Shown: one piece after another, positions 1-51,052 of the stretch
How positions within the stretch are numbered: position 1 is the stretch's first letter
How the letters are laid out: each line of letters begins with the position of its first letter
NCBI GenBank assembly: GCA_012728015.1
Contig: JAAYFY010000032.1
Span: 1 to 51,052 of the forward strand
DNA: 51,052 nt
Direction of reading: 5' to 3'
Source of the DNA: Clostridiaceae bacterium
GTDB lineage: Bacteria > Bacillota > Clostridia > DSM-8532
Position numbers and translations under genes: made by a program
Notes under the pieces: model-generated
The model's database searches: none
What the model saw: the letters and a program-made list of their open reading frames with translations, nothing else
Told to the model about the DNA's origin: nothing

Positions 1-2
1 AT

Positions 3-1496
3 GAGTTTTCCATGAAGCCCACCCTTGATGAAAACGGGCGGCTTGTGCCGAGGGAGGACTACCGCATTTCCACAATGAACTGCGGCGAAGAAGATTTTGC
101 AATCGCCTGTATGCGCTCCAATCTGCGCTATGGCAAGAATCAGAAAAAGGAAGATGTAAAGAGCCACCACTATATCATTTCCTTTGACCCGAGGGACGGG
201 ACGGACAACGGCTTGACCGTTGACCGGGCGCAGGAACTTGGCGAAAAGTTTTGCCGGGAGCAGTTTCCCGGTCATCAGGCCATCGTCTGCACCCACCCGG
301 ACGGGCATAACCACAGCGGCAATATCCATGTGCATATCGTCATTAACAGCCTGCGAATTGAGGAAGTGCCGTTGCTGCCCTACATGGACAGACCGGCAGA
401 CACAAGAGCCGGGTGCAAGCACCGCTGCACGGACGCGGCGATGGAATATTTCAAGTCCGAGGTCATGGAGCTGTGCCACAATGCCGGGCTTTACCAGATC
501 GACCTTCTGAACGGCAGCGCAAACCGCATCACCGAGCGCGAGTATTGGGCGAGAAAAAAGGGACAGCTTGCCATTGACCGGGAGAACGAAAAACGGCTGG
601 AGAACCGCGAGCCGCTGATACACACAAAGTTTGAAACCGACAAGGAGAAGCTGCGGCAGACTATCCGAGCCGCTCTGTCCTCTGCTGTTTCCTTTGATGA
701 TTTTGCCGGGAAGCTGCTGCAACAGGGCGTGACCATCCGTGAGAGCCGGGGACGGCTTTCCTATCTCACCCCCGACCGCACGAAGCCCATCACGGCGCGG
801 AAGCTGGGGGACGATTTTGACCGCACCGCCGTTCTTGCCGCTTTGGAGCAAAACGCCTATCGTTCCATTCCGCAAACCGTTACCCCGAAGCAGGGGGCTG
901 GTTTTCCCACAGCAGTCGGGCGCATGGTGGATATTGAAGCCAAGAGAGCCGAGGGCAAGGGTATCGGATATGAGAAGTGGGCGAAGGTTTACAACCTCAA
1001 GCAGATGGCGGCCACCGTTGCCGCTATGGAGCAATACGGCTATTCCCCGGAGGGACTGGACGAAGCCCTTGTATCTGCCAATGCGGACTTGCAGAGTATC
1101 GCCGCCGAGCTGAAAGCCGCAGAAGCCGCTTTGCGGGAGAAGAAGGACTTGCAGAAGCAGGTGCTTGCGTATTCCAAAACAAGAAATGTGAGGCAAGGGC
1201 TGAAAGCGCAGAAAACCGACAAAGCCCGAAAAGTCTACCGGGAGCGGCACGAAAGCGATTTTATCATAGCGGACGCAGCCGCCCGGTATTTCCGGGAGCA
1301 TGGCATAAAGAAGCCGCCTGCCTACAAAGCCCTGCAAGCCGAGATTGAGCGGCTAACCGCCGGGAAGAACGCCCGTTACAACGGTTACCGGACGAAAAAA
1401 GAGCGTGTACGGGAATTGCAGACGATGAAAAGCAATCTTTCACAAATGCGCTGCGGTGAACCGGGCCGACAGAAAAAGCAGGAGCAGGAGCGTTAA
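3..1496 (+). CDS. Relaxase/mobilization nuclease (5' truncated by window edge)
   Basis: Nicks and covalently holds one DNA strand at the element's origin of transfer so that it can be mobilized. The histidine-rich metal site is clear at about residues 93-110 counted from the first internal ATG: HPDGHNHSGNIHVHIV, the MobA/VirD2-type HxH signature. A basic, coiled C-terminal half follows. The frame is open to the left edge. Relatives have an N-terminal segment of several tens of residues with the catalytic Tyr before this point, so the ATG at 12 is probably internal and the gene starts outside the window. It is followed by about 180 bases without a convincing gene. Confidence 0.85.
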   Translation, partial: EFSMKPTLDENGRLVPREDYRISTMNCGEEDFAIACMRSNLRYGKNQKKEDVKSHHYIISFDPRDGTDNGLTVDRAQELGEKFCREQFPGHQAIVCTHPDGHNHSGNIHVHIVINSLRIEEVPLLPYMDRPADTRAGCKHRCTDAAMEYFKSEVMELCHNAGLYQIDLLNGSANRITEREYWARKKGQLAIDRENEKRLENREPLIHTKFETDKEKLRQTIRAALSSAVSFDDFAGKLLQQGVTIRESRGRLSYLTPDRTKPITARKLGDDFDRTAVLAALEQNAYRSIPQTVTPKQGAGFPTAVGRMVDIEAKRAEGKGIGYEKWAKVYNLKQMAATVAAMEQYGYSPEGLDEALVSANADLQSIAAELKAAEAALREKKDLQKQVLAYSKTRNVRQGLKAQKTDKARKVYRERHESDFIIADAAARYFREHGIKKPPAYKALQAEIERLTAGKNARYNGYRTKKERVRELQTMKSNLSQMRCGEPGRQKKQEQER

Positions 1497-1679
1497 AGCC
1501 GCCCCGAAACGATACCGAGACCGTACATTTTCGAGGGTGTACCCTTATCCCTATCCAGCAATACCGCCCACCAAAGAACGGGGCATACAGGGCAAAAAAT
1601 CCCCGAAAATGATACCGGGAGGATACAGTTTTCCCACCCTGTCCGTCACGCCGACTGAAACGGCAGAAAGGAGAGAAAA

Positions 1680-1874
1680 ATGCCGCGCATGAGCAACAAA
1701 CGGCGGTTTGAATGGAGCTTTTTCCTCAACCACCGAAACCGTATCACCTATAACGACCTTTGCCGGGGCTGCACCCGCGATTGCAAGCAGAGCTTCCGAG
1801 CCATTATCATACTCTGCCCCCGGTATTACTCCAAGAGACGGAAACCGCAGGAGGATACCGCCCATGGCAGATAA
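1680..1874 (+). CDS. Small Cys-rich element protein, function unknown
   Basis: A 64-residue basic protein with a CxxCxxxC cluster and a further Cys (CRGCTRDC then LCPRY), suggesting metal binding. A strong ribosome site, AAGGAGAG, ends five bases before the ATG, and the 3' end overlaps the replisome organizer start at 1864, so it looks translationally coupled. Similar short proteins occur at this place in related clostridial elements as far as I recall. The alternative long frame starting at 1708 through the same DNA has no ribosome site and is rejected as a start for the next gene. Confidence 0.65.
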   Translation: MPRMSNKRRFEWSFFLNHRNRITYNDLCRGCTRDCKQSFRAIIILCPRYYSKRRKPQEDTAHGR

Positions 1875-2607
1875 GCGCAAATATTACTATCTCAAGCTGA
1901 AGGAAAGCTATTTTGATGATGACGCCATCGTGCTGTTGGAGAGTATGCCGGACGGTATCCTCTATTCCAATATCCTTTTGAAGCTGTACTTAAAATCGCT
2001 GAAAAACGGCGGTAAATTGCAGCTTGACGAGCATATCCCCTACACGGCGCAGATGATAGCGACGCTGACCCGCCAGCAAATAGGAACAGTTGAGAGGGCT
2101 TTGGAGATTTTTCGGCAGTTGGGGCTTGTGGAGCAGCTTGACAGCGGGGCTTTCTATATGACCGACATTGAGCTGATGATAGGACAGTCCTCTACCGAAG
2201 CCGAGCGAAAACGGGCGGCAAGACTGGAAAACAGGGCTTTGGCGCAGTCACGGACAAATGGCGGACATTTGTCCGACATTTGTCCACCAGAGATAGAGAT
2301 AGAGAAAGAGATAGATATAGAGATAGAAAAAGAGGGAGAGAGAAAGACGGGACAAGCCCCCGCCCGCTGCCACGGCAGATATGAAAATGTACTGCTTTCA
2401 AATACGGAGCTTTCCGAGCTGCAAGCAGAGCTGCCCGACAAATGGGAGTTTTATATCGACCGTCTTTCCGGCTATATCGCATCCACCGGGAAGAAATACC
2501 AAAACCACGCCGCCACCATACGCAGATGGGCAGCAGCCGATACCGCCGGGTGCGCCCCGAAACAGGGCATACCCGATTACACCTATAAGGAGGGACAGAG
2601 CCTATGA
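1864..2607 (+). CDS. Phage replisome organizer-like replication protein
   Basis: Probably loads the replication machinery at the element's origin together with the next gene, a DnaC-like ATPase. The N-terminal 110 residues (starting MADKRKYYYLKL) match the phage replisome organizer N-terminal domain, a winged-helix fold. A charged low-complexity EIEIEKE stretch follows, encoded by GAGATA-type repeats, and then a separate C-terminal domain of about 95 residues. I chose ATG 1864 because AGGAGG lies nine bases upstream and the homologous domain begins there; the open frame extends upstream to 1708 but overlaps the small Cys-rich gene. The stop overlaps the next start (ATGA). Confidence 0.8.
   Translation: MADKRKYYYLKLKESYFDDDAIVLLESMPDGILYSNILLKLYLKSLKNGGKLQLDEHIPYTAQMIATLTRQQIGTVERALEIFRQLGLVEQLDSGAFYMTDIELMIGQSSTEAERKRAARLENRALAQSRTNGGHLSDICPPEIEIEKEIDIEIEKEGERKTGQAPARCHGRYENVLLSNTELSELQAELPDKWEFYIDRLSGYIASTGKKYQNHAATIRRWAAADTAGCAPKQGIPDYTYKEGQSL
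2288..2347 (+). repeat. GAGATA-type short tandem repeat inside the replisome organizer gene
   Basis: Degenerate six-base units GAGATA, GAGAAA and GATATA run for about 60 bases and code for alternating Glu/Ile/Lys residues in the linker between two domains. Such units can change number by slippage; all units here keep the frame. Confidence 0.7.
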
Positions 2608-3488
2608 CGAATGATTTTGAAAAGGTTTTCGATGCCGCAGCCGAGACGCAGGACTACACGGGCGGGGACGGGCTTTTGTACTGCGGCAGTTGCCGCACGC
2701 CCAAGCAGTTCCGCATGGACAAGCCGCCCATGGAAGGCAGGCTGCTTCCCCGCCGTTGTCAATGCGAACAGGCTCAATACGATAAGGAGGAAGCGGAGAG
2801 AAAGCGCAGGAAGCACCTTCAAGCCGTAGAGGAATTGAAGCGTCGGGGCTTTACCGACAGCAAAATGCGGGAATGGACGTTTGCCAACGACAACGGCAAA
2901 TGCCCGCAGATGGAGCTTGCACACTTCTATGCGGAGCATTGGGAAACCATGCGTGAGGAAAACATCGGCTATCTACTCTGGGGTAAGGTCGGCACGGGGA
3001 AAAGCTATTTTGCCGGGTGCATCGCCAATGCCCTCATGGAGCAGGAAGTCCCCGTCCGCATGACGAACTTCTCAGCCATTTTGAATGACCTGACTGCCAG
3101 CTTTGAGGGGCGCAACGAGTATATCGAGCGCCTTTGCCGCTTCTCCCTGCTTATTATCGACGATTTCGGCATGGAACGCGGCACGGAGTACGGCTTGGAG
3201 CAGGTTTACAACGTGATCGACAGCCGATACCGCAGCGGCAAGCCCCTAATCGTTACCACCAATCTGACATTGGACAGCCTGCAAAACCCGCAGGACACCG
3301 CCCACGCCCGGATATATGACCGATTGCTGGAAATGTGCGCCCCTATCCTCTTTACGGGCGAGAATTTCCGCAAGCAGACCGCAACGGAGAAGCTGGACAG
3401 GCTGAAAGGTATGCTGGCAGAGCAGAAAAAAGGAATAACGGTAGCCGCTGCCGATATTGCCGGGAAGGGAGAAACAGCCCATGACTGA
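2604..3488 (+). CDS. DnaC/IstB-like AAA+ ATPase (helicase loader type)
   Basis: Predicted helicase loader acting with the replisome organizer encoded just upstream (ATGA overlap). Residues 25-55 contain CGSC and RCQC, a likely zinc site. The AAA+ core has Walker A GKVGTGKS at about residue 127 and Walker B LLIIDDFG at about 182, followed by a TTNL sensor-type strand near 215. Its length of 294 residues fits element-borne DnaC proteins. The IstB transposition helper has a similar core, but no IS transposase is present and the neighbours are replication genes. Confidence 0.85.
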   Translation: MTNDFEKVFDAAAETQDYTGGDGLLYCGSCRTPKQFRMDKPPMEGRLLPRRCQCEQAQYDKEEAERKRRKHLQAVEELKRRGFTDSKMREWTFANDNGKCPQMELAHFYAEHWETMREENIGYLLWGKVGTGKSYFAGCIANALMEQEVPVRMTNFSAILNDLTASFEGRNEYIERLCRFSLLIIDDFGMERGTEYGLEQVYNVIDSRYRSGKPLIVTTNLTLDSLQNPQDTAHARIYDRLLEMCAPILFTGENFRKQTATEKLDRLKGMLAEQKKGITVAAADIAGKGETAHD

Positions 3489-3831
3489 GAAGAAAAGAAA
3501 ACGCAGCAGACCGAAGCTGCCCACACCCATCACCGAGGACTATGCTTCCAGTCGCAGACAGGCGGTGAACGCCATGTATATGTACGAGGCGGTTGATTTA
3601 ATAAAGGCAGCCGCCGCCGAAATCCCAAACGGCGATGCGCTGTGGTTTGCCGATGACAGGACGCGCACCGCCGCTTCAAAGAACGGCGTACTGGAGCAGA
3701 TAGGCCGTATGCGGGTGCAGGACGGCTTCCCTGACGGGGACTGCATCTATATCGCCGACCTTGCCGCCCGCGCCGTGGATATGCTGCGGCGAATGGCGGC
3801 TTACGAAACGAAAGGAGCAGCGAATGACTGA
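3481..3831 (+). CDS. Conserved element protein, function unknown
   Basis: A 116-residue protein with a basic N-terminus (MTEKKRKRSRP). No catalytic motif is visible to me. ATG 3481 was chosen because AAGGGAG lies about nine bases upstream and because it overlaps the preceding gene by eight bases; an upstream ATG at 3457 has no ribosome site. Its stop overlaps the tnpW start. Similar proteins sit between the DnaC-like gene and tnpW in related elements, so it is probably part of the element's core. Confidence 0.65.
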   Translation: MTEKKRKRSRPKLPTPITEDYASSRRQAVNAMYMYEAVDLIKAAAAEIPNGDALWFADDRTRTAASKNGVLEQIGRMRVQDGFPDGDCIYIADLAARAVDMLRRMAAYETKGAAND

Positions 3832-4021
3832 AAACCCGCGCATGAACGCAAAAGAGGAAGCCCGCCGCCCGGACTGCGTGACAGAGGTACGCATGGGCAA
3901 CACCGTACTCGTGGTGTCCGGCTACTTCAAGAAGGACGCTGCCGCCACCGCAGCCGACAAGATGATGAAGGTGCTGGAAGCGGAGGCCGCCGCCAATACC
4001 CGCACCGCCTCCGCTTCGTGA
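3824..4021 (+). CDS. tnpW: Transposon-encoded TnpW family protein
   Basis: A 65-residue protein whose core, RPDCVTEVRMGNTVLVVSGY, followed by a predicted helix with DKMMKVLEAE, is typical of TnpW, the small protein encoded just before the recombinase in Tn4451-like elements. Its biochemical role is not known to me. AAGGAG lies six bases before ATG 3824; the longer frame from 3761 lies inside the preceding gene. It overlaps that gene's stop (ATGACTGA), which indicates coupled translation. Confidence 0.8.
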   Translation: MTENPRMNAKEEARRPDCVTEVRMGNTVLVVSGYFKKDAAATAADKMMKVLEAEAAANTRTASAS

Positions 4022-4159
4022 TAAGCCCGGCTGTAAAAATCGTCGTTTTGACGGGCGATAAAGCAGCAAATTTTGCTTTTACCCGCTATACAGACAGCCG
4101 CCTCCTGTGGTATGATGTTCATACGGAATAGCGGGGCGGCTGTCGGAAATGGAGGATTT

Positions 4160-5773
4160 ATGTTAAGACAAGCCACCCAAAAGACCCCTATCACAGCCCT
4201 TTACGCAAGATTGAGCAAGGACGATGAACAGCAAGGCGAGAGCCTGTCCATTGAGAACCAAAAACGCATCCTTGAAACCTACGCACGGGATAATGGATTT
4301 TTGAACTGCCGCTTTTTCGTGGACGACGGCTGGAGCGGCGCGAATTTCCAAAGACCCGGCTTCATGGAGATGATGGACTGCGTGGAAAACGGCGAGGTCA
4401 AGTGCGTGATTACCAAAGACCTGTCGAGAATGGGCAGAAACTACTTGCAGGTCGGAATGTTCACCGAGATCACCTTCCCCAAGAAGGGCGTGCGCTTCAT
4501 CGCCATCAACGACGGCGTGGACAGCGCACAGGGCGACAACGACTTAACGCCGCTGAAAAATCTTTTCAACGAATGGATGGTGAGAGATACGAGCAGGAAA
4601 ATCAAGGCAGTTTTCAGAAGCAAGGGCATGAGCGGAAAGCCCATTACAAGCCAGCCCGTCTACGGCTACCTCAAGGGAGAGGACGGACGCTTTGTCATCG
4701 ACGAGGAAGCCGCCCCCGTGGTACGACAGATATACAGCCTGTGCCTTGCGGGGAACGGCCCCACCAAGATCGCCCGCGTCCTCACCGAGCAGGAGATCCC
4801 CACGCCGGGGACGCTGGAATACCGCAGGACGGGTAGCACCCGCCGCTACTACCCCGATTACCCGTACAAATGGGCGACCAACACGATTGTCCATATCCTT
4901 GAACGCAAGGAGTATTTAGGGCATACGGTGAACTTCAAGACCGAGAAAATCTCTTACAAGGTGAAGTCCAGCGTAGAAAACCCGGAGGAAAAGCAAGCGG
5001 TATTCGAGAACACCCACGAGCCTATCATCGACCCTGCCACATGGGAGCGCGTGCAGGAGCTTCGCAAGCAGCGCAAACGCCCCAACCGCTATGATGAAGT
5101 GGGGCTGTTCTCCGGCATATTGTTCTGCGCCGACTGCGGCAGCGTCCTTTACCAGCAGCGGTATGAGAACAAGACCCGCAAGCAGGACTGCTACATCTGC
5201 GGCAACTACAAACGGCGTGTCAAGAGCTGCACGGCGCATTTTATCCGCACCGACCTTCTGACAGCGGGCGTGACGGCGAATCTCCAAAAGATCACCGCCT
5301 ACGCCGCCAAGCACGAAAAGCAGTTTATGAAGCTGCTGATCGAGCAGAACGAGGACGGCGGCAAGCGCAGAAACGCAGCCCGGAAAAAGGAACTGGACGC
5401 AGCCGAGAAGCGCATAGCCGAGTTATCCGCCATCTACAAGCGGCTGTATGAGGACAGCGTGACCGGGCGCATCTCCGATGAAAGGTTTGCGGAGCTGTCT
5501 GCCGACTATGAAGCCGAGCAGCGGCAGCTTAAAGAGAGAGCCGCCGAACTGCAAAGGGAGCTTTCCAAGGCGCAGGAGGCTACGGTCAGCGCCGGGAAGT
5601 TTATGAACATCGTCCGCAAATACACCAGCTTTGAGGAGCTGACACCCACCCTGCTGCGGGAGTTTATTGAGAAAATCGTCGTGCATGAGTGCAGCTATGA
5701 CGAGAACAAAAACCGCAGACAGGAAATCGAGATATACTATTCTTTCGTCGGCAAGGTAGACTTGCCCGAATAA
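4160..5773 (+). CDS. Large serine recombinase (TnpX-like), element integrase/excisionase
   Basis: Catalyses excision and insertion of the element. The N-terminal resolvase domain has YARLSKDDEQ with the likely nucleophile Ser19 and the usual Arg17, and SIENQ downstream. A recombinase domain follows at about 160-290. A zinc ribbon with CADC and CYIC starts near residue 322, then a long coiled coil (about 400-480) and a C-terminal DUF4368-like region. The total of 537 residues is normal for the family. GGAGG lies four bases before ATG 4160; the frame is open to 4073 but that extension lacks a ribosome site. About 140 bases separate it from tnpW. The gene is intact, so the element may still move. 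Confidence 0.9.
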   Translation: MLRQATQKTPITALYARLSKDDEQQGESLSIENQKRILETYARDNGFLNCRFFVDDGWSGANFQRPGFMEMMDCVENGEVKCVITKDLSRMGRNYLQVGMFTEITFPKKGVRFIAINDGVDSAQGDNDLTPLKNLFNEWMVRDTSRKIKAVFRSKGMSGKPITSQPVYGYLKGEDGRFVIDEEAAPVVRQIYSLCLAGNGPTKIARVLTEQEIPTPGTLEYRRTGSTRRYYPDYPYKWATNTIVHILERKEYLGHTVNFKTEKISYKVKSSVENPEEKQAVFENTHEPIIDPATWERVQELRKQRKRPNRYDEVGLFSGILFCADCGSVLYQQRYENKTRKQDCYICGNYKRRVKSCTAHFIRTDLLTAGVTANLQKITAYAAKHEKQFMKLLIEQNEDGGKRRNAARKKELDAAEKRIAELSAIYKRLYEDSVTGRISDERFAELSADYEAEQRQLKERAAELQRELSKAQEATVSAGKFMNIVRKYTSFEELTPTLLREFIEKIVVHECSYDENKNRRQEIEIYYSFVGKVDLPE

Positions 5774-5888
5774 CGCCCGACCTGTCCGGCACAGTGCGCA
5801 AGCGCCGGATGGGAACGGCAAAATTTTTTACACTTCTATTGCTTCTTTATCTAACACAAACTAAAGCTACGGGCTGTAAGCAGCAAGG

Positions 5889-7010
5889 TCAGACAATGAT
5901 GTTCTTTCCAACGATCAGCGGCCATTCCTGGTCGCCGTTCAGGGTCTTGCCCGATGTTATGACCACACCCTTATCCAATATGCAGTAATTGAGCTGTGCG
6001 TCCTCCTGGACGGTGGATCCCTGCATGAGGATGCTGTTGCTGATATGGACTCCCTTCATGACCCGGACTCCGCGTAGAAGGATGCTGTTTTCCACCGTTC
6101 CTTCAATGATGCAGCCATCGGCCACGATGGAGTTCTTCACGCAGGCTTCCTCGTTGTACTTGGCAGGAGCCTCGTCCTTGACCTTTGTGTATATCTTGCG
6201 CCTGTCCATAAGGAGCTCACGCCTTATTCTGGGATCCAGGAGGTCCATGTTGGCCCGGTAATAGAGTTGTATGCTGTTTAAAGGCCTCCAGTAGCCCGTG
6301 AAGATATATGCGTATATCCTCATGGAGTCCAGGCTCCGGATTATGATATCCATGACAAGGTCGGTATAGCCCTTTGCGGCACTGTCCTCCAAAAGCTCGA
6401 TCAGGAACTTCCGCTTCATGATGTAAACGCCCATGGACCCCAGGTTCCCTGTGGGGTTCAGCGGCTTTTCCTTAAAATCCACGATCCTGCTGTCCTGGTC
6501 AATCTCGACGATTCCAAGCGTCTTCCGGTCGTTTTCGGTAAGGTCGTCAAGGGCGCGGCAGGCTATGGTTATGTCCGCATCCTTGTCCACATGCTGTTCA
6601 AGCATGGGGCCGTAGTCCATGTTGTATATGGAATAGCCGTTGGCGATGACGACGAATTCCTCGTCGCTCCTCTCAAGGAAGGTCAGGTTGTTGTAAAGGG
6701 CATCCGCGCTGCCTTTGTACCAGCCGGTACCCGTTTCCGAAAGATAGGGCGGGAAGATCCTCAGGCCGTCTGTCTTCCTGTCCAGGTCCCATTCCTTTCC
6801 CGAACCCAGGTGGTCTATCAGGGATCGTATGCTGTACTGGGTCATGACCCCCACGTTTACGATCCCGGAGTTAACCATGTTGGACAGCGTGAAGTCTATG
6901 GCGCGGTACTTGCCTCCAAAGGGGACAGCGGCAATGGACCGCTCCGAGGAAAGCTCCTTCAGCCTGTTATTCTTGCCTCCTGTAAGGATAATGCCCATAG
7001 CGCGTTTCAT
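5889..7010 (-). CDS. glgD: Glucose-1-phosphate adenylyltransferase-like subunit GlgD
   Basis: GlgD is the partner or regulatory subunit of GlgC in Firmicutes glycogen synthesis. The 373 residues show an N-terminal nucleotidyltransferase-like domain ([20 protein letters not shown], with the pyrophosphorylase loop altered relative to GlgC) and a C-terminal left-handed beta-helix of hexapeptide repeats. The start overlaps the glgC stop (ATGA), and GGAGGGG lies about eight bases upstream. The C-terminus, ending near VGKNIIV, looks full length. The mobile element's recombinase ends only 115 bases downstream, so the insertion sits at the end of the gene and probably cut off genes that once followed, such as glycogen synthase. 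Confidence 0.88.
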
Positions 7011-8287
7011 TGCTCATCCCCTCCCTTGATCAGATAACCGCCGGACGGAATTACACTGGATGTGAAATCCTGGGGGATGATATGGTTGTCGATAACCACA
7101 TTCCTGCCAAGGATCGTTCCGTTGGGTATGACGGTATTGTAACCCACCACGGTTATATTCGTGTTATATACTTTTGGGTTATAACGGTTCTCGGCGAACT
7201 CGCCGACACCGATCCGCACACTGTTGCCCACGACGCTTCCTTCGCCTATGATACAGCAGTTGATTTCTGTATTGGCGCCGATGAAAGCGTCGGACATGAT
7301 TATGGAATCCTGGATCACGGTTCCTTCCTGTACCGTTACACCCGGGAATATTACCGAATTGATTACGGTCCCGTGGATTATGCAACCCTCTGCCACGATG
7401 GATTTCATAACTTTGCCGGTTTCACCGATGAAATGGGCAGGGTAGACCGGGTTGAGGGTATAGATCCTCCAGTAGGGGTCGAAAAGGTTGAACTCGGGAA
7501 TTCGCTCGGTCAGGTTCATGTTGGACTCCCAGTAGGCCTGGATTGTCCCTACATCGCGCCAGTAGCCCACGAACTTGTAGGCGTAAAGCTTCCTGCCGTC
7601 CTTCAGCATGCCTGGAATGATGTTCTTTCCGAAATCATGCTCAGAATTGGGGTTATCGTGGTCCTTCTGAAGGTAATCCTTAAGAATCTCCCAGTTGAAT
7701 ATATAGATGCCCATGGAAGCCAGGGTGGACTTAGGGTTCCCGGGCTTCTCCTCGAACTCGTATATCTTGCTGTTTTCAGTCACGCTCATGATACCGTAAC
7801 GGCTTGCTTCTTCCCATGGAACGTCTATAACCGATATGGTGGCGTCGGCGTTTTTCTTCTTATGGAATTCCAGCATCTCGGAATAGTTCATCTTGTAGAT
7901 ATGGTCGCCTGACAGGATGATGACATACTTGGGTGAGAGTTCCTCCACGTAGCTTATATTCTGGAGCACTGCATCCGCGGTGCCCGAATACCATTCGCCC
8001 TTTTCCTGCCGCTGGTAGGGGGTGAGGATCGTAACACCGCCATTCCTGCGGTCCAGGTCCCACGGTTTTCCTATGCCGATATGGGAATGAAGCTTCAGGG
8101 GCTGGTACTGGGTGAGGACACCAACCGTGTCAATATTGGAATTGATGCAGTTGCTGAGCGTAAAATCGATTATCCTGTATTTGCCCCCGAACAGAACAGC
8201 CGGTTTGGCTATATTCTTGGTAAGTACCCCCAGGCGGCTTCCCTGACCTCCGGCGAGAAGAAGCGCTATTATCTCTTTCCGAGCCAT
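7007..8287 (-). CDS. glgC: Glucose-1-phosphate adenylyltransferase (ADP-glucose pyrophosphorylase)
   Basis: Makes ADP-glucose from ATP and glucose-1-phosphate, the committed step of bacterial glycogen synthesis. The nucleotidyltransferase signature [12 protein letters not shown], followed by [15 protein letters not shown], is at the N-terminus. The sugar-phosphate site is recognisable around [11 protein letters not shown], and C-terminal hexapeptide repeats form the beta-helix. The length of 426 residues is slightly long for the family because of a C-terminal extension. GGAGGGG lies about ten bases before ATG 8287. A TATAAT -10 on the minus strand at 8325-8320 is the best promoter candidate, without a good -35. 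Confidence 0.92.
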
Positions 8288-8468
8288 ACCGTGAACCCCT
8301 CCCAGCTTTCGTATTGATTATTATATACCAATCCCATTGATAATAAAACAAAGCGGTACGGCCCGTCCGGCGGTGCAGGCGCCTGAAAGCCGCTTGTTAA
8401 AGGCCATTCCCTGATATGGCGGCATAACCGGAATATTAATTGAACGGTTGGCACTTTAACGAAAAACA

Positions 8469-8497
8469 TTGAAATTTCCTGGATTTCTGGTTATAAT
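8469..8497 (+). promoter_or_regulatory. Sigma-A promoter of dnaJ-clpB
   Basis: The sequence is TTGAAA (8469-8474), a 17-base spacer, and a perfect TATAAT (8492-8497). Transcription would start at about 8504, exactly at the CtsR-type operator. Confidence 0.85.
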
Positions 8498-8504
8498 AAA
8501 TAAA

Positions 8505-8521
8505 GGTCAAAGAAAGTCAAA
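8505..8521 (+). promoter_or_regulatory. CtsR operator
   Basis: GGTCAAAGAAAGTCAAA matches the CtsR heptad-repeat consensus RGTCAAANANRGTCAAA at every position. It lies immediately downstream of the -10 box, where bound repressor would block initiation. CtsR controls clp genes in Firmicutes; here the target is dnaJ-clpB. The ctsR gene is not in this window. Confidence 0.88.
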
Positions 8522-8540
8522 GTTTAGGGGGAGTGGGTCG

Positions 8541-9491
8541 ATGAAATACCAGGACTACTATGAGATACTGGGTGTGCCCAGGGACGCCACCCAGGACCAG
8601 ATAAAGAAGGCATACCGGAAGCTGGCCAAGGCTTACCATCCCGACGCCCATCCGGGCAGCAAGGAGCATGAGGAGAAGTTCAAGCAGATCAACGAAGCCT
8701 ACGAGGTCCTGGGAAAGCCTGAGAACCGCAGAAAGTACGACCAGCTTGGCAGCAGGTTCAATTTTGCCGACGGTTTTGAGTTTGATCCGTCCCAGTTCGG
8801 GTTCGGGAATACGCGGTACGAATTTCGGACAGCCAATACCAGCGGTTTCAGCGATTTCTTTGATATGTTCTTCGGCTCTGGCGGCCTCAATATAGATGAT
8901 CTTCTGGGCAACCTGCGTGGCGCCGGGTTTGGAGGGAAAAACGGCAGCAGGTTCTACAGCACGGGCAATTATGGTCCCATAAAGGGCGAGGACCGGGAGT
9001 ACGAAATAAGCATACCCATTACCGACGGTCTTTTTGGCGCCGAGCCCCGGATTGGCATCGACACACCCTATGGCCGCAGGATCGTAGAGGTTAAAATACC
9101 CAAGGGCATACAGCCGGGCGGGAAAATCCGCCTGCAGGGATTGGGCGGTAAAGGCGCCGCAGGCGGCCCCAACGGGGACCTGTACCTGACCGTGCGTTTC
9201 AGTGAGGATGGGATGAAGCTTAACGGGCATGACATCATCATGGATCTGCCGGTTTATCCATGGGTTGCCGCCCTGGGGGGAGAGCAGACAGTCAAAACCC
9301 CCGACGGCAGGATTACGGTGCGCGTGCCTGAGGGAATTCAAAGCGGAGGCAAGATCAGGATTCCCGGCAAGGGTTACCCCACCCCCGCCGGAGGCAGGGG
9401 CGATCTTTTACTGTCGGTCCGCCTGGTAAACCCCGCAAGGCTTACCCAGAGACAGAGGAGGCTTTATGAACAGCTACGGGATGAAACATGA
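8541..9491 (+). CDS. DnaJ-class co-chaperone of CbpA type (no zinc fingers)
   Basis: Stimulates DnaK ATPase and delivers unfolded proteins. The J domain at residues 1-68 holds the essential HPD in KAYHPDAHPG. A Gly/Phe-rich linker follows (about 75-130), then two C-terminal peptide-binding domains. The CxxCxGxG zinc-finger repeats of classical DnaJ are absent, making this a type II J-protein like CbpA. ATG 8541 is preceded by AGGGGGAG; the frame extends upstream to 8469 but that would start inside the promoter. It shares a CtsR-controlled promoter with clpB, linking it to aggregate removal. Confidence 0.9.
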   Translation: MKYQDYYEILGVPRDATQDQIKKAYRKLAKAYHPDAHPGSKEHEEKFKQINEAYEVLGKPENRRKYDQLGSRFNFADGFEFDPSQFGFGNTRYEFRTANTSGFSDFFDMFFGSGGLNIDDLLGNLRGAGFGGKNGSRFYSTGNYGPIKGEDREYEISIPITDGLFGAEPRIGIDTPYGRRIVEVKIPKGIQPGGKIRLQGLGGKGAAGGPNGDLYLTVRFSEDGMKLNGHDIIMDLPVYPWVAALGGEQTVKTPDGRITVRVPEGIQSGGKIRIPGKGYPTPAGGRGDLLLSVRLVNPARLTQRQRRLYEQLRDET

Positions 9492-9591
9492 CCGGGATAT
9501 GGTCAGCTAAGCCGGGCAGAAGGCATAAAAATCGCGGCATAGGATGCATGTGGGCATGCATACCGGTACGAGATGGAAATGAGGTGTGACT

Positions 9592-12192
9592 ATGAATCTT
9601 GAGAAGTTTACAGAAAAAGCGCAGCAGGCAGTGGTTATGGCCCAGCAGAACGCCATACGCATGGACCACCAACAGGTAGATGCCGAACACCTGGCTCTGG
9701 CCCTTGTTGAGCAGGAGGATGGGCTGATACCCAGGATACTTCTGTCGCTGGGGATCAGTCCTGAGGAAATTGGTGAGAGGCTGAGAAATGAGCTGGAAAG
9801 GCAACCCAAGGTGTTTGGCACCGCGGCGTCCAGTGTCTATGCCACCAGGCGTTTCAACCAGATCCTGCTCAAAGCGGAGGACGTGGCAAAAAAGCAAAGG
9901 GATGAGTATGTAAGCGTTGAACATATATTCATGGCCCTGATCAGGGAAAGTGGCGACTTTACAAATGAGCTCATGCAGCGGTACGGCATTGACGCCAGGC
10001 TTTTTGAGGAGGCCCTGGAAAAGATAAAGGGAGGCCGCCGTGTGACCAGCCAGAATCCGGAAATGGGGTACCATGCGCTGGAGAGATACGGCCGTGACCT
10101 GATGGAACTGGCGAGGAATGGTAAGCTTGATCCTGTTATAGGCCGCGACGCGGAGATTCGCCGCGTTATAAGGATTCTTTCCCGCAGGACAAAAAACAAT
10201 CCTGTCCTGATAGGCGAGCCCGGCGTGGGCAAGACAGCGGTGGTGGAAGGCCTGGCCCAGCGCATCCTGAAGGGCGACGTCCCCGATGGCCTTAAGGACA
10301 AAACCCTGTTTGCCCTGGATCTGGGCGCCCTGATCGCGGGCGCGAAGTTCCGCGGAGAGTTTGAGGAACGGCTGAAGGCGGTTATCCAGGAGATAGCCGA
10401 TTCTGATGGCCGGATTATCCTGTTTATAGATGAGATCCATAACATAGTGGGGGCAGGAAAGGCAGAGGGGGCGATGGACGCCGGCAACATATTAAAGCCC
10501 ATGCTGGCAAGGGGCGAGCTCCACTGCATAGGCGCCACCACCCTTGATGAATACAGGATGCATATAGAGAAGGACGCGGCGCTGGAAAGGCGCTTCCAGC
10601 CCGTCCTTGTTGACCCGCCCACGGTGGAGGATACCATATCCATCTTAAGAGGTCTTAAAGAGCGGTTCGAGATCCACCACGGCGTCCGGATAACCGACAA
10701 TGCCATAATCGCCTGTGCTGTCCTGTCCAACAGGTATATCACCGACCGTTTCCTTCCCGACAAGGCCATCGACCTGATGGATGAAGCTGCGGCCATGCTC
10801 AGGACCGAGATAGACAGCATGCCCTCGGAGCTGGATGAGATAAGCAGGAGGATCATGCAGCTTGAGATTGAGATGCAGGCCCTGAAAAAGGAGACCGACA
10901 GGGGATCAGGGGAAAGGCTCTCTGCCATCGAAGATGAGGTGGCGGAGCTTCGGGACCGTGCCAACCAGATGAAGGCCCAATGGGAACTGGAGAAGGAATA
11001 TATCAGGAAGGAGAAGGAACTGAAGGAGCAGATCGAGCAGGCGCGTCTCGAGATAGAGCATGCTGAGAGGAGTTATGACCTGGAAAGGCTGGCCGCGCTG
11101 AAACATGGCAGGCTGCCCGAACTGGAATCGAAGCTTATGGCCGAAAAGCAAAAGCAGCAGGAACTGAAGGTCCGCATGCTCAAGGAAGAGGTTACCGAGG
11201 AGGAAATAGCCGAAATCGTTTCGAAATGGACAGGTATCCCGGTGACGCGTTTAATGGAGGAAGAAAAGGAAAAGCTGCTCAACCTGGACAAAATACTGCA
11301 CAGGCGGGTCATCGGGCAGGACGAGGCGGTCAGGGCTGTCGCCGACGCGGTCCTGCGCGCAAGGGCGGGCCTTAAGGATGTCAGGAGGCCCATCGGATCC
11401 TTCATATTCCTCGGACCCACGGGCGTCGGCAAGACCGAGCTGGCCAGGGCACTGTCGGAGGCCCTTTTCGACACCGAGGACAACATGGTCCGCATCGACA
11501 TGAGCGAGTATATGGAAAAGCATGCTGTGGCAAGGCTGATTGGCGCCCCTCCCGGATATGTGGGCTATGAGGAAGGGGGGCAGCTGACAGAGGCTGTGCG
11601 CCGCAAGCCATACAGCGTAATACTCTTCGATGAGGTGGAAAAGGCACATCCCGACGTTTTCAACATCCTGCTCCAGATCCTGGATGACGGTCGGCTGACC
11701 GACAGTCAGGGCCGGGTGGTGAACTTCAAGAATACGGTCATCATCATGACATCAAATATCGGAAGCGATATCCTGCTGGAGGAAGCGGGAGAAGAGGGTG
11801 AACTCAGCGAAGAGGTGAGGGAGAAGGTCATGGAGCGGCTAAAGTATGGCTTTAAGCCCGAGTTTCTGAACCGAATAGATGAGATCGTCCTTTTCAAGCC
11901 CCTCACCCGTGAGGAGATAAAGGCCATAGTGGGGTTGGTGCTAAAGAACCTCTCATTGCGCCTGGAAGACCGCAGCATCCGCCTTGAAGCCACTGACAAA
12001 GCCCTGGACCTGATCGTGGAGGAAGGCTGGTCCCCGGTATTCGGAGCCCGTCCGGTAAAAAGGTATATCCAGAAGATAGTGGAAACCGGGCTTGGCAGGA
12101 TGATCATAAACGGGGAAATCGCGGAAGGGGACACGGCTCTGATCGATGCGGGCGTAAACGGCCTGATCATAAAGAGAAAGCAGGAGAAATAA
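9592..12192 (+). CDS. clpB: ATP-dependent disaggregase ClpB
   Basis: A hexameric cytoplasmic disaggregase that works with DnaK/DnaJ to rescue aggregated proteins. The 866 residues show a Clp N domain (1-145), a first AAA+ module with GEPGVGKT at about 207, a long coiled-coil middle domain (about 400-530; this separates ClpB from ClpC, which has a short one), and a second AAA+ module with GPTGVGKT at about 607. No ClpP-binding loop was recognised. ATG 9592 follows GAGGTG at five bases; the GTG at 9586 overlaps that site. It is downstream of the J-protein gene with a 100-base gap and ends at a clear terminator. Confidence 0.95.
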
Positions 12193-12220
12193 AAGGAGAG
12201 CGTAAAGCTCTCCTTTTTGA
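12193..12220. terminator. Rho-independent terminator between clpB and the zinc-ribbon gene
   Basis: The stem GGAGAGC/GCTCTCC has a GTAAA loop and is followed by TTTTT on the plus strand. The opposite strand also has a T-rich run after the stem, so it can serve both convergent genes. Confidence 0.85.
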
Positions 12221-12240
12221 TCATAGCCTTCGTGCCAGGA

Positions 12241-12408
12241 TTAATACCTGTCGCGATTCGCCATCCTCTGGGCCTTTCTGGCCTTCCTGCAGTCGTAGCA
12301 TCTCTGGGGCTCGTTTTCGAAACCCTTCTCCTTGTAAAACTCCTGTTCACCCTCGGTGAAGATGAACTCCGCGCCGCAATCCTTGCACTTCAAAGTCTTG
12401 TCTGCCAT
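12241..12408 (-). CDS. Small zinc-ribbon protein
   Basis: A 55-residue protein starting MADKTLKCKDCGAEF with two CxxC pairs (CKDC, CYDC) that would hold one zinc ion. Similar short proteins are widespread in Clostridia; the role is unknown. The basic C-terminus suggests nucleic-acid or ribosome contact (inference). AAGGAGG lies about nine bases before ATG 12408; an upstream in-frame start at 12444 has no ribosome site. The promoter region carries several dyads listed separately. Confidence 0.8.
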   Translation of the reverse strand: MADKTLKCKDCGAEFIFTEGEQEFYKEKGFENEPQRCYDCRKARKAQRMANRDRY

Positions 12409-12513
12409 TGCCGCAAACCTCCTTAAATATTCTCGGATTACCAATTATTGACCCTGTGACCCATATCCGTAATATTTAAGAAGGACGGGGGCAGTGTTCA
12501 AAATTGTTTAATC

Positions 12514-12594
12514 CTGATAATCAGATGATTATTTCATCATGGTCGGATGATTTAATCATCCATTGTAGTATATCACGCTCAGGGAAAAAAACAA
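12514..12594 (-). promoter_or_regulatory. Promoter and three adjacent dyads upstream of the zinc-ribbon gene
   Basis: On the minus strand, TTGTTT (12594-12589), 16 bases, then TATACT (12572-12567). Starting at about +1 is the perfect 17-base palindrome GGATGATTTAATCATCC (12545-12561). Next come ATGAT/ATCAT (12525-12540) and CTGATAATCAG (12514-12524). All three share an ATGAT/ATCAT or TGAT/ATCA half-site, as expected for a row of operators. The remaining bases up to cdd (12595-12713) show nothing I can support. Confidence 0.55.
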
Positions 12595-12713
12595 GGGGGT
12601 ATGAGAAAGAAATGATGGAAGGGCAGCAAAAAAATGTACTGTCCCGGCACAGTATTACATGGTAAAATGGAAATGCTCATGATGCATAGAACAGGTCCAG
12701 GGGTGGAATTATC

Positions 12714-13160
12714 ATGACCAGGGTCGGCAAAACCGATAAAAAAAGACTTAAAGACATTTCGGCCAGGGAAATGGTTGATATGGCCCTCAAGGCCAGGCAG
12801 AACGCCTATGCGCCCTATTCGGGCTTTCATGTGGGCGCCGCGGTCCTGGCCGATAACCAAAAGGTCTATACTGGCTGCAACATGGAAAACGCTTCTTACG
12901 GGGCGGCTATATGCGCCGAAAGGACAGCCATAGCCAAGGCTGTTTCAGACGGGGCCAGAAAGATCCTGGCCGTGGCGGTTGCCGGCGACAGCGATGGTCC
13001 CACCCTGCCATGCGGAATATGCCGACAGGTGATGGGAGAGTTCTGCGGCGCGGACATGCCGTTGTATCTGGGCAACAGGAACGGCGATTACCAGCGGTTC
13101 ACATTCGGGGAACTGATGCCGAACCCTTTTGTTCTGAAAACAGGGCAGAACCATGAATAA
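12714..13160 (+). CDS. cdd: Cytidine deaminase
   Basis: Deaminates cytidine and deoxycytidine in pyrimidine salvage. The zinc-binding and catalytic motifs are intact: CAER with Cys67 and Glu69, and PCGIC with Cys100 and Cys103. The 148 residues fit the tetrameric class. AGGGGTGG precedes ATG 12714 by about seven bases. The N-terminal 15 residues are a slightly basic extension. Its place just before era is the classic Firmicutes order. Confidence 0.93.
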   Translation: MTRVGKTDKKRLKDISAREMVDMALKARQNAYAPYSGFHVGAAVLADNQKVYTGCNMENASYGAAICAERTAIAKAVSDGARKILAVAVAGDSDGPTLPCGICRQVMGEFCGADMPLYLGNRNGDYQRFTFGELMPNPFVLKTGQNHE

Positions 13161-13202
13161 TCATTTAACCATTAAAATCCAGCGAAAAGGCGGTTGCGTA
13201 GA

Positions 13203-14096
13203 ATGGCATTCAGATCGGGTTTTATTGCCATAATTGGCAGACCCAATGTTGGGAAATCCACCCTGCTGAACCTTCTGACGGGCGAGAAGGTGGCTATCAT
13301 GTCGAGAAAGCCCCAGACCACGAGGCATACCATCAGGACAGTGGTGACGAGGGATGATTTCCAGATGGTTTTTGTGGACACCCCGGGTATACACAGACCC
13401 AGGAACAAGCTGGGCGTGTTCATGACCAAATCGGCCATGGAGACCCTGGACGATGTGGATATCATATTGTACATGGTAGAGGCCACCGACAGGGATATTG
13501 GCCCGGTGGACCAGTCCATTATTGAGGCCCTTTCCAGGACCAGAACGCCGGTCATCCTGGCCATCAATAAAGTGGACCTGGTAGAGAAACAGAGGGTCCT
13601 GCCGCTGATAGAGCTTTACAGTAAGGCCTATGACTTTAAGGAAATCGTTCCCATAAGCGCCGTAGAGGCCAAAACAGCCAAATTGCTCATGGATGTCCTG
13701 AAGAAATACCTTCCCGAGGGTGAGAAGTTCTATCCTGACGATATGCTCACCGACCAGACCGCGAGAGTTCTGGTCCAGGAGCTGATAAGAGAGAAGATGC
13801 TTGAGCTTTTGGAGGAAGAGATCCCCCATGGTATCGGCGTGGAGGTGATACGCTTCAATGAGAATGAGGAGCGCAGTATCGTGGGTATAGACGCCAATAT
13901 CTACTGCGAAAAGGCCTCCCACAAGGCGATAATCATCGGCAAGGGCGGAGCCATGCTGAAAAAGATAGGAACCCGAGCCAGGGAGGATATAGAAAGGCTG
14001 TTGGGCATGAAGACCGTGCTGAAGCTCTGGGTAAAGGTCAAGGATGACTGGCGGAATAACGATTATATGCTCAGGGAACTTGGGTATAAATCATAA
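13203..14096 (+). CDS. era: GTPase Era
   Basis: An essential GTPase that binds the 3' end of 16S rRNA during 30S maturation. G1 GRPNVGKST is at residues 12-20, G3 DTPG at about 60 and G4 NKVD at about 123. A C-terminal KH domain contains IIGKGGAMLKKIG. The length of 297 residues is typical. ATG 13203 is used, with AAGGCGG about nine bases upstream; a TTG at 13194 is possible. It is followed closely by recO. Confidence 0.95.
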   Translation: MAFRSGFIAIIGRPNVGKSTLLNLLTGEKVAIMSRKPQTTRHTIRTVVTRDDFQMVFVDTPGIHRPRNKLGVFMTKSAMETLDDVDIILYMVEATDRDIGPVDQSIIEALSRTRTPVILAINKVDLVEKQRVLPLIELYSKAYDFKEIVPISAVEAKTAKLLMDVLKKYLPEGEKFYPDDMLTDQTARVLVQELIREKMLELLEEEIPHGIGVEVIRFNENEERSIVGIDANIYCEKASHKAIIIGKGGAMLKKIGTRAREDIERLLGMKTVLKLWVKVKDDWRNNDYMLRELGYKS

Positions 14097-14109
14097 AGGG
14101 GTACATGCC

Positions 14110-14877
14110 ATGGCGCTCATCAGGACAAAGGGCCTGGTAATAAGGGAGATAAATGTGGGTGAGGCCGATAAAATAATCACCCTGCTTACCGAGGATATAG
14201 GAAAGGTTTCGGTATCGGCCAGGAGGGCGAGAAAAAACAGCCGCTTTTCCTATGGAACGCAGATATTGACCTACGGCCAGTATATACTGTTCAAAGGACG
14301 AAACAGCTATATTCTCGACGGCTGCGATATAATCATTTCATTCTATGATCTGGCCAACGACCTGGAAAGGTTTACCTATGCGGCACATATGATAGAGATG
14401 GCATCCGACGCCGCCTCAGACCACCAGACATCGTCAAGGGTTTTAAACCTCCTGCTGCATGGACTGAACGCGCTTGGCAAAGGCCGGGAGCCCTTGCTGG
14501 TATCATCGGCCTTTACCATGAAGCTGATGCAGATATGCGGTTATCCGCCCCATGTGACTAGCTGTGTATCCTGCCGGGAAAAAGGTGTAGAAAAGATCTA
14601 TTTCAGCTCCAAAAGGTGCGGTTTTGTCTGCGAAAACTGCGCCAAAACCTGCAATGATGCGGTTCCCGTAGCCACAGGCACGGCCAAGGCCATACTGCAC
14701 GTACTCTGTTCCGATAACCCGAGGGTTTTCAATTTCAACCTTTCGCCTGAAAACCTCGAGTCGTTCTCCGATATATCCAATGGTTATATAGAGGAAAGGT
14801 TTGATAAAAAATACAGGAAACTGGACTACTTAAAGGAGATAAGCCAGGTAACATACCATTTGGGAAAGAACATATGA
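14110..14877 (+). CDS. recO: DNA repair protein RecO
   Basis: A RecFOR-pathway mediator that loads RecA on SSB-coated DNA. The N-terminal OB fold begins MALIRTKGLVIREINVGEADKI and is followed by a helical domain. The C-terminal zinc site is visible as CVSC and CENC. The 255 residues are normal. ATG 14110 has AAAGGGG about eight bases upstream; the frame is open back into the end of era but without a start of quality. It lies in the cdd-era-recO series. Confidence 0.92.
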   Translation: MALIRTKGLVIREINVGEADKIITLLTEDIGKVSVSARRARKNSRFSYGTQILTYGQYILFKGRNSYILDGCDIIISFYDLANDLERFTYAAHMIEMASDAASDHQTSSRVLNLLLHGLNALGKGREPLLVSSAFTMKLMQICGYPPHVTSCVSCREKGVEKIYFSSKRCGFVCENCAKTCNDAVPVATGTAKAILHVLCSDNPRVFNFNLSPENLESFSDISNGYIEERFDKKYRKLDYLKEISQVTYHLGKNI

Positions 14878-14954
14878 AAAAGCTTATGCGTGAAACGCGG
14901 ATTCGATTGATGGATCGGGAAGCGATGGTGATTCGGTGGATGCGCAAAAAGTGA
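14874..14954 (+). CDS. Possible 26-residue basic peptide overlapping recO
   Basis: An ATG overlaps the recO stop (ATGA) and opens a frame of 26 codons rich in Arg, Lys and Met, ending inside the next gene. The overlap suggests coupled translation that could carry ribosomes to the GTG of the downstream gene, which has a poor ribosome site of its own. No family is recognised, and it may be chance. Confidence 0.25.
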   Translation: MKKLMRETRIRLMDREAMVIRWMRKK

Positions 14955-16099
14955 AACAGCTCCTGTCCCGTGAGGAAGGGGAAAAACTTGATTTCAAAGC
15001 CTGTCTGAAGCTTTGCACCGAAAGCGACAAGAAGGAGCTGGCGAAGGATGTCACCGCCATTGCCAACTCAAAGGGCGGAAGGGGACATATAATCTATGGT
15101 GTTGAAGATAAGACCAAGCGCATCCTCGGCATCGACAAAACCCCGTTCCAGGAAGAACAGATCCAGCAGATAATATATAACAGGACCGATCCTCCGGTTC
15201 CGGTCCAGGTGGATTTTATCGAATACGAGGGAAAGGACCTGGCGGTTATCACCATTTTCAAAAGCAGGCACGCGCCTCACCAGGTGATCCAGAACGGGGC
15301 TTTCTATATCCGCAGGGGATCCACCACAGACCACCTGAGAAGGGCAGAGCTGGCGTCAATCCTCCAGGAAAACGGGCTCCTTTCCTATGAAACCGTAGTC
15401 AGGACCAATTTGGGGCTCGATGCCCTGGATATGGGGAGAATCCGGAGATTCTTTTCCGGGCTGGAGATAGCCGGTGACAGGCACAATGATATACTCATGG
15501 AAACCTTCGGATTTATCGGCGACAGGGGGAACGGGGAGTACAGCCCTACCATCGGCGGGATGCTGCTGTTCGGGCTGGACATGCAGATACATATGCCCCA
15601 CAGCCACATCAGGATCTTCAATGACCAGCAGACAGATATGAGGACCGATAATATACCCGGTTTGTTGGACTGGGCATCGGCCAGGATCCGCGAGATCATC
15701 GGTGGTGACGATTACCCCTTCGCCGCGGTTGAGGAGGCCATTGCCAACGCCCTTGTCCACAGGGATTACCTGGACGCTTCCAGGGGCATAACCATAAACA
15801 TTACAAAAAAGGGGATTGAGATAACCAACCCCGGTGCCTATTTCGGAGGCAACCGCGTTTACGGGTACAAGAAGGACGATTTCCCGTTGAGGCGAAACCC
15901 CTGGCTCTACCAGAGACTTGTCCTGGTTGACGATAAGAAGCGCTTCCTGAAGTATGGGCTGGGCATAAACAATATCAAGCGCGCGTTTGAGAAGATAGGC
16001 AAGGTCAAGTTTGTCAACCTTGGCAGAAGCAACGCGTTCCGGGTGGTGCTGCCCCGGTCTTCCGGGCAGAAGTCCGGAAGCGCCGTTCAGAAGCCATAA
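14936..16099 (+). CDS. AlbA_2 (Schlafen-type) domain protein with ATPase-like C-terminus
   Basis: A putative DNA-binding or transcription-related protein. The N-terminal AlbA_2 domain (about 10-130) is seen in EGEKLDFKACL, NSKGGRGHIIYGVED and FYIRRGSTTDHL. The C-terminal half resembles the HATPase_c_4 region of this family, with EEAIANALVHRDY. Its true role is not established. The start is the GTG at 14936, the only usual start codon before the domain; its ribosome site is weak and the small frame that overlaps it may deliver ribosomes. It is followed by a terminator. Confidence 0.75.
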   Translation: MDAQKVKQLLSREEGEKLDFKACLKLCTESDKKELAKDVTAIANSKGGRGHIIYGVEDKTKRILGIDKTPFQEEQIQQIIYNRTDPPVPVQVDFIEYEGKDLAVITIFKSRHAPHQVIQNGAFYIRRGSTTDHLRRAELASILQENGLLSYETVVRTNLGLDALDMGRIRRFFSGLEIAGDRHNDILMETFGFIGDRGNGEYSPTIGGMLLFGLDMQIHMPHSHIRIFNDQQTDMRTDNIPGLLDWASARIREIIGGDDYPFAAVEEAIANALVHRDYLDASRGITINITKKGIEITNPGAYFGGNRVYGYKKDDFPLRRNPWLYQRLVLVDDKKRFLKYGLGINNIKRAFEKIGKVKFVNLGRSNAFRVVLPRSSGQKSGSAVQKP

Positions 16100-16100
16100 G

Positions 16101-16127
16101 AAAACAGCCGGAGCATGGCTGTTTTTA
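16101..16127. terminator. Terminator after the AlbA_2 gene
   Basis: AAAACAGCC, a 7-base loop, then GGCTGTTTTT. The stem is symmetric in A and T runs, so it may also act on the convergent DUF1836 gene. Confidence 0.8.
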
Positions 16128-16808
16128 TATATCATTACGGTTCTCTGTCCTTATATCTTTGCCATTATAGCCGTTTTTTTTCTTTTTCTCCGGCTTATTG
16201 CCGGTCCCGTTTTTCTTCTTTATGTCCTCCCTGTCCAGGGAAGCTTTTGAATGCTCTTCATTACACAACAGGCGGATGATCTTTTTTACTGCCAGGATGC
16301 TGGCGCTGGCTTCAAAGGCCAGCCTAAATGCGAGCATGCCCAGGGCGTCCCTGGTGATGAAGCCGTCGTCGTTGTTCTTGCCGACCTCTGACTCAATACG
16401 CCAGGCGGTCGCATGCAGTGTTTCATCCTGGATGGCACTGAAACTGTTATATAACTCCTCCATCTCCATTAAGTCCGCCTGGTGCCTGATTATATTGGAA
16501 ATATCGGTGATGGGAAGTACCTGCTTGAGCATGGATATGACAAGAAGGTAAAACAGGTGCTCACGTGTATACTTTTTTTTGACAGGCCTGGGGATCAGCC
16601 CATGCTTGACGTAATTATTGATCATGGACGATGTGATGAGCCTGTCTTCTTCATCCTGGGCGAAAACCCGCATCTGCCGCTCCAGGTAGGTGATTACCTG
16701 GTCCATGTAGAGATCCAGGTCGGGAAGCGCATCCCAACCAGGGGTTTGGTAGTCCTTAAGCTCTGAAAACCATGAAACTATTTTCGTCCTGATATCAGCC
16801 TGTTGCAT
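16125..16808 (-). CDS. DUF1836 domain protein, putative regulator
   Basis: A 227-residue soluble protein. The central region, SSMINNYVKHGLIPRPVKKKYTREHL, has the shape of a MerR-like helix-turn-helix seen in DUF1836 proteins; no function has been proven to my knowledge. The C-terminal 40 residues are very rich in Lys and Asn. Start ATG 16808 was preferred because GAGGTG lies about eight bases upstream; a GTG at 16829 would include that ribosome site. It has its own minus-strand promoter. Confidence 0.7.
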   Translation of the reverse strand: MQQADIRTKIVSWFSELKDYQTPGWDALPDLDLYMDQVITYLERQMRVFAQDEEDRLITSSMINNYVKHGLIPRPVKKKYTREHLFYLLVISMLKQVLPITDISNIIRHQADLMEMEELYNSFSAIQDETLHATAWRIESEVGKNNDDGFITRDALGMLAFRLAFEASASILAVKKIIRLLCNEEHSKASLDREDIKKKNGTGNKPEKKKKNGYNGKDIRTENRNDI

Positions 16809-16867
16809 AGGCAGCACCTCTCCTGACACTTTAAGCTCCCAGTTTTACTTGATGGATTATAAGCCGT

Positions 16868-16896
16868 ATTATAACACGATTAATAAAAACCCACAA
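16868..16896 (-). promoter_or_regulatory. Promoter of the DUF1836 gene
   Basis: Minus strand TTGTGG (16896-16891), 17-base spacer, perfect TATAAT (16873-16868). Confidence 0.7.
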
Positions 16897-16913
16897 TATG
16901 ATTAATGTAATTA

Positions 16914-16942
16914 TTGACAGCATGATAGAAATACTATAACAT
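16914..16942 (+). promoter_or_regulatory. Promoter of the SGNH hydrolase gene
   Basis: A perfect TTGACA (16914-16919) is followed by TATAAC at 16935-16940 (spacer 15) or TAACAT at 16937-16942 (spacer 17). The -35 is strong; the -10 is uncertain. It runs divergently from the DUF1836 promoter. Confidence 0.6.
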
Positions 16943-16989
16943 AGTTATCAAAACCAGATGTAATAATTAAGATGATACAGGAAGCGGTT

Positions 16990-17682
16990 ATGGTGTTTGA
17001 ACGGATCAGGAAGATAGATATCTGGGGAGACTCTGTTCTCAAGGGGATTATCTGCTACAGGGGCAGGTATACGCGGCTCAGGGAAGAAAATGCGGTATAT
17101 GGACTGAAAAGCCTGGGGTTGGATATCAGGAATAATTCCCATTTCGGATTGACGGCCGCCAAGGCCAGGGATCTGATGGCGCGCGAACTGGAAAAAGGAG
17201 TTGACAGCCAGGCAGCCATAATCGAGTTCGGCGGCAACGATTGCAATTTCAATTGGAAAGAGGTGTCCGAAAACCCGGAAAAAGAGCACAGATGCAATAC
17301 TCCGCTGAACCAGTTCAGGCAATGCATTATCGATATGGTGGGAATGCTCAGGAAAAAAACTATTCGGCCGGTATTGGTAAACCTTCCGCCGATTGATCCG
17401 GAAAGGTACTTCAAGTGGATCACGAGAGGCCTGAACGCCGGGAACATACTAAACTGGCTGGGCGATATGCACCGTATATACCGTCACCATGAATGCTACA
17501 ACAATTGCGTCATGAGCCTGGCAGGCAGCCTTGGATGCGACCTTATGGATATCAGGCAGCCTTTCCTGATCCAGAAGGATTACACCAGGTTCCTGTGCGA
17601 GGATGGCATCCATCCCAACCAGCGCGGGCACGAACTGATCAGGACGGTCATAAGCGAATACGTAGGAAATATGGCCTTATAA
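16990..17682 (+). CDS. SGNH/GDSL-family hydrolase
   Basis: A predicted esterase or lipase-like enzyme of unknown substrate. The three catalytic blocks are present: GDS in IWGDSVLKG near the start (nucleophile Ser), the GGND block in EFGGNDCNF, and DGIHPN with the Asp/His pair near the C-terminus. No signal peptide is seen, so it acts in the cytoplasm. ATG 16990 is chosen because AGGAAG ends five bases upstream; ATG 16972 lies before that site. Its own promoter precedes it and the relic of another gene follows. Confidence 0.82.
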   Translation: MVFERIRKIDIWGDSVLKGIICYRGRYTRLREENAVYGLKSLGLDIRNNSHFGLTAAKARDLMARELEKGVDSQAAIIEFGGNDCNFNWKEVSENPEKEHRCNTPLNQFRQCIIDMVGMLRKKTIRPVLVNLPPIDPERYFKWITRGLNAGNILNWLGDMHRIYRHHECYNNCVMSLAGSLGCDLMDIRQPFLIQKDYTRFLCEDGIHPNQRGHELIRTVISEYVGNMAL

Positions 17683-17684
17683 AT

Positions 17685-17850
17685 ATTACGTTTACATACC
17701 TGTCCACCTGGGCCTTCCACATGGCGGTGTACTTGCCGCCGAGCTTTACCAGGTCCTCAAGGGTTCCTTCATGATCCTGCCTTGCTCCATCATATATATC
17801 CGGTCGGTATGCCGGGTGGTGGACATGAAGCCTGCCACCGGCTTTTTCAC
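17685..17850 (-). pseudogene. Relic of an ABC exporter ATPase (C-terminal end only)
   Basis: Read on the minus strand, this stretch encodes MSTTRHTDRIYMMEQGRIM and then, after a one-base frame change, EGTLEDLVKLGGKYTAMW followed by KAQVDRYV. This is the familiar end of ABC transporter ATPases (D-loop/H-loop side, RHADRI..GRIVEEGTH.EL). The conserved switch His before the Arg is lost, and upstream the frame quickly leaves the family. It is therefore a decayed fragment, probably the tail of a deleted gene. Confidence 0.65.
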
Positions 17851-17892
17851 GGAGCGGAACCGGTATTCCTGGTATTCATCAGGCAGGATATG

Positions 17893-17924
17893 AAACTGCA
17901 TACCCTCGGGTATGCAGTTTTTTT
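17893..17924. terminator. Strong hairpin terminator upstream of trmB
   Basis: AAACTGCATACC, loop CTCG, GGTATGCAGTTT, then more T to 17924. It is symmetric enough to work in both directions: for the SGNH hydrolase transcript on plus, and originally perhaps for a minus-strand gene. It isolates the trmB promoter 40 bases further on. Confidence 0.85.
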
Positions 17925-17962
17925 ACGCCATAAGGCTGGGTCGCAGCACCATTATTTCAGTC

Positions 17963-17991
17963 TTGACAAGCTGTTAGGGATCATGTATAAA
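17963..17991 (+). promoter_or_regulatory. Promoter of trmB-lysA
   Basis: TTGACA (17963-17968), 17-base spacer, TATAAA (17986-17991): nearly perfect for sigma-A. Confidence 0.85.
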
Positions 17992-18008
17992 TTAGTGGTA
18001 GCAACTAA
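17992..18008 (+). promoter_or_regulatory. Candidate operator for the TrmB-type regulator
   Basis: TTAGT and ACTAA, separated by seven bases, form a dyad directly after the -10 box. Its position would suit autoregulation by the TrmB-type protein encoded next. Inference only. Confidence 0.4.
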
Positions 18009-18031
18009 AACAACCATAAGGAGTACTGATT

Positions 18032-18730
18032 GTGACACTGATAGAATGCCTGATGAAAACCGGGCTTACCCGCCATGAATCAGAGCTGTATGTGGCCCTT
18101 TGCAGGGAAGGGGAGATGAACGGCTATGAAGCCGCAAAGGCCACCGGAATCCCCCGCGCAAACGCCTACCAGGCCCTGTCAAGCCTGGCCGACAAGGGCG
18201 GAGCGTATATAATCGAAGGGCCGGTTCTTCGCTATGCGGCGGTACCGGTGGAGGAATACTGCAGCAATGTCCTTTTCCATATGAAATCAGCCCTGGATCA
18301 GATAAAGAGGGAATGCCCCAGGGGGAAGCCGCAGCACGAGCCTTATATTACCATTACGGGCTTCAGGCACATCGTGGATAAGATGAAAAATATGATAAGA
18401 CAGGCCAGGGAGAGGGTTTATGTATCCCTTTCCGAGAAAGAGATAGCCTATGTTCGTGAGGAATTGTTGGATGCCATAGGGCGGGGTCTTAAGGTTGTAG
18501 CCATAACCTCTGCCGGCGTTGAGATGGAGGGGGCAACCCTTTATACCATCCAGAAAAAACCTGGCCCGATCAGGATCATCGTGGATTCTACCCAGGTGCT
18601 TACCGGGGAAATATCGGGCCTTGACGATGACAGCTGCCTGTATTCAAGAAATAAGCCGCTTGTTGAACTGATCAAGGATTCGCTGAAAAATGAAATATTA
18701 CTTTCGAGTACTGGAGGTCGCAGCCAATGA
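18032..18730 (+). CDS. TrmB-family transcriptional regulator
   Basis: An N-terminal winged helix (residues 1-70: GLTRHESELYVAL, then GIPRANAYQALSSLADKGG as recognition helix) is followed by a C-terminal phospholipase-D-like ligand domain (about 110-230) typical of TrmB regulators. In the family this domain senses sugars, but the partner here is lysA. GTG 18032 has AAGGAG about nine bases upstream. The stop overlaps the lysA start (ATGA), so both are one transcript from a consensus promoter. It may control lysA and itself in response to lysine or diaminopimelate (inference). Confidence 0.82.
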   Translation: MTLIECLMKTGLTRHESELYVALCREGEMNGYEAAKATGIPRANAYQALSSLADKGGAYIIEGPVLRYAAVPVEEYCSNVLFHMKSALDQIKRECPRGKPQHEPYITITGFRHIVDKMKNMIRQARERVYVSLSEKEIAYVREELLDAIGRGLKVVAITSAGVEMEGATLYTIQKKPGPIRIIVDSTQVLTGEISGLDDDSCLYSRNKPLVELIKDSLKNEILLSSTGGRSQ

Positions 18731-19971
18731 ATCAAATACTCAAGGATCACTTTCTGAACAGGATTGACGTGGAGGGTCTTGTAAAAAAATACGGGAGCCC
18801 GCTGTATGTCTATGACGAAAAAACGCTAAGAGAGAGAGTCAGGGAGGTAGTAAACCTGCTGCAGTACCCCTGGTTCGGAGCAAGCTGTTCCATAAAGTCC
18901 AATTCCAACCTGTACCTTCTTCAAATCGTGAGAGAGGAGGGCATGGAGGCCGACGCCATGTCCGCGGGCGAGGTATTCCTGCTGGAAAAGGCGGGATTTG
19001 ATGCTTCAAAGGTTTTCTATGTAGGCAACAACGTATCGGCCCAGGAGATGAAATACGTTCTGGACAGGGGTATACTGGTCAGCGTGGATTCACTGTCGCA
19101 GCTGGAGCTGCTGGGCAGGATAAACCCCGGCGGAAGGGTGGCCTTAAGGTTCAATCCCGGAACCGGCGCCGGGCATCATGAAAAGGTGATCACCGCGGGG
19201 TCCAAAACAAAATTCGGAATCCAGGAAGATTTTATTGAGGATGCCAAGGCCATAGTTAGGAAATACGGCCTGAAGGTTGTGGGCATCAACCAGCATATAG
19301 GATCTCTTTACCTTGACGCGAAGCCTTTTCTGGACAGCGTAAAGGCATTGCTTCGCATAGCCGCTCAATTCGAGAACCTGGAATTTGTTGATTTTGGCGG
19401 AGGGTTTGGCATTCCCTATAAGAAATGCCACCGAGAGCCGCGCCTGGACCTTAAGGGTCTTGCCGAACAGCTTGCCCCGCTGCTCACAGGGTTCAGGGAA
19501 CAGTATGGCAAAGATCTCATGTTCAAGGTGGAGCCGGGCCGCTATCCTTTTGCCGAATGCGGCGCCATACTTGGCACAGTGCATGCGGTAAAGACCAACT
19601 ATGGCACGAAATATGCAGGGACGGACATCGGTTTCAATGTGCTGATGAGGCCTATGCTCTATGATTCCTACCATGAGATTGTGGTATTTAGGAACAATGA
19701 GATGCTTGATGTACAGGATAGAGAGAAGGTAACCATCGTAGGAAATATTTGCGAAAGCGGTGACATACTGGCCAGGGACCGGCTCATGCCCCCCATCCGC
19801 GAAGGGGATATAATAGGGATCCTGGACGCCGGGGCTTATGGCTATTCCATGTCCTCCAACTACAACCTGAGGTTTCGCCCCGCTGAAGTGCTCATAACCA
19901 TGGACGGCGACGCAAGGCTTATTCGGAGGCGGGATACCTTTGAGGACCTGTTGGCGGGATTTGAGTGTTAA
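18727..19971 (+). CDS. lysA: Diaminopimelate decarboxylase
   Basis: Converts meso-diaminopimelate to lysine with PLP, the last step of lysine synthesis. The alanine-racemase-type barrel carries the likely PLP Lys57 in CSIKSNSN, HIGS, DFGGGFGIPY and EPGRYPFAECG. The C-terminal domain has GNICESGDILA and DAGAYGYSMSSNYN. The 414 residues are normal. CSIKSNSN differs from the usual AxKAN, but the other motifs are standard; a related basic amino-acid decarboxylase cannot be fully excluded. It overlaps trmB. Confidence 0.85.
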   Translation: MNQILKDHFLNRIDVEGLVKKYGSPLYVYDEKTLRERVREVVNLLQYPWFGASCSIKSNSNLYLLQIVREEGMEADAMSAGEVFLLEKAGFDASKVFYVGNNVSAQEMKYVLDRGILVSVDSLSQLELLGRINPGGRVALRFNPGTGAGHHEKVITAGSKTKFGIQEDFIEDAKAIVRKYGLKVVGINQHIGSLYLDAKPFLDSVKALLRIAAQFENLEFVDFGGGFGIPYKKCHREPRLDLKGLAEQLAPLLTGFREQYGKDLMFKVEPGRYPFAECGAILGTVHAVKTNYGTKYAGTDIGFNVLMRPMLYDSYHEIVVFRNNEMLDVQDREKVTIVGNICESGDILARDRLMPPIREGDIIGILDAGAYGYSMSSNYNLRFRPAEVLITMDGDARLIRRRDTFEDLLAGFEC

Positions 19972-20046
19972 AGCTGTGGTTTTAGCATATTTTGCTTCAC
20001 GTCTGCCCAAGATAAGGATGAATATCTATCCTGGGGAAGGGTATCC

Positions 20047-21186
20047 ATGGCGGAAGACATAAAAAAGGCAAGAACAGGACTGATAATGATCACCTACGCC
20101 GTATTACTGCTTGCCGGGCTGTTTAACCTGGGAAGCCTGATATCCTTTATCGGCAAAGTGATTTCGCTTATCAGTCCTTTTCTTTACGGCATAGCCATCG
20201 CCTATGTATTGAACCTTCTGATGCGGCTTTATGAAAGGCTTTTTTCCTTTATGGACAAAAGCAGGAGCCTTCCCGTGCGAAGGCTGAAAAGGCCGCTGTC
20301 AATCCTCTGTGTCTTTTTGACGCTGGCGGTCGTGATTGTGGCCTGGATGGTCCTTGCCATACCCCAGCTTTCATCAAGCGTGTCCGACATAGCCGCCGAT
20401 ATGCCCAAATATGTGGCCGATGTTGAGCGCTTCCTCAACCAGACCATTGAAGACCTGGGACTCAAGGGTGGATTCTGGCAGAATATTTCCCTCAACTGGA
20501 ACGAGATTGTGACTAAGGCCGGACAGGCCATTTCCACCGCCTTTCCGCGTATATTCGGCTTTACCAGGAATATAGCCGGGTTTATAGCCAGAATAGCCGC
20601 GGGAATACTGATCTCCATCTACCTGCTTGCGGCCAAGGAAAAACTCCTGTTCATCCTGAGAAAGCTGATGTACGCCTGGCTTCCCAAAAGACTCTGCAAC
20701 CGGCTTATTGATATATGTGCCGTGGCAAACCGCACTTTCAGGGGATACTTTTCCGGAATGATCATCAATTCGCTGATAGTGGGGGGCCTGGCTTTTGTCG
20801 GCATGGTTGCCCTGGGCATCCCCAACGCCTTTCTGCTTAGCATGGTATTGGCTGTTACCGGTATCATACCCATCATCGGGCCGCTTCTGGGATCAATCCT
20901 GAGTTTTATCATCGTGCTCCTGGTGGTTCCTAAAAAGGCGCTCCTGTATGCCATTTTGCTGCTGGTGATCCAGGAGCTGGACAGCCTACTGATCTATCCA
21001 AGGGTGGTGGGAAGGTCCATCGGATTAGGCGGGATATGGATTCTGTTCTCCCTCTTGCTTGGCGGGAGCTTATTTGGTATTATAGGTACCATAGCGGGAA
21101 TACCCGCATTTGCGGTGATCTGGACCGTGGTGAAGAAGCTTACGCACAACAGGCTCAGGAAAAAGGAGATTGTTATTGAGCCATAA
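20047..21186 (+). CDS. AI-2E family transporter (PerM/TqsA/YtvI-like permease)
   Basis: A polytopic inner-membrane protein of 379 residues with about eight hydrophobic segments: two near the N-terminus (about 12-65), one at 85-110, a soluble stretch, and a cluster at 180-360. The family conserves a PxxGxxxGS block, here IPIIGPLLGSILSF. Members have been linked to AI-2 export or Na+/H+ antiport, so the substrate is open. ATG 20047 follows GGGAAGGG. It lies 75 bases after lysA and may be cotranscribed with it. Confidence 0.82.
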   Translation: MAEDIKKARTGLIMITYAVLLLAGLFNLGSLISFIGKVISLISPFLYGIAIAYVLNLLMRLYERLFSFMDKSRSLPVRRLKRPLSILCVFLTLAVVIVAWMVLAIPQLSSSVSDIAADMPKYVADVERFLNQTIEDLGLKGGFWQNISLNWNEIVTKAGQAISTAFPRIFGFTRNIAGFIARIAAGILISIYLLAAKEKLLFILRKLMYAWLPKRLCNRLIDICAVANRTFRGYFSGMIINSLIVGGLAFVGMVALGIPNAFLLSMVLAVTGIIPIIGPLLGSILSFIIVLLVVPKKALLYAILLLVIQELDSLLIYPRVVGRSIGLGGIWILFSLLLGGSLFGIIGTIAGIPAFAVIWTVVKKLTHNRLRKKEIVIEP

Positions 21187-21351
21187 TACATGGTACGACA
21201 AGGGAAAGAAGTGGTAAGTATATATAGATTGAGGTGAACCCATTATGATTTACATCGTCTAACCAGGTAAAGGAGCGGAATCCCGTACAATGCGCACAAA
21301 AGATGAACAGGGATTAGTCCCTTGTAATCAACCAGGATCGGATGTGATAAA

Positions 21352-21819
21352 ATGAGGATCAAAACAGGAATTGCTGTCGCCATTATCATGGTTTTAGGTC
21401 TGGGCCTCCTGGGCTATTCTATCTTCACACAAACCCAGGTAAAGGCCTATTTGGATGAAGGACCCGGAAAGAGTTCGGCCAACTCCCCCGGAGGAGCCGG
21501 AACGGCAGAGGATGCAAATGAGTCCGACATCAGTGTATCGGACGCCGGGGAGAATGAAGAGCCAAGCCGTGCCGACGCCAGTGACGCCCAGGAGGAGGAC
21601 GGGATCATTACTGCTTCAGCCACATTTAACGGCAGGATTGACACCAACTTCATTGAATTGGAGATGGAGGATGGCACCATCCGGAGTTTCCAGCTCAGCG
21701 GTGCCCTAAGGGAAAGCTTCGATGATTATGGATTTGAGCCGGGGGACAGAGTGCGGATAAGCTACCGTGAGAGGGAAGAGCAGAATCCACTAATAGAAAA
21801 AATCGAAGAGATGGAGTAA
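21352..21819 (+). CDS. Membrane-anchored protein with acidic linker, function unknown
   Basis: Residues 1-25 form an uncleaved signal anchor (VAIIMVLGLGLLGYSIF). An acidic, Ser/Ala/Glu-rich disordered linker follows (about 35-85), then a small beta-rich C-terminal domain of 65 residues facing outside. No family is recognised; the last part resembles short OB-like domains (FNGRIDTNFIELEMEDG). ATG 21352 overlaps the stop of a 21-codon frame starting at 21290, so translation might be coupled. The ribosome site in front of 21352 is weak. Confidence 0.65.
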   Translation: MRIKTGIAVAIIMVLGLGLLGYSIFTQTQVKAYLDEGPGKSSANSPGGAGTAEDANESDISVSDAGENEEPSRADASDAQEEDGIITASATFNGRIDTNFIELEMEDGTIRSFQLSGALRESFDDYGFEPGDRVRISYREREEQNPLIEKIEEME

Positions 21820-21830
21820 ACCTGCAAACA

Positions 21831-21860
21831 AAAAAGACCCATCCAAAGGATGGGTCTTTT
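21831..21860. terminator. Terminator shared by the anchored protein gene and tRNA-Leu
   Basis: AAAGACCCATCC, loop AAA, GGATGGGTCTTT; A/T runs on both sides allow both directions. On the minus strand it follows the tRNA CCA directly. Confidence 0.85.
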
Positions 21861-21942
21861 GGTGCGGTCGACCGGACTTGAACCGGTACGCTTGCGCATA
21901 CGCCCCTCAAACGTACGTGTCTGCCAATTCCACCACGACCGC
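21860..21942 (-). tRNA. tRNA-Leu(GAG), CCA encoded
   Basis: The minus strand folds as a class II tRNA. The acceptor GCGGTCG/CGACCGC is followed by discriminator A and encoded CCA. The D-arm has the TTGGCAGAC type sequence of leucine tRNAs. The anticodon stem TACGT/GCGTA encloses TTGAGGG, anticodon GAG. A long variable arm with TGCGCAAGCG and the T-arm ACCGG-TTCAAGT-CCGGT follow. It has its own consensus promoter. Confidence 0.95.
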
Positions 21943-21977
21943 ATGTCGCATATGGACGCCATTTCGGCGCAAATTTT

Positions 21978-22006
21978 ATTATACAGACATCCACAGGCCG
22001 TGTCAA
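21978..22006 (-). promoter_or_regulatory. Perfect sigma-A promoter of tRNA-Leu
   Basis: Minus strand TTGACA (22006-22001), 17 bases, TATAAT (21983-21978): full consensus, as expected for a stable RNA gene. Confidence 0.92.
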
Positions 22007-22154
22007 CATCAAATTAAGTTTGGTGGAGAGAATCATCCTCCAATATGGTAATATAGTCATAAGAAAGTGTATGAATTTGACTCCTATAAAACACCGTTAT
22101 GGTATAATTAATCTGTTTTATGCCAACATGGAATAAAGGACAGAGGTGTGTCTA

Positions 22155-23003
22155 ATGGCCGATGAACCTATTTTTGAAAGGCTGCCGGGAGAAGAATACC
22201 AAGACAACCGAAGCCGGTTGGCCATATTTTTCGGGGTGCTGTACAGAAAGTTCTGGAGATTGATAACCGTAAACCTTATGTTTATGGTCTTTAACGCGCC
22301 CGCCATTATCTTCTCGTATTTTTTGAGTGTATACCTGGTTATTCTTTTCATACCTGAGGCAGCGGCCATTCAAATGGATGAAATCAGGCTGATGGTGTTC
22401 GACAGCGGATTTCCAACAGTCATGTTTTTCATGGCCGTTCCCATCATCACCGTGGGGCCTGCCCAGGCCGGCCTGACTTATCTGCTGCGGTGCTATTCCT
22501 ATGAGAGGCCCACTTTTACCTGGTTGGACTTCAAGGATAAGATGAAGGAAAACCTGAAACAGGGCATTGCGGTGAGCTTCATCAACCTTTTCCTGCTGCT
22601 CTTTTTGATCCTTGACTTATACCTGTATCCCAGGGTTTCGGATGGCGGCGCGCTGTTTTCCATTGCCAACGGGCTTATAATCGTAATGTTTATCCTGTTC
22701 CTGATGGCTTCTTTGTACATCTATCCCATGATGGTTACCTATGAGCTGAGGATCAGGGATCTGTACAAGAATGCGGTGTTGTTTGCCCTGGCCCGTTTTG
22801 TGCCCAATCTGGCCATCCTGTTCCTGTGTTTGCTTGTGATCATCGGACCTACGATAATACTCTTCCTCACGTCCAATGGCATTGTACTGTTGTTTACCTA
22901 CCTGCTCTATGCCTGCTTCGGATTCACCCTGCCCGGGCTGATCATCAATTTCCTTGTGAATCCTGTAATGGACAAACACCTGAACAGGAAGGAGCAGGGA
23001 TAA
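22155..23003 (+). CDS. DUF624 (YesL-like) membrane protein
   Basis: A 282-residue polytopic membrane protein with about six hydrophobic segments: near 35-65, 85-115, 135-160, 165-195, 210-240 and 240-265. The conserved start of the family is visible in FWRLITVNLMFMVFNAPA and VGPAQAGLTYLLRCY. DUF624 proteins often accompany sugar ABC transporters in Bacillota, but none is here; the function is unknown. ATG 22155 follows GAGGTG at six bases; GTG 22146 is less likely. A convergent terminator separates it from dapB. Confidence 0.8.
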   Translation: MADEPIFERLPGEEYQDNRSRLAIFFGVLYRKFWRLITVNLMFMVFNAPAIIFSYFLSVYLVILFIPEAAAIQMDEIRLMVFDSGFPTVMFFMAVPIITVGPAQAGLTYLLRCYSYERPTFTWLDFKDKMKENLKQGIAVSFINLFLLLFLILDLYLYPRVSDGGALFSIANGLIIVMFILFLMASLYIYPMMVTYELRIRDLYKNAVLFALARFVPNLAILFLCLLVIIGPTIILFLTSNGIVLLFTYLLYACFGFTLPGLIINFLVNPVMDKHLNRKEQG

Positions 23004-23063
23004 GAAAGCGCGGGAACGTAAGGAACAATAACCATCAGAAAAGAATGAACAGGAATAATGCGA

Positions 23064-23096
23064 AGAAAAAAGCTGCTGGGCGACCGGCAGCTTTTA
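23064..23096. terminator. Convergent terminator between the DUF624 gene and dapB
   Basis: AAAAAAGCTGC, loop of about ten bases, GCAGCTTTT. Runs of A before and T after make it usable from both sides. Confidence 0.75.
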
Positions 23097-23098
23097 AA

Positions 23099-23860
23099 CT
23101 AGCATTCCTCAAATATATCCTGCATTCTGTAGAATCCGGGTTCCTTTCCGTACAGGAATGTTGCCGCTTTAAGGGCACCTTCGGCAAACAGTCTCCTGGA
23201 CAGGGAGGTGTGCTTGATTTCCAACAGCTCATCATTGCCTGCGAACAGGACGGTATGCTCGCCTGTGATGGTGCCTCCCCGGATGGCGTGGATGCCCACC
23301 TCGTCCCTGGTGCGTTTTTGGTTGCTGGAGTGCCTGTCGTAGACATACTTCAGATGATTAGGGGCAATGGCCGCGTTTATGGCGTCAGCAATCGCAAGGG
23401 CCGTGCCGCTGGGGGCGTCGACCTTCTGGTTATGGTGCTTCTCGATTATCTCTATGTCAAAGGAACCGTAAAGGGTTTTTGCGGCCATCCTGACCAGTTG
23501 GATAAGCAGGTTTACACCCAGTGACATATTGGCCGAGAGAAGCACCGGGATCTCTGAACCGGCCTTTTCAATTATCTCTTTCTGCTCCTGGGAGAATCCG
23601 GTGGTGGCTATGACGATGGGAAGCTTCTTTTCCATGGCGTATCCCAGTATTCTGCCAAGAGAGCTGGGGCGTGAAAAATCGATGATCAGATCGATTTTTT
23701 CCCTGATGTCGGCAGTGTCTGTATATACCGGGAACGGGGCGTTTTCGTTGGGGCAGATATCCAGCCCGGCCACTATGGCAAGATCATTGCGGAATCTTGC
23801 GCACTGGACTATGTTCTGACCCATCTTTCCGTTGCAGCCATTCAGCAGTATACTGATCAT
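23099..23860 (-). CDS. dapB: 4-hydroxy-tetrahydrodipicolinate reductase
   Basis: The second step of the diaminopimelate/lysine branch, using NAD(P)H. The N-terminal Rossmann motif is MISILLNGCNGKMGQ, and the active-site block is IEKHHNQKVDAPSGTA with the catalytic His and Lys. The length of 253 residues is typical. It follows dapA on the same strand with a gap of about 47 bases and is therefore under the same lysine riboswitch. Confidence 0.95.
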   Translation of the reverse strand: MISILLNGCNGKMGQNIVQCARFRNDLAIVAGLDICPNENAPFPVYTDTADIREKIDLIIDFSRPSSLGRILGYAMEKKLPIVIATTGFSQEQKEIIEKAGSEIPVLLSANMSLGVNLLIQLVRMAAKTLYGSFDIEIIEKHHNQKVDAPSGTALAIADAINAAIAPNHLKYVYDRHSSNQKRTRDEVGIHAIRGGTITGEHTVLFAGNDELLEIKHTSLSRRLFAEGALKAATFLYGKEPGFYRMQDIFEEC

Positions 23861-23907
23861 TTTATCAACCTCCGGCTATATATCAGGTAAGGTAACAGTA
23901 AGGCAAT

Positions 23908-24786
23908 TCATATCAGCCCGTATTCCTTCATCGCTTTCTTCAGTGTTTCCATGCCCTGCGGGCTTATGTCAACAAGGGGCATGCGGCAGCGTCCCACATC
24001 CATTCCCATCAGGTTCATGGCAGCCTTCACTGGGATTGGGTTGGTTTCACAGAACAACGCCTTTACCAGCGGGTCAAGCCTGAGCTGCATCCTGCGGCTG
24101 GTTTCCAGGTCGCCTTCCATAAAGGAAAGGACCAATTTATGTATATCGGCCGGAACGACATTGGCAGCGACCGAGATAACTCCCTTGCCGCCCAGGGCCA
24201 GCAGGGGCACGATGTTGCCGTCCTCGCCCGAGTACTGTACGAGGTTGTCGCCGCAGAGCCAGGCGGTTTCGGCCACCTGCATAAGGTTGCATTCCTTTAC
24301 GGCAACGATGTTGGGGATTTCTGAAAGGCGCTTTAAGGTTGAAGGGCTGATATTCAGATTGGTTCTTGAAGGAACATTGTAGAGGACGACGGGGATATCA
24401 ACACTCTCGGCTATGGCCTTGAAATGCTGGTAGAGTCCTTCCTGGGTGGTCTTATTGTAATAGGGCGTTACCGACAGGATAGAGTCTGCGCCTATGTCCT
24501 GGCAGTATTGGCTCAGCTTGATGGCGTGGCGGGTATCGTTGCTGCCGGCTCCCATCATGAGATGTACACGGTTTTTGATGCGCCCGGCGGCAAAGTGAAG
24601 AACCTTCATATGCTCCTCGTCCGGCATGGTGGATGCCTCTCCCGTGGTTCCGCAGATAAGTATGGCGTCGGTTCCCTCTTTGATCTGCCACTCTATCAGT
24701 TCCTCGAGTTTCCCATAGTCGATTCCATCCTCAGTAAACGGTGTGACAAGCGCTACACATGATCCGATGAATAATGGCTTTTTCAT
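23908..24786 (-). CDS. dapA: 4-hydroxy-tetrahydrodipicolinate synthase
   Basis: Condenses pyruvate with aspartate semialdehyde, the first step specific to lysine and diaminopimelate. A TIM-barrel class I aldolase: Schiff-base Lys164 in VAVKE, Tyr136 in YNVPSRT, and the GTTGE pyruvate loop at 46-50. The 292 residues are standard. ATG 24786 is used, with GGAG about eight bases upstream; an upstream in-frame codon at 24810 lies before that site. The riboswitch upstream points to control by lysine. Confidence 0.95.
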   Translation of the reverse strand: MKKPLFIGSCVALVTPFTEDGIDYGKLEELIEWQIKEGTDAILICGTTGEASTMPDEEHMKVLHFAAGRIKNRVHLMMGAGSNDTRHAIKLSQYCQDIGADSILSVTPYYNKTTQEGLYQHFKAIAESVDIPVVLYNVPSRTNLNISPSTLKRLSEIPNIVAVKECNLMQVAETAWLCGDNLVQYSGEDGNIVPLLALGGKGVISVAANVVPADIHKLVLSFMEGDLETSRRMQLRLDPLVKALFCETNPIPVKAAMNLMGMDVGRCRMPLVDISPQGMETLKKAMKEYGLI

Positions 24787-24823
24787 GTCAGGCACTCCTT
24801 CCTTTGGCAAGATGGGTGAGTTA

Positions 24824-24854
24824 TAAAAAAAGCTGTCGTTAAGTTAACGGCAGC
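24824..24854 (-). terminator. Riboswitch-controlled terminator in the dapA leader
   Basis: Minus strand GCTG-C-CGTTAA ... TTAACG-A-CAGC followed by seven T. It lies 40 bases after the aptamer and before the dapA ribosome site: attenuation by lysine. Confidence 0.75.
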
Positions 24855-24893
24855 ATATACTTTTGCTATTCAGCAAGAATATAACAATCTACC

Positions 24894-25060
24894 GATAGCT
24901 CTCCACTGCAAATGACCAGCGACAGTCGCAAGGCTGTTAACCCTGCAACCAGGCAGCAGATTTGACGGAATCATGCTCCTTCGGCAATTTCTCCTTTCTG
25001 CCGGGTTCATAGGGCCCGCCGCCCTCATCCGGATTACTCATAGAAAATGCGCCTCTATCT
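24894..25060 (-). ncRNA. Lysine riboswitch (L box) controlling dapA-dapB
   Basis: The minus-strand transcript contains the conserved core in order: AGATAGAGGCGC (25060-25049), an AGTAA internal loop, GAAAGGAGAAATTGCCGAAG, the CGACTGTCGC loop block, and closing GTGGAGAGCTATC. The 5' GATAG pairs with the 3' CTATC as P1. Family knowledge: lysine binding stabilises P1 and favours the downstream terminator, switching off lysine synthesis. A TATAAT -10 at 25070-25065 is just upstream with a weak -35, so the transcript would begin almost at the aptamer. Confidence 0.93.
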
Positions 25061-25183
25061 ATAGATTATATTCAGTTTTACAGATTCATTCCATACCCTT
25101 TAGGGGGACTGGCACAGACCAAAACCCATCACCCGGGGTATTTAATGCCGGGTTATCGTAAATATTATCACGATTTGGGTCCA

Positions 25184-25213
25184 TTGTCAAAGAACATTTT
25201 ATTATGATATAGT
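25184..25213 (+). promoter_or_regulatory. Promoter of ftsK/spoIIIE
   Basis: TTGTCA (25184-25189), 18-base spacer, TATAGT (25208-25213). It diverges from the dapA transcript. Confidence 0.65.
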
Positions 25214-25249
25214 TAAAGGGATGAATGGCTGAAAACCGGAGGTAATAAA

Positions 25250-27721
25250 GTGTCTCCAAGGAAAGTACAAAAGAGATCGAAAAGGAGCGTAAAATCAGGA
25301 TCCAAAATAAAGGATTCGAGCAAAAGCCGTCTTAAGACCGAAGTTGCTGGGCTTCTGATTGCCGTCGCGGGCGTTATCATGATGCTCAGCATTTATTTTA
25401 ACGGTGCCGCCGGGCCTTTGGGAGAGCTGATCGGCCGGTTTGCGGGCGGCCTGTTTGGACTGTTGGGATACATTATTCCCATATTGACCTTCATCTACGG
25501 GGTTATAACCATCTTTAAGCCCAGGACGGTTTCACGGTCAAGGAAAGCCACCCTGGCGCTGATACTGATATCGCTTGTTTCTGCCTTGCTGCAGGCCGGA
25601 CTTCATGACGTCGCCTATTACCAGAATATGAATGTGGGTCAGTACATCACCACATTCTATTATGAAGGCGTGCGCGCCATCGGGAAGGGGACCGGCGGAT
25701 TTGTACCGTCAGGCGGCGTGATTGGAGGTATCATCGGGGTTCCGTTGCTGTTCGTGTTTAAAAAACTGGGAACCATGATTATCCTCATCACCCTCGCCAT
25801 TATATCCGCCATGCTCCTGACCAGGCTTTCCCTGGCAAAAGCCGCCAAGGGCGTTTACCGGGGAACCGCCGGAGTCATAACCGGCATGGTGGACGCGGTG
25901 AGAAAGAAGAAAAGTGAGCGGGCAGAGGAAATAATCTATGAAGATGAAGAAGATGAAGCCGCGGCTTCCGAAGTTTATCTTTCCAGTACCCAGAAGCGTG
26001 CCAGAATAGTTGACTTTCCGCTGCATGAAATCAGGACGAAAGAAACCGCGGAGCCTCCCGGGCCTGATCTGGAGGAACAGGCCGACATAACCATAGTGCT
26101 GGGAGATGAATACCGTAAAGGGCCAAGGTCGGCCGGAACCCGTCCTGAAAAGCCTGCCGCGCCCTCAAAGGCGGCAGCCGCCCAAAGAACTGCTGACCAG
26201 GAAGATACTCCTGTCATGGATGAAGCCGGGAACATGGCAGCCCGTGAGCATAAAAAAGGGGAATACGTTTTTCCTCCGCTGGAGCTTCTGGGCAGATCCA
26301 GGGAGAGCGAATCAAATATGAGGCGGATCAAAGCCACTGCCGCCGAAAACGCCAGGAAGCTTGAAACCACCCTGGAAAGCTTTGGGATAGGGGCCAGGGT
26401 GATAAATGTGTCCATCGGCCCGGCGTTTACCCGTTATGAACTTCAGCCGGCGTCCGGCGTGAAGGTGAGCAGGATAGTGAACCTTACCGATGATATCGCA
26501 CTGAACCTTGCGGCCTCCGGTGTCCGCATAGAGGCTCCCATCCCCGGAAAGGCGGCCATAGGCGTTGAGGTTCCCAACAGGGAAGTGGCGCCCATCAGCC
26601 TTCGCAGCGTTTTGGAGTCCCTTGAGTTCACCCGGCACGAATCCAAACTGGCAGTAGCCCTGGGGAAGGATATTACCGGTGAGAACATGGTGGTGGACCT
26701 GGCCAAGATGCCCCATATCCTTATAGCGGGCGCCACCGGCTCTGGAAAGAGCGTGTGCATCAACTCCATAATTATCAGCCTGCTTTATAAAGCTACACCG
26801 GATGATGTGAGGATGCTCATGATCGACACCAAGGTAGTGGAATTGGGCGTCTACAACGGCATTCCCCACCTGCTGATTCCCGTTGTCACCGATCCCGACA
26901 AGGCAGCAGGCGCCCTAAGATGGGCTGTTTCAGAAATGACAACCCGTTACAAGCTCTTTGCGGACCGCGGGGTACGCGATATCCTGGGCTATAACGCCTT
27001 CATAGAAGAAAACGGAGAAGGTGACAAGCTTCCACAAATCGTTATCATCATCGATGAGCTTGCGGATCTTATGATGGTAGCACCCCATGAGGTGGAGGAC
27101 TCCATCTGCAGGCTGGCGCAAATGGCCCGGGCGGCGGGCATGCATCTTGTTATTGCCACCCAGCGTCCGTCTGTAAATGTCATAACAGGCGTCATTAAGG
27201 CCAACATTCCTTCGCGCATAGCCTTTGCCGTTTCCTCCCAGGTGGATTCCAGGACCATCCTTGATATGGCCGGGGCCGAGAAGCTGCTTGGCAAGGGGGA
27301 TATGCTCTATTATCCGGTTGGAATTCCAAAGCCGATCCGAGTCAAGGGTTGCTTTGTTTCGGATAAGGAAGTGGAACTGACCGTGGATTTTGTCAAGAAC
27401 CAGATGCGAGCTCTCTATGATGAAGAGATTATGGAGAATATCAGCGATGACTTAAAGGGCGGCAGGGAAAATGATGATGACGATGTCGACGAGCTGCTGC
27501 CCCAGGCCATAGAGGCCGTCATTGATTGCGGACAGGCGTCTGTTTCATTTATCCAGCGGAAGTTCAAGGTCGGATACGCCAGGGCGGGAAGGATCATCGA
27601 CCAGATGGCAGAGCGAAACATCATCAGCGGTTATGAGGGCAGCAAGCCCAGGAGGGTTCTGATCACAAGGGAGCGCTGGGAAGAAATGAAAATGGGCAGC
27701 CGCATGGAGGATGAAACATGA
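25250..27721 (+). CDS. DNA translocase FtsK/SpoIIIE
   Basis: A septal DNA pump that clears chromosomes during division and fills the forespore. A very basic N-terminal 30 residues is followed by about four to five membrane helices (30-195), an acidic linker (215-345), an alpha domain, the RecA-like motor with Walker A GATGSGKS at about 495 and Walker B IVIIIDELADL at about 600, and a C-terminal gamma winged helix (VSFIQRKFKVGYARAGRIID). The 823 residues are normal. GTG 25250 follows GGAGGTAATAAA. It overlaps the following TPR gene (ATGA). Whether it acts in sporulation or vegetative division cannot be told from sequence. Confidence 0.93.
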   Translation: MSPRKVQKRSKRSVKSGSKIKDSSKSRLKTEVAGLLIAVAGVIMMLSIYFNGAAGPLGELIGRFAGGLFGLLGYIIPILTFIYGVITIFKPRTVSRSRKATLALILISLVSALLQAGLHDVAYYQNMNVGQYITTFYYEGVRAIGKGTGGFVPSGGVIGGIIGVPLLFVFKKLGTMIILITLAIISAMLLTRLSLAKAAKGVYRGTAGVITGMVDAVRKKKSERAEEIIYEDEEDEAAASEVYLSSTQKRARIVDFPLHEIRTKETAEPPGPDLEEQADITIVLGDEYRKGPRSAGTRPEKPAAPSKAAAAQRTADQEDTPVMDEAGNMAAREHKKGEYVFPPLELLGRSRESESNMRRIKATAAENARKLETTLESFGIGARVINVSIGPAFTRYELQPASGVKVSRIVNLTDDIALNLAASGVRIEAPIPGKAAIGVEVPNREVAPISLRSVLESLEFTRHESKLAVALGKDITGENMVVDLAKMPHILIAGATGSGKSVCINSIIISLLYKATPDDVRMLMIDTKVVELGVYNGIPHLLIPVVTDPDKAAGALRWAVSEMTTRYKLFADRGVRDILGYNAFIEENGEGDKLPQIVIIIDELADLMMVAPHEVEDSICRLAQMARAAGMHLVIATQRPSVNVITGVIKANIPSRIAFAVSSQVDSRTILDMAGAEKLLGKGDMLYYPVGIPKPIRVKGCFVSDKEVELTVDFVKNQMRALYDEEIMENISDDLKGGRENDDDDVDELLPQAIEAVIDCGQASVSFIQRKFKVGYARAGRIIDQMAERNIISGYEGSKPRRVLITRERWEEMKMGSRMEDET

Positions 27722-29559
27722 ACCCTTTTGCCGATTTTCTCCCGGGCTGGAATGTGCTGCTTGCCTTCGTGAACCTACTTATTCTGTTGATGACCTTTTA
27801 CATGGGTCTCAGGTTCATAAAGCGCACAACGGTCATGACCACAGCTGTCTTTGTGTTCCAGCTCTGTATCCTGACGGCGGGAATACTGGCGTTCGTCAGC
27901 AAGACATATCTTGTGCCCCTGTTTGAAATTGCCCTGGTCCTTTTGGGCATCGTTTTCCCATCTGCTTTTCTACTCCATGATTATCTGAGCATGAGGCGGA
28001 GAATAAATGAGAGTGGCTCTGCCGAGCCGCTGATCCGGAAGCTGGAAAAAGATGGCCGCCCGATGAAGTACGGCTTTTTTACTGATGAAGCCATGGATTG
28101 GGGAGAAGAGGCCTCAGCGGACATGGTTTCGGCATCGCTTTCATTAACCGACAAGCCTGTGAAAAAGCAATTCATGGGTCAAATACGCGCAGCCCATAAG
28201 CTCATTGAGAAAGGGAAACTCCAGGAGGCGCTGGTAAGCTACAGGATCCTGGCGGGAATCGCCCACGACAACCCCTGCGCTGTCTATAACACAGCATGGC
28301 TTTATAAAAAGCTCGGGCAATACGAAAAGTCGCTGAGACTGTACAGGAAGGCCCTGGATCTGTTGGGCAGAAAACCGTCCAATAAAAACGGGGAATCCCC
28401 CGAAGAAGAGGATGGCGGAAAAACCGCATGGTATAACCATGAGTTGCACGCAATGGCGCATTTCGGATACGGTATATGCTGTTATGCCCTTAAAAAATAT
28501 GAGCTGTCCATCATTCACTTCGGTAAGGCCCTGGAGTGCGCGCCTGACCTCAGGGAGGCCGATATCAATATCGCGAAGGCCTATCTCGCGCTGGAAAGGT
28601 TTGAAGAAGCGGAAGAGTATATCCGAAGCGCATTGGAGAAAAAGGATGACGTAAGGCTCCGGTACCTGATCGCCGTGATCTGCTTTGAGAAGAACCGGGA
28701 CATGGAGTGCAAATACCACCTTGAAAGGATCATAGAAAGCCATGATGACTTTATCAGGGCCTGGGATCTTCTCGGCAAGGTCTGTAGAAAAACCGGCGAC
28801 TGGAAGGGTGCTGAAACCGCCTACAGGAAGCTGATACAGACCCTTCCTCAGGATGCCGATGCCTATTACCGGCTGGGGGTTGCCCAAAGGCAGGAAGGGA
28901 AAACCGAGGAAGCCCTCTCGAGCTTCAAAACGGCTGCCGAAATCAATCCAGGGCACAGCCGCGCGCTCTACAGCATGGCATCCATACTGGATGCCCGGGG
29001 CAAATACGATAAAGCCATTGATTGCCTTAAAAAATCCCTGGATGGCGATGAAAAGCTGGAAATGGCCTACAACCTCCTGGCGGATATATATATATCCAGG
29101 GACCAGGTTTTCGACGCCATCCGTGTTTACGAGGAAGCATCCACAGTGCACCCGGGGTCCTATATCATACATTATAACCTGGGCGTAACCATGATGATGG
29201 CAAGGCACTATGAAGGCGCGGTTCAGGCCTTCAAACGGGCGCGGAAGATAACAGCCGACGATCCGGCGCTCTATTATAACTGGGCTTCCGCGGCCATAGC
29301 CCTCAAAAACTACAGCGAAGCAGCCAGGCTTTACAAGGAAGGGCTTCGCTTCAAGCCCGACGACGATGAGATGCTGTATGGGCTGGCCCGTATATCTGCC
29401 CTCTCGGGGGATGTTGATGCGGCTATCGCTTTTCTGTCCCAATGTCTCCGGATCAATCCCGGGATGAAGCTTAGGGCCAGGGCGTCCCATGATTTTGCCT
29501 CACTGCGGACCGTCAAGGAATTCAGGAAAATCACAAGCTTCCCCCGGAAGGAAGCCTGA
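27718..29559 (+). CDS. Membrane-anchored TPR repeat protein
   Basis: A 613-residue protein. Three hydrophobic segments lie in the first 90 residues (LLAFVNLLILLMTFYMGL; VFVFQLCILTAGILAFV; FEIALVLLGIVFPSAFLL). A cytoplasmic region with about ten TPR-like helix pairs follows from residue 155 to the end, with typical spacing such as AVYNTAWLYKKLGQYEKSL and AYYRLGVAQRQEGKTEEAL. It probably acts as a protein-interaction platform; the partner is unknown. Its start overlaps the ftsK stop, so the two are coupled, suggesting a role at the septum or in sporulation (inference). Confidence 0.78.
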   Translation: MNPFADFLPGWNVLLAFVNLLILLMTFYMGLRFIKRTTVMTTAVFVFQLCILTAGILAFVSKTYLVPLFEIALVLLGIVFPSAFLLHDYLSMRRRINESGSAEPLIRKLEKDGRPMKYGFFTDEAMDWGEEASADMVSASLSLTDKPVKKQFMGQIRAAHKLIEKGKLQEALVSYRILAGIAHDNPCAVYNTAWLYKKLGQYEKSLRLYRKALDLLGRKPSNKNGESPEEEDGGKTAWYNHELHAMAHFGYGICCYALKKYELSIIHFGKALECAPDLREADINIAKAYLALERFEEAEEYIRSALEKKDDVRLRYLIAVICFEKNRDMECKYHLERIIESHDDFIRAWDLLGKVCRKTGDWKGAETAYRKLIQTLPQDADAYYRLGVAQRQEGKTEEALSSFKTAAEINPGHSRALYSMASILDARGKYDKAIDCLKKSLDGDEKLEMAYNLLADIYISRDQVFDAIRVYEEASTVHPGSYIIHYNLGVTMMMARHYEGAVQAFKRARKITADDPALYYNWASAAIALKNYSEAARLYKEGLRFKPDDDEMLYGLARISALSGDVDAAIAFLSQCLRINPGMKLRARASHDFASLRTVKEFRKITSFPRKEA

Positions 29560-29631
29560 CAGCCGCCTTATAAACGGCAAGGCTGGGTGGTTGCCCCATT
29601 AACAGCAATAACATACGAGAGGAAGAGCAGC

Positions 29632-30591
29632 ATGCCAATACTTGATTTTCCACTTGAAGAACTGAGGGAATATAGCGGGATAAATCCAAAGCCTGATGAT
29701 TTTGATGAGTTTTGGGAAGAAGCCATCAGGGAGATGCTGCAGACGCCCCATCGCGTGGAACTGGTTCCCGCCGGATTCCAGACAGATTTTGCCCAATGCT
29801 TCCACCTTTATTTTGACGGAACCGGAGGCTCCAGGATCTACGCAAAGTATTTAAGGCCGGCGCAAAGAAAAGGAAAATGCCCCGTTATCTTTAAGTTCCA
29901 CGGCTACTCGGTGGATTCGGGGGATTGGTTTGATAAACTTGGCTATGTGGCAGCCGGGTTTTGTGTCGCCGCCCTGGATTGCCGCGGGCAGGGAGGAATA
30001 TCCGAAGATATGGGCAGGACAAAGGGGACGACTTTTAAGTGTCATTTTATAAGAGGGCTCGATGGTGATCCCAGGGATATGCTGTTCAGGCATGTGTTCC
30101 TGGATACCGCCAAGCTGGCCGATATCGTGCTGAGCTTCCCTGAGATTGATGAAAACAGGGCGGGGGCAACCGGCGCCTCTCAGGGCGGCGCCCTGACGGT
30201 TGTGTGCGCAGCCCTGGAACCAAGGATAAGGAAGCTTGCCCCGGTATACCCCTTTTTGAGCGATTATAAAAGGGTATGGGAGATGGATCTGGACGTGGAG
30301 GCCTATGAGGAACTGAGGTACTACTTCAGGCGCTTCGACCCGCTTCATGAAAGGGAGGAAGAGATCTTTACCAGGCTTGGATACATTGATATCCAGCATC
30401 TGGCTCCGAGGGTCAAAGGTGAAACCCTGTGGACCGTGGGACTTATGGATACCATATGTCCCCCATCGACCCAGTTCGCGGCATACAACAAGATCAAATC
30501 CAAAAAAGACATGCTGATCTATCCGGATTTCGGGCATGAACACATCCGTGGGCTGGCAGACCGGATTTACTCATTTTTCATGGATCTGTGA
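29632..30591 (+). CDS. CE7-family acetyl esterase (acetyl xylan esterase/cephalosporin C deacetylase)
   Basis: Removes acetyl groups from xylo-oligosaccharides or related acetyl esters inside the cell. The alpha/beta-hydrolase signs are DCRGQGG (family RGQ motif), GASQGG with nucleophile Ser183, an Asp in GLMDTICPPST, and HE in FGHEH near the C-terminus. The 319 residues are typical and there is no signal peptide. ATG 29632 follows AGAGGAAG at about eight bases. No other carbohydrate gene adjoins it, so the natural substrate is open. Confidence 0.88.
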   Translation: MPILDFPLEELREYSGINPKPDDFDEFWEEAIREMLQTPHRVELVPAGFQTDFAQCFHLYFDGTGGSRIYAKYLRPAQRKGKCPVIFKFHGYSVDSGDWFDKLGYVAAGFCVAALDCRGQGGISEDMGRTKGTTFKCHFIRGLDGDPRDMLFRHVFLDTAKLADIVLSFPEIDENRAGATGASQGGALTVVCAALEPRIRKLAPVYPFLSDYKRVWEMDLDVEAYEELRYYFRRFDPLHEREEEIFTRLGYIDIQHLAPRVKGETLWTVGLMDTICPPSTQFAAYNKIKSKKDMLIYPDFGHEHIRGLADRIYSFFMDL

Positions 30592-30625
30592 CATCGGTTG
30601 GGATGTACAAAAAAGATATGATTTC

Positions 30626-30654
30626 TTGACACCTAATTTAAAAATGTATACAAT
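30626..30654 (+). promoter_or_regulatory. Promoter of rny
   Basis: TTGACA (30626-30631), 17-base spacer, TACAAT (30649-30654). It is 240 bases from the first possible rny start, implying a long leader. Confidence 0.85.
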
Positions 30655-30686
30655 GAATCCATAATGGCATTCAATATTTTACTATT

Positions 30687-30859
30687 GATCAGCCATTTCC
30701 ATGATCCTTACTGCAAGGGTATTACATGAAAGTGAAGCCAGCTTTTCTTTCATGCTGCAACATCAACAGATGTTGCAGTTTTGCAGAATACCGATTTCAC
30801 CAAATCCACCGCTGCGGTCATTGGCTGGCCTGGCTTGTACCCGGATCGGGTATCCGCAG
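30687..30859 (+). ncRNA. Structured leader RNA of rny (candidate cis-regulator)
   Basis: Five helices can be drawn. GATCA/TGATC (30687-30706). CATGAAAG/CTTTCATG with inner AAGC/GCTT (30725-30754). CTGCAACATC/GATGTTGCAG with loop AACA followed by TTTT (30755-30782), terminator-like. CTGCGG/CCGCAG (30812-30817 with 30854-30859) enclosing TACCCG-GAT-CGGGTA (30838-30852). ACTGCAA at 30710-30716 can pair with TTGCAGT at 30773-30779 and would break the terminator-like hairpin. I do not recognise a known riboswitch class. Confidence 0.55.
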
Positions 30860-30872
30860 GGAAGGAGAGAGC

Positions 30873-30937
30873 GTGGAATCTGTTTGCGTTAATGACGATG
30901 AATAATGAGTTGGAGAAAACAAAAGCAAAGGAGGTGA
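30873..30937 (+). other. Two tiny overlapping reading frames in the rny leader
   Basis: GAAGGAGAG is followed by GTG 30873 and a 10-codon frame ([10 protein letters not shown]). Its TAA shares an A with ATG 30905, which opens a second 10-codon frame ([10 protein letters not shown]) ending in TGA within AAGGAGGTGA. Both lie across the annotated 5' end of rny in another phase. They could be upstream peptides controlling rny translation, or chance. Confidence 0.35.
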
Positions 30938-32496
30938 GGGAGATAGAATTTGTTTATGGTCTGATTGTTGGTGTTATTATTGCGATAATTGGTTCACTTA
31001 TATCCTTCCGAAAGGGAGTTGAACATAGAAAACGCGTGGCGGAAGCCGAGATAGAAAGTGCCGAGAAAGAAAGCCAACGTTTGATAAGTGAAGCAGAGAA
31101 AGTTGCAGAGAGGAAAAAACGTGAAGCTCTGATTGAAGCGCGTGAGGAGATCCACAAAAGCAGGGTTGAGCTTGAAAGGGAAGTCCGGGAACGCAGGTCC
31201 GAGATCCAAAGGACCGAAAGACGTCTTCAGCAGAAGGACGAAACCCTCGAAAAGAAGATGGACATCCTGGAGAAGAAGGATGAAGCGTTGAGCAGGCAGA
31301 TCCAGGAAGTTGACGCCAGGAAGGCTGAAATCGAAGAACTCTACCAGAAACAGATTGAAAAGTTGGAGAGCCTTTCGGGCCTGACTGTTGAGGAAGCCAA
31401 GCAGTACCTGCTGAACAGCATTGAAAGCGAAGTTAAACATGAGGCAGCCATCATGGTCAAGGACATCATAGAACGCTGCAAGGAAGAAGCCGAAAGAAAA
31501 TCCAAGGAAGTCCTGGCCTGTGCCATACAGAGATGCGCTGCCGACCACGCCTCTGAGATAACCGTTTCAGTTGTGGCTTTGCCCAATGATGAGATGAAAG
31601 GAAGGATCATCGGCCGCGAGGGCCGCAATATCAGAACCCTGGAAACACTTACAGGCATAGACCTGATCATAGATGATACACCCGAAGCTGTTATTTTATC
31701 AGGGTTTGATCCGATTCGCAGGGAGATTGCGAGAATAGCCCTGGAGAAACTGATTATCGACGGGAGAATACATCCGGCACGCATTGAGGAAATGGTGGAG
31801 AAAGCTCGCAAGGAAGTGGAAAACACCATCCGCGAGGAAGGAGAACGCGCGACATTTGAAACCGGTGTTCTTGGTCTGAATCCTGAACTGATCAAGCTGC
31901 TGGGTAAACTGAAGTACCGTACCAGTTACGGTCAGAATGTGCTTCAGCACTCCATTGAAGTATCCCACCTGGCAGGTCTTATGGCAGCTGAGCTGGGCGA
32001 GGATGTGGCGCTTGCCAAGCGCGCGGGCCTTCTGCATGACATCGGAAAGGCCGTTGACCATGAGGTTGAAGGAACGCATGTGACAATCGGCGCCGATCTG
32101 TGCAGAAAGTACAAGGAGTCAGAGGAAGTTATCAACGCGATCCAGGCCCATCATGGAGATATTGAGGCAAAATCGGTAGTGGCCGTGCTTGTCCAGGCCG
32201 CTGACGCAGTATCAGGCGCAAGACCCGGAGCACGCAGAGAAACGCTGGAAACATATGTAAAACGCTTGCAGAAGCTGGAGGAAATAGCCAGCTCTTTCCC
32301 TGAAGTTGACAAATCATACGCAATACAGGCGGGAAGAGAAATAAGGATTATGGTCAAACCCGAAATGGTGAACGATGATGGCATGATTATGGTCGCAAGA
32401 GATATTGTCAAGAAGATTGAAAGCGAAATGGACTATCCGGGTCAGATCAAGGTCCATATAATAAGAGAAACCCGGGCGGTTGAATATGCAAAATAA
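30892..32496 (+). CDS. rny: Ribonuclease Y
   Basis: A membrane-bound endoribonuclease that starts decay of many mRNAs in Firmicutes. One N-terminal membrane helix ([20 protein letters not shown]), a long coiled coil (about 35-200), a KH domain with [12 protein letters not shown], then an HD domain with HDIGKA. The start is uncertain. ATG 30892 or 30898 gives 534 or 532 residues but has no ribosome site. A perfect AAGGAGGTGA lies at 30928-30937 and is followed by an in-frame ATA at 30943, which would give 517 residues starting right at the membrane helix, closer to the family. It ends at a strong terminator and lies before ymdB. Confidence 0.93.
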
Positions 32497-32502
32497 CTAT
32501 GT

Positions 32503-32536
32503 GTCAGGAAGCGTGAATACGCTTCCTGACTTTTGA
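32503..32536 (+). terminator. Terminator after rny
   Basis: An 11-base perfect stem GTCAGGAAGCG/CGCTTCCTGAC with loop TGAATA, followed by TTTTGATTTT. Confidence 0.88.
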
Positions 32537-32606
32537 TTTTCAAATTGTTTGAGGTTTTGGCAGCCCAGTTTGCCAGACGCCTTGAATGCCGGAAAGGAAG
32601 AAATAG

Positions 32607-33392
32607 TTGAAGATCCTGTTTGTGGGCGACGTCTTTGGTGAAGCGGGACGAAAAACTCTGAGGATACAGGTTGAAAAAATCAGGAGCCTGGAGAAGCCCG
32701 ATTTTGTTGTTGTTAATGGAGAGAACGCGGCTGGCGGCAAAGGGATAACATTCAATACAGCGCAGGAAATCTTTTCATGCGGTGTTGATGCCATAACCAT
32801 GGGCAACCATACATGGGCGCGCAAAGAGGTTATGAACATTATCGATTCAGGAATGAATATCATTCGCCCCGCTAACTATCCCAAGGGTGTTCCGGGAAAG
32901 GGCAGGATCATCCTGGAGAAGGATGGTCTGAGGCTTGGGGTGGTCAACCTGGTCGGCCGGGTCTATATGGAGAACCATGTGGATTGCCCGTTTCAGGCGG
33001 CCGACAGGGAGGCGCAGAACCTGAAAGGCCAGGTTGATGCCATCCTGGTAGATTTTCATGCGGAGGCCACCAGTGAGAAAATAGCCATGGCGCATTACCT
33101 GGATGGGCGTGTGGAGTGTGTTGTGGGAACACACACACATGTCCAGACAGCTGATGAGCAGATCCTGGAAAAGGGCACGGCATATATAACTGATGTTGGG
33201 CTTACAGGACCCGCTGACGGGGTAATCGGGGTGAAAAAGGAACAGATCATTAAAAGATTCACCTCCGGCCTGCCGGCGCAATTTGAGCCGGCATCCGGAA
33301 GAGCATTATTCAATGCCGTCATGGTGAATATTGACCCTGCAAAAAAAAGAGCAGTGGATATACGGAGAATCGCAGATTATATCAAGCTATGA
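32607..33392 (+). CDS. ymdB: YmdB-type metallophosphoesterase
   Basis: A phosphodiesterase of the TIGR00282 type; in Bacillus YmdB hydrolyses 2',3'-cAMP in vitro and affects biofilm and motility decisions. The dimetal site residues are visible in MKILFVGDVFGEAGR, VVNGENAAGG, MGNHTW and GTHTHVQTADE. The 261 residues are normal. The start is a TTG at 32607 with AAAGGAAG upstream; no ATG exists before the conserved GDVFG. The rny-ymdB-spoVS order is widely conserved in spore formers. Confidence 0.9.
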   Translation: MKILFVGDVFGEAGRKTLRIQVEKIRSLEKPDFVVVNGENAAGGKGITFNTAQEIFSCGVDAITMGNHTWARKEVMNIIDSGMNIIRPANYPKGVPGKGRIILEKDGLRLGVVNLVGRVYMENHVDCPFQAADREAQNLKGQVDAILVDFHAEATSEKIAMAHYLDGRVECVVGTHTHVQTADEQILEKGTAYITDVGLTGPADGVIGVKKEQIIKRFTSGLPAQFEPASGRALFNAVMVNIDPAKKRAVDIRRIADYIKL

Positions 33393-33421
33393 ATCGTATT
33401 GTTTGTGGAGGTTGATCGCAG

Positions 33422-33685
33422 ATGGACGTTCTGAAAGTTTCCTCAAAATCGAATCCCAATTCGGTGGCCGGTGCCATTGCGGGGTTGGTCAGGGAAAAGG
33501 GTTATGCCGAAGTACAATCCATAGGCGCCGGCGCATTGAACCAGGCGGTTAAGGCTGTAGCCATTGCGAGGGGGTTTCTCGCGCCATTGGGAATAGAATT
33601 GGTATGTGTACCCGCTTTTTCAGAGATTATAGTAGATGGGGAAGAGCGCACAGCCATGAAGCTCATTGTAAGTCCAAGAAGATAG
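33422..33685 (+). CDS. spoVS: Stage V sporulation protein S
   Basis: A small Alba-like protein of 87 residues needed for normal completion of sporulation in Bacillus. The family core is obvious: LKVSSKSNPNSVAGAIAG, then IGAGALNQAVKAVAIARGFL and TAMKLIVSPRR at the end. GGAGG lies about nine bases before ATG 33422. It is one of the clearest signs that the host forms spores. The roughly 100 bases downstream contain only short ATGATAAG-like repeats. Confidence 0.95.
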   Translation: MDVLKVSSKSNPNSVAGAIAGLVREKGYAEVQSIGAGALNQAVKAVAIARGFLAPLGIELVCVPAFSEIIVDGEERTAMKLIVSPRR

Positions 33686-33833
33686 ATAATAGAGAAATAG
33701 GTGGTATTAATCTTCATGGCAGCGAGCCTTATAATTCTGACACCAAGATGACAGGATGATAAGATGATAAGATAGCAGGATGGCAAGACAGGAAGGTTAC
33801 AGAGAACAGATTGCGCTGATAAGGAGACAAGGT

Positions 33834-35570
33834 ATGAGTTATGGGGAGAAATACGGCTATTGGCTGAACAATCCGTACTTTGACGATGAAACAAAAAAAG
33901 AACTATTGGCTATCAGCGGAAATGAAAAGGAGATTGAAGACCGGTTTTATAAGGATCTTGAGTTCGGTACAGGCGGGATGCGCGGGCTGATAGGCGCAGG
34001 AACCAACAGGATGAACAAATACATGGTCAGGAAAGCTGCCCAGGGTCTTGCCAATACAGTAACCAGGCAGCCCGGCGGGAAGGAGAAAGGCATTGCCATC
34101 GCTTATGACTGCCGCAGGTTCTCAAGGGAATTTGCCATGGAATCAGCCCTGGTTTTCGCCGCCAACGGCATAAAGGCCTATCTGTTTGACAGCTTGCGCC
34201 CGACACCTGAGTTGTCCTTCGCCGTAAGATACCTGGGATGCGCCGCAGGTGTTGTAATAACTGCCAGCCACAATCCAAAAGAATATAACGGATTCAAGGC
34301 TTATGGAAGCGATGGCGGACAGCTCCCGCCCAATGAATCCGATGAGGTCATTCGGGAGGTAAACGCTATTGACGATATCGCCTCCATTCGGTTCATGAAA
34401 GAAGAAGATGCCAGGGAGAAAGGCCTTCTGGAGATAATCGGCCCAAAAATCGATGACGCGTATATCGAAGCGCTCAAGAAGGTTAGCGTCAATCCTGAGC
34501 TCTGCAGAGAGATAGGAAAGACAGCCAGGCTTATCTACACACCCCTTCATGGTTCAGGAAGCGTTCCGGTATTATGGATTCTTAAAGAGATCGGTTTTGA
34601 AAAGGTTATGCCAGTAAAAGAACAGCAGTATCCTGATCCCGACTTCTCTACCGTTAAGTACCCAAATCCCGAGGACAAATCCGCGTTTGAGCTTGCCCTG
34701 GATCTTGCTGAAAGGGAAGGGGTTGACCTGATAATAGGAACCGACCCTGACGCCGACAGGGCAGGTGTTATTGTAAAAAACGCCGGGGGGGAGTATGTGC
34801 CCCTCACTGGCAACCAGATCGGATGCCTGCTTTTGGAATACATCCTTTCACAGAAAAAGCAGCGGGGTGAACTTCATGAGAACGCTTTTGCGGCTACCAC
34901 CATCGTATCCAGCGACCTGGCTGAAAGTATCTGCCGACATTACGGTGTTGAACTGATAACGGTCCTTACCGGATTCAAGTTCATTGGCGAACAGATCAGG
35001 CTGTTGGATGATACCGGCAAAAAGAAGTTCCTGTTCGGGTTTGAAGAGAGCTATGGATACCTTGCCGGAACCCATGCCAGGGACAAGGACGCGGTTGTGG
35101 CCTCCATGCTGATCGCAGAGGTTTTTGCCTGGTACAGGTCAAGGGGCATGACCCTTTACGACGGGTTGACCGAATTGTTCAACAAGTATGGATATTACAT
35201 GGAAGACATAGATACCTTTACCCTGATGGGCAGGGAAGGGGCGGAAAAGATACGAAGCGCACTGAAGACATTGAGAGAAAGGATGCCCGGTTCATTCGGA
35301 CGATTCCGGGTTGCCGCCGCCAGGGATTACCTGCATGGTATAAAAAGGGATTTGAAAACAGGCAAAACACAGCGGCTTGACCTGCCCAGTTCCGATGTCC
35401 TCTATTATGAAATGGAACCTGATTCCTGGTTCTGTATCAGGCCGTCGGGAACCGAACCTAAAATCAAGATATATTACGGGGTATCAGCCGGCTCGGAAGA
35501 AAAAGCCGGTGAAAAGTTGCAGAGTTTAAAACAGGATGTGCTTGATGTGGTTAAACCACTGCTGGATTAA
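33834..35570 (+). CDS. Phosphoglucomutase/phosphomannomutase (alpha-D-phosphohexomutase)
   Basis: Interconverts glucose-1-phosphate and glucose-6-phosphate (or the mannose pair). The four family signatures are present: phosphoserine loop TASHNP with Ser145, metal site GTDPDADRAG, sugar loop GFEESYG, and phosphate site RPSGTEPK. The 578 residues match the PgcA-like class. ATG 33834 has AAGGAG six to seven bases upstream; the earlier ATG 33780 has no ribosome site. Supplies glucose-1-phosphate for the GlgC/GlgD route found elsewhere in the window. Confidence 0.92.
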   Translation: MSYGEKYGYWLNNPYFDDETKKELLAISGNEKEIEDRFYKDLEFGTGGMRGLIGAGTNRMNKYMVRKAAQGLANTVTRQPGGKEKGIAIAYDCRRFSREFAMESALVFAANGIKAYLFDSLRPTPELSFAVRYLGCAAGVVITASHNPKEYNGFKAYGSDGGQLPPNESDEVIREVNAIDDIASIRFMKEEDAREKGLLEIIGPKIDDAYIEALKKVSVNPELCREIGKTARLIYTPLHGSGSVPVLWILKEIGFEKVMPVKEQQYPDPDFSTVKYPNPEDKSAFELALDLAEREGVDLIIGTDPDADRAGVIVKNAGGEYVPLTGNQIGCLLLEYILSQKKQRGELHENAFAATTIVSSDLAESICRHYGVELITVLTGFKFIGEQIRLLDDTGKKKFLFGFEESYGYLAGTHARDKDAVVASMLIAEVFAWYRSRGMTLYDGLTELFNKYGYYMEDIDTFTLMGREGAEKIRSALKTLRERMPGSFGRFRVAAARDYLHGIKRDLKTGKTQRLDLPSSDVLYYEMEPDSWFCIRPSGTEPKIKIYYGVSAGSEEKAGEKLQSLKQDVLDVVKPLLD

Positions 35571-35609
35571 GCCGATATATTAATTAAATGTAAAGACAAA
35601 CAAATAATG

Positions 35610-35632
35610 GCGGTAATATATACCGCAATTTT
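35610..35632. terminator. Possible terminator after the phosphoglucomutase gene
   Basis: GCGGTA, loop ATATA, TACCGC followed by AATTTT. The stem is short (six pairs) and the T run imperfect. It may instead be an operator for the HD-GYP gene. Confidence 0.4.
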
Positions 35633-35716
35633 ACGACTGCTGCTGTTTATACAGGGCCGCAATTGGATAAATACTGATTAGCAGCGGTATTGACATGAGT
35701 TGTTCCAGGAGGGTTA

Positions 35717-36784
35717 GTGTTGAGGAAAGTACGTCTGGACAAAGCTCGGACTGGTGTTGTAGTAGCGCGCGCCATCCTTTCTCTTGATGGCGTTGTCTTG
35801 CTATCAGAAGGTGCCGTACTGACCCGGGAGTACAAGGAAAAACTACAGAATTACGGGATTACCGAAATCTACATTGAGGATCATTTTTCTGAGGGGATTA
35901 CAGTTCCAGAGCTTATTAGGGATGAAGTAATCACTGAGGTCAAGTCACAGGTCAAAAAGCTGATGACATCCCCATCGGTCAAGGTGTCGGTGGATGTGAA
36001 AAAAGTCGGGGAAATCGTTGAAAGGCTTATCGCCAATATCCTTGACAGCGATAAGATCGTAGCCAGCCTCTGTGATGTGCGTTCCATCGATGAATATACC
36101 TTCTCCCACAGCGTCAATGTAAGCGTTATCAGTATAGTGACCGGTATAGGAGCAGGATTTAAGGAAGATACTCTCAAGGATCTTGGAATCGGGGCGCTGC
36201 TCCATGATCTTGGCAAGGTCAAGGTTGACGATGCCATCTTAAGAAAGCCAGGCAGCCTTACATCAATCGAATATGATGAAGTCAAAAGGCATACCCTGTA
36301 TGGCTATGAGATTCTTAAAAACTCGGGGAATATAAGCCAGGACGCCTGTGATATCGCTTTGTCCCACCATGAGAGGCTGGATGGCAGCGGTTATCCCAGG
36401 AAGCTGAGGAACAACGACATACTGACGTTTGCGAGAATAGTCGCGATTGCCGATGTTTATGACGCGCTGACCACCGACAAGGTCTACAGGCGGAAGATGA
36501 TGCCCCACGATGTTCTGGATTACATGCTGTCCCTGGGCGGCAAACACTTTGACAAGAACCTGCTGGACACCTTTGTCAGGCATATAGCCTATTATCCGGT
36601 AGGCACCGCGGTGATACTCAATTCCGGCGAGAAGGGTCTTGTGTCGGAGTATAATCCATACTTTCCTAACAGGCCTGTCGTGCGGGTTGTGATCGATGAA
36701 GACGGTCACGTCCTCAAGAAGTTTAGGGAAGTCGACCTGTCCAAGAAACTTGAATACCGCGTTGTGGCCATTTGGGACATATAG
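35717..36784 (+). CDS. HD-GYP domain protein, putative cyclic-di-GMP phosphodiesterase
   Basis: Expected to hydrolyse c-di-GMP. The C-terminal HD-GYP domain (about 120-320) has HSVNVSVIS, HDLGKVKVDD, and the defining HHERLDGSGYP. The N-terminal 110 residues resemble DUF3391-like regions in front of such domains. No membrane segment. AGGAGG ends four bases before GTG 35717 and seven before TTG 35720; the TTG may be the real start. The YhaM-like exonuclease follows after 28 bases, probably in the same transcript. Confidence 0.88.
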   Translation: MLRKVRLDKARTGVVVARAILSLDGVVLLSEGAVLTREYKEKLQNYGITEIYIEDHFSEGITVPELIRDEVITEVKSQVKKLMTSPSVKVSVDVKKVGEIVERLIANILDSDKIVASLCDVRSIDEYTFSHSVNVSVISIVTGIGAGFKEDTLKDLGIGALLHDLGKVKVDDAILRKPGSLTSIEYDEVKRHTLYGYEILKNSGNISQDACDIALSHHERLDGSGYPRKLRNNDILTFARIVAIADVYDALTTDKVYRRKMMPHDVLDYMLSLGGKHFDKNLLDTFVRHIAYYPVGTAVILNSGEKGLVSEYNPYFPNRPVVRVVIDEDGHVLKKFREVDLSKKLEYRVVAIWDI

Positions 36785-36812
36785 TCTTGCGTAGGCGCGG
36801 GGGAGTGGCGAT

Positions 36813-37766
36813 ATGAAGCTGGAAGGAACAAGGATATCGGAACTGAAGGCCGGAGAAACCATCAACGGCATCTACATATTGAAGGATGCGGAGATCAGGG
36901 TTTCCTCAAACAAGAAGACATACATCGATATGATACTGTCCGACAACACGGGCGAGATACCTGCCAAATGGTGGGACGCCGGCGAGGAGCAGTTCGCGAC
37001 ACTCACTCCCAATAAGCTTTTCTACGTCAACGCAAGGGTTGACCAGTGGCGCGAAGTATTGCAGCTGAATATAGGGAAAATGCGGATTGCCGAAGAGGAG
37101 TATCAAAAACGTATCTCCGAATTTGTCCGATCGGCTCCGCGAAAGCCCGAAGAGATGCTGGAAGAGGTTTATGCCTACACGGCAAAGATCAGATCGTCCG
37201 AGATCCGAAATATTGTAATGGCCATACTGGACAGGAAGGAAGAGAAGCTGAAGTATTGGCCCGCGGCAAAGCTTCTGCACCATTCGATAAGAAGCGGGCT
37301 ATTATACCACATGGTGCGGATGCTTAAGTCCGCCGAAGCCCTGAGCGGTGTTTACGACGGAATTAACACTGACCTTTTGTTTGCGGGTGTCATAATCCAT
37401 GACATGGCCAAAATAGGCGAGCTTGACGCCAATCAACTGGGTATGGCGGAATACACGAAGGAAGGAAGACTTTTAGGGCATATTATCATGGGAGTTGAGG
37501 AGATAGAAAAGGCCGGCAGGGAAACCGGAGCTTCCAGGGAGGCTATCTTGCTCTTAAAGCATATGGTTGTAAGCCACCACTATGAAGCCGACTACGGCAG
37601 CCCCAAAAAACCCATGTTTCTTGAAGCCGAACTGCTGCACCATATCGATATGATTGACGCCAGGGTCTATGACTATCAGAACGCGACCAGGGACATTGAA
37701 CCGGGAAGCTTTTCCGAACCCGTGTGGTCCCTGGACAAGCGAAACATATATAAGCCCATGCTGTAG
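36813..37766 (+). CDS. YhaM-type 3'-5' exoribonuclease (OB fold plus HD domain)
   Basis: Predicted RNA/DNA exonuclease. The N-terminal OB fold (1-90) starts ISELKAGETINGIYILKDAE and includes AKWWDAGEEQF. The HD domain (about 150-300) shows HHSIRSGLLYHMVRML, VIIHDMAKIGEL and HHYEADYGSPKKPMFLEAELLHHIDMIDA. It matches YhaM in order and length (317 residues). ATG 36813 is preceded by GGGGGAG. With rny and ymdB 4 kb upstream, this is a neighbourhood rich in RNA turnover functions. Confidence 0.88.
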   Translation: MKLEGTRISELKAGETINGIYILKDAEIRVSSNKKTYIDMILSDNTGEIPAKWWDAGEEQFATLTPNKLFYVNARVDQWREVLQLNIGKMRIAEEEYQKRISEFVRSAPRKPEEMLEEVYAYTAKIRSSEIRNIVMAILDRKEEKLKYWPAAKLLHHSIRSGLLYHMVRMLKSAEALSGVYDGINTDLLFAGVIIHDMAKIGELDANQLGMAEYTKEGRLLGHIIMGVEEIEKAGRETGASREAILLLKHMVVSHHYEADYGSPKKPMFLEAELLHHIDMIDARVYDYQNATRDIEPGSFSEPVWSLDKRNIYKPML

Positions 37767-37843
37767 GAAACGCAATTCAAAATCCCCTTTTGCCTTTTGC
37801 CGGTTTTCCAGCTCACGCATCCTTGCTGGTTTTCCGGCCTGAG

Positions 37844-37872
37844 TTGCGGCACAGGACGGCCGGTGATATACT
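37844..37872 (+). promoter_or_regulatory. Promoter of the acetyltransferase-like gene
   Basis: TTGCGG (37844-37849), 17-base spacer, TATACT (37867-37872). Confidence 0.6.
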
Positions 37873-37929
37873 TGTACTATATTTATACTGACAGTTTATT
37901 TTTTTTGCGCAAAAATCTGTTCAAGGGGC

Positions 37930-39105
37930 GTGTTGACATTGGTGGAAATCGTAAAGGTACAAACAAGGCGGCAGCTCAAGGATTTCATCATGTTTCCGTT
38001 TACACTCTACAAGGACAACCCTTATTGGATTCCTCCCCTTATCATGGATGAGAAATTTACCCTGGACAAGGAAAAGAATCCCGCTTTTGAGTTCAGCGAA
38101 GCCGAGTATTGGCTGGCATACAAGGACGGCAGGCTTGCGGGCCGTATTGCGGGTATCATAAGCCATAGCTACATCGAGAAATGGGGTCAACCCTATGCCC
38201 GGTTCGGTTGGGTTGATTTTATTGATGATCCTGAGGTATCAAAGGCCCTTTTTGACACAGTTGAAAACTGGGCAAAGGATAAAGGGCTCAAGGCTGTCCA
38301 CGGGCCACTGGGCTTTTGCGACCTGGATAAGCAGGGCATGCTGATAGAGGGCTTCGATGAGGATGGAACCTTTATAACCATATACAACTATCCTTACTAT
38401 CCCGAGCATATGGAAGCCCTTGGATATGTCAAGGACGCGGAATGGATAGAAATTGAACTCAAGATGCCCGGGATGGATTTAATTAACAAGATGGAGGAAC
38501 TCGCCGAAAAGGCAAAGAAGAAGTACAACCTGAAGGTTGCCGAGCTTAAAAAGCCTAAGGATGCCCTTCCTTATGCCAAGGAGATATTCGATCTTATCAA
38601 TGTGGGCTATGAGCATCTCTACGGTACCGTTCCCCTTACCGACAGGCAGGTGGATTGCTATATCAAGCAGTATTTCTCGTTCCTGAACACCGATTATGTA
38701 TGCTTCATACTGGACGAGAGCGACCACATTGTCGGTTTCGGAATCCTATTCCCATCCTTGACGAAAGCAGCCAAAAAGTCGAAAGGAAAGCTTTTCCCAT
38801 TTGGTTTCACCCATTTTCTGAAAGCCATCAAAAAGAACGATACGCTGGATCTCTACCTGATCGCCGTAAGGCCGGAACTTCGTTCCAAGGGTGTTCCCTA
38901 CATATTGATAAGCGAGATTACAAAGAGAGCTATACAAAACGGTGTGGTCCGCGGCATCGCCTCACCTGAGCTTGAGACCAACCACGCGGTGCATTCCATG
39001 TGGCGCAGTTTCGAAAGGCGCATCCACAGGAGGAGGCGCTGCTTCATCAAGAGATTCGATACCGGTTCGGCAGGCGCAGGTGAAGCAAAGGATAATGGGA
39101 AATAA
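37930..39105 (+). CDS. GNAT-like protein (large single-chain acetyltransferase family)
   Basis: A 391-residue protein whose C-terminal half has GNAT features: FILDESDHIVGFGILFPSL, LDLYLIAVRPELRSKGVPYILIS as acetyl-CoA loop, and ELETNHAVHSMWRSF. The N-terminal half (FPFTLYKDNPYWIPPL, GPLGFCDLDKQGML) is typical of the large YghO-like proteins found near lipid or polyketide genes. The substrate is unknown. The start is uncertain: GTG 37930, TTG 37933, TTG 37939 and GTG 37942 are all in frame after AAGGGG. Confidence 0.72.
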   Translation: MLTLVEIVKVQTRRQLKDFIMFPFTLYKDNPYWIPPLIMDEKFTLDKEKNPAFEFSEAEYWLAYKDGRLAGRIAGIISHSYIEKWGQPYARFGWVDFIDDPEVSKALFDTVENWAKDKGLKAVHGPLGFCDLDKQGMLIEGFDEDGTFITIYNYPYYPEHMEALGYVKDAEWIEIELKMPGMDLINKMEELAEKAKKKYNLKVAELKKPKDALPYAKEIFDLINVGYEHLYGTVPLTDRQVDCYIKQYFSFLNTDYVCFILDESDHIVGFGILFPSLTKAAKKSKGKLFPFGFTHFLKAIKKNDTLDLYLIAVRPELRSKGVPYILISEITKRAIQNGVVRGIASPELETNHAVHSMWRSFERRIHRRRRCFIKRFDTGSAGAGEAKDNGK

Positions 39106-39210
39106 GCAATATTGCTGCAAGATGGGTCAGCACATTGTCAGGGTCATAATCCCGGGCGGCGGGAATAGAATTGTACCGGGGAAGCCAGAATGGTGCAGGA
39201 AGTGCTGACA

Positions 39211-39405
39211 ATGGCAATATGCCGGCTATGCGGACGGGAGATGGGCAAGGAAACAGAGAAACATGTGTGCAAAGAGAAGTACTCCCGGGTAATCTGTCCC
39301 GGCAAATGCCAATGCATGATATGCGGAAATATCCAGGACTATACCGGGCCCTGCGCTCATTGCGGAATGCCCCTTGACGGCAGCGATGAAGGCAGGGCTG
39401 AATAA
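39211..39405 (+). CDS. Small Cys-rich zinc-binding protein, function unknown
   Basis: 64 residues starting MAICRLCGREMG with Cys pairs CRLC, CPGKCQC, CMIC and CAHC, enough for two zinc sites. A family is not recognised. AGGAAGTG lies about nine bases before ATG 39211; an alternative ATG at 39190 (71 residues) has GGGGAAG upstream. It follows the acetyltransferase-like gene and converges on the DUF3810 gene, whose end is five bases away. Confidence 0.55.
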   Translation: MAICRLCGREMGKETEKHVCKEKYSRVICPGKCQCMICGNIQDYTGPCAHCGMPLDGSDEGRAE

Positions 39406-39410
39406 TCTCT

Positions 39411-40541
39411 TCAGTTGTTTGCCAGGTTGCTGCCTGCAAGCGTTTTCCGGCGCTCGGCCAGAAGCAGGTCCACCATCCTGCCATAGCTTCGCACTCCATC
39501 AGGCTCGCCGTTTAGCTTCAGGTAAGTGTCATTCATCTTACTGGCCACCTTTTTGGTCGTCCCCTGGAATTGCTTCCAGTATTCCTGCAGGTTTTTCAGG
39601 TCGTTATAGTAACCGAGGCTGTAAGTCTTTGCCAGTTCATAGTATTTTTCCGGGCTGACCGAATAGAGGGCGTTCATGGCATACTGCAGCGCCATGACCG
39701 AACCAGAATACCTGAAATCGGCATCGGGATGGGACATGCATGCCACCCACGCGATATAGTTGGCCTCGTCCTCGGGCGCAAAACCCCGTTGATGGGCCAT
39801 TTCATGCATGATAGTGGACGGGATTTCCATGTCGGGGATATCGGTGTCTATATTTGCCTCGCCTGTTAATGCGCAATAAAGGCCGATGATATTGGTGTGG
39901 GACATGATCCGTGAAAATATGACCTTCTTTGGTTTTCCGTACCTGCCTCGCAGGAATGGGTATTCCCTTGCGGCAATGTCAAAGCCTATCTGTGCCCTGT
40001 CCCGGACTGATTCAAATCCTCCCGATACTTTCATGATCCCGTTCTCATCGGTTTCCACCTGTTCCCTCAGCCGGTTGGTGTTATCGATCAGCCATCGGCA
40101 CAGGTCATACAGTTCATCGACGGTTGAGGGCCGTGTATCAAGTTCGGCAAGATCCTCGAACGGTTTTCTTTCATAGTTCAGGTTCCACAGCAGGGTGGAG
40201 AGGAAAAACCATATGGAAAGTATCATGGCTATATTGGCCAGGAATGGCACGACAGGAGAAAGACTCCTTCTTTTTACGCACCTTATAATGATGCGGATGA
40301 TCACAAAAGGGACGAATATTACCATGGCTATTATGAACAGTTCCCAGAATGATATGGGAATTATGCCGGTAAGGCGGCTTACGGACTTCATGATGGCCGG
40401 ATAGATGCCTTGGGAATACACCCTTTCCACCGTTGATGGAGAAAGGCTTGAAAGCCATCTTATCAGTATGCTGAGAGGGATCAGGGCAAGCCAGGCAAAT
40501 CGCAGGCCTATTCTCTTGTCTTTTTGCTTTCCGGATTTCAT
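39411..40541 (-). CDS. DUF3810 membrane protein with zinc-protease motif
   Basis: 376 residues. Three hydrophobic segments near 12-30, 55-85 and 95-120 anchor it, and a large soluble domain holds HEMAHQRGF (HExxH) followed by EANYIAWVAC with a possible third ligand. This is the pattern of DUF3810 proteins, predicted but not proven metallopeptidases. ATG 40541 has GGAGGAG five bases upstream; the frame reaches 40589 without a better start. The promoter was not identified. Confidence 0.8.
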   Translation of the reverse strand: MKSGKQKDKRIGLRFAWLALIPLSILIRWLSSLSPSTVERVYSQGIYPAIMKSVSRLTGIIPISFWELFIIAMVIFVPFVIIRIIIRCVKRRSLSPVVPFLANIAMILSIWFFLSTLLWNLNYERKPFEDLAELDTRPSTVDELYDLCRWLIDNTNRLREQVETDENGIMKVSGGFESVRDRAQIGFDIAAREYPFLRGRYGKPKKVIFSRIMSHTNIIGLYCALTGEANIDTDIPDMEIPSTIMHEMAHQRGFAPEDEANYIAWVACMSHPDADFRYSGSVMALQYAMNALYSVSPEKYYELAKTYSLGYYNDLKNLQEYWKQFQGTTKKVASKMNDTYLKLNGEPDGVRSYGRMVDLLLAERRKTLAGSNLANN

Positions 40542-40747
40542 TTGTCTCCTCCGGCATGCTTTTGCATAGCGCTTCTTATTATACAACAAATTATGAAATA
40601 TAATAGACTGTAATTAGTTACGAATCAGGTTTGCTCCTGCATTGAGAAACCCGGTGAATTATACAAAAAGTACCGATCAATATATGGATAATCATAGAAA
40701 CATAAGGTATAATGGGAAAGCAGATTACTAAACAGGAGGGAAACGCT

Positions 40748-41128
40748 GTGATTGAAAATGTGAGTGGGGAACTGAGAAAATACCTGGAAGGAAAGCCGTT
40801 TATCTCTGCGCTGCTTGGGTTCGGTATGATCATTTTGTATGTAAGCCTGGGAATAATGCTTTTCCATTCTTTTGTATTCCTCGGAGGTTTTATCGGCGGG
40901 CTCATAGAATATATCTTCATTTTCGCCGTGGTGCTCTGCCTTGCCAATGCGGACTTCCAGACATTGATGATAGGGCTTGGCGCGCGTGCCGTAATCGCCC
41001 TTATCCACCTGTTCCAGGGAATATTCGGGGAATACTTCCAATACTTTAGCTGGAGCGCATTCTTTGCGCTGCTGATTTATGGCTTTTTCGCCTTTATGGC
41101 ATTCAAGAAGACCGATAAAAAAGCCTGA
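40748..41128 (+). CDS. Small membrane protein, function unknown
   Basis: A 126-residue protein with a short amphipathic start, then about four hydrophobic segments (ALLGFGMIILYVSLGIMLFH, FLGGFIGGLIEYIFIFAVVLC, LGARAVIALIHLF, FFALLIYGFFAFMAF). No family is recognised. AGGAGGG ends seven bases before GTG 40748, much better than ATG 40712, which lies just at a TATAAT -10 (40706-40711). A strong terminator follows. Confidence 0.65.
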   Translation: MIENVSGELRKYLEGKPFISALLGFGMIILYVSLGIMLFHSFVFLGGFIGGLIEYIFIFAVVLCLANADFQTLMIGLGARAVIALIHLFQGIFGEYFQYFSWSAFFALLIYGFFAFMAFKKTDKKA

Positions 41129-41168
41129 TCGGTACATACAGCTAAAACCGAGCAAGAGATATCCTTAT

Positions 41169-41200
41169 GGAGCCCACATACCATGGGCTCTTTTACTTTT
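41169..41200 (+). terminator. Terminator after the small membrane protein gene
   Basis: GAGCCCA, 7-base loop, TGGGCTC, then TTTTACTTTT. Confidence 0.85.
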
Positions 41201-41350
41201 CCCCGTAAAAGGCAGGAGAGTTTTTGTATTAAAACCTTTAAAATGACAATTCTATATTTAAGAGCCCATTTGCAGGAAGACGCGCACAGGCACGCGATCA
41301 TTCCCATTATGGATTAAGATGCAGTCGCCCTTGTTTTGCCGGAGGTTTAT

Positions 41351-42181
41351 GTGAATAGTTACAGTTACATGCCGGGAAGGAGAAAAAGGTCCAGGAAGGA
41401 TTTCTGGGTCAAGATACTGCTGGCGGGTACGGTCATGTACATTGCCACGCTGAAGGTTCTACAGTATACAGGAAACCCTCACCTTGTCACGACTTTGGTT
41501 TTTGTGGGAAACTTTCTTGTTCCGGTATCCTTCGTATCATTCTTTTATGAGAGGCGCGGCATATTCAGCGTAAGCATGACAGACACCGCGTTATGCTTTA
41601 TCTACGGAGGCATCCTGGGCACCATCACCGCCGCCCTGATCGAACCGTTCTTCATTACGTCACTGACATTCAGCTCATCCTTTATTGTGGGACTCATTGA
41701 GGAGTTGGCGAAAATCATCGGCGTGATAATCATAGCAAGGCGCAGGAGATACAACTCCTACAAGGACGGGATCATCCTCGGCGCTGCCGCGGGGATGGGT
41801 TTTGCGGCCTTTGAAAGCACCGGTTATGCCTTCGCCGCTTTTCTCCAAAGCGCCGGCAGTTTATCGTATACGGTATTGATCACTTTACTGCGCGGTATTA
41901 CCGCACCGGTGGGCCATGGTACCTGGACAGCCATCTTCTCGGGGGTTCTGTTAAACGAGAGCGTGGCCGGGAGATTCCATGTCAGCAACAGGGTTATTTA
42001 CGCGTATCTCACGGTTTCAGCGCTCCATGGCCTCTGGAACGGTATCCCGATGGTAATCAGCAGTTTTATTCCATCGCCTAACGCGGATCTGATCGGTCTT
42101 GCCGCCATAGGCGCCATCGGGATTCTCATCCTTTACCGGCAGTGGCGTAAGGCCGAAAAGGAACTGATACCATTTACGTGA
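41351..42181 (+). CDS. PrsW-family intramembrane protease
   Basis: A polytopic glutamic-type protease family; in Bacillus PrsW cleaves the anti-sigma factor RsiW. The family motifs are visible: GLIEELAKIIGV (paired Glu in a helix), AAFESTGYAF and APVGHGTWTA, with a later ALHGLWNG His. About eight membrane segments fill residues 20-265. GTG 41351 is chosen because GGAGG ends five bases upstream; TTG 41336 lies before that site. No sigma/anti-sigma pair is nearby, so the target is unknown. Confidence 0.82.
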   Translation: MNSYSYMPGRRKRSRKDFWVKILLAGTVMYIATLKVLQYTGNPHLVTTLVFVGNFLVPVSFVSFFYERRGIFSVSMTDTALCFIYGGILGTITAALIEPFFITSLTFSSSFIVGLIEELAKIIGVIIIARRRRYNSYKDGIILGAAAGMGFAAFESTGYAFAAFLQSAGSLSYTVLITLLRGITAPVGHGTWTAIFSGVLLNESVAGRFHVSNRVIYAYLTVSALHGLWNGIPMVISSFIPSPNADLIGLAAIGAIGILILYRQWRKAEKELIPFT

Positions 42182-42354
42182 TATGCCCCCCTTGTTACGA
42201 GCGCCGGTTCTTCACATACAACTTCATGCTCCCGCAAAGTCAGCCGAGACTGAACAGCACGGTTTTTACATCACTGCAAACCTGGGATTGCCGCGTTCTA
42301 CGCCGTTTTGTTCTAACTGTGATCGATATCATAGTAAAATTATAGGAATTTCTC

Positions 42355-42384
42355 TTGGCAATCCGAAATATGGCATGGTATAAT
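42355..42384 (+). promoter_or_regulatory. Promoter of metA
   Basis: TTGGCA (42355-42360), 18-base spacer, TATAAT (42379-42384). The leader of about 70 bases shows neither a SAM riboswitch nor a T-box. Confidence 0.75.
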
Positions 42385-42459
42385 CTAAACCACAGTAAAT
42401 CCATAAGCATAGTAAACAATAAACCTGAAATACAGGAAGCAATAAGGAGTTGTGAAAGA

Positions 42460-43377
42460 GTGCCAATAAACATACCGGACAATCTGCCGGCATATGAGAT
42501 CCTGACCAATGAGAATATCTTCGTCATGACCGAAGAGAGGGCTATTCACCAGGACATCCGTCCTTTGAGAATTGCCATCTTTAATATAATGCCCACCAAG
42601 ATCGTTACCGAAACCCAGCTTTTAAGGCTGGTGGGGAATTCCCCTCTCCAGGTTGACATAGTCCTTCTGCATCCGCGCACATACAAGTCCAGGAACACCC
42701 CGGAGGGACATTTGAAAACCTTTTACAAAACCTTTGACCAGGTACGGAACGAAGCTTTTGACGGCCTGATCATCACAGGGGCACCCGTGGAACACATGGA
42801 CTTCGAGGATGTGGGCTATTGGGATGAACTTAAAGAAGTAATGGAATGGAGCCGGCACAAGGTATTCTGTACCATGTATATCTGCTGGGCCGCCCAGGCC
42901 GGTCTTTATCATTTTTACAATATACCTAAGCATCCGCTTAAGGAGAAAATGTTCGGAGTCTTCGAGCATCGGGTTTGCGTGAAAAATGTCAAGCTGTTGA
43001 GAGGATTTGACGATGTATTCTATGCACCGCATTCAAGACATTCGGAGATACGCAGGGAAGACGTGGATAAGGTACCGGACCTGGAAATACTTTCCGAGTC
43101 GGATGAAGCCGGCATTTATATCATCAGGTCCCGGGATGACAGGCAAGTATTTGTTACGGGGCATTCCGAGTATGATCCCTTCACATTGAAAGCGGAGTAT
43201 GAACGGGATATCGCAAAGGGGATGAAGATTCACCCCCCAAGGAACTACTTCCCTGGTGATGATCCGTCCAGGCAGCCCATAGTGAGGTGGAGGGCGCACG
43301 CAAACCTGTTGTTCTGCAACTGGCTGAACTACTATGTCTACCAGGAAACTCCCTACGATCTCGGAGAGCTGAAGTAA
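42460..43377 (+). CDS. metA: Homoserine O-acetyltransferase of MetA type
   Basis: Activates homoserine for methionine synthesis. Nucleophile Cys142 ([13 protein letters not shown]) is at the same number as in E. coli MetA, with HSRH and GHSEYD near the expected His and Glu. Residue 111 (in TGAPVEHM) is Glu; in MetA proteins Glu here goes with acetyl-CoA and Gly with succinyl-CoA (family knowledge), so the acetyl activity is likely despite many databases calling the family a succinyltransferase. GTG 42460 has AAGGAG ten bases upstream and is downstream of the promoter; starts earlier in the frame are not possible in that transcript. Confidence 0.92.
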
Positions 43378-43413
43378 TATTCCATGGGAATAGTGCTGTG
43401 AGGAGATTGGAAA

Positions 43414-44145
43414 ATGATGCATGAATTCTCCCGCGCTGAACTGTTGATCGGCAAAGAAGCCCTGGCTAGGCTTAGGCGCTGCAAGGTGGCTGTTTTTGGC
43501 ATCGGAGGCGTGGGCTCCTTTGCTGCCGAGGCTTTGGCCAGGGCCGGCATCGGAAGGTTTGTGCTGGTGGACAACGATGTGGTCTGCCTCACAAACATCA
43601 ACCGCCAGCTGATTGCCACCCGGAAGACATTGGGAAGGCCAAAGGTTGAAGTGATGAAAGAGCGTATCCGGGAAATCAATCCGGAAGCTGAGGTGACCAT
43701 CTACCAGGCTTTTTATCTGCCAGGATCTTCCCCTGAGTTGATACAGGATGACTACGATTATATTGTGGACGCAGTGGACACGGTAACCGCCAAGATCGAT
43801 CTCGCCGTGCAGGCGAAAAAGAGGGGGATCCCCATTATAAGTGCAATGGGGGCCGGTAACAAAATGGACCCTACACGGTTTAGGGTTGCGGATATCTACA
43901 GCACGACAGTGGACCCGCTGGCCAAGGTGATGCGAAAGGAACTTAGAAACAGGGGGATTGACTCCCTGAAAGTCGTTTATTCCACCGAGCTTCCCATAAA
44001 GCCCTTGAAAAGTGATGAGGAAGTGCCGAAGAAACAGACTCCCGGAAGCATATCCTTCGTGCCGCCGGTGGCCGGGCTGATCATTGCCGGGGAGGTTATC
44101 AGGGATCTTATCGGTTATCCCGGCAAGGAAGCCGGGGCAGAATGA
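43414..44145 (+). CDS. tcdA: tRNA threonylcarbamoyladenosine dehydratase (ThiF/E1-like)
   Basis: Converts t6A37 of tRNAs to its cyclic form ct6A using ATP. An E1-like Rossmann fold with GIGGVGS at 29-35, LVDNDVVCLTNINRQ as nucleotide contact, and VDAVDTVTAKIDL downstream. The 243 residues are typical for TcdA. The start may be ATG 43414 or 43417; GAGGAG is upstream. It sits between metA and metY. Other E1-like sulfur-carrier adenylyltransferases (ThiF, MoeB) are less likely because the CxxC zinc pairs of those enzymes are missing. Confidence 0.82.
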   Translation: MMHEFSRAELLIGKEALARLRRCKVAVFGIGGVGSFAAEALARAGIGRFVLVDNDVVCLTNINRQLIATRKTLGRPKVEVMKERIREINPEAEVTIYQAFYLPGSSPELIQDDYDYIVDAVDTVTAKIDLAVQAKKRGIPIISAMGAGNKMDPTRFRVADIYSTTVDPLAKVMRKELRNRGIDSLKVVYSTELPIKPLKSDEEVPKKQTPGSISFVPPVAGLIIAGEVIRDLIGYPGKEAGAE

Positions 44146-44182
44146 AACAGGGTTATGTTGCATTTGAGAAGCCAGGCAATAA

Positions 44183-45484
<1,302 letters not shown>

Positions 45485-45516
45485 TGGGTCTTATGAGCGG
45501 AAAGGATGACACACAA

Positions 45517-46608
45517 ATGTCCAATGGAAAGGTACTTGTGGGCATGAGCGGCGGGGTTGACAGCAGCACCGCGGCGGCCATTCTGAAAGACGAGGGCTAT
45601 GAAGTCTACGGAGCCACCCTCAAAATGTGGGATGAGCCGGCTGACCCGGAAGCCGTCTCAAAGACCTGCTGTTCCCTGGAAGATGTTGAGGATGCCAGGG
45701 CTACCGCCTTCAGGATGGATATTCCCTTTTATGTGCTCAATATGAAAAGCCTTTTTGAAGAAAAGGTGGTTAAATACTTCGTCGATTCGTATCTTGCGGG
45801 TGAAACGCCCAATCCCTGCATAGCGTGCAACCAGCATATCAAGTTTGAGGCCATGCTTGCCAAGGCCATGATGCTTGAAATGGATTATATCGCCACCGGC
45901 CACTATGCGCGGATTGAGCGTGATGCCGGCACGGGCAGGTACCTCCTTAAAAAGGCGGTTGACCTTACAAAGGACCAGAGCTATGTGCTTTACATGCTAA
46001 GACAGGACCAGCTTTCCAGGCTGCTTCTTCCCCTGGGCAGCCTTACCAAGAAGCAGGTGAGGGAGATTGCCCGGGAAAAGGGGCTTATCAATTCCTCGAA
46101 ACCCGACAGCCAGGATATATGTTTTGTGCGAAACGGCCACTATTCGGATTTTATAAGGCAGTATACAAAAAAGGAAATCCCTGAGGGGACCTTTGTGGAT
46201 GAATCGGGAAAGGTGCTGGGAAAAAACAAGGGAATATTCGAATATACCATAGGCCAGAGAAAGGGGCTTGGCATCTCGGCCAAATCCCGGCTGTATGTGA
46301 TCGGCAAGGATGTCAACAAAAATACGGTCGTGCTGGGGCCAAAGGAAAAAACGCTGGTGAAGCGTTTTTATGCTGATGAAGTGAACTATATCGCGATTGA
46401 CAGGCCTGGGAAGCCCATAAAGGTGTGGGCAAAGACCCGCTATTCCCAGAAAGAGGCCGAAGCCATGCTTCATCCGCTGGAGGATGGCCAGGTCATGATA
46501 GAGTACCATGAGCCCCAATCCTTTGTTTCACCGGGACAGTCGGTGGTTTTCTATGACGGGGATGTGGTGCTGGGGGGCGGCATTATCAGGCGGTTTGAGA
46601 TCCAATGA
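45517..46608 (+). CDS. mnmA: tRNA-specific 2-thiouridylase MnmA
   Basis: Inserts sulfur at U34 of Glu, Gln and Lys tRNAs. The PP-loop SGGVDSS is near residue 10; the catalytic pair is Cys in NPCIACN and Cys in DSQDICFV; GHYARI lies between. The 363 residues are normal. The start is debatable: ATG 45517 with AAAGGATG eight bases upstream is taken; ATG 45475, 45484 and 45493 are in frame and would overlap or touch metY. No cysteine desulfurase gene adjoins it. Confidence 0.92.
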   Translation: MSNGKVLVGMSGGVDSSTAAAILKDEGYEVYGATLKMWDEPADPEAVSKTCCSLEDVEDARATAFRMDIPFYVLNMKSLFEEKVVKYFVDSYLAGETPNPCIACNQHIKFEAMLAKAMMLEMDYIATGHYARIERDAGTGRYLLKKAVDLTKDQSYVLYMLRQDQLSRLLLPLGSLTKKQVREIAREKGLINSSKPDSQDICFVRNGHYSDFIRQYTKKEIPEGTFVDESGKVLGKNKGIFEYTIGQRKGLGISAKSRLYVIGKDVNKNTVVLGPKEKTLVKRFYADEVNYIAIDRPGKPIKVWAKTRYSQKEAEAMLHPLEDGQVMIEYHEPQSFVSPGQSVVFYDGDVVLGGGIIRRFEIQ

Positions 46609-46656
46609 TGAACCGGACCGGCATGAGATGGTATATAATATTCTTGAGGTGAGAAT

Positions 46657-47586
46657 ATGGCTAAAATAGCAAAGAACCTGACCGATCTCATAGGGAACAC
46701 GCCCATGATGGAGCTGGCGAAATACAGCCGGGCCGAGGGGGTGGAGGCAAGGCTCATCGCCAAGCTGGAATACTTTAACCCGGCCGGTAGCGTTAAGGAC
46801 CGAATAGGTTATGCCATGATCCGTGACGCCGAGGAAAAGGGCCTTATCAACAAGGATACGGTTATAATAGAACCCACCAGCGGCAATACCGGCATAGCAT
46901 TGGCCTTTGCCGCCGCGGCAAAGGGGTATCGCCTGATCATTACACTTCCTGAAAACTTCAGCATGGAAAGAAGGATGATGATGAAGGCGCTGGGGGCCGA
47001 ACTTGTGCTCACCCCGGCCAATGAGGGCATGAACGGCGCCATCAAAAAGGCCATGGAACTGGCGGAAGAGATCCCGAATTCCTTCATACCGCAGCAGTTT
47101 GAAAACCCGGCAAACCCCGAGATCCACAGGAAAACCACCGCCGAGGAGATCTGGCGTGACACTGGGGGAAAGGTTGATATATTTGTGGCCGGGGTCGGAA
47201 CCGGCGGAACCCTGACGGGGGTGGGCGAAGTTTTAAAGAGCAGGAACAGCTATATAAAGGTTGTAGCAGTGGAGCCTGCCGACTCGCCGGTATTGTCGGG
47301 AGGCAAGAGAGGCCCCCACAAGATCCAGGGCATCGGGGCAGGATTTGTTCCCAAGGTTCTTAATACAGACATCATCGATGAGGTATTACCGGTAAAGAAT
47401 GATGATGCCTACCAGGCATCAAGAAAGCTTGCCAGGCTTGAAGGGCTCATGGTGGGGATCTCATCGGGAGCCGCGGTATCTGCCGCCGCAGAACTGGCAA
47501 GACGACCCGGGAACAAGGGAAAGAATATAGTGATTATCCTTCCCGATACCGGTGAGCGCTACCTGTCTGCCGGATTGTATGAATAA
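46657..47586 (+). CDS. cysK: Cysteine synthase (O-acetylserine sulfhydrylase)
   Basis: Forms cysteine from O-acetylserine and sulfide. PLP fold type II with Lys47 in [20 protein letters not shown] and the phosphate loop GTGGTLTG. The 309 residues are standard. ATG 46657 follows GAGGTGAG by four bases. A TATAAT at 46634-46639 hints at a separate start of transcription but has no good -35. It ends the sulfur block at a strong terminator. Confidence 0.95.
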
Positions 47587-47610
47587 ACATATTTTATACC
47601 GATTGTCACA

Positions 47611-47646
47611 ACGGGACGGCCCTGAGAATGGACCGTCCCGTTTTTG
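47611..47646. terminator. Terminator between cysK and the Y-family polymerase gene
   Basis: ACGGGACGG-C-CC and GG-A-CCGTCCCGT with a short loop, followed by TTTTT. Confidence 0.88.
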
Positions 47647-47660
47647 CCGTATTTCCTGCA

Positions 47661-48908
47661 TCAGAGTGTGGACGACATCATCTGGAAGTTCTCAATAACC
47701 CCGCCGGTCACAGGGGCAAGCCCTGACTGAAGAAAGCAGGAACGTATCACCGAGTTCGGGCCGAAGCGCATTCGCAGGATGTCCAGGGCTTCATCGAGGC
47801 GCCTCTTCTTCTCGTCGTAGGGTTCAAAAAGCGACAGCTGCAGGCAGCTGCCGGGAACCAGGCCGCTGACCCGCACGCCCATTCCTCTCAAGGGTACGCC
47901 GGGCCATATTTCTTCCATAAGCCAGCAGGCCCGTTGGAAGATCTTCATGGTATGGTCGGTGGCGGCGTCAAATTTTTTCTGGTGGGACTGCCCCGTGAGG
48001 TCGGCCCGCCTTAAATAGACCGAAACCAGGCGCGCGCAGAATCCCGCCTGCCGCAGCCTCATGCCCACCATCTCACAGAGGGATAGCAGCACTTTACGGG
48101 CCTCCTCCAGGCTGTCCACGTCGAAGGGGATGGTGGTGCTGTTGCCGATTCCCTTTATGGGCGGCCCGGCGTCGGGCGATACCGGGCTGTCCTCAATGCC
48201 GTTAGCCAGGTCCCGGATGTATGGGCCCCAGCTTTTTAAGTGGGTCCTGAGCAATTCCGGGTCGGCCCGGGCCAGGTCGCCGATGGTAAAGATATTGAGC
48301 CGGTACAGCCTGGGCGCCGTTGCCCGTCCCACCATAAACAGCTCCCTGACAGGCAGGGGCCAGAGCTTGCGGATCATATCCTCCCGCGACAGGATGGCAT
48401 GAACCTTGTCGGGCTTTTTGAGCTCACCGGCCATCTTGGCCAGCAGCTTGTTGTATGAAACTCCCACATTGACGGTAAAGCCCAGTTCGCTTCTGATCCG
48501 GCCCTTCAGCCGGTATGCCGCCTCCACCGGATCGCCGCAGATTGCCTCCATCCCCGTATAATCCAGGAAGGCCTCATCTATGCTGTATACCTGCACAAGG
48601 GGGGAGAACTCCCTGAGCATGTTAATTAAGGCATTATGGCACATCATGTACAGGTGGTAATTCACCGGGACCACCACAAGCCCGGGGCATTTCTGCCGGG
48701 CCGAGAACAGGGTTTCCCCGGTCTGGATGCCGTACTTCTTCGCGGGAATGGATTTGGCCAGCACGATCCCATGCCTGCTTGCCTCATCGCCGCCTATAGC
48801 GCTGGGGATTTCCCTTAAGTCTACCGATGCCCCGTGCTGCAGGCGGTATGCCGCCTCCCAGCTTAGATAGGCCGAGTTGACATCGATATGCATGATGATT
48901 TTATCCAC
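47661..48908 (-). CDS. Y-family DNA polymerase (DinB/UmuC type)
   Basis: An error-prone translesion polymerase. The metal site is in IMHIDVNSAYLSWEA and VYSIDEAFLDYTG (both Asp/Glu present); a little-finger domain follows, and QLSLF near residue 375 is a beta-clamp binding motif. The 415 residues and sequence style fit Firmicutes UvrX/UmuC-like members rather than short DinB. GTG 48908 is preferred, with GAGGTGG six bases upstream; GTG 48917 lies inside that site. A LexA box overlaps its promoter, so it should be DNA-damage inducible. Confidence 0.9.
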   Translation of the reverse strand: MDKIIMHIDVNSAYLSWEAAYRLQHGASVDLREIPSAIGGDEASRHGIVLAKSIPAKKYGIQTGETLFSARQKCPGLVVVPVNYHLYMMCHNALINMLREFSPLVQVYSIDEAFLDYTGMEAICGDPVEAAYRLKGRIRSELGFTVNVGVSYNKLLAKMAGELKKPDKVHAILSREDMIRKLWPLPVRELFMVGRATAPRLYRLNIFTIGDLARADPELLRTHLKSWGPYIRDLANGIEDSPVSPDAGPPIKGIGNSTTIPFDVDSLEEARKVLLSLCEMVGMRLRQAGFCARLVSVYLRRADLTGQSHQKKFDAATDHTMKIFQRACWLMEEIWPGVPLRGMGVRVSGLVPGSCLQLSLFEPYDEKKRRLDEALDILRMRFGPNSVIRSCFLQSGLAPVTGGVIENFQMMSSTL

Positions 48909-48936
48909 GGGAACCACCTCAGTTCTATTCTATACC

Positions 48937-48950
48937 CGAACATATGTTCT
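48937..48950. promoter_or_regulatory. LexA/DinR box of the Y-family polymerase gene
   Basis: CGAACATATGTTCT agrees with the Bacillus consensus CGAACRNRYGTTYC at 13 of 14 bases; GAACATATGTTC is a perfect palindrome. On the minus strand it lies between TTTACA and TATAGA, where it would block the promoter. Confidence 0.88.
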
Positions 48951-49133
48951 TGTAAACCGATAAATTATGGTAGTATCAGAAATATCGTGGGATGGAGTAA
49001 GGCAGATGTGAAAAGAAGGTGAAAGGGACGGGAAAGCTGAAGGGAAAGGAAACAGGAAAAGGTAAAGATAAAGACAAAGGCAGGAGCATGTGTGAATGAG
49101 AAAGGAAGGCGTGAAGGGGAAGCGCAAATACAC

Positions 49134-49159
49134 AAAAAGGCAGGGGAAAGGACCCTGCC
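49134..49159 (-). terminator. Terminator of the spore coat operon
   Basis: Minus strand GGCAGGG, 7-base loop, CCCTGCC, then TTTTT. The 130 bases beyond it (about 49,000-49,133) are strongly purine-rich on the plus strand and hold no gene I can support. Confidence 0.8.
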
Positions 49160-49187
49160 CTTCATATACGGAAGATGAGTTTCTTCT

Positions 49188-49475
49188 TCACATTCTCATG
49201 CCCTGCTGCTGTTGCTGCTGTTGCTGGCCACCGCTGAGCTGGGAATAAACCTGCTGTATCTGGTTCGGCTGGGCCTGTGCGGCGGGCTGGTAATACCCTT
49301 TCTGGATGGCGTACTGGGCAAGCCTTTGCTGCCTCTGTTCGTCCGCGTCTCTCATCTGCTGGAATGTTTTTCTAAGCTCCGGGTTGCTGCATTCCGATAT
49401 GACGTTTGCATAGCCGGTCAGGCTGCTTTTCAGTGAGCTAAGATAATCATTTACCATATCCTTTTCGGTCATCAT
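49188..49475 (-). CDS. CotF-family spore coat protein with polyglutamine tail
   Basis: 95 residues starting MMTEKDMVNDYLSSLKSSL, the typical clostridial CotF-like four-helix half (ISECSNPELRKTFQQMRDAD, then IQKGYYQP). The last 25 residues are a Gln-rich tail with eight Gln in a row. It probably assembles into the spore coat. AAGGAGATG lies about ten bases before ATG 49475. It is the second gene of a two-gene operon. Confidence 0.82.
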   Translation of the reverse strand: MMTEKDMVNDYLSSLKSSLTGYANVISECSNPELRKTFQQMRDADEQRQQRLAQYAIQKGYYQPAAQAQPNQIQQVYSQLSGGQQQQQQQQGMRM

Positions 49476-49489
49476 AAAGCATCATCTCC

Positions 49490-49675
49490 TTACTGCAAGA
49501 ATGACATTAATTTCTGCTTATTGGCCTTTGCGTCGTTTGCGTCGGCCTGAAGCATCTGCTTGAGCGTCTGGTCCTGGCACTGCTGCGCATAGGTTTCCAG
49601 CTTCTTTACGCAGGTATCATGAGCCCCTATCATATGTCGCAAGTTCTGCAGTTCCAGTTCGTTGATGTGTGACAT
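49490..49675 (-). CDS. Small CotF-like spore coat protein
   Basis: 61 residues (MSHINELELQNLRHMIGAHD), a helical pair like the other half of CotF-type proteins. AAAGGAGC lies about nine bases before ATG 49675. It is followed after 14 bases by the second coat gene. The promoter should be of a sporulation sigma factor, but I could not match one with confidence in 49676-49790. Confidence 0.75.
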   Translation of the reverse strand: MSHINELELQNLRHMIGAHDTCVKKLETYAQQCQDQTLKQMLQADANDAKANKQKLMSFLQ

Positions 49676-49871
49676 AATGCATGCTCCTTTCTTTTCAAAT
49701 AGTCGTTATTTAGTTTTTATAAAAAGGCGAAAATTATTCAGGTAAGAAAAATATCGAATGACGTGCCTTACGCGGCCAGTCCAATTAGATTTTTATGGTA
49801 TTAATTATTCTGGTTATTGTTTTATAATGGTATAATGTAATGGAAAAAAGGATTGTTGCGGAGGTTATCCT

Positions 49872-50729
49872 ATGGAATTGAGCAAAAAGGACAGATTGAT
49901 GCTGATAAACCAATACAGGATCCTTTCTATACTGAATCCTGACGGAGCAAGCAGCTACAATATCCGTATAAAGATGCTCGAGGAAGGCTATTCCCTGCAT
50001 TATGACGAAATGGTCAACTGGATTAACGACGGGATGAGCAGGGAGGAGTGCCAGGAGATAATTGATATCCTGGAAATGTACCGATGCCTGTGGCACTCTT
50101 TCAAAAAACTCAGGGACAAAGGAAGCATCAAGAAGAAACATGTCAGGTTTCCAGGATTTGATGCCAAGGATGAGGAAAAGCAGCTCAACTATGCCGAATA
50201 TGTTATGTACAGCCTGAACAGGTATAAGGAATTCCACCAGAGAAGAAGGCTCCCCAATCACGACAGCTACAAGCCAATGCTTCGCCATTACAGAGCCATG
50301 CTGAGCGTTTGGAACAGCCTGGGCAACAGGAGGCTTTTAAGCGGGGAGGAAATTATCCAGATCCTCAATGGGGAGATGATTGTTCCGGATGTTGACGATG
50401 ATGTATATGTGCGAATGACTGTCCCTGTTCAGCATGAAGGGCTGCCCATAGCCGAAGATTTTTCTGAAGATAAAGAAGATCTTGATGATCATGATGCGTA
50501 CGATCTTGCCGAAGATGAAGAGGAAGATATGTATGATGAACAGGATGCGGACGAGGAGGAAGATGAAGGTATAAGGGAAGAAGAGGAAGCAGAGGCGGCT
50601 AGGGAGGATTCACGGGTAGCCGGTATAGATGCCGGGAAGGAAGAGGCATCCGGAGGCGAGGAAGCCGCCGCGATCCATGATGGCTATGAAATCGATGAAG
50701 CAGACGAACCTGAAGAAGAGGAATTATGA
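49872..50729 (+). CDS. YfbU-domain protein with long acidic C-terminal tail
   Basis: Residues 1-165 match YfbU (UPF0304) along the whole domain: MELSKKDRLMLINQYRIL, EECQEIIDILEMYRCLW and the final LSGEEIIQILNG. YfbU is of unknown function. Here a further 115 residues follow; the last 90 are roughly half Asp and Glu with hardly any hydrophobic residues, so disordered. GCGGAGG precedes ATG 49872 by about seven bases. A TATAAT lies at 49831-49836 without a clear -35. The following terminator belongs to the opposite strand. Confidence 0.82.
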   Translation: MELSKKDRLMLINQYRILSILNPDGASSYNIRIKMLEEGYSLHYDEMVNWINDGMSREECQEIIDILEMYRCLWHSFKKLRDKGSIKKKHVRFPGFDAKDEEKQLNYAEYVMYSLNRYKEFHQRRRLPNHDSYKPMLRHYRAMLSVWNSLGNRRLLSGEEIIQILNGEMIVPDVDDDVYVRMTVPVQHEGLPIAEDFSEDKEDLDDHDAYDLAEDEEEDMYDEQDADEEEDEGIREEEEAEAAREDSRVAGIDAGKEEASGGEEAAAIHDGYEIDEADEPEEEEL

Positions 50730-50784
50730 GAACATATATTTTTTGTGCATGACTTCACGGCCGATTTCCATGCAGGGAAAAATG

Positions 50785-50826
50785 AATAAAAAAACAAGCG
50801 GAATTCAGAACACTGAAATCCGCTTA
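50785..50826 (-). terminator. Terminator downstream of the tRNA-Pro 3' half
   Basis: Minus strand AAGCGGA-T-TTCAG, loop TGTT, CTGAA-T-TCCGCTT, then GTTTTTTT. It follows the CCA end by about eight bases and marks the original tRNA transcription unit. Confidence 0.85.
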
Positions 50827-50832
50827 TTTACT

Positions 50833-50877
50833 TGGTCGGAGTGACTGGACTTGAACCAGCGACCTCTTGCACCCCAA
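50833..50877 (-). other. tRNA-Pro(GGG) 3' half: probable attachment site of a second mobile element
   Basis: On the minus strand the sequence from the anticodon loop (TTGGGGT, anticodon GGG) runs through the 3' anticodon strand GCAAG, variable AGGTC, T-arm GCTGG-TTCAAGT-CCAGT, acceptor CACTCCG, A and CCA. The 5' half is absent: neither the expected CTTGC before the loop nor CGGAGTG further on is found up to the window end. This is what integration into a tRNA gene leaves behind. The intact tRNA should be at the far end of the element, right of the window. Confidence 0.75.
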
Positions 50878-51052
50878 TTTTGCAGCCTATATGGCATTGT
50901 GTGGAATCAAGAGGAACCGATTCAGAAAATATAGGTTTAAAACGGCATTTGCGTTCCATTTTATTACATTTCAAAATATCTAATCTACCATGAATGTAAA
51001 CCGTACTGCTGTATTTATTGCTGTATGAAAACGACTGATGTTTTCTACCCTG
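50878..51052. mobile_element. Edge of a probable integrated element (continues beyond the window)
   Basis: DNA after the tRNA half is AT-richer than the neighbouring genes and has no gene with a start in the window. It carries a direct repeat TGCTGTAT at 51007-51014 and 51019-51026, spaced like integrase arm sites. No integrase is visible in this short stretch. Confidence 0.45.
51007..51026. repeat. Direct repeat TGCTGTAT x2 near the element edge
   Basis: Two identical 8-base copies, 12 bases apart start to start, 130 bases from the tRNA att site. Possible arm-type binding sites of a tyrosine integrase (inference). Confidence 0.4.

Follow-up and report, generated by a model that had tools for sequence, protein, structure and literature searches.

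A displaced tRNA-Pro(GGG) half at a contig end very probably marks the insertion site of an integrative element whose ends recur in several Clostridia

Near the right end of a contig from a Clostridiaceae bacterium a tRNA-Pro gene breaks off at its anticodon loop, which raises the question of what interrupted the gene and where its other half is to be found. The window, meaning the whole stretch of DNA analysed, is one entire contig of 51,052 bp (C77), and the genome to which it belongs (G000) comprises 2.19 Mb in 97 contigs. A previous reading of the letters alone (the sequence-only reading) had recognised at this site the 3' half of tRNA-Pro(GGG), with its CCA and its own terminator, and had proposed that a mobile element starts at position 50878. 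The evidence presented here leads to the view that the half tRNA is very probably the displaced attachment site of an integrative element (a prophage, an ICE or an island) inserted at the anticodon loop, presumably by a tyrosine integrase. The features concerned are the following, in coordinates of the window:

49872 to 50729, plus strand: gene for a YfbU-domain protein (PF03887, E 3e-44), native left neighbour of tRNA-Pro(GGG) in the genus
50792 to 50829, minus strand: terminator-like hairpin of the tRNA-Pro gene, host side (RNA fold of -21 kcal/mol, z -7.4, followed by a U run)
50833 to 50877, minus strand: displaced 3' half of tRNA-Pro(GGG) with CCA, the probable 45-bp attachment-site core (attR), 45/45 identical to the tRNA on contig C31
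50871 to 50877, minus strand: the seven anticodon-loop bases, with the border of identity between the two copies at 50877; putative strand-exchange zone
50878 to 51052, no strand assigned: first 175 bp of the putative integrated element (end A), found again after a half tRNA in genomes G002, G017, G048 and G049, and running off the contig
51007 to 51026, plus strand: TGCTGTAT TTAT TGCTGTAT, candidate integrase sites of the arm type; in G017 a TGCTGTA pair occurs at the other putative end of the element (end B) too

The reverse complement of 50833-50877 corresponds to nucleotides 34-78 of the 78-nt tRNA-Pro(GGG) encoded at positions 46-123 (minus strand) of contig C31 of the same genome, and the tRNA is broken between the 5' strand of the anticodon stem (CTTGC) and the first base of the loop. 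The 33-nt 5' half is absent from the window even when 6 mismatches are allowed, the bases from 50878 onward do not correspond to it, and ARAGORN calls no tRNA at the site. The description of a 3' half with CCA and terminator, whose identity halts at the anticodon loop with the 5' half missing, is thus borne out by the 45/45 match, the z score of the hairpin and the failed search for the other half. The change in base composition that the sequence-only reading had noticed is real, G+C being 35% in 50878-51052 against 51% in the whole window, a value as low as in only 1.1% of 175-bp tiles. It does not mark the border of an element, since the intergenic stretch immediately to the left (50730-50832) is equally poor, with 36%.

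A pattern search across G000 allowing up to 3 mismatches located the same 45 bp, with zero mismatches, in one further place, the intact tRNA-Pro(GGG) at the start of C31. An intact gene sharing the 45 bp, which the sequence-only reading had proposed to look for, therefore exists on a contig separate from C77. The identity of the two copies begins at the CCA, includes the entire anticodon loop and ends at the first base of the loop. A third place, on contig C73 and 81-82% similar, is tRNA-Pro(CGG), and a single tRNA-Pro(GGG) gene was found in the genome. An intact tRNA (C31:46-123, minus strand) and a displaced fragment (50833-50877) in the same orientation are hence both present, and a whole tRNA on the promoter side with a displaced fragment opposite is the signature of tyrosine-integrase insertion into tRNA genes. 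tRNA introns sit at the anticodon loop, and the position of the break might for this reason evoke an intron within which the contig ends; this explanation is scarcely credible, as it is contradicted by the duplication of the 45 bp, given that an intron would produce neither a second 3' half nor a whole tRNA on the other flank.

The two sites lie on different contigs, and it is synteny with a relative (G001) that brings them together. To the right of its tRNA, C31 carries an AbrB-type gene and a dGTPase gene. On the C77 side, the YfbU gene has matches in 5 of the 41 genomes searched, which are all five genomes of the genus, and in none of the 36 others. In three of the five (G001, G003 and G004) an intact tRNA-Pro adjoins YfbU and the site is uninterrupted, that is, empty; in the remaining two (G000 and G002) a half tRNA follows YfbU. 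The relatives with the empty site thus carry there the whole gene and not the half. When the host flanks were joined with the element left out (the flank left of 50877 followed by C31 from base 91), alignments ran across the join in G004 (95% over 136 bp), G003 (93% over 141 bp) and G001 (90% over 175 bp), the conserved tRNA making up 78 bp of each. G001 gives a second alignment of 295 bp at 87%, which covers the upstream region and the start of the AbrB gene, and both alignments together place YfbU, tRNA-Pro and AbrB in one location and order in that genome. Synteny on the AbrB side rests on G001, since nothing further matched in about 1 kb beyond the tRNA in G003 and the G004 contig stops 175 bp beyond it.

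The left contig end has a character of its own. Positions 12-5773 encode a relaxase (PF03432), a phage replisome organiser (PF09681), an IstB-like ATPase and a large serine recombinase of 566 aa with a DUF4368 domain, which adjoins nucleotidyltransferase genes, and this region looks like a mobilizable element. The serine recombinase (4073-5773), the one PF07508 match in G000, could in principle have made the half tRNA its attachment site, a notion that deserves almost no credence in view of the synteny that contradicts it: the two are 45 kb apart with ClpB-like, FtsK/SpoIIIE, RNase Y and YfbU genes in between, and YfbU adjoins tRNA-Pro in the relatives as well.

The DNA beyond the break recurs in other genomes. 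End A follows a half tRNA with identities of 96/96 in G002, 18/18 in G017, 27/27 in G048 and 74/80 in G049, and the host sides of the junction differ among the five genomes. Within the family it is present in 3 of 32 genomes (G000, G002 and G017). The G048 and G049 junctions come from a scan of named genome contigs, which returned four stretches including those of G002 and G017; G049, which appears to be G187 of the class set, would accordingly belong to another family of the class. A search of 391 class genomes with end A matched seven, of which G000, G002 and G187 represent the known junctions, G043, G190 and G388 share 26-28 bp only, and G021 was discarded, its match lying inside a permease-like gene; the 18 bp of G017 are too short for detection in this search. 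The halves of G048 and G049 differ from the G000 half in the T-arm and agree with it in the last 18 bp of the core, a pattern that fits an exchange near the anticodon loop, without amounting to proof of it.

The opposite end is also found elsewhere. The 45 bp of end B in G000 (C31:1-45) are identical at 45/45 positions in contig C166 of G017, where they stand beside a 5' tRNA half that is G017's own and different, and where end B continues for 34 bp more to the end of the contig. Among the 32 family genomes end B occurs in full, besides G000, only in G017, which belongs to another genus; in the 391 class genomes three matched, namely G017, G000 and, over 28 bp, G045. On the basis of the match in C166, end A adjoins the displaced half and end B the intact tRNA in both G000 and G017. 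The element proposed to start at 50878 consequently gains support from an identical junction in other species and from a shared far end, and the occurrence of the same element end in several different bacteria makes it seem that the element moves between species. An intact tRNA-Pro carrying end B is found in 2 of the 5 junction genomes (G000 and G017). No intact tRNA-Pro(GGG) was found in G002 by the family-genome searches with the tRNA and end B, nor in G048 among its three matches, and the intact tRNA-Pro(GGG) of G049, on its contig C114, comes without end B and differs from the G049 half in its T-arm.

These absences of a partner site in G002, G048 and G049 bear on the most serious alternative, namely that the 45-bp repeat led the assembler to glue host DNA to the element of another organism in the metagenome. 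Each of the five junction contigs breaks off after 18-175 bp of the element, and the four named junction records are Clostridiaceae MAGs with series labels (three AS22 and one AS24), which we take to be digester genomes. However, an assembler faced with the same sequence in many hosts is expected to end contigs just inside the element, so that a true multi-host element accounts for such ends equally well. Moreover, the five contigs have their junction at one and the same base, and in two of them, where the T-arm is different, no more of the core than its last 18 bp is shared; end B lies on the contig of the intact tRNA in both G000 and G017, each time with the host's own 5' half. We therefore regard such a chimera as improbable. 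More doubtful still is an old remnant, in which the half tRNA derives from a deletion or is an extra pseudogene with no element now present. It would agree with the lack of element genes tied to the ends in G000, where only an Xer-like protein and the serine recombinase 45 kb off were encountered, but it is opposed by the 96/96 identity of end A in G002, a separate species with a YfbU protein no more than 73% similar, and by the far end, which agrees between C31 and G017.

The two copies of TGCTGTAT in end A (51007-51014 and 51019-51026) had been interpreted in the sequence-only reading as a sign of the element. Markov sequences modelled on the contig end contain some close 8-mer repeat in about 6% of cases, and the pair is accordingly weak on its own. 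The window holds 12 copies of TGCTGTA (8 on the plus and 4 on the minus strand), and 51007-51026 is the only close pair. A TGCTGTA pair is present again at end B (G017:C166:11-28), where at least two copies on that strand in 79 bp have a frequency of 0.00025 under a first-order Markov model. The pairs have the same orientation, with their copies 12 bp (end A, G000) and 11 bp (end B, G017) apart. In G000 the second pair is not visible because C31 begins inside end B, at end-B base 35. Similar words also exist in coding DNA, as in the end-A-like stretch of the permease-like gene of G021. The 20-bp end-B pair is found as well inside a long ORF of an unrelated viral contig (L126), which was taken as a chance match. 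The TGCTGTA pairs are candidates for arm sites of the integrase. Separately, TGTTTTCTAC at end A (51039-51048) reappears in reverse-complement form at end B (G017:C166:26-35), and is a possible inverted repeat of the element ends.

The integrase gene that the sequence-only reading expected near one end was not seen. PF00589 has one match in G000, an Xer-like protein on contig C93 that is most like XerC and falls below the cut-off of that model, and one match in G002. Across the 32 family genomes together with G048 and G049, none of the minority of PF00589 matches looked at singly was tied to a junction, and the DNA at a weak match in contig C12 of G017 showed no evident integrase-like ORF. The two recombinase families searched in G000 yielded no element gene tied to either end, and no contig of the assembly spans the element between C77 and C31. 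The exact junction had no match in the viral contigs, and words from end A and from end B gave no hit either. A distant BLAST search with the junction returned one 35-bp match among phages, restricted to the tRNA part, and no match among plasmids; relatives of the element ends were thus absent from the viral, phage and plasmid collections. A related arrangement is displayed by three IMG/VR contigs (3300044825_001288, 3300035703_000279 and 3300027712_000183), in which a tRNA-Pro 3' half is accompanied on the tRNA-3' side by a PF00589 integrase gene. Their halves are identical at 40 of 45 positions, 26 of the 45 having been fixed by the search pattern. The integrase is about 50-60 bp from the half in two of them, and in the third there is an overlap between the half and the listed ORF. 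Compared by eye and unaligned, their flanks look different from the element, and the stretches read contain no TGCTGTA pair. By analogy with their gene order, the integrase of our element is suggested to lie beyond C31 base 1.

Taken as a mechanism, an element bearing an attP with a copy of the tRNA 3' half would have recombined site-specifically with the tRNA-Pro(GGG) gene acting as attB, strand exchange presumably taking place at the anticodon loop and possibly in the loop itself. The 3' half brought by the element would have completed the tRNA gene on the AbrB side, on C31, and would in this way have kept a whole tRNA-Pro with its native upstream DNA. The native 3' half (50833-50877) would have been displaced to the YfbU side together with its native terminator. 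The two contig ends would then belong to one element, presumably mobile in recent times, running from 50878 to the end of C77, through unassembled DNA, and into C31:1-45.

Insertions of this kind are well documented. Islander tabulates 2083 islands whose sites are anticodon-centred and 3760 that have a 3' fragment (PMC4383910). As in those islands, the tRNA here is regenerated on one side, a 3' fragment is displaced on the other and identity ends at the anticodon loop; unlike them, body and integrase are unassembled and the island cannot be completed. Actinobacteriophage Omega uses tRNA-Leu-CAA with a 44-bp common core, its attP lying across the tRNA 3' half and a functional tRNA being left at attL, and pairs of putative arm-type sites flank the attP cores of such phages (PMC10865867). 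Our locus likewise combines a 3'-half core and a regenerated tRNA, but the tRNA and the hosts are different, and for Omega the phage genome is known (PMC10865867).

Other split copies turned up among the loci looked at, which are a subset of the tRNA and end-B matches. In contig C80 of G010 (L055, 1892-4000) a very similar tRNA-Pro half leads into different DNA, which holds a DUF2513 gene and an IstB-like fragment and probably represents a further element that uses this site. The half at G045:C46:57189-57233 (L091/L023) lies within an ORF that by eye resembles a pilus-assembly ATPase, and is either a remnant or a misassembly. In contig C99 of G041 (L037, 1324-1545) the anticodon stem-loop of tRNA-Pro is interrupted by a run of N flanked by two copies of the same 17 bp, and another insertion in this tRNA-Pro would explain the assembly gap.

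This class of insertion is already known and its mechanism is textbook material; the element itself is a new and apparently promiscuous member. Its precise insertion site is marked by the present locus, and what makes it interesting is that it has spread over several species. A broader picture can be put forward only tentatively, and we would not bet on it: a single recently active element may have spread nearly unchanged between genera of Clostridia in one kind of community, with a diverged form in another family and always at tRNA-Pro, and may constitute a main conduit of gene transfer there. The element also offers a possible explanation for the shared breakpoint of contigs from several genomes and, if recovered, it would show what these bacteria exchange.
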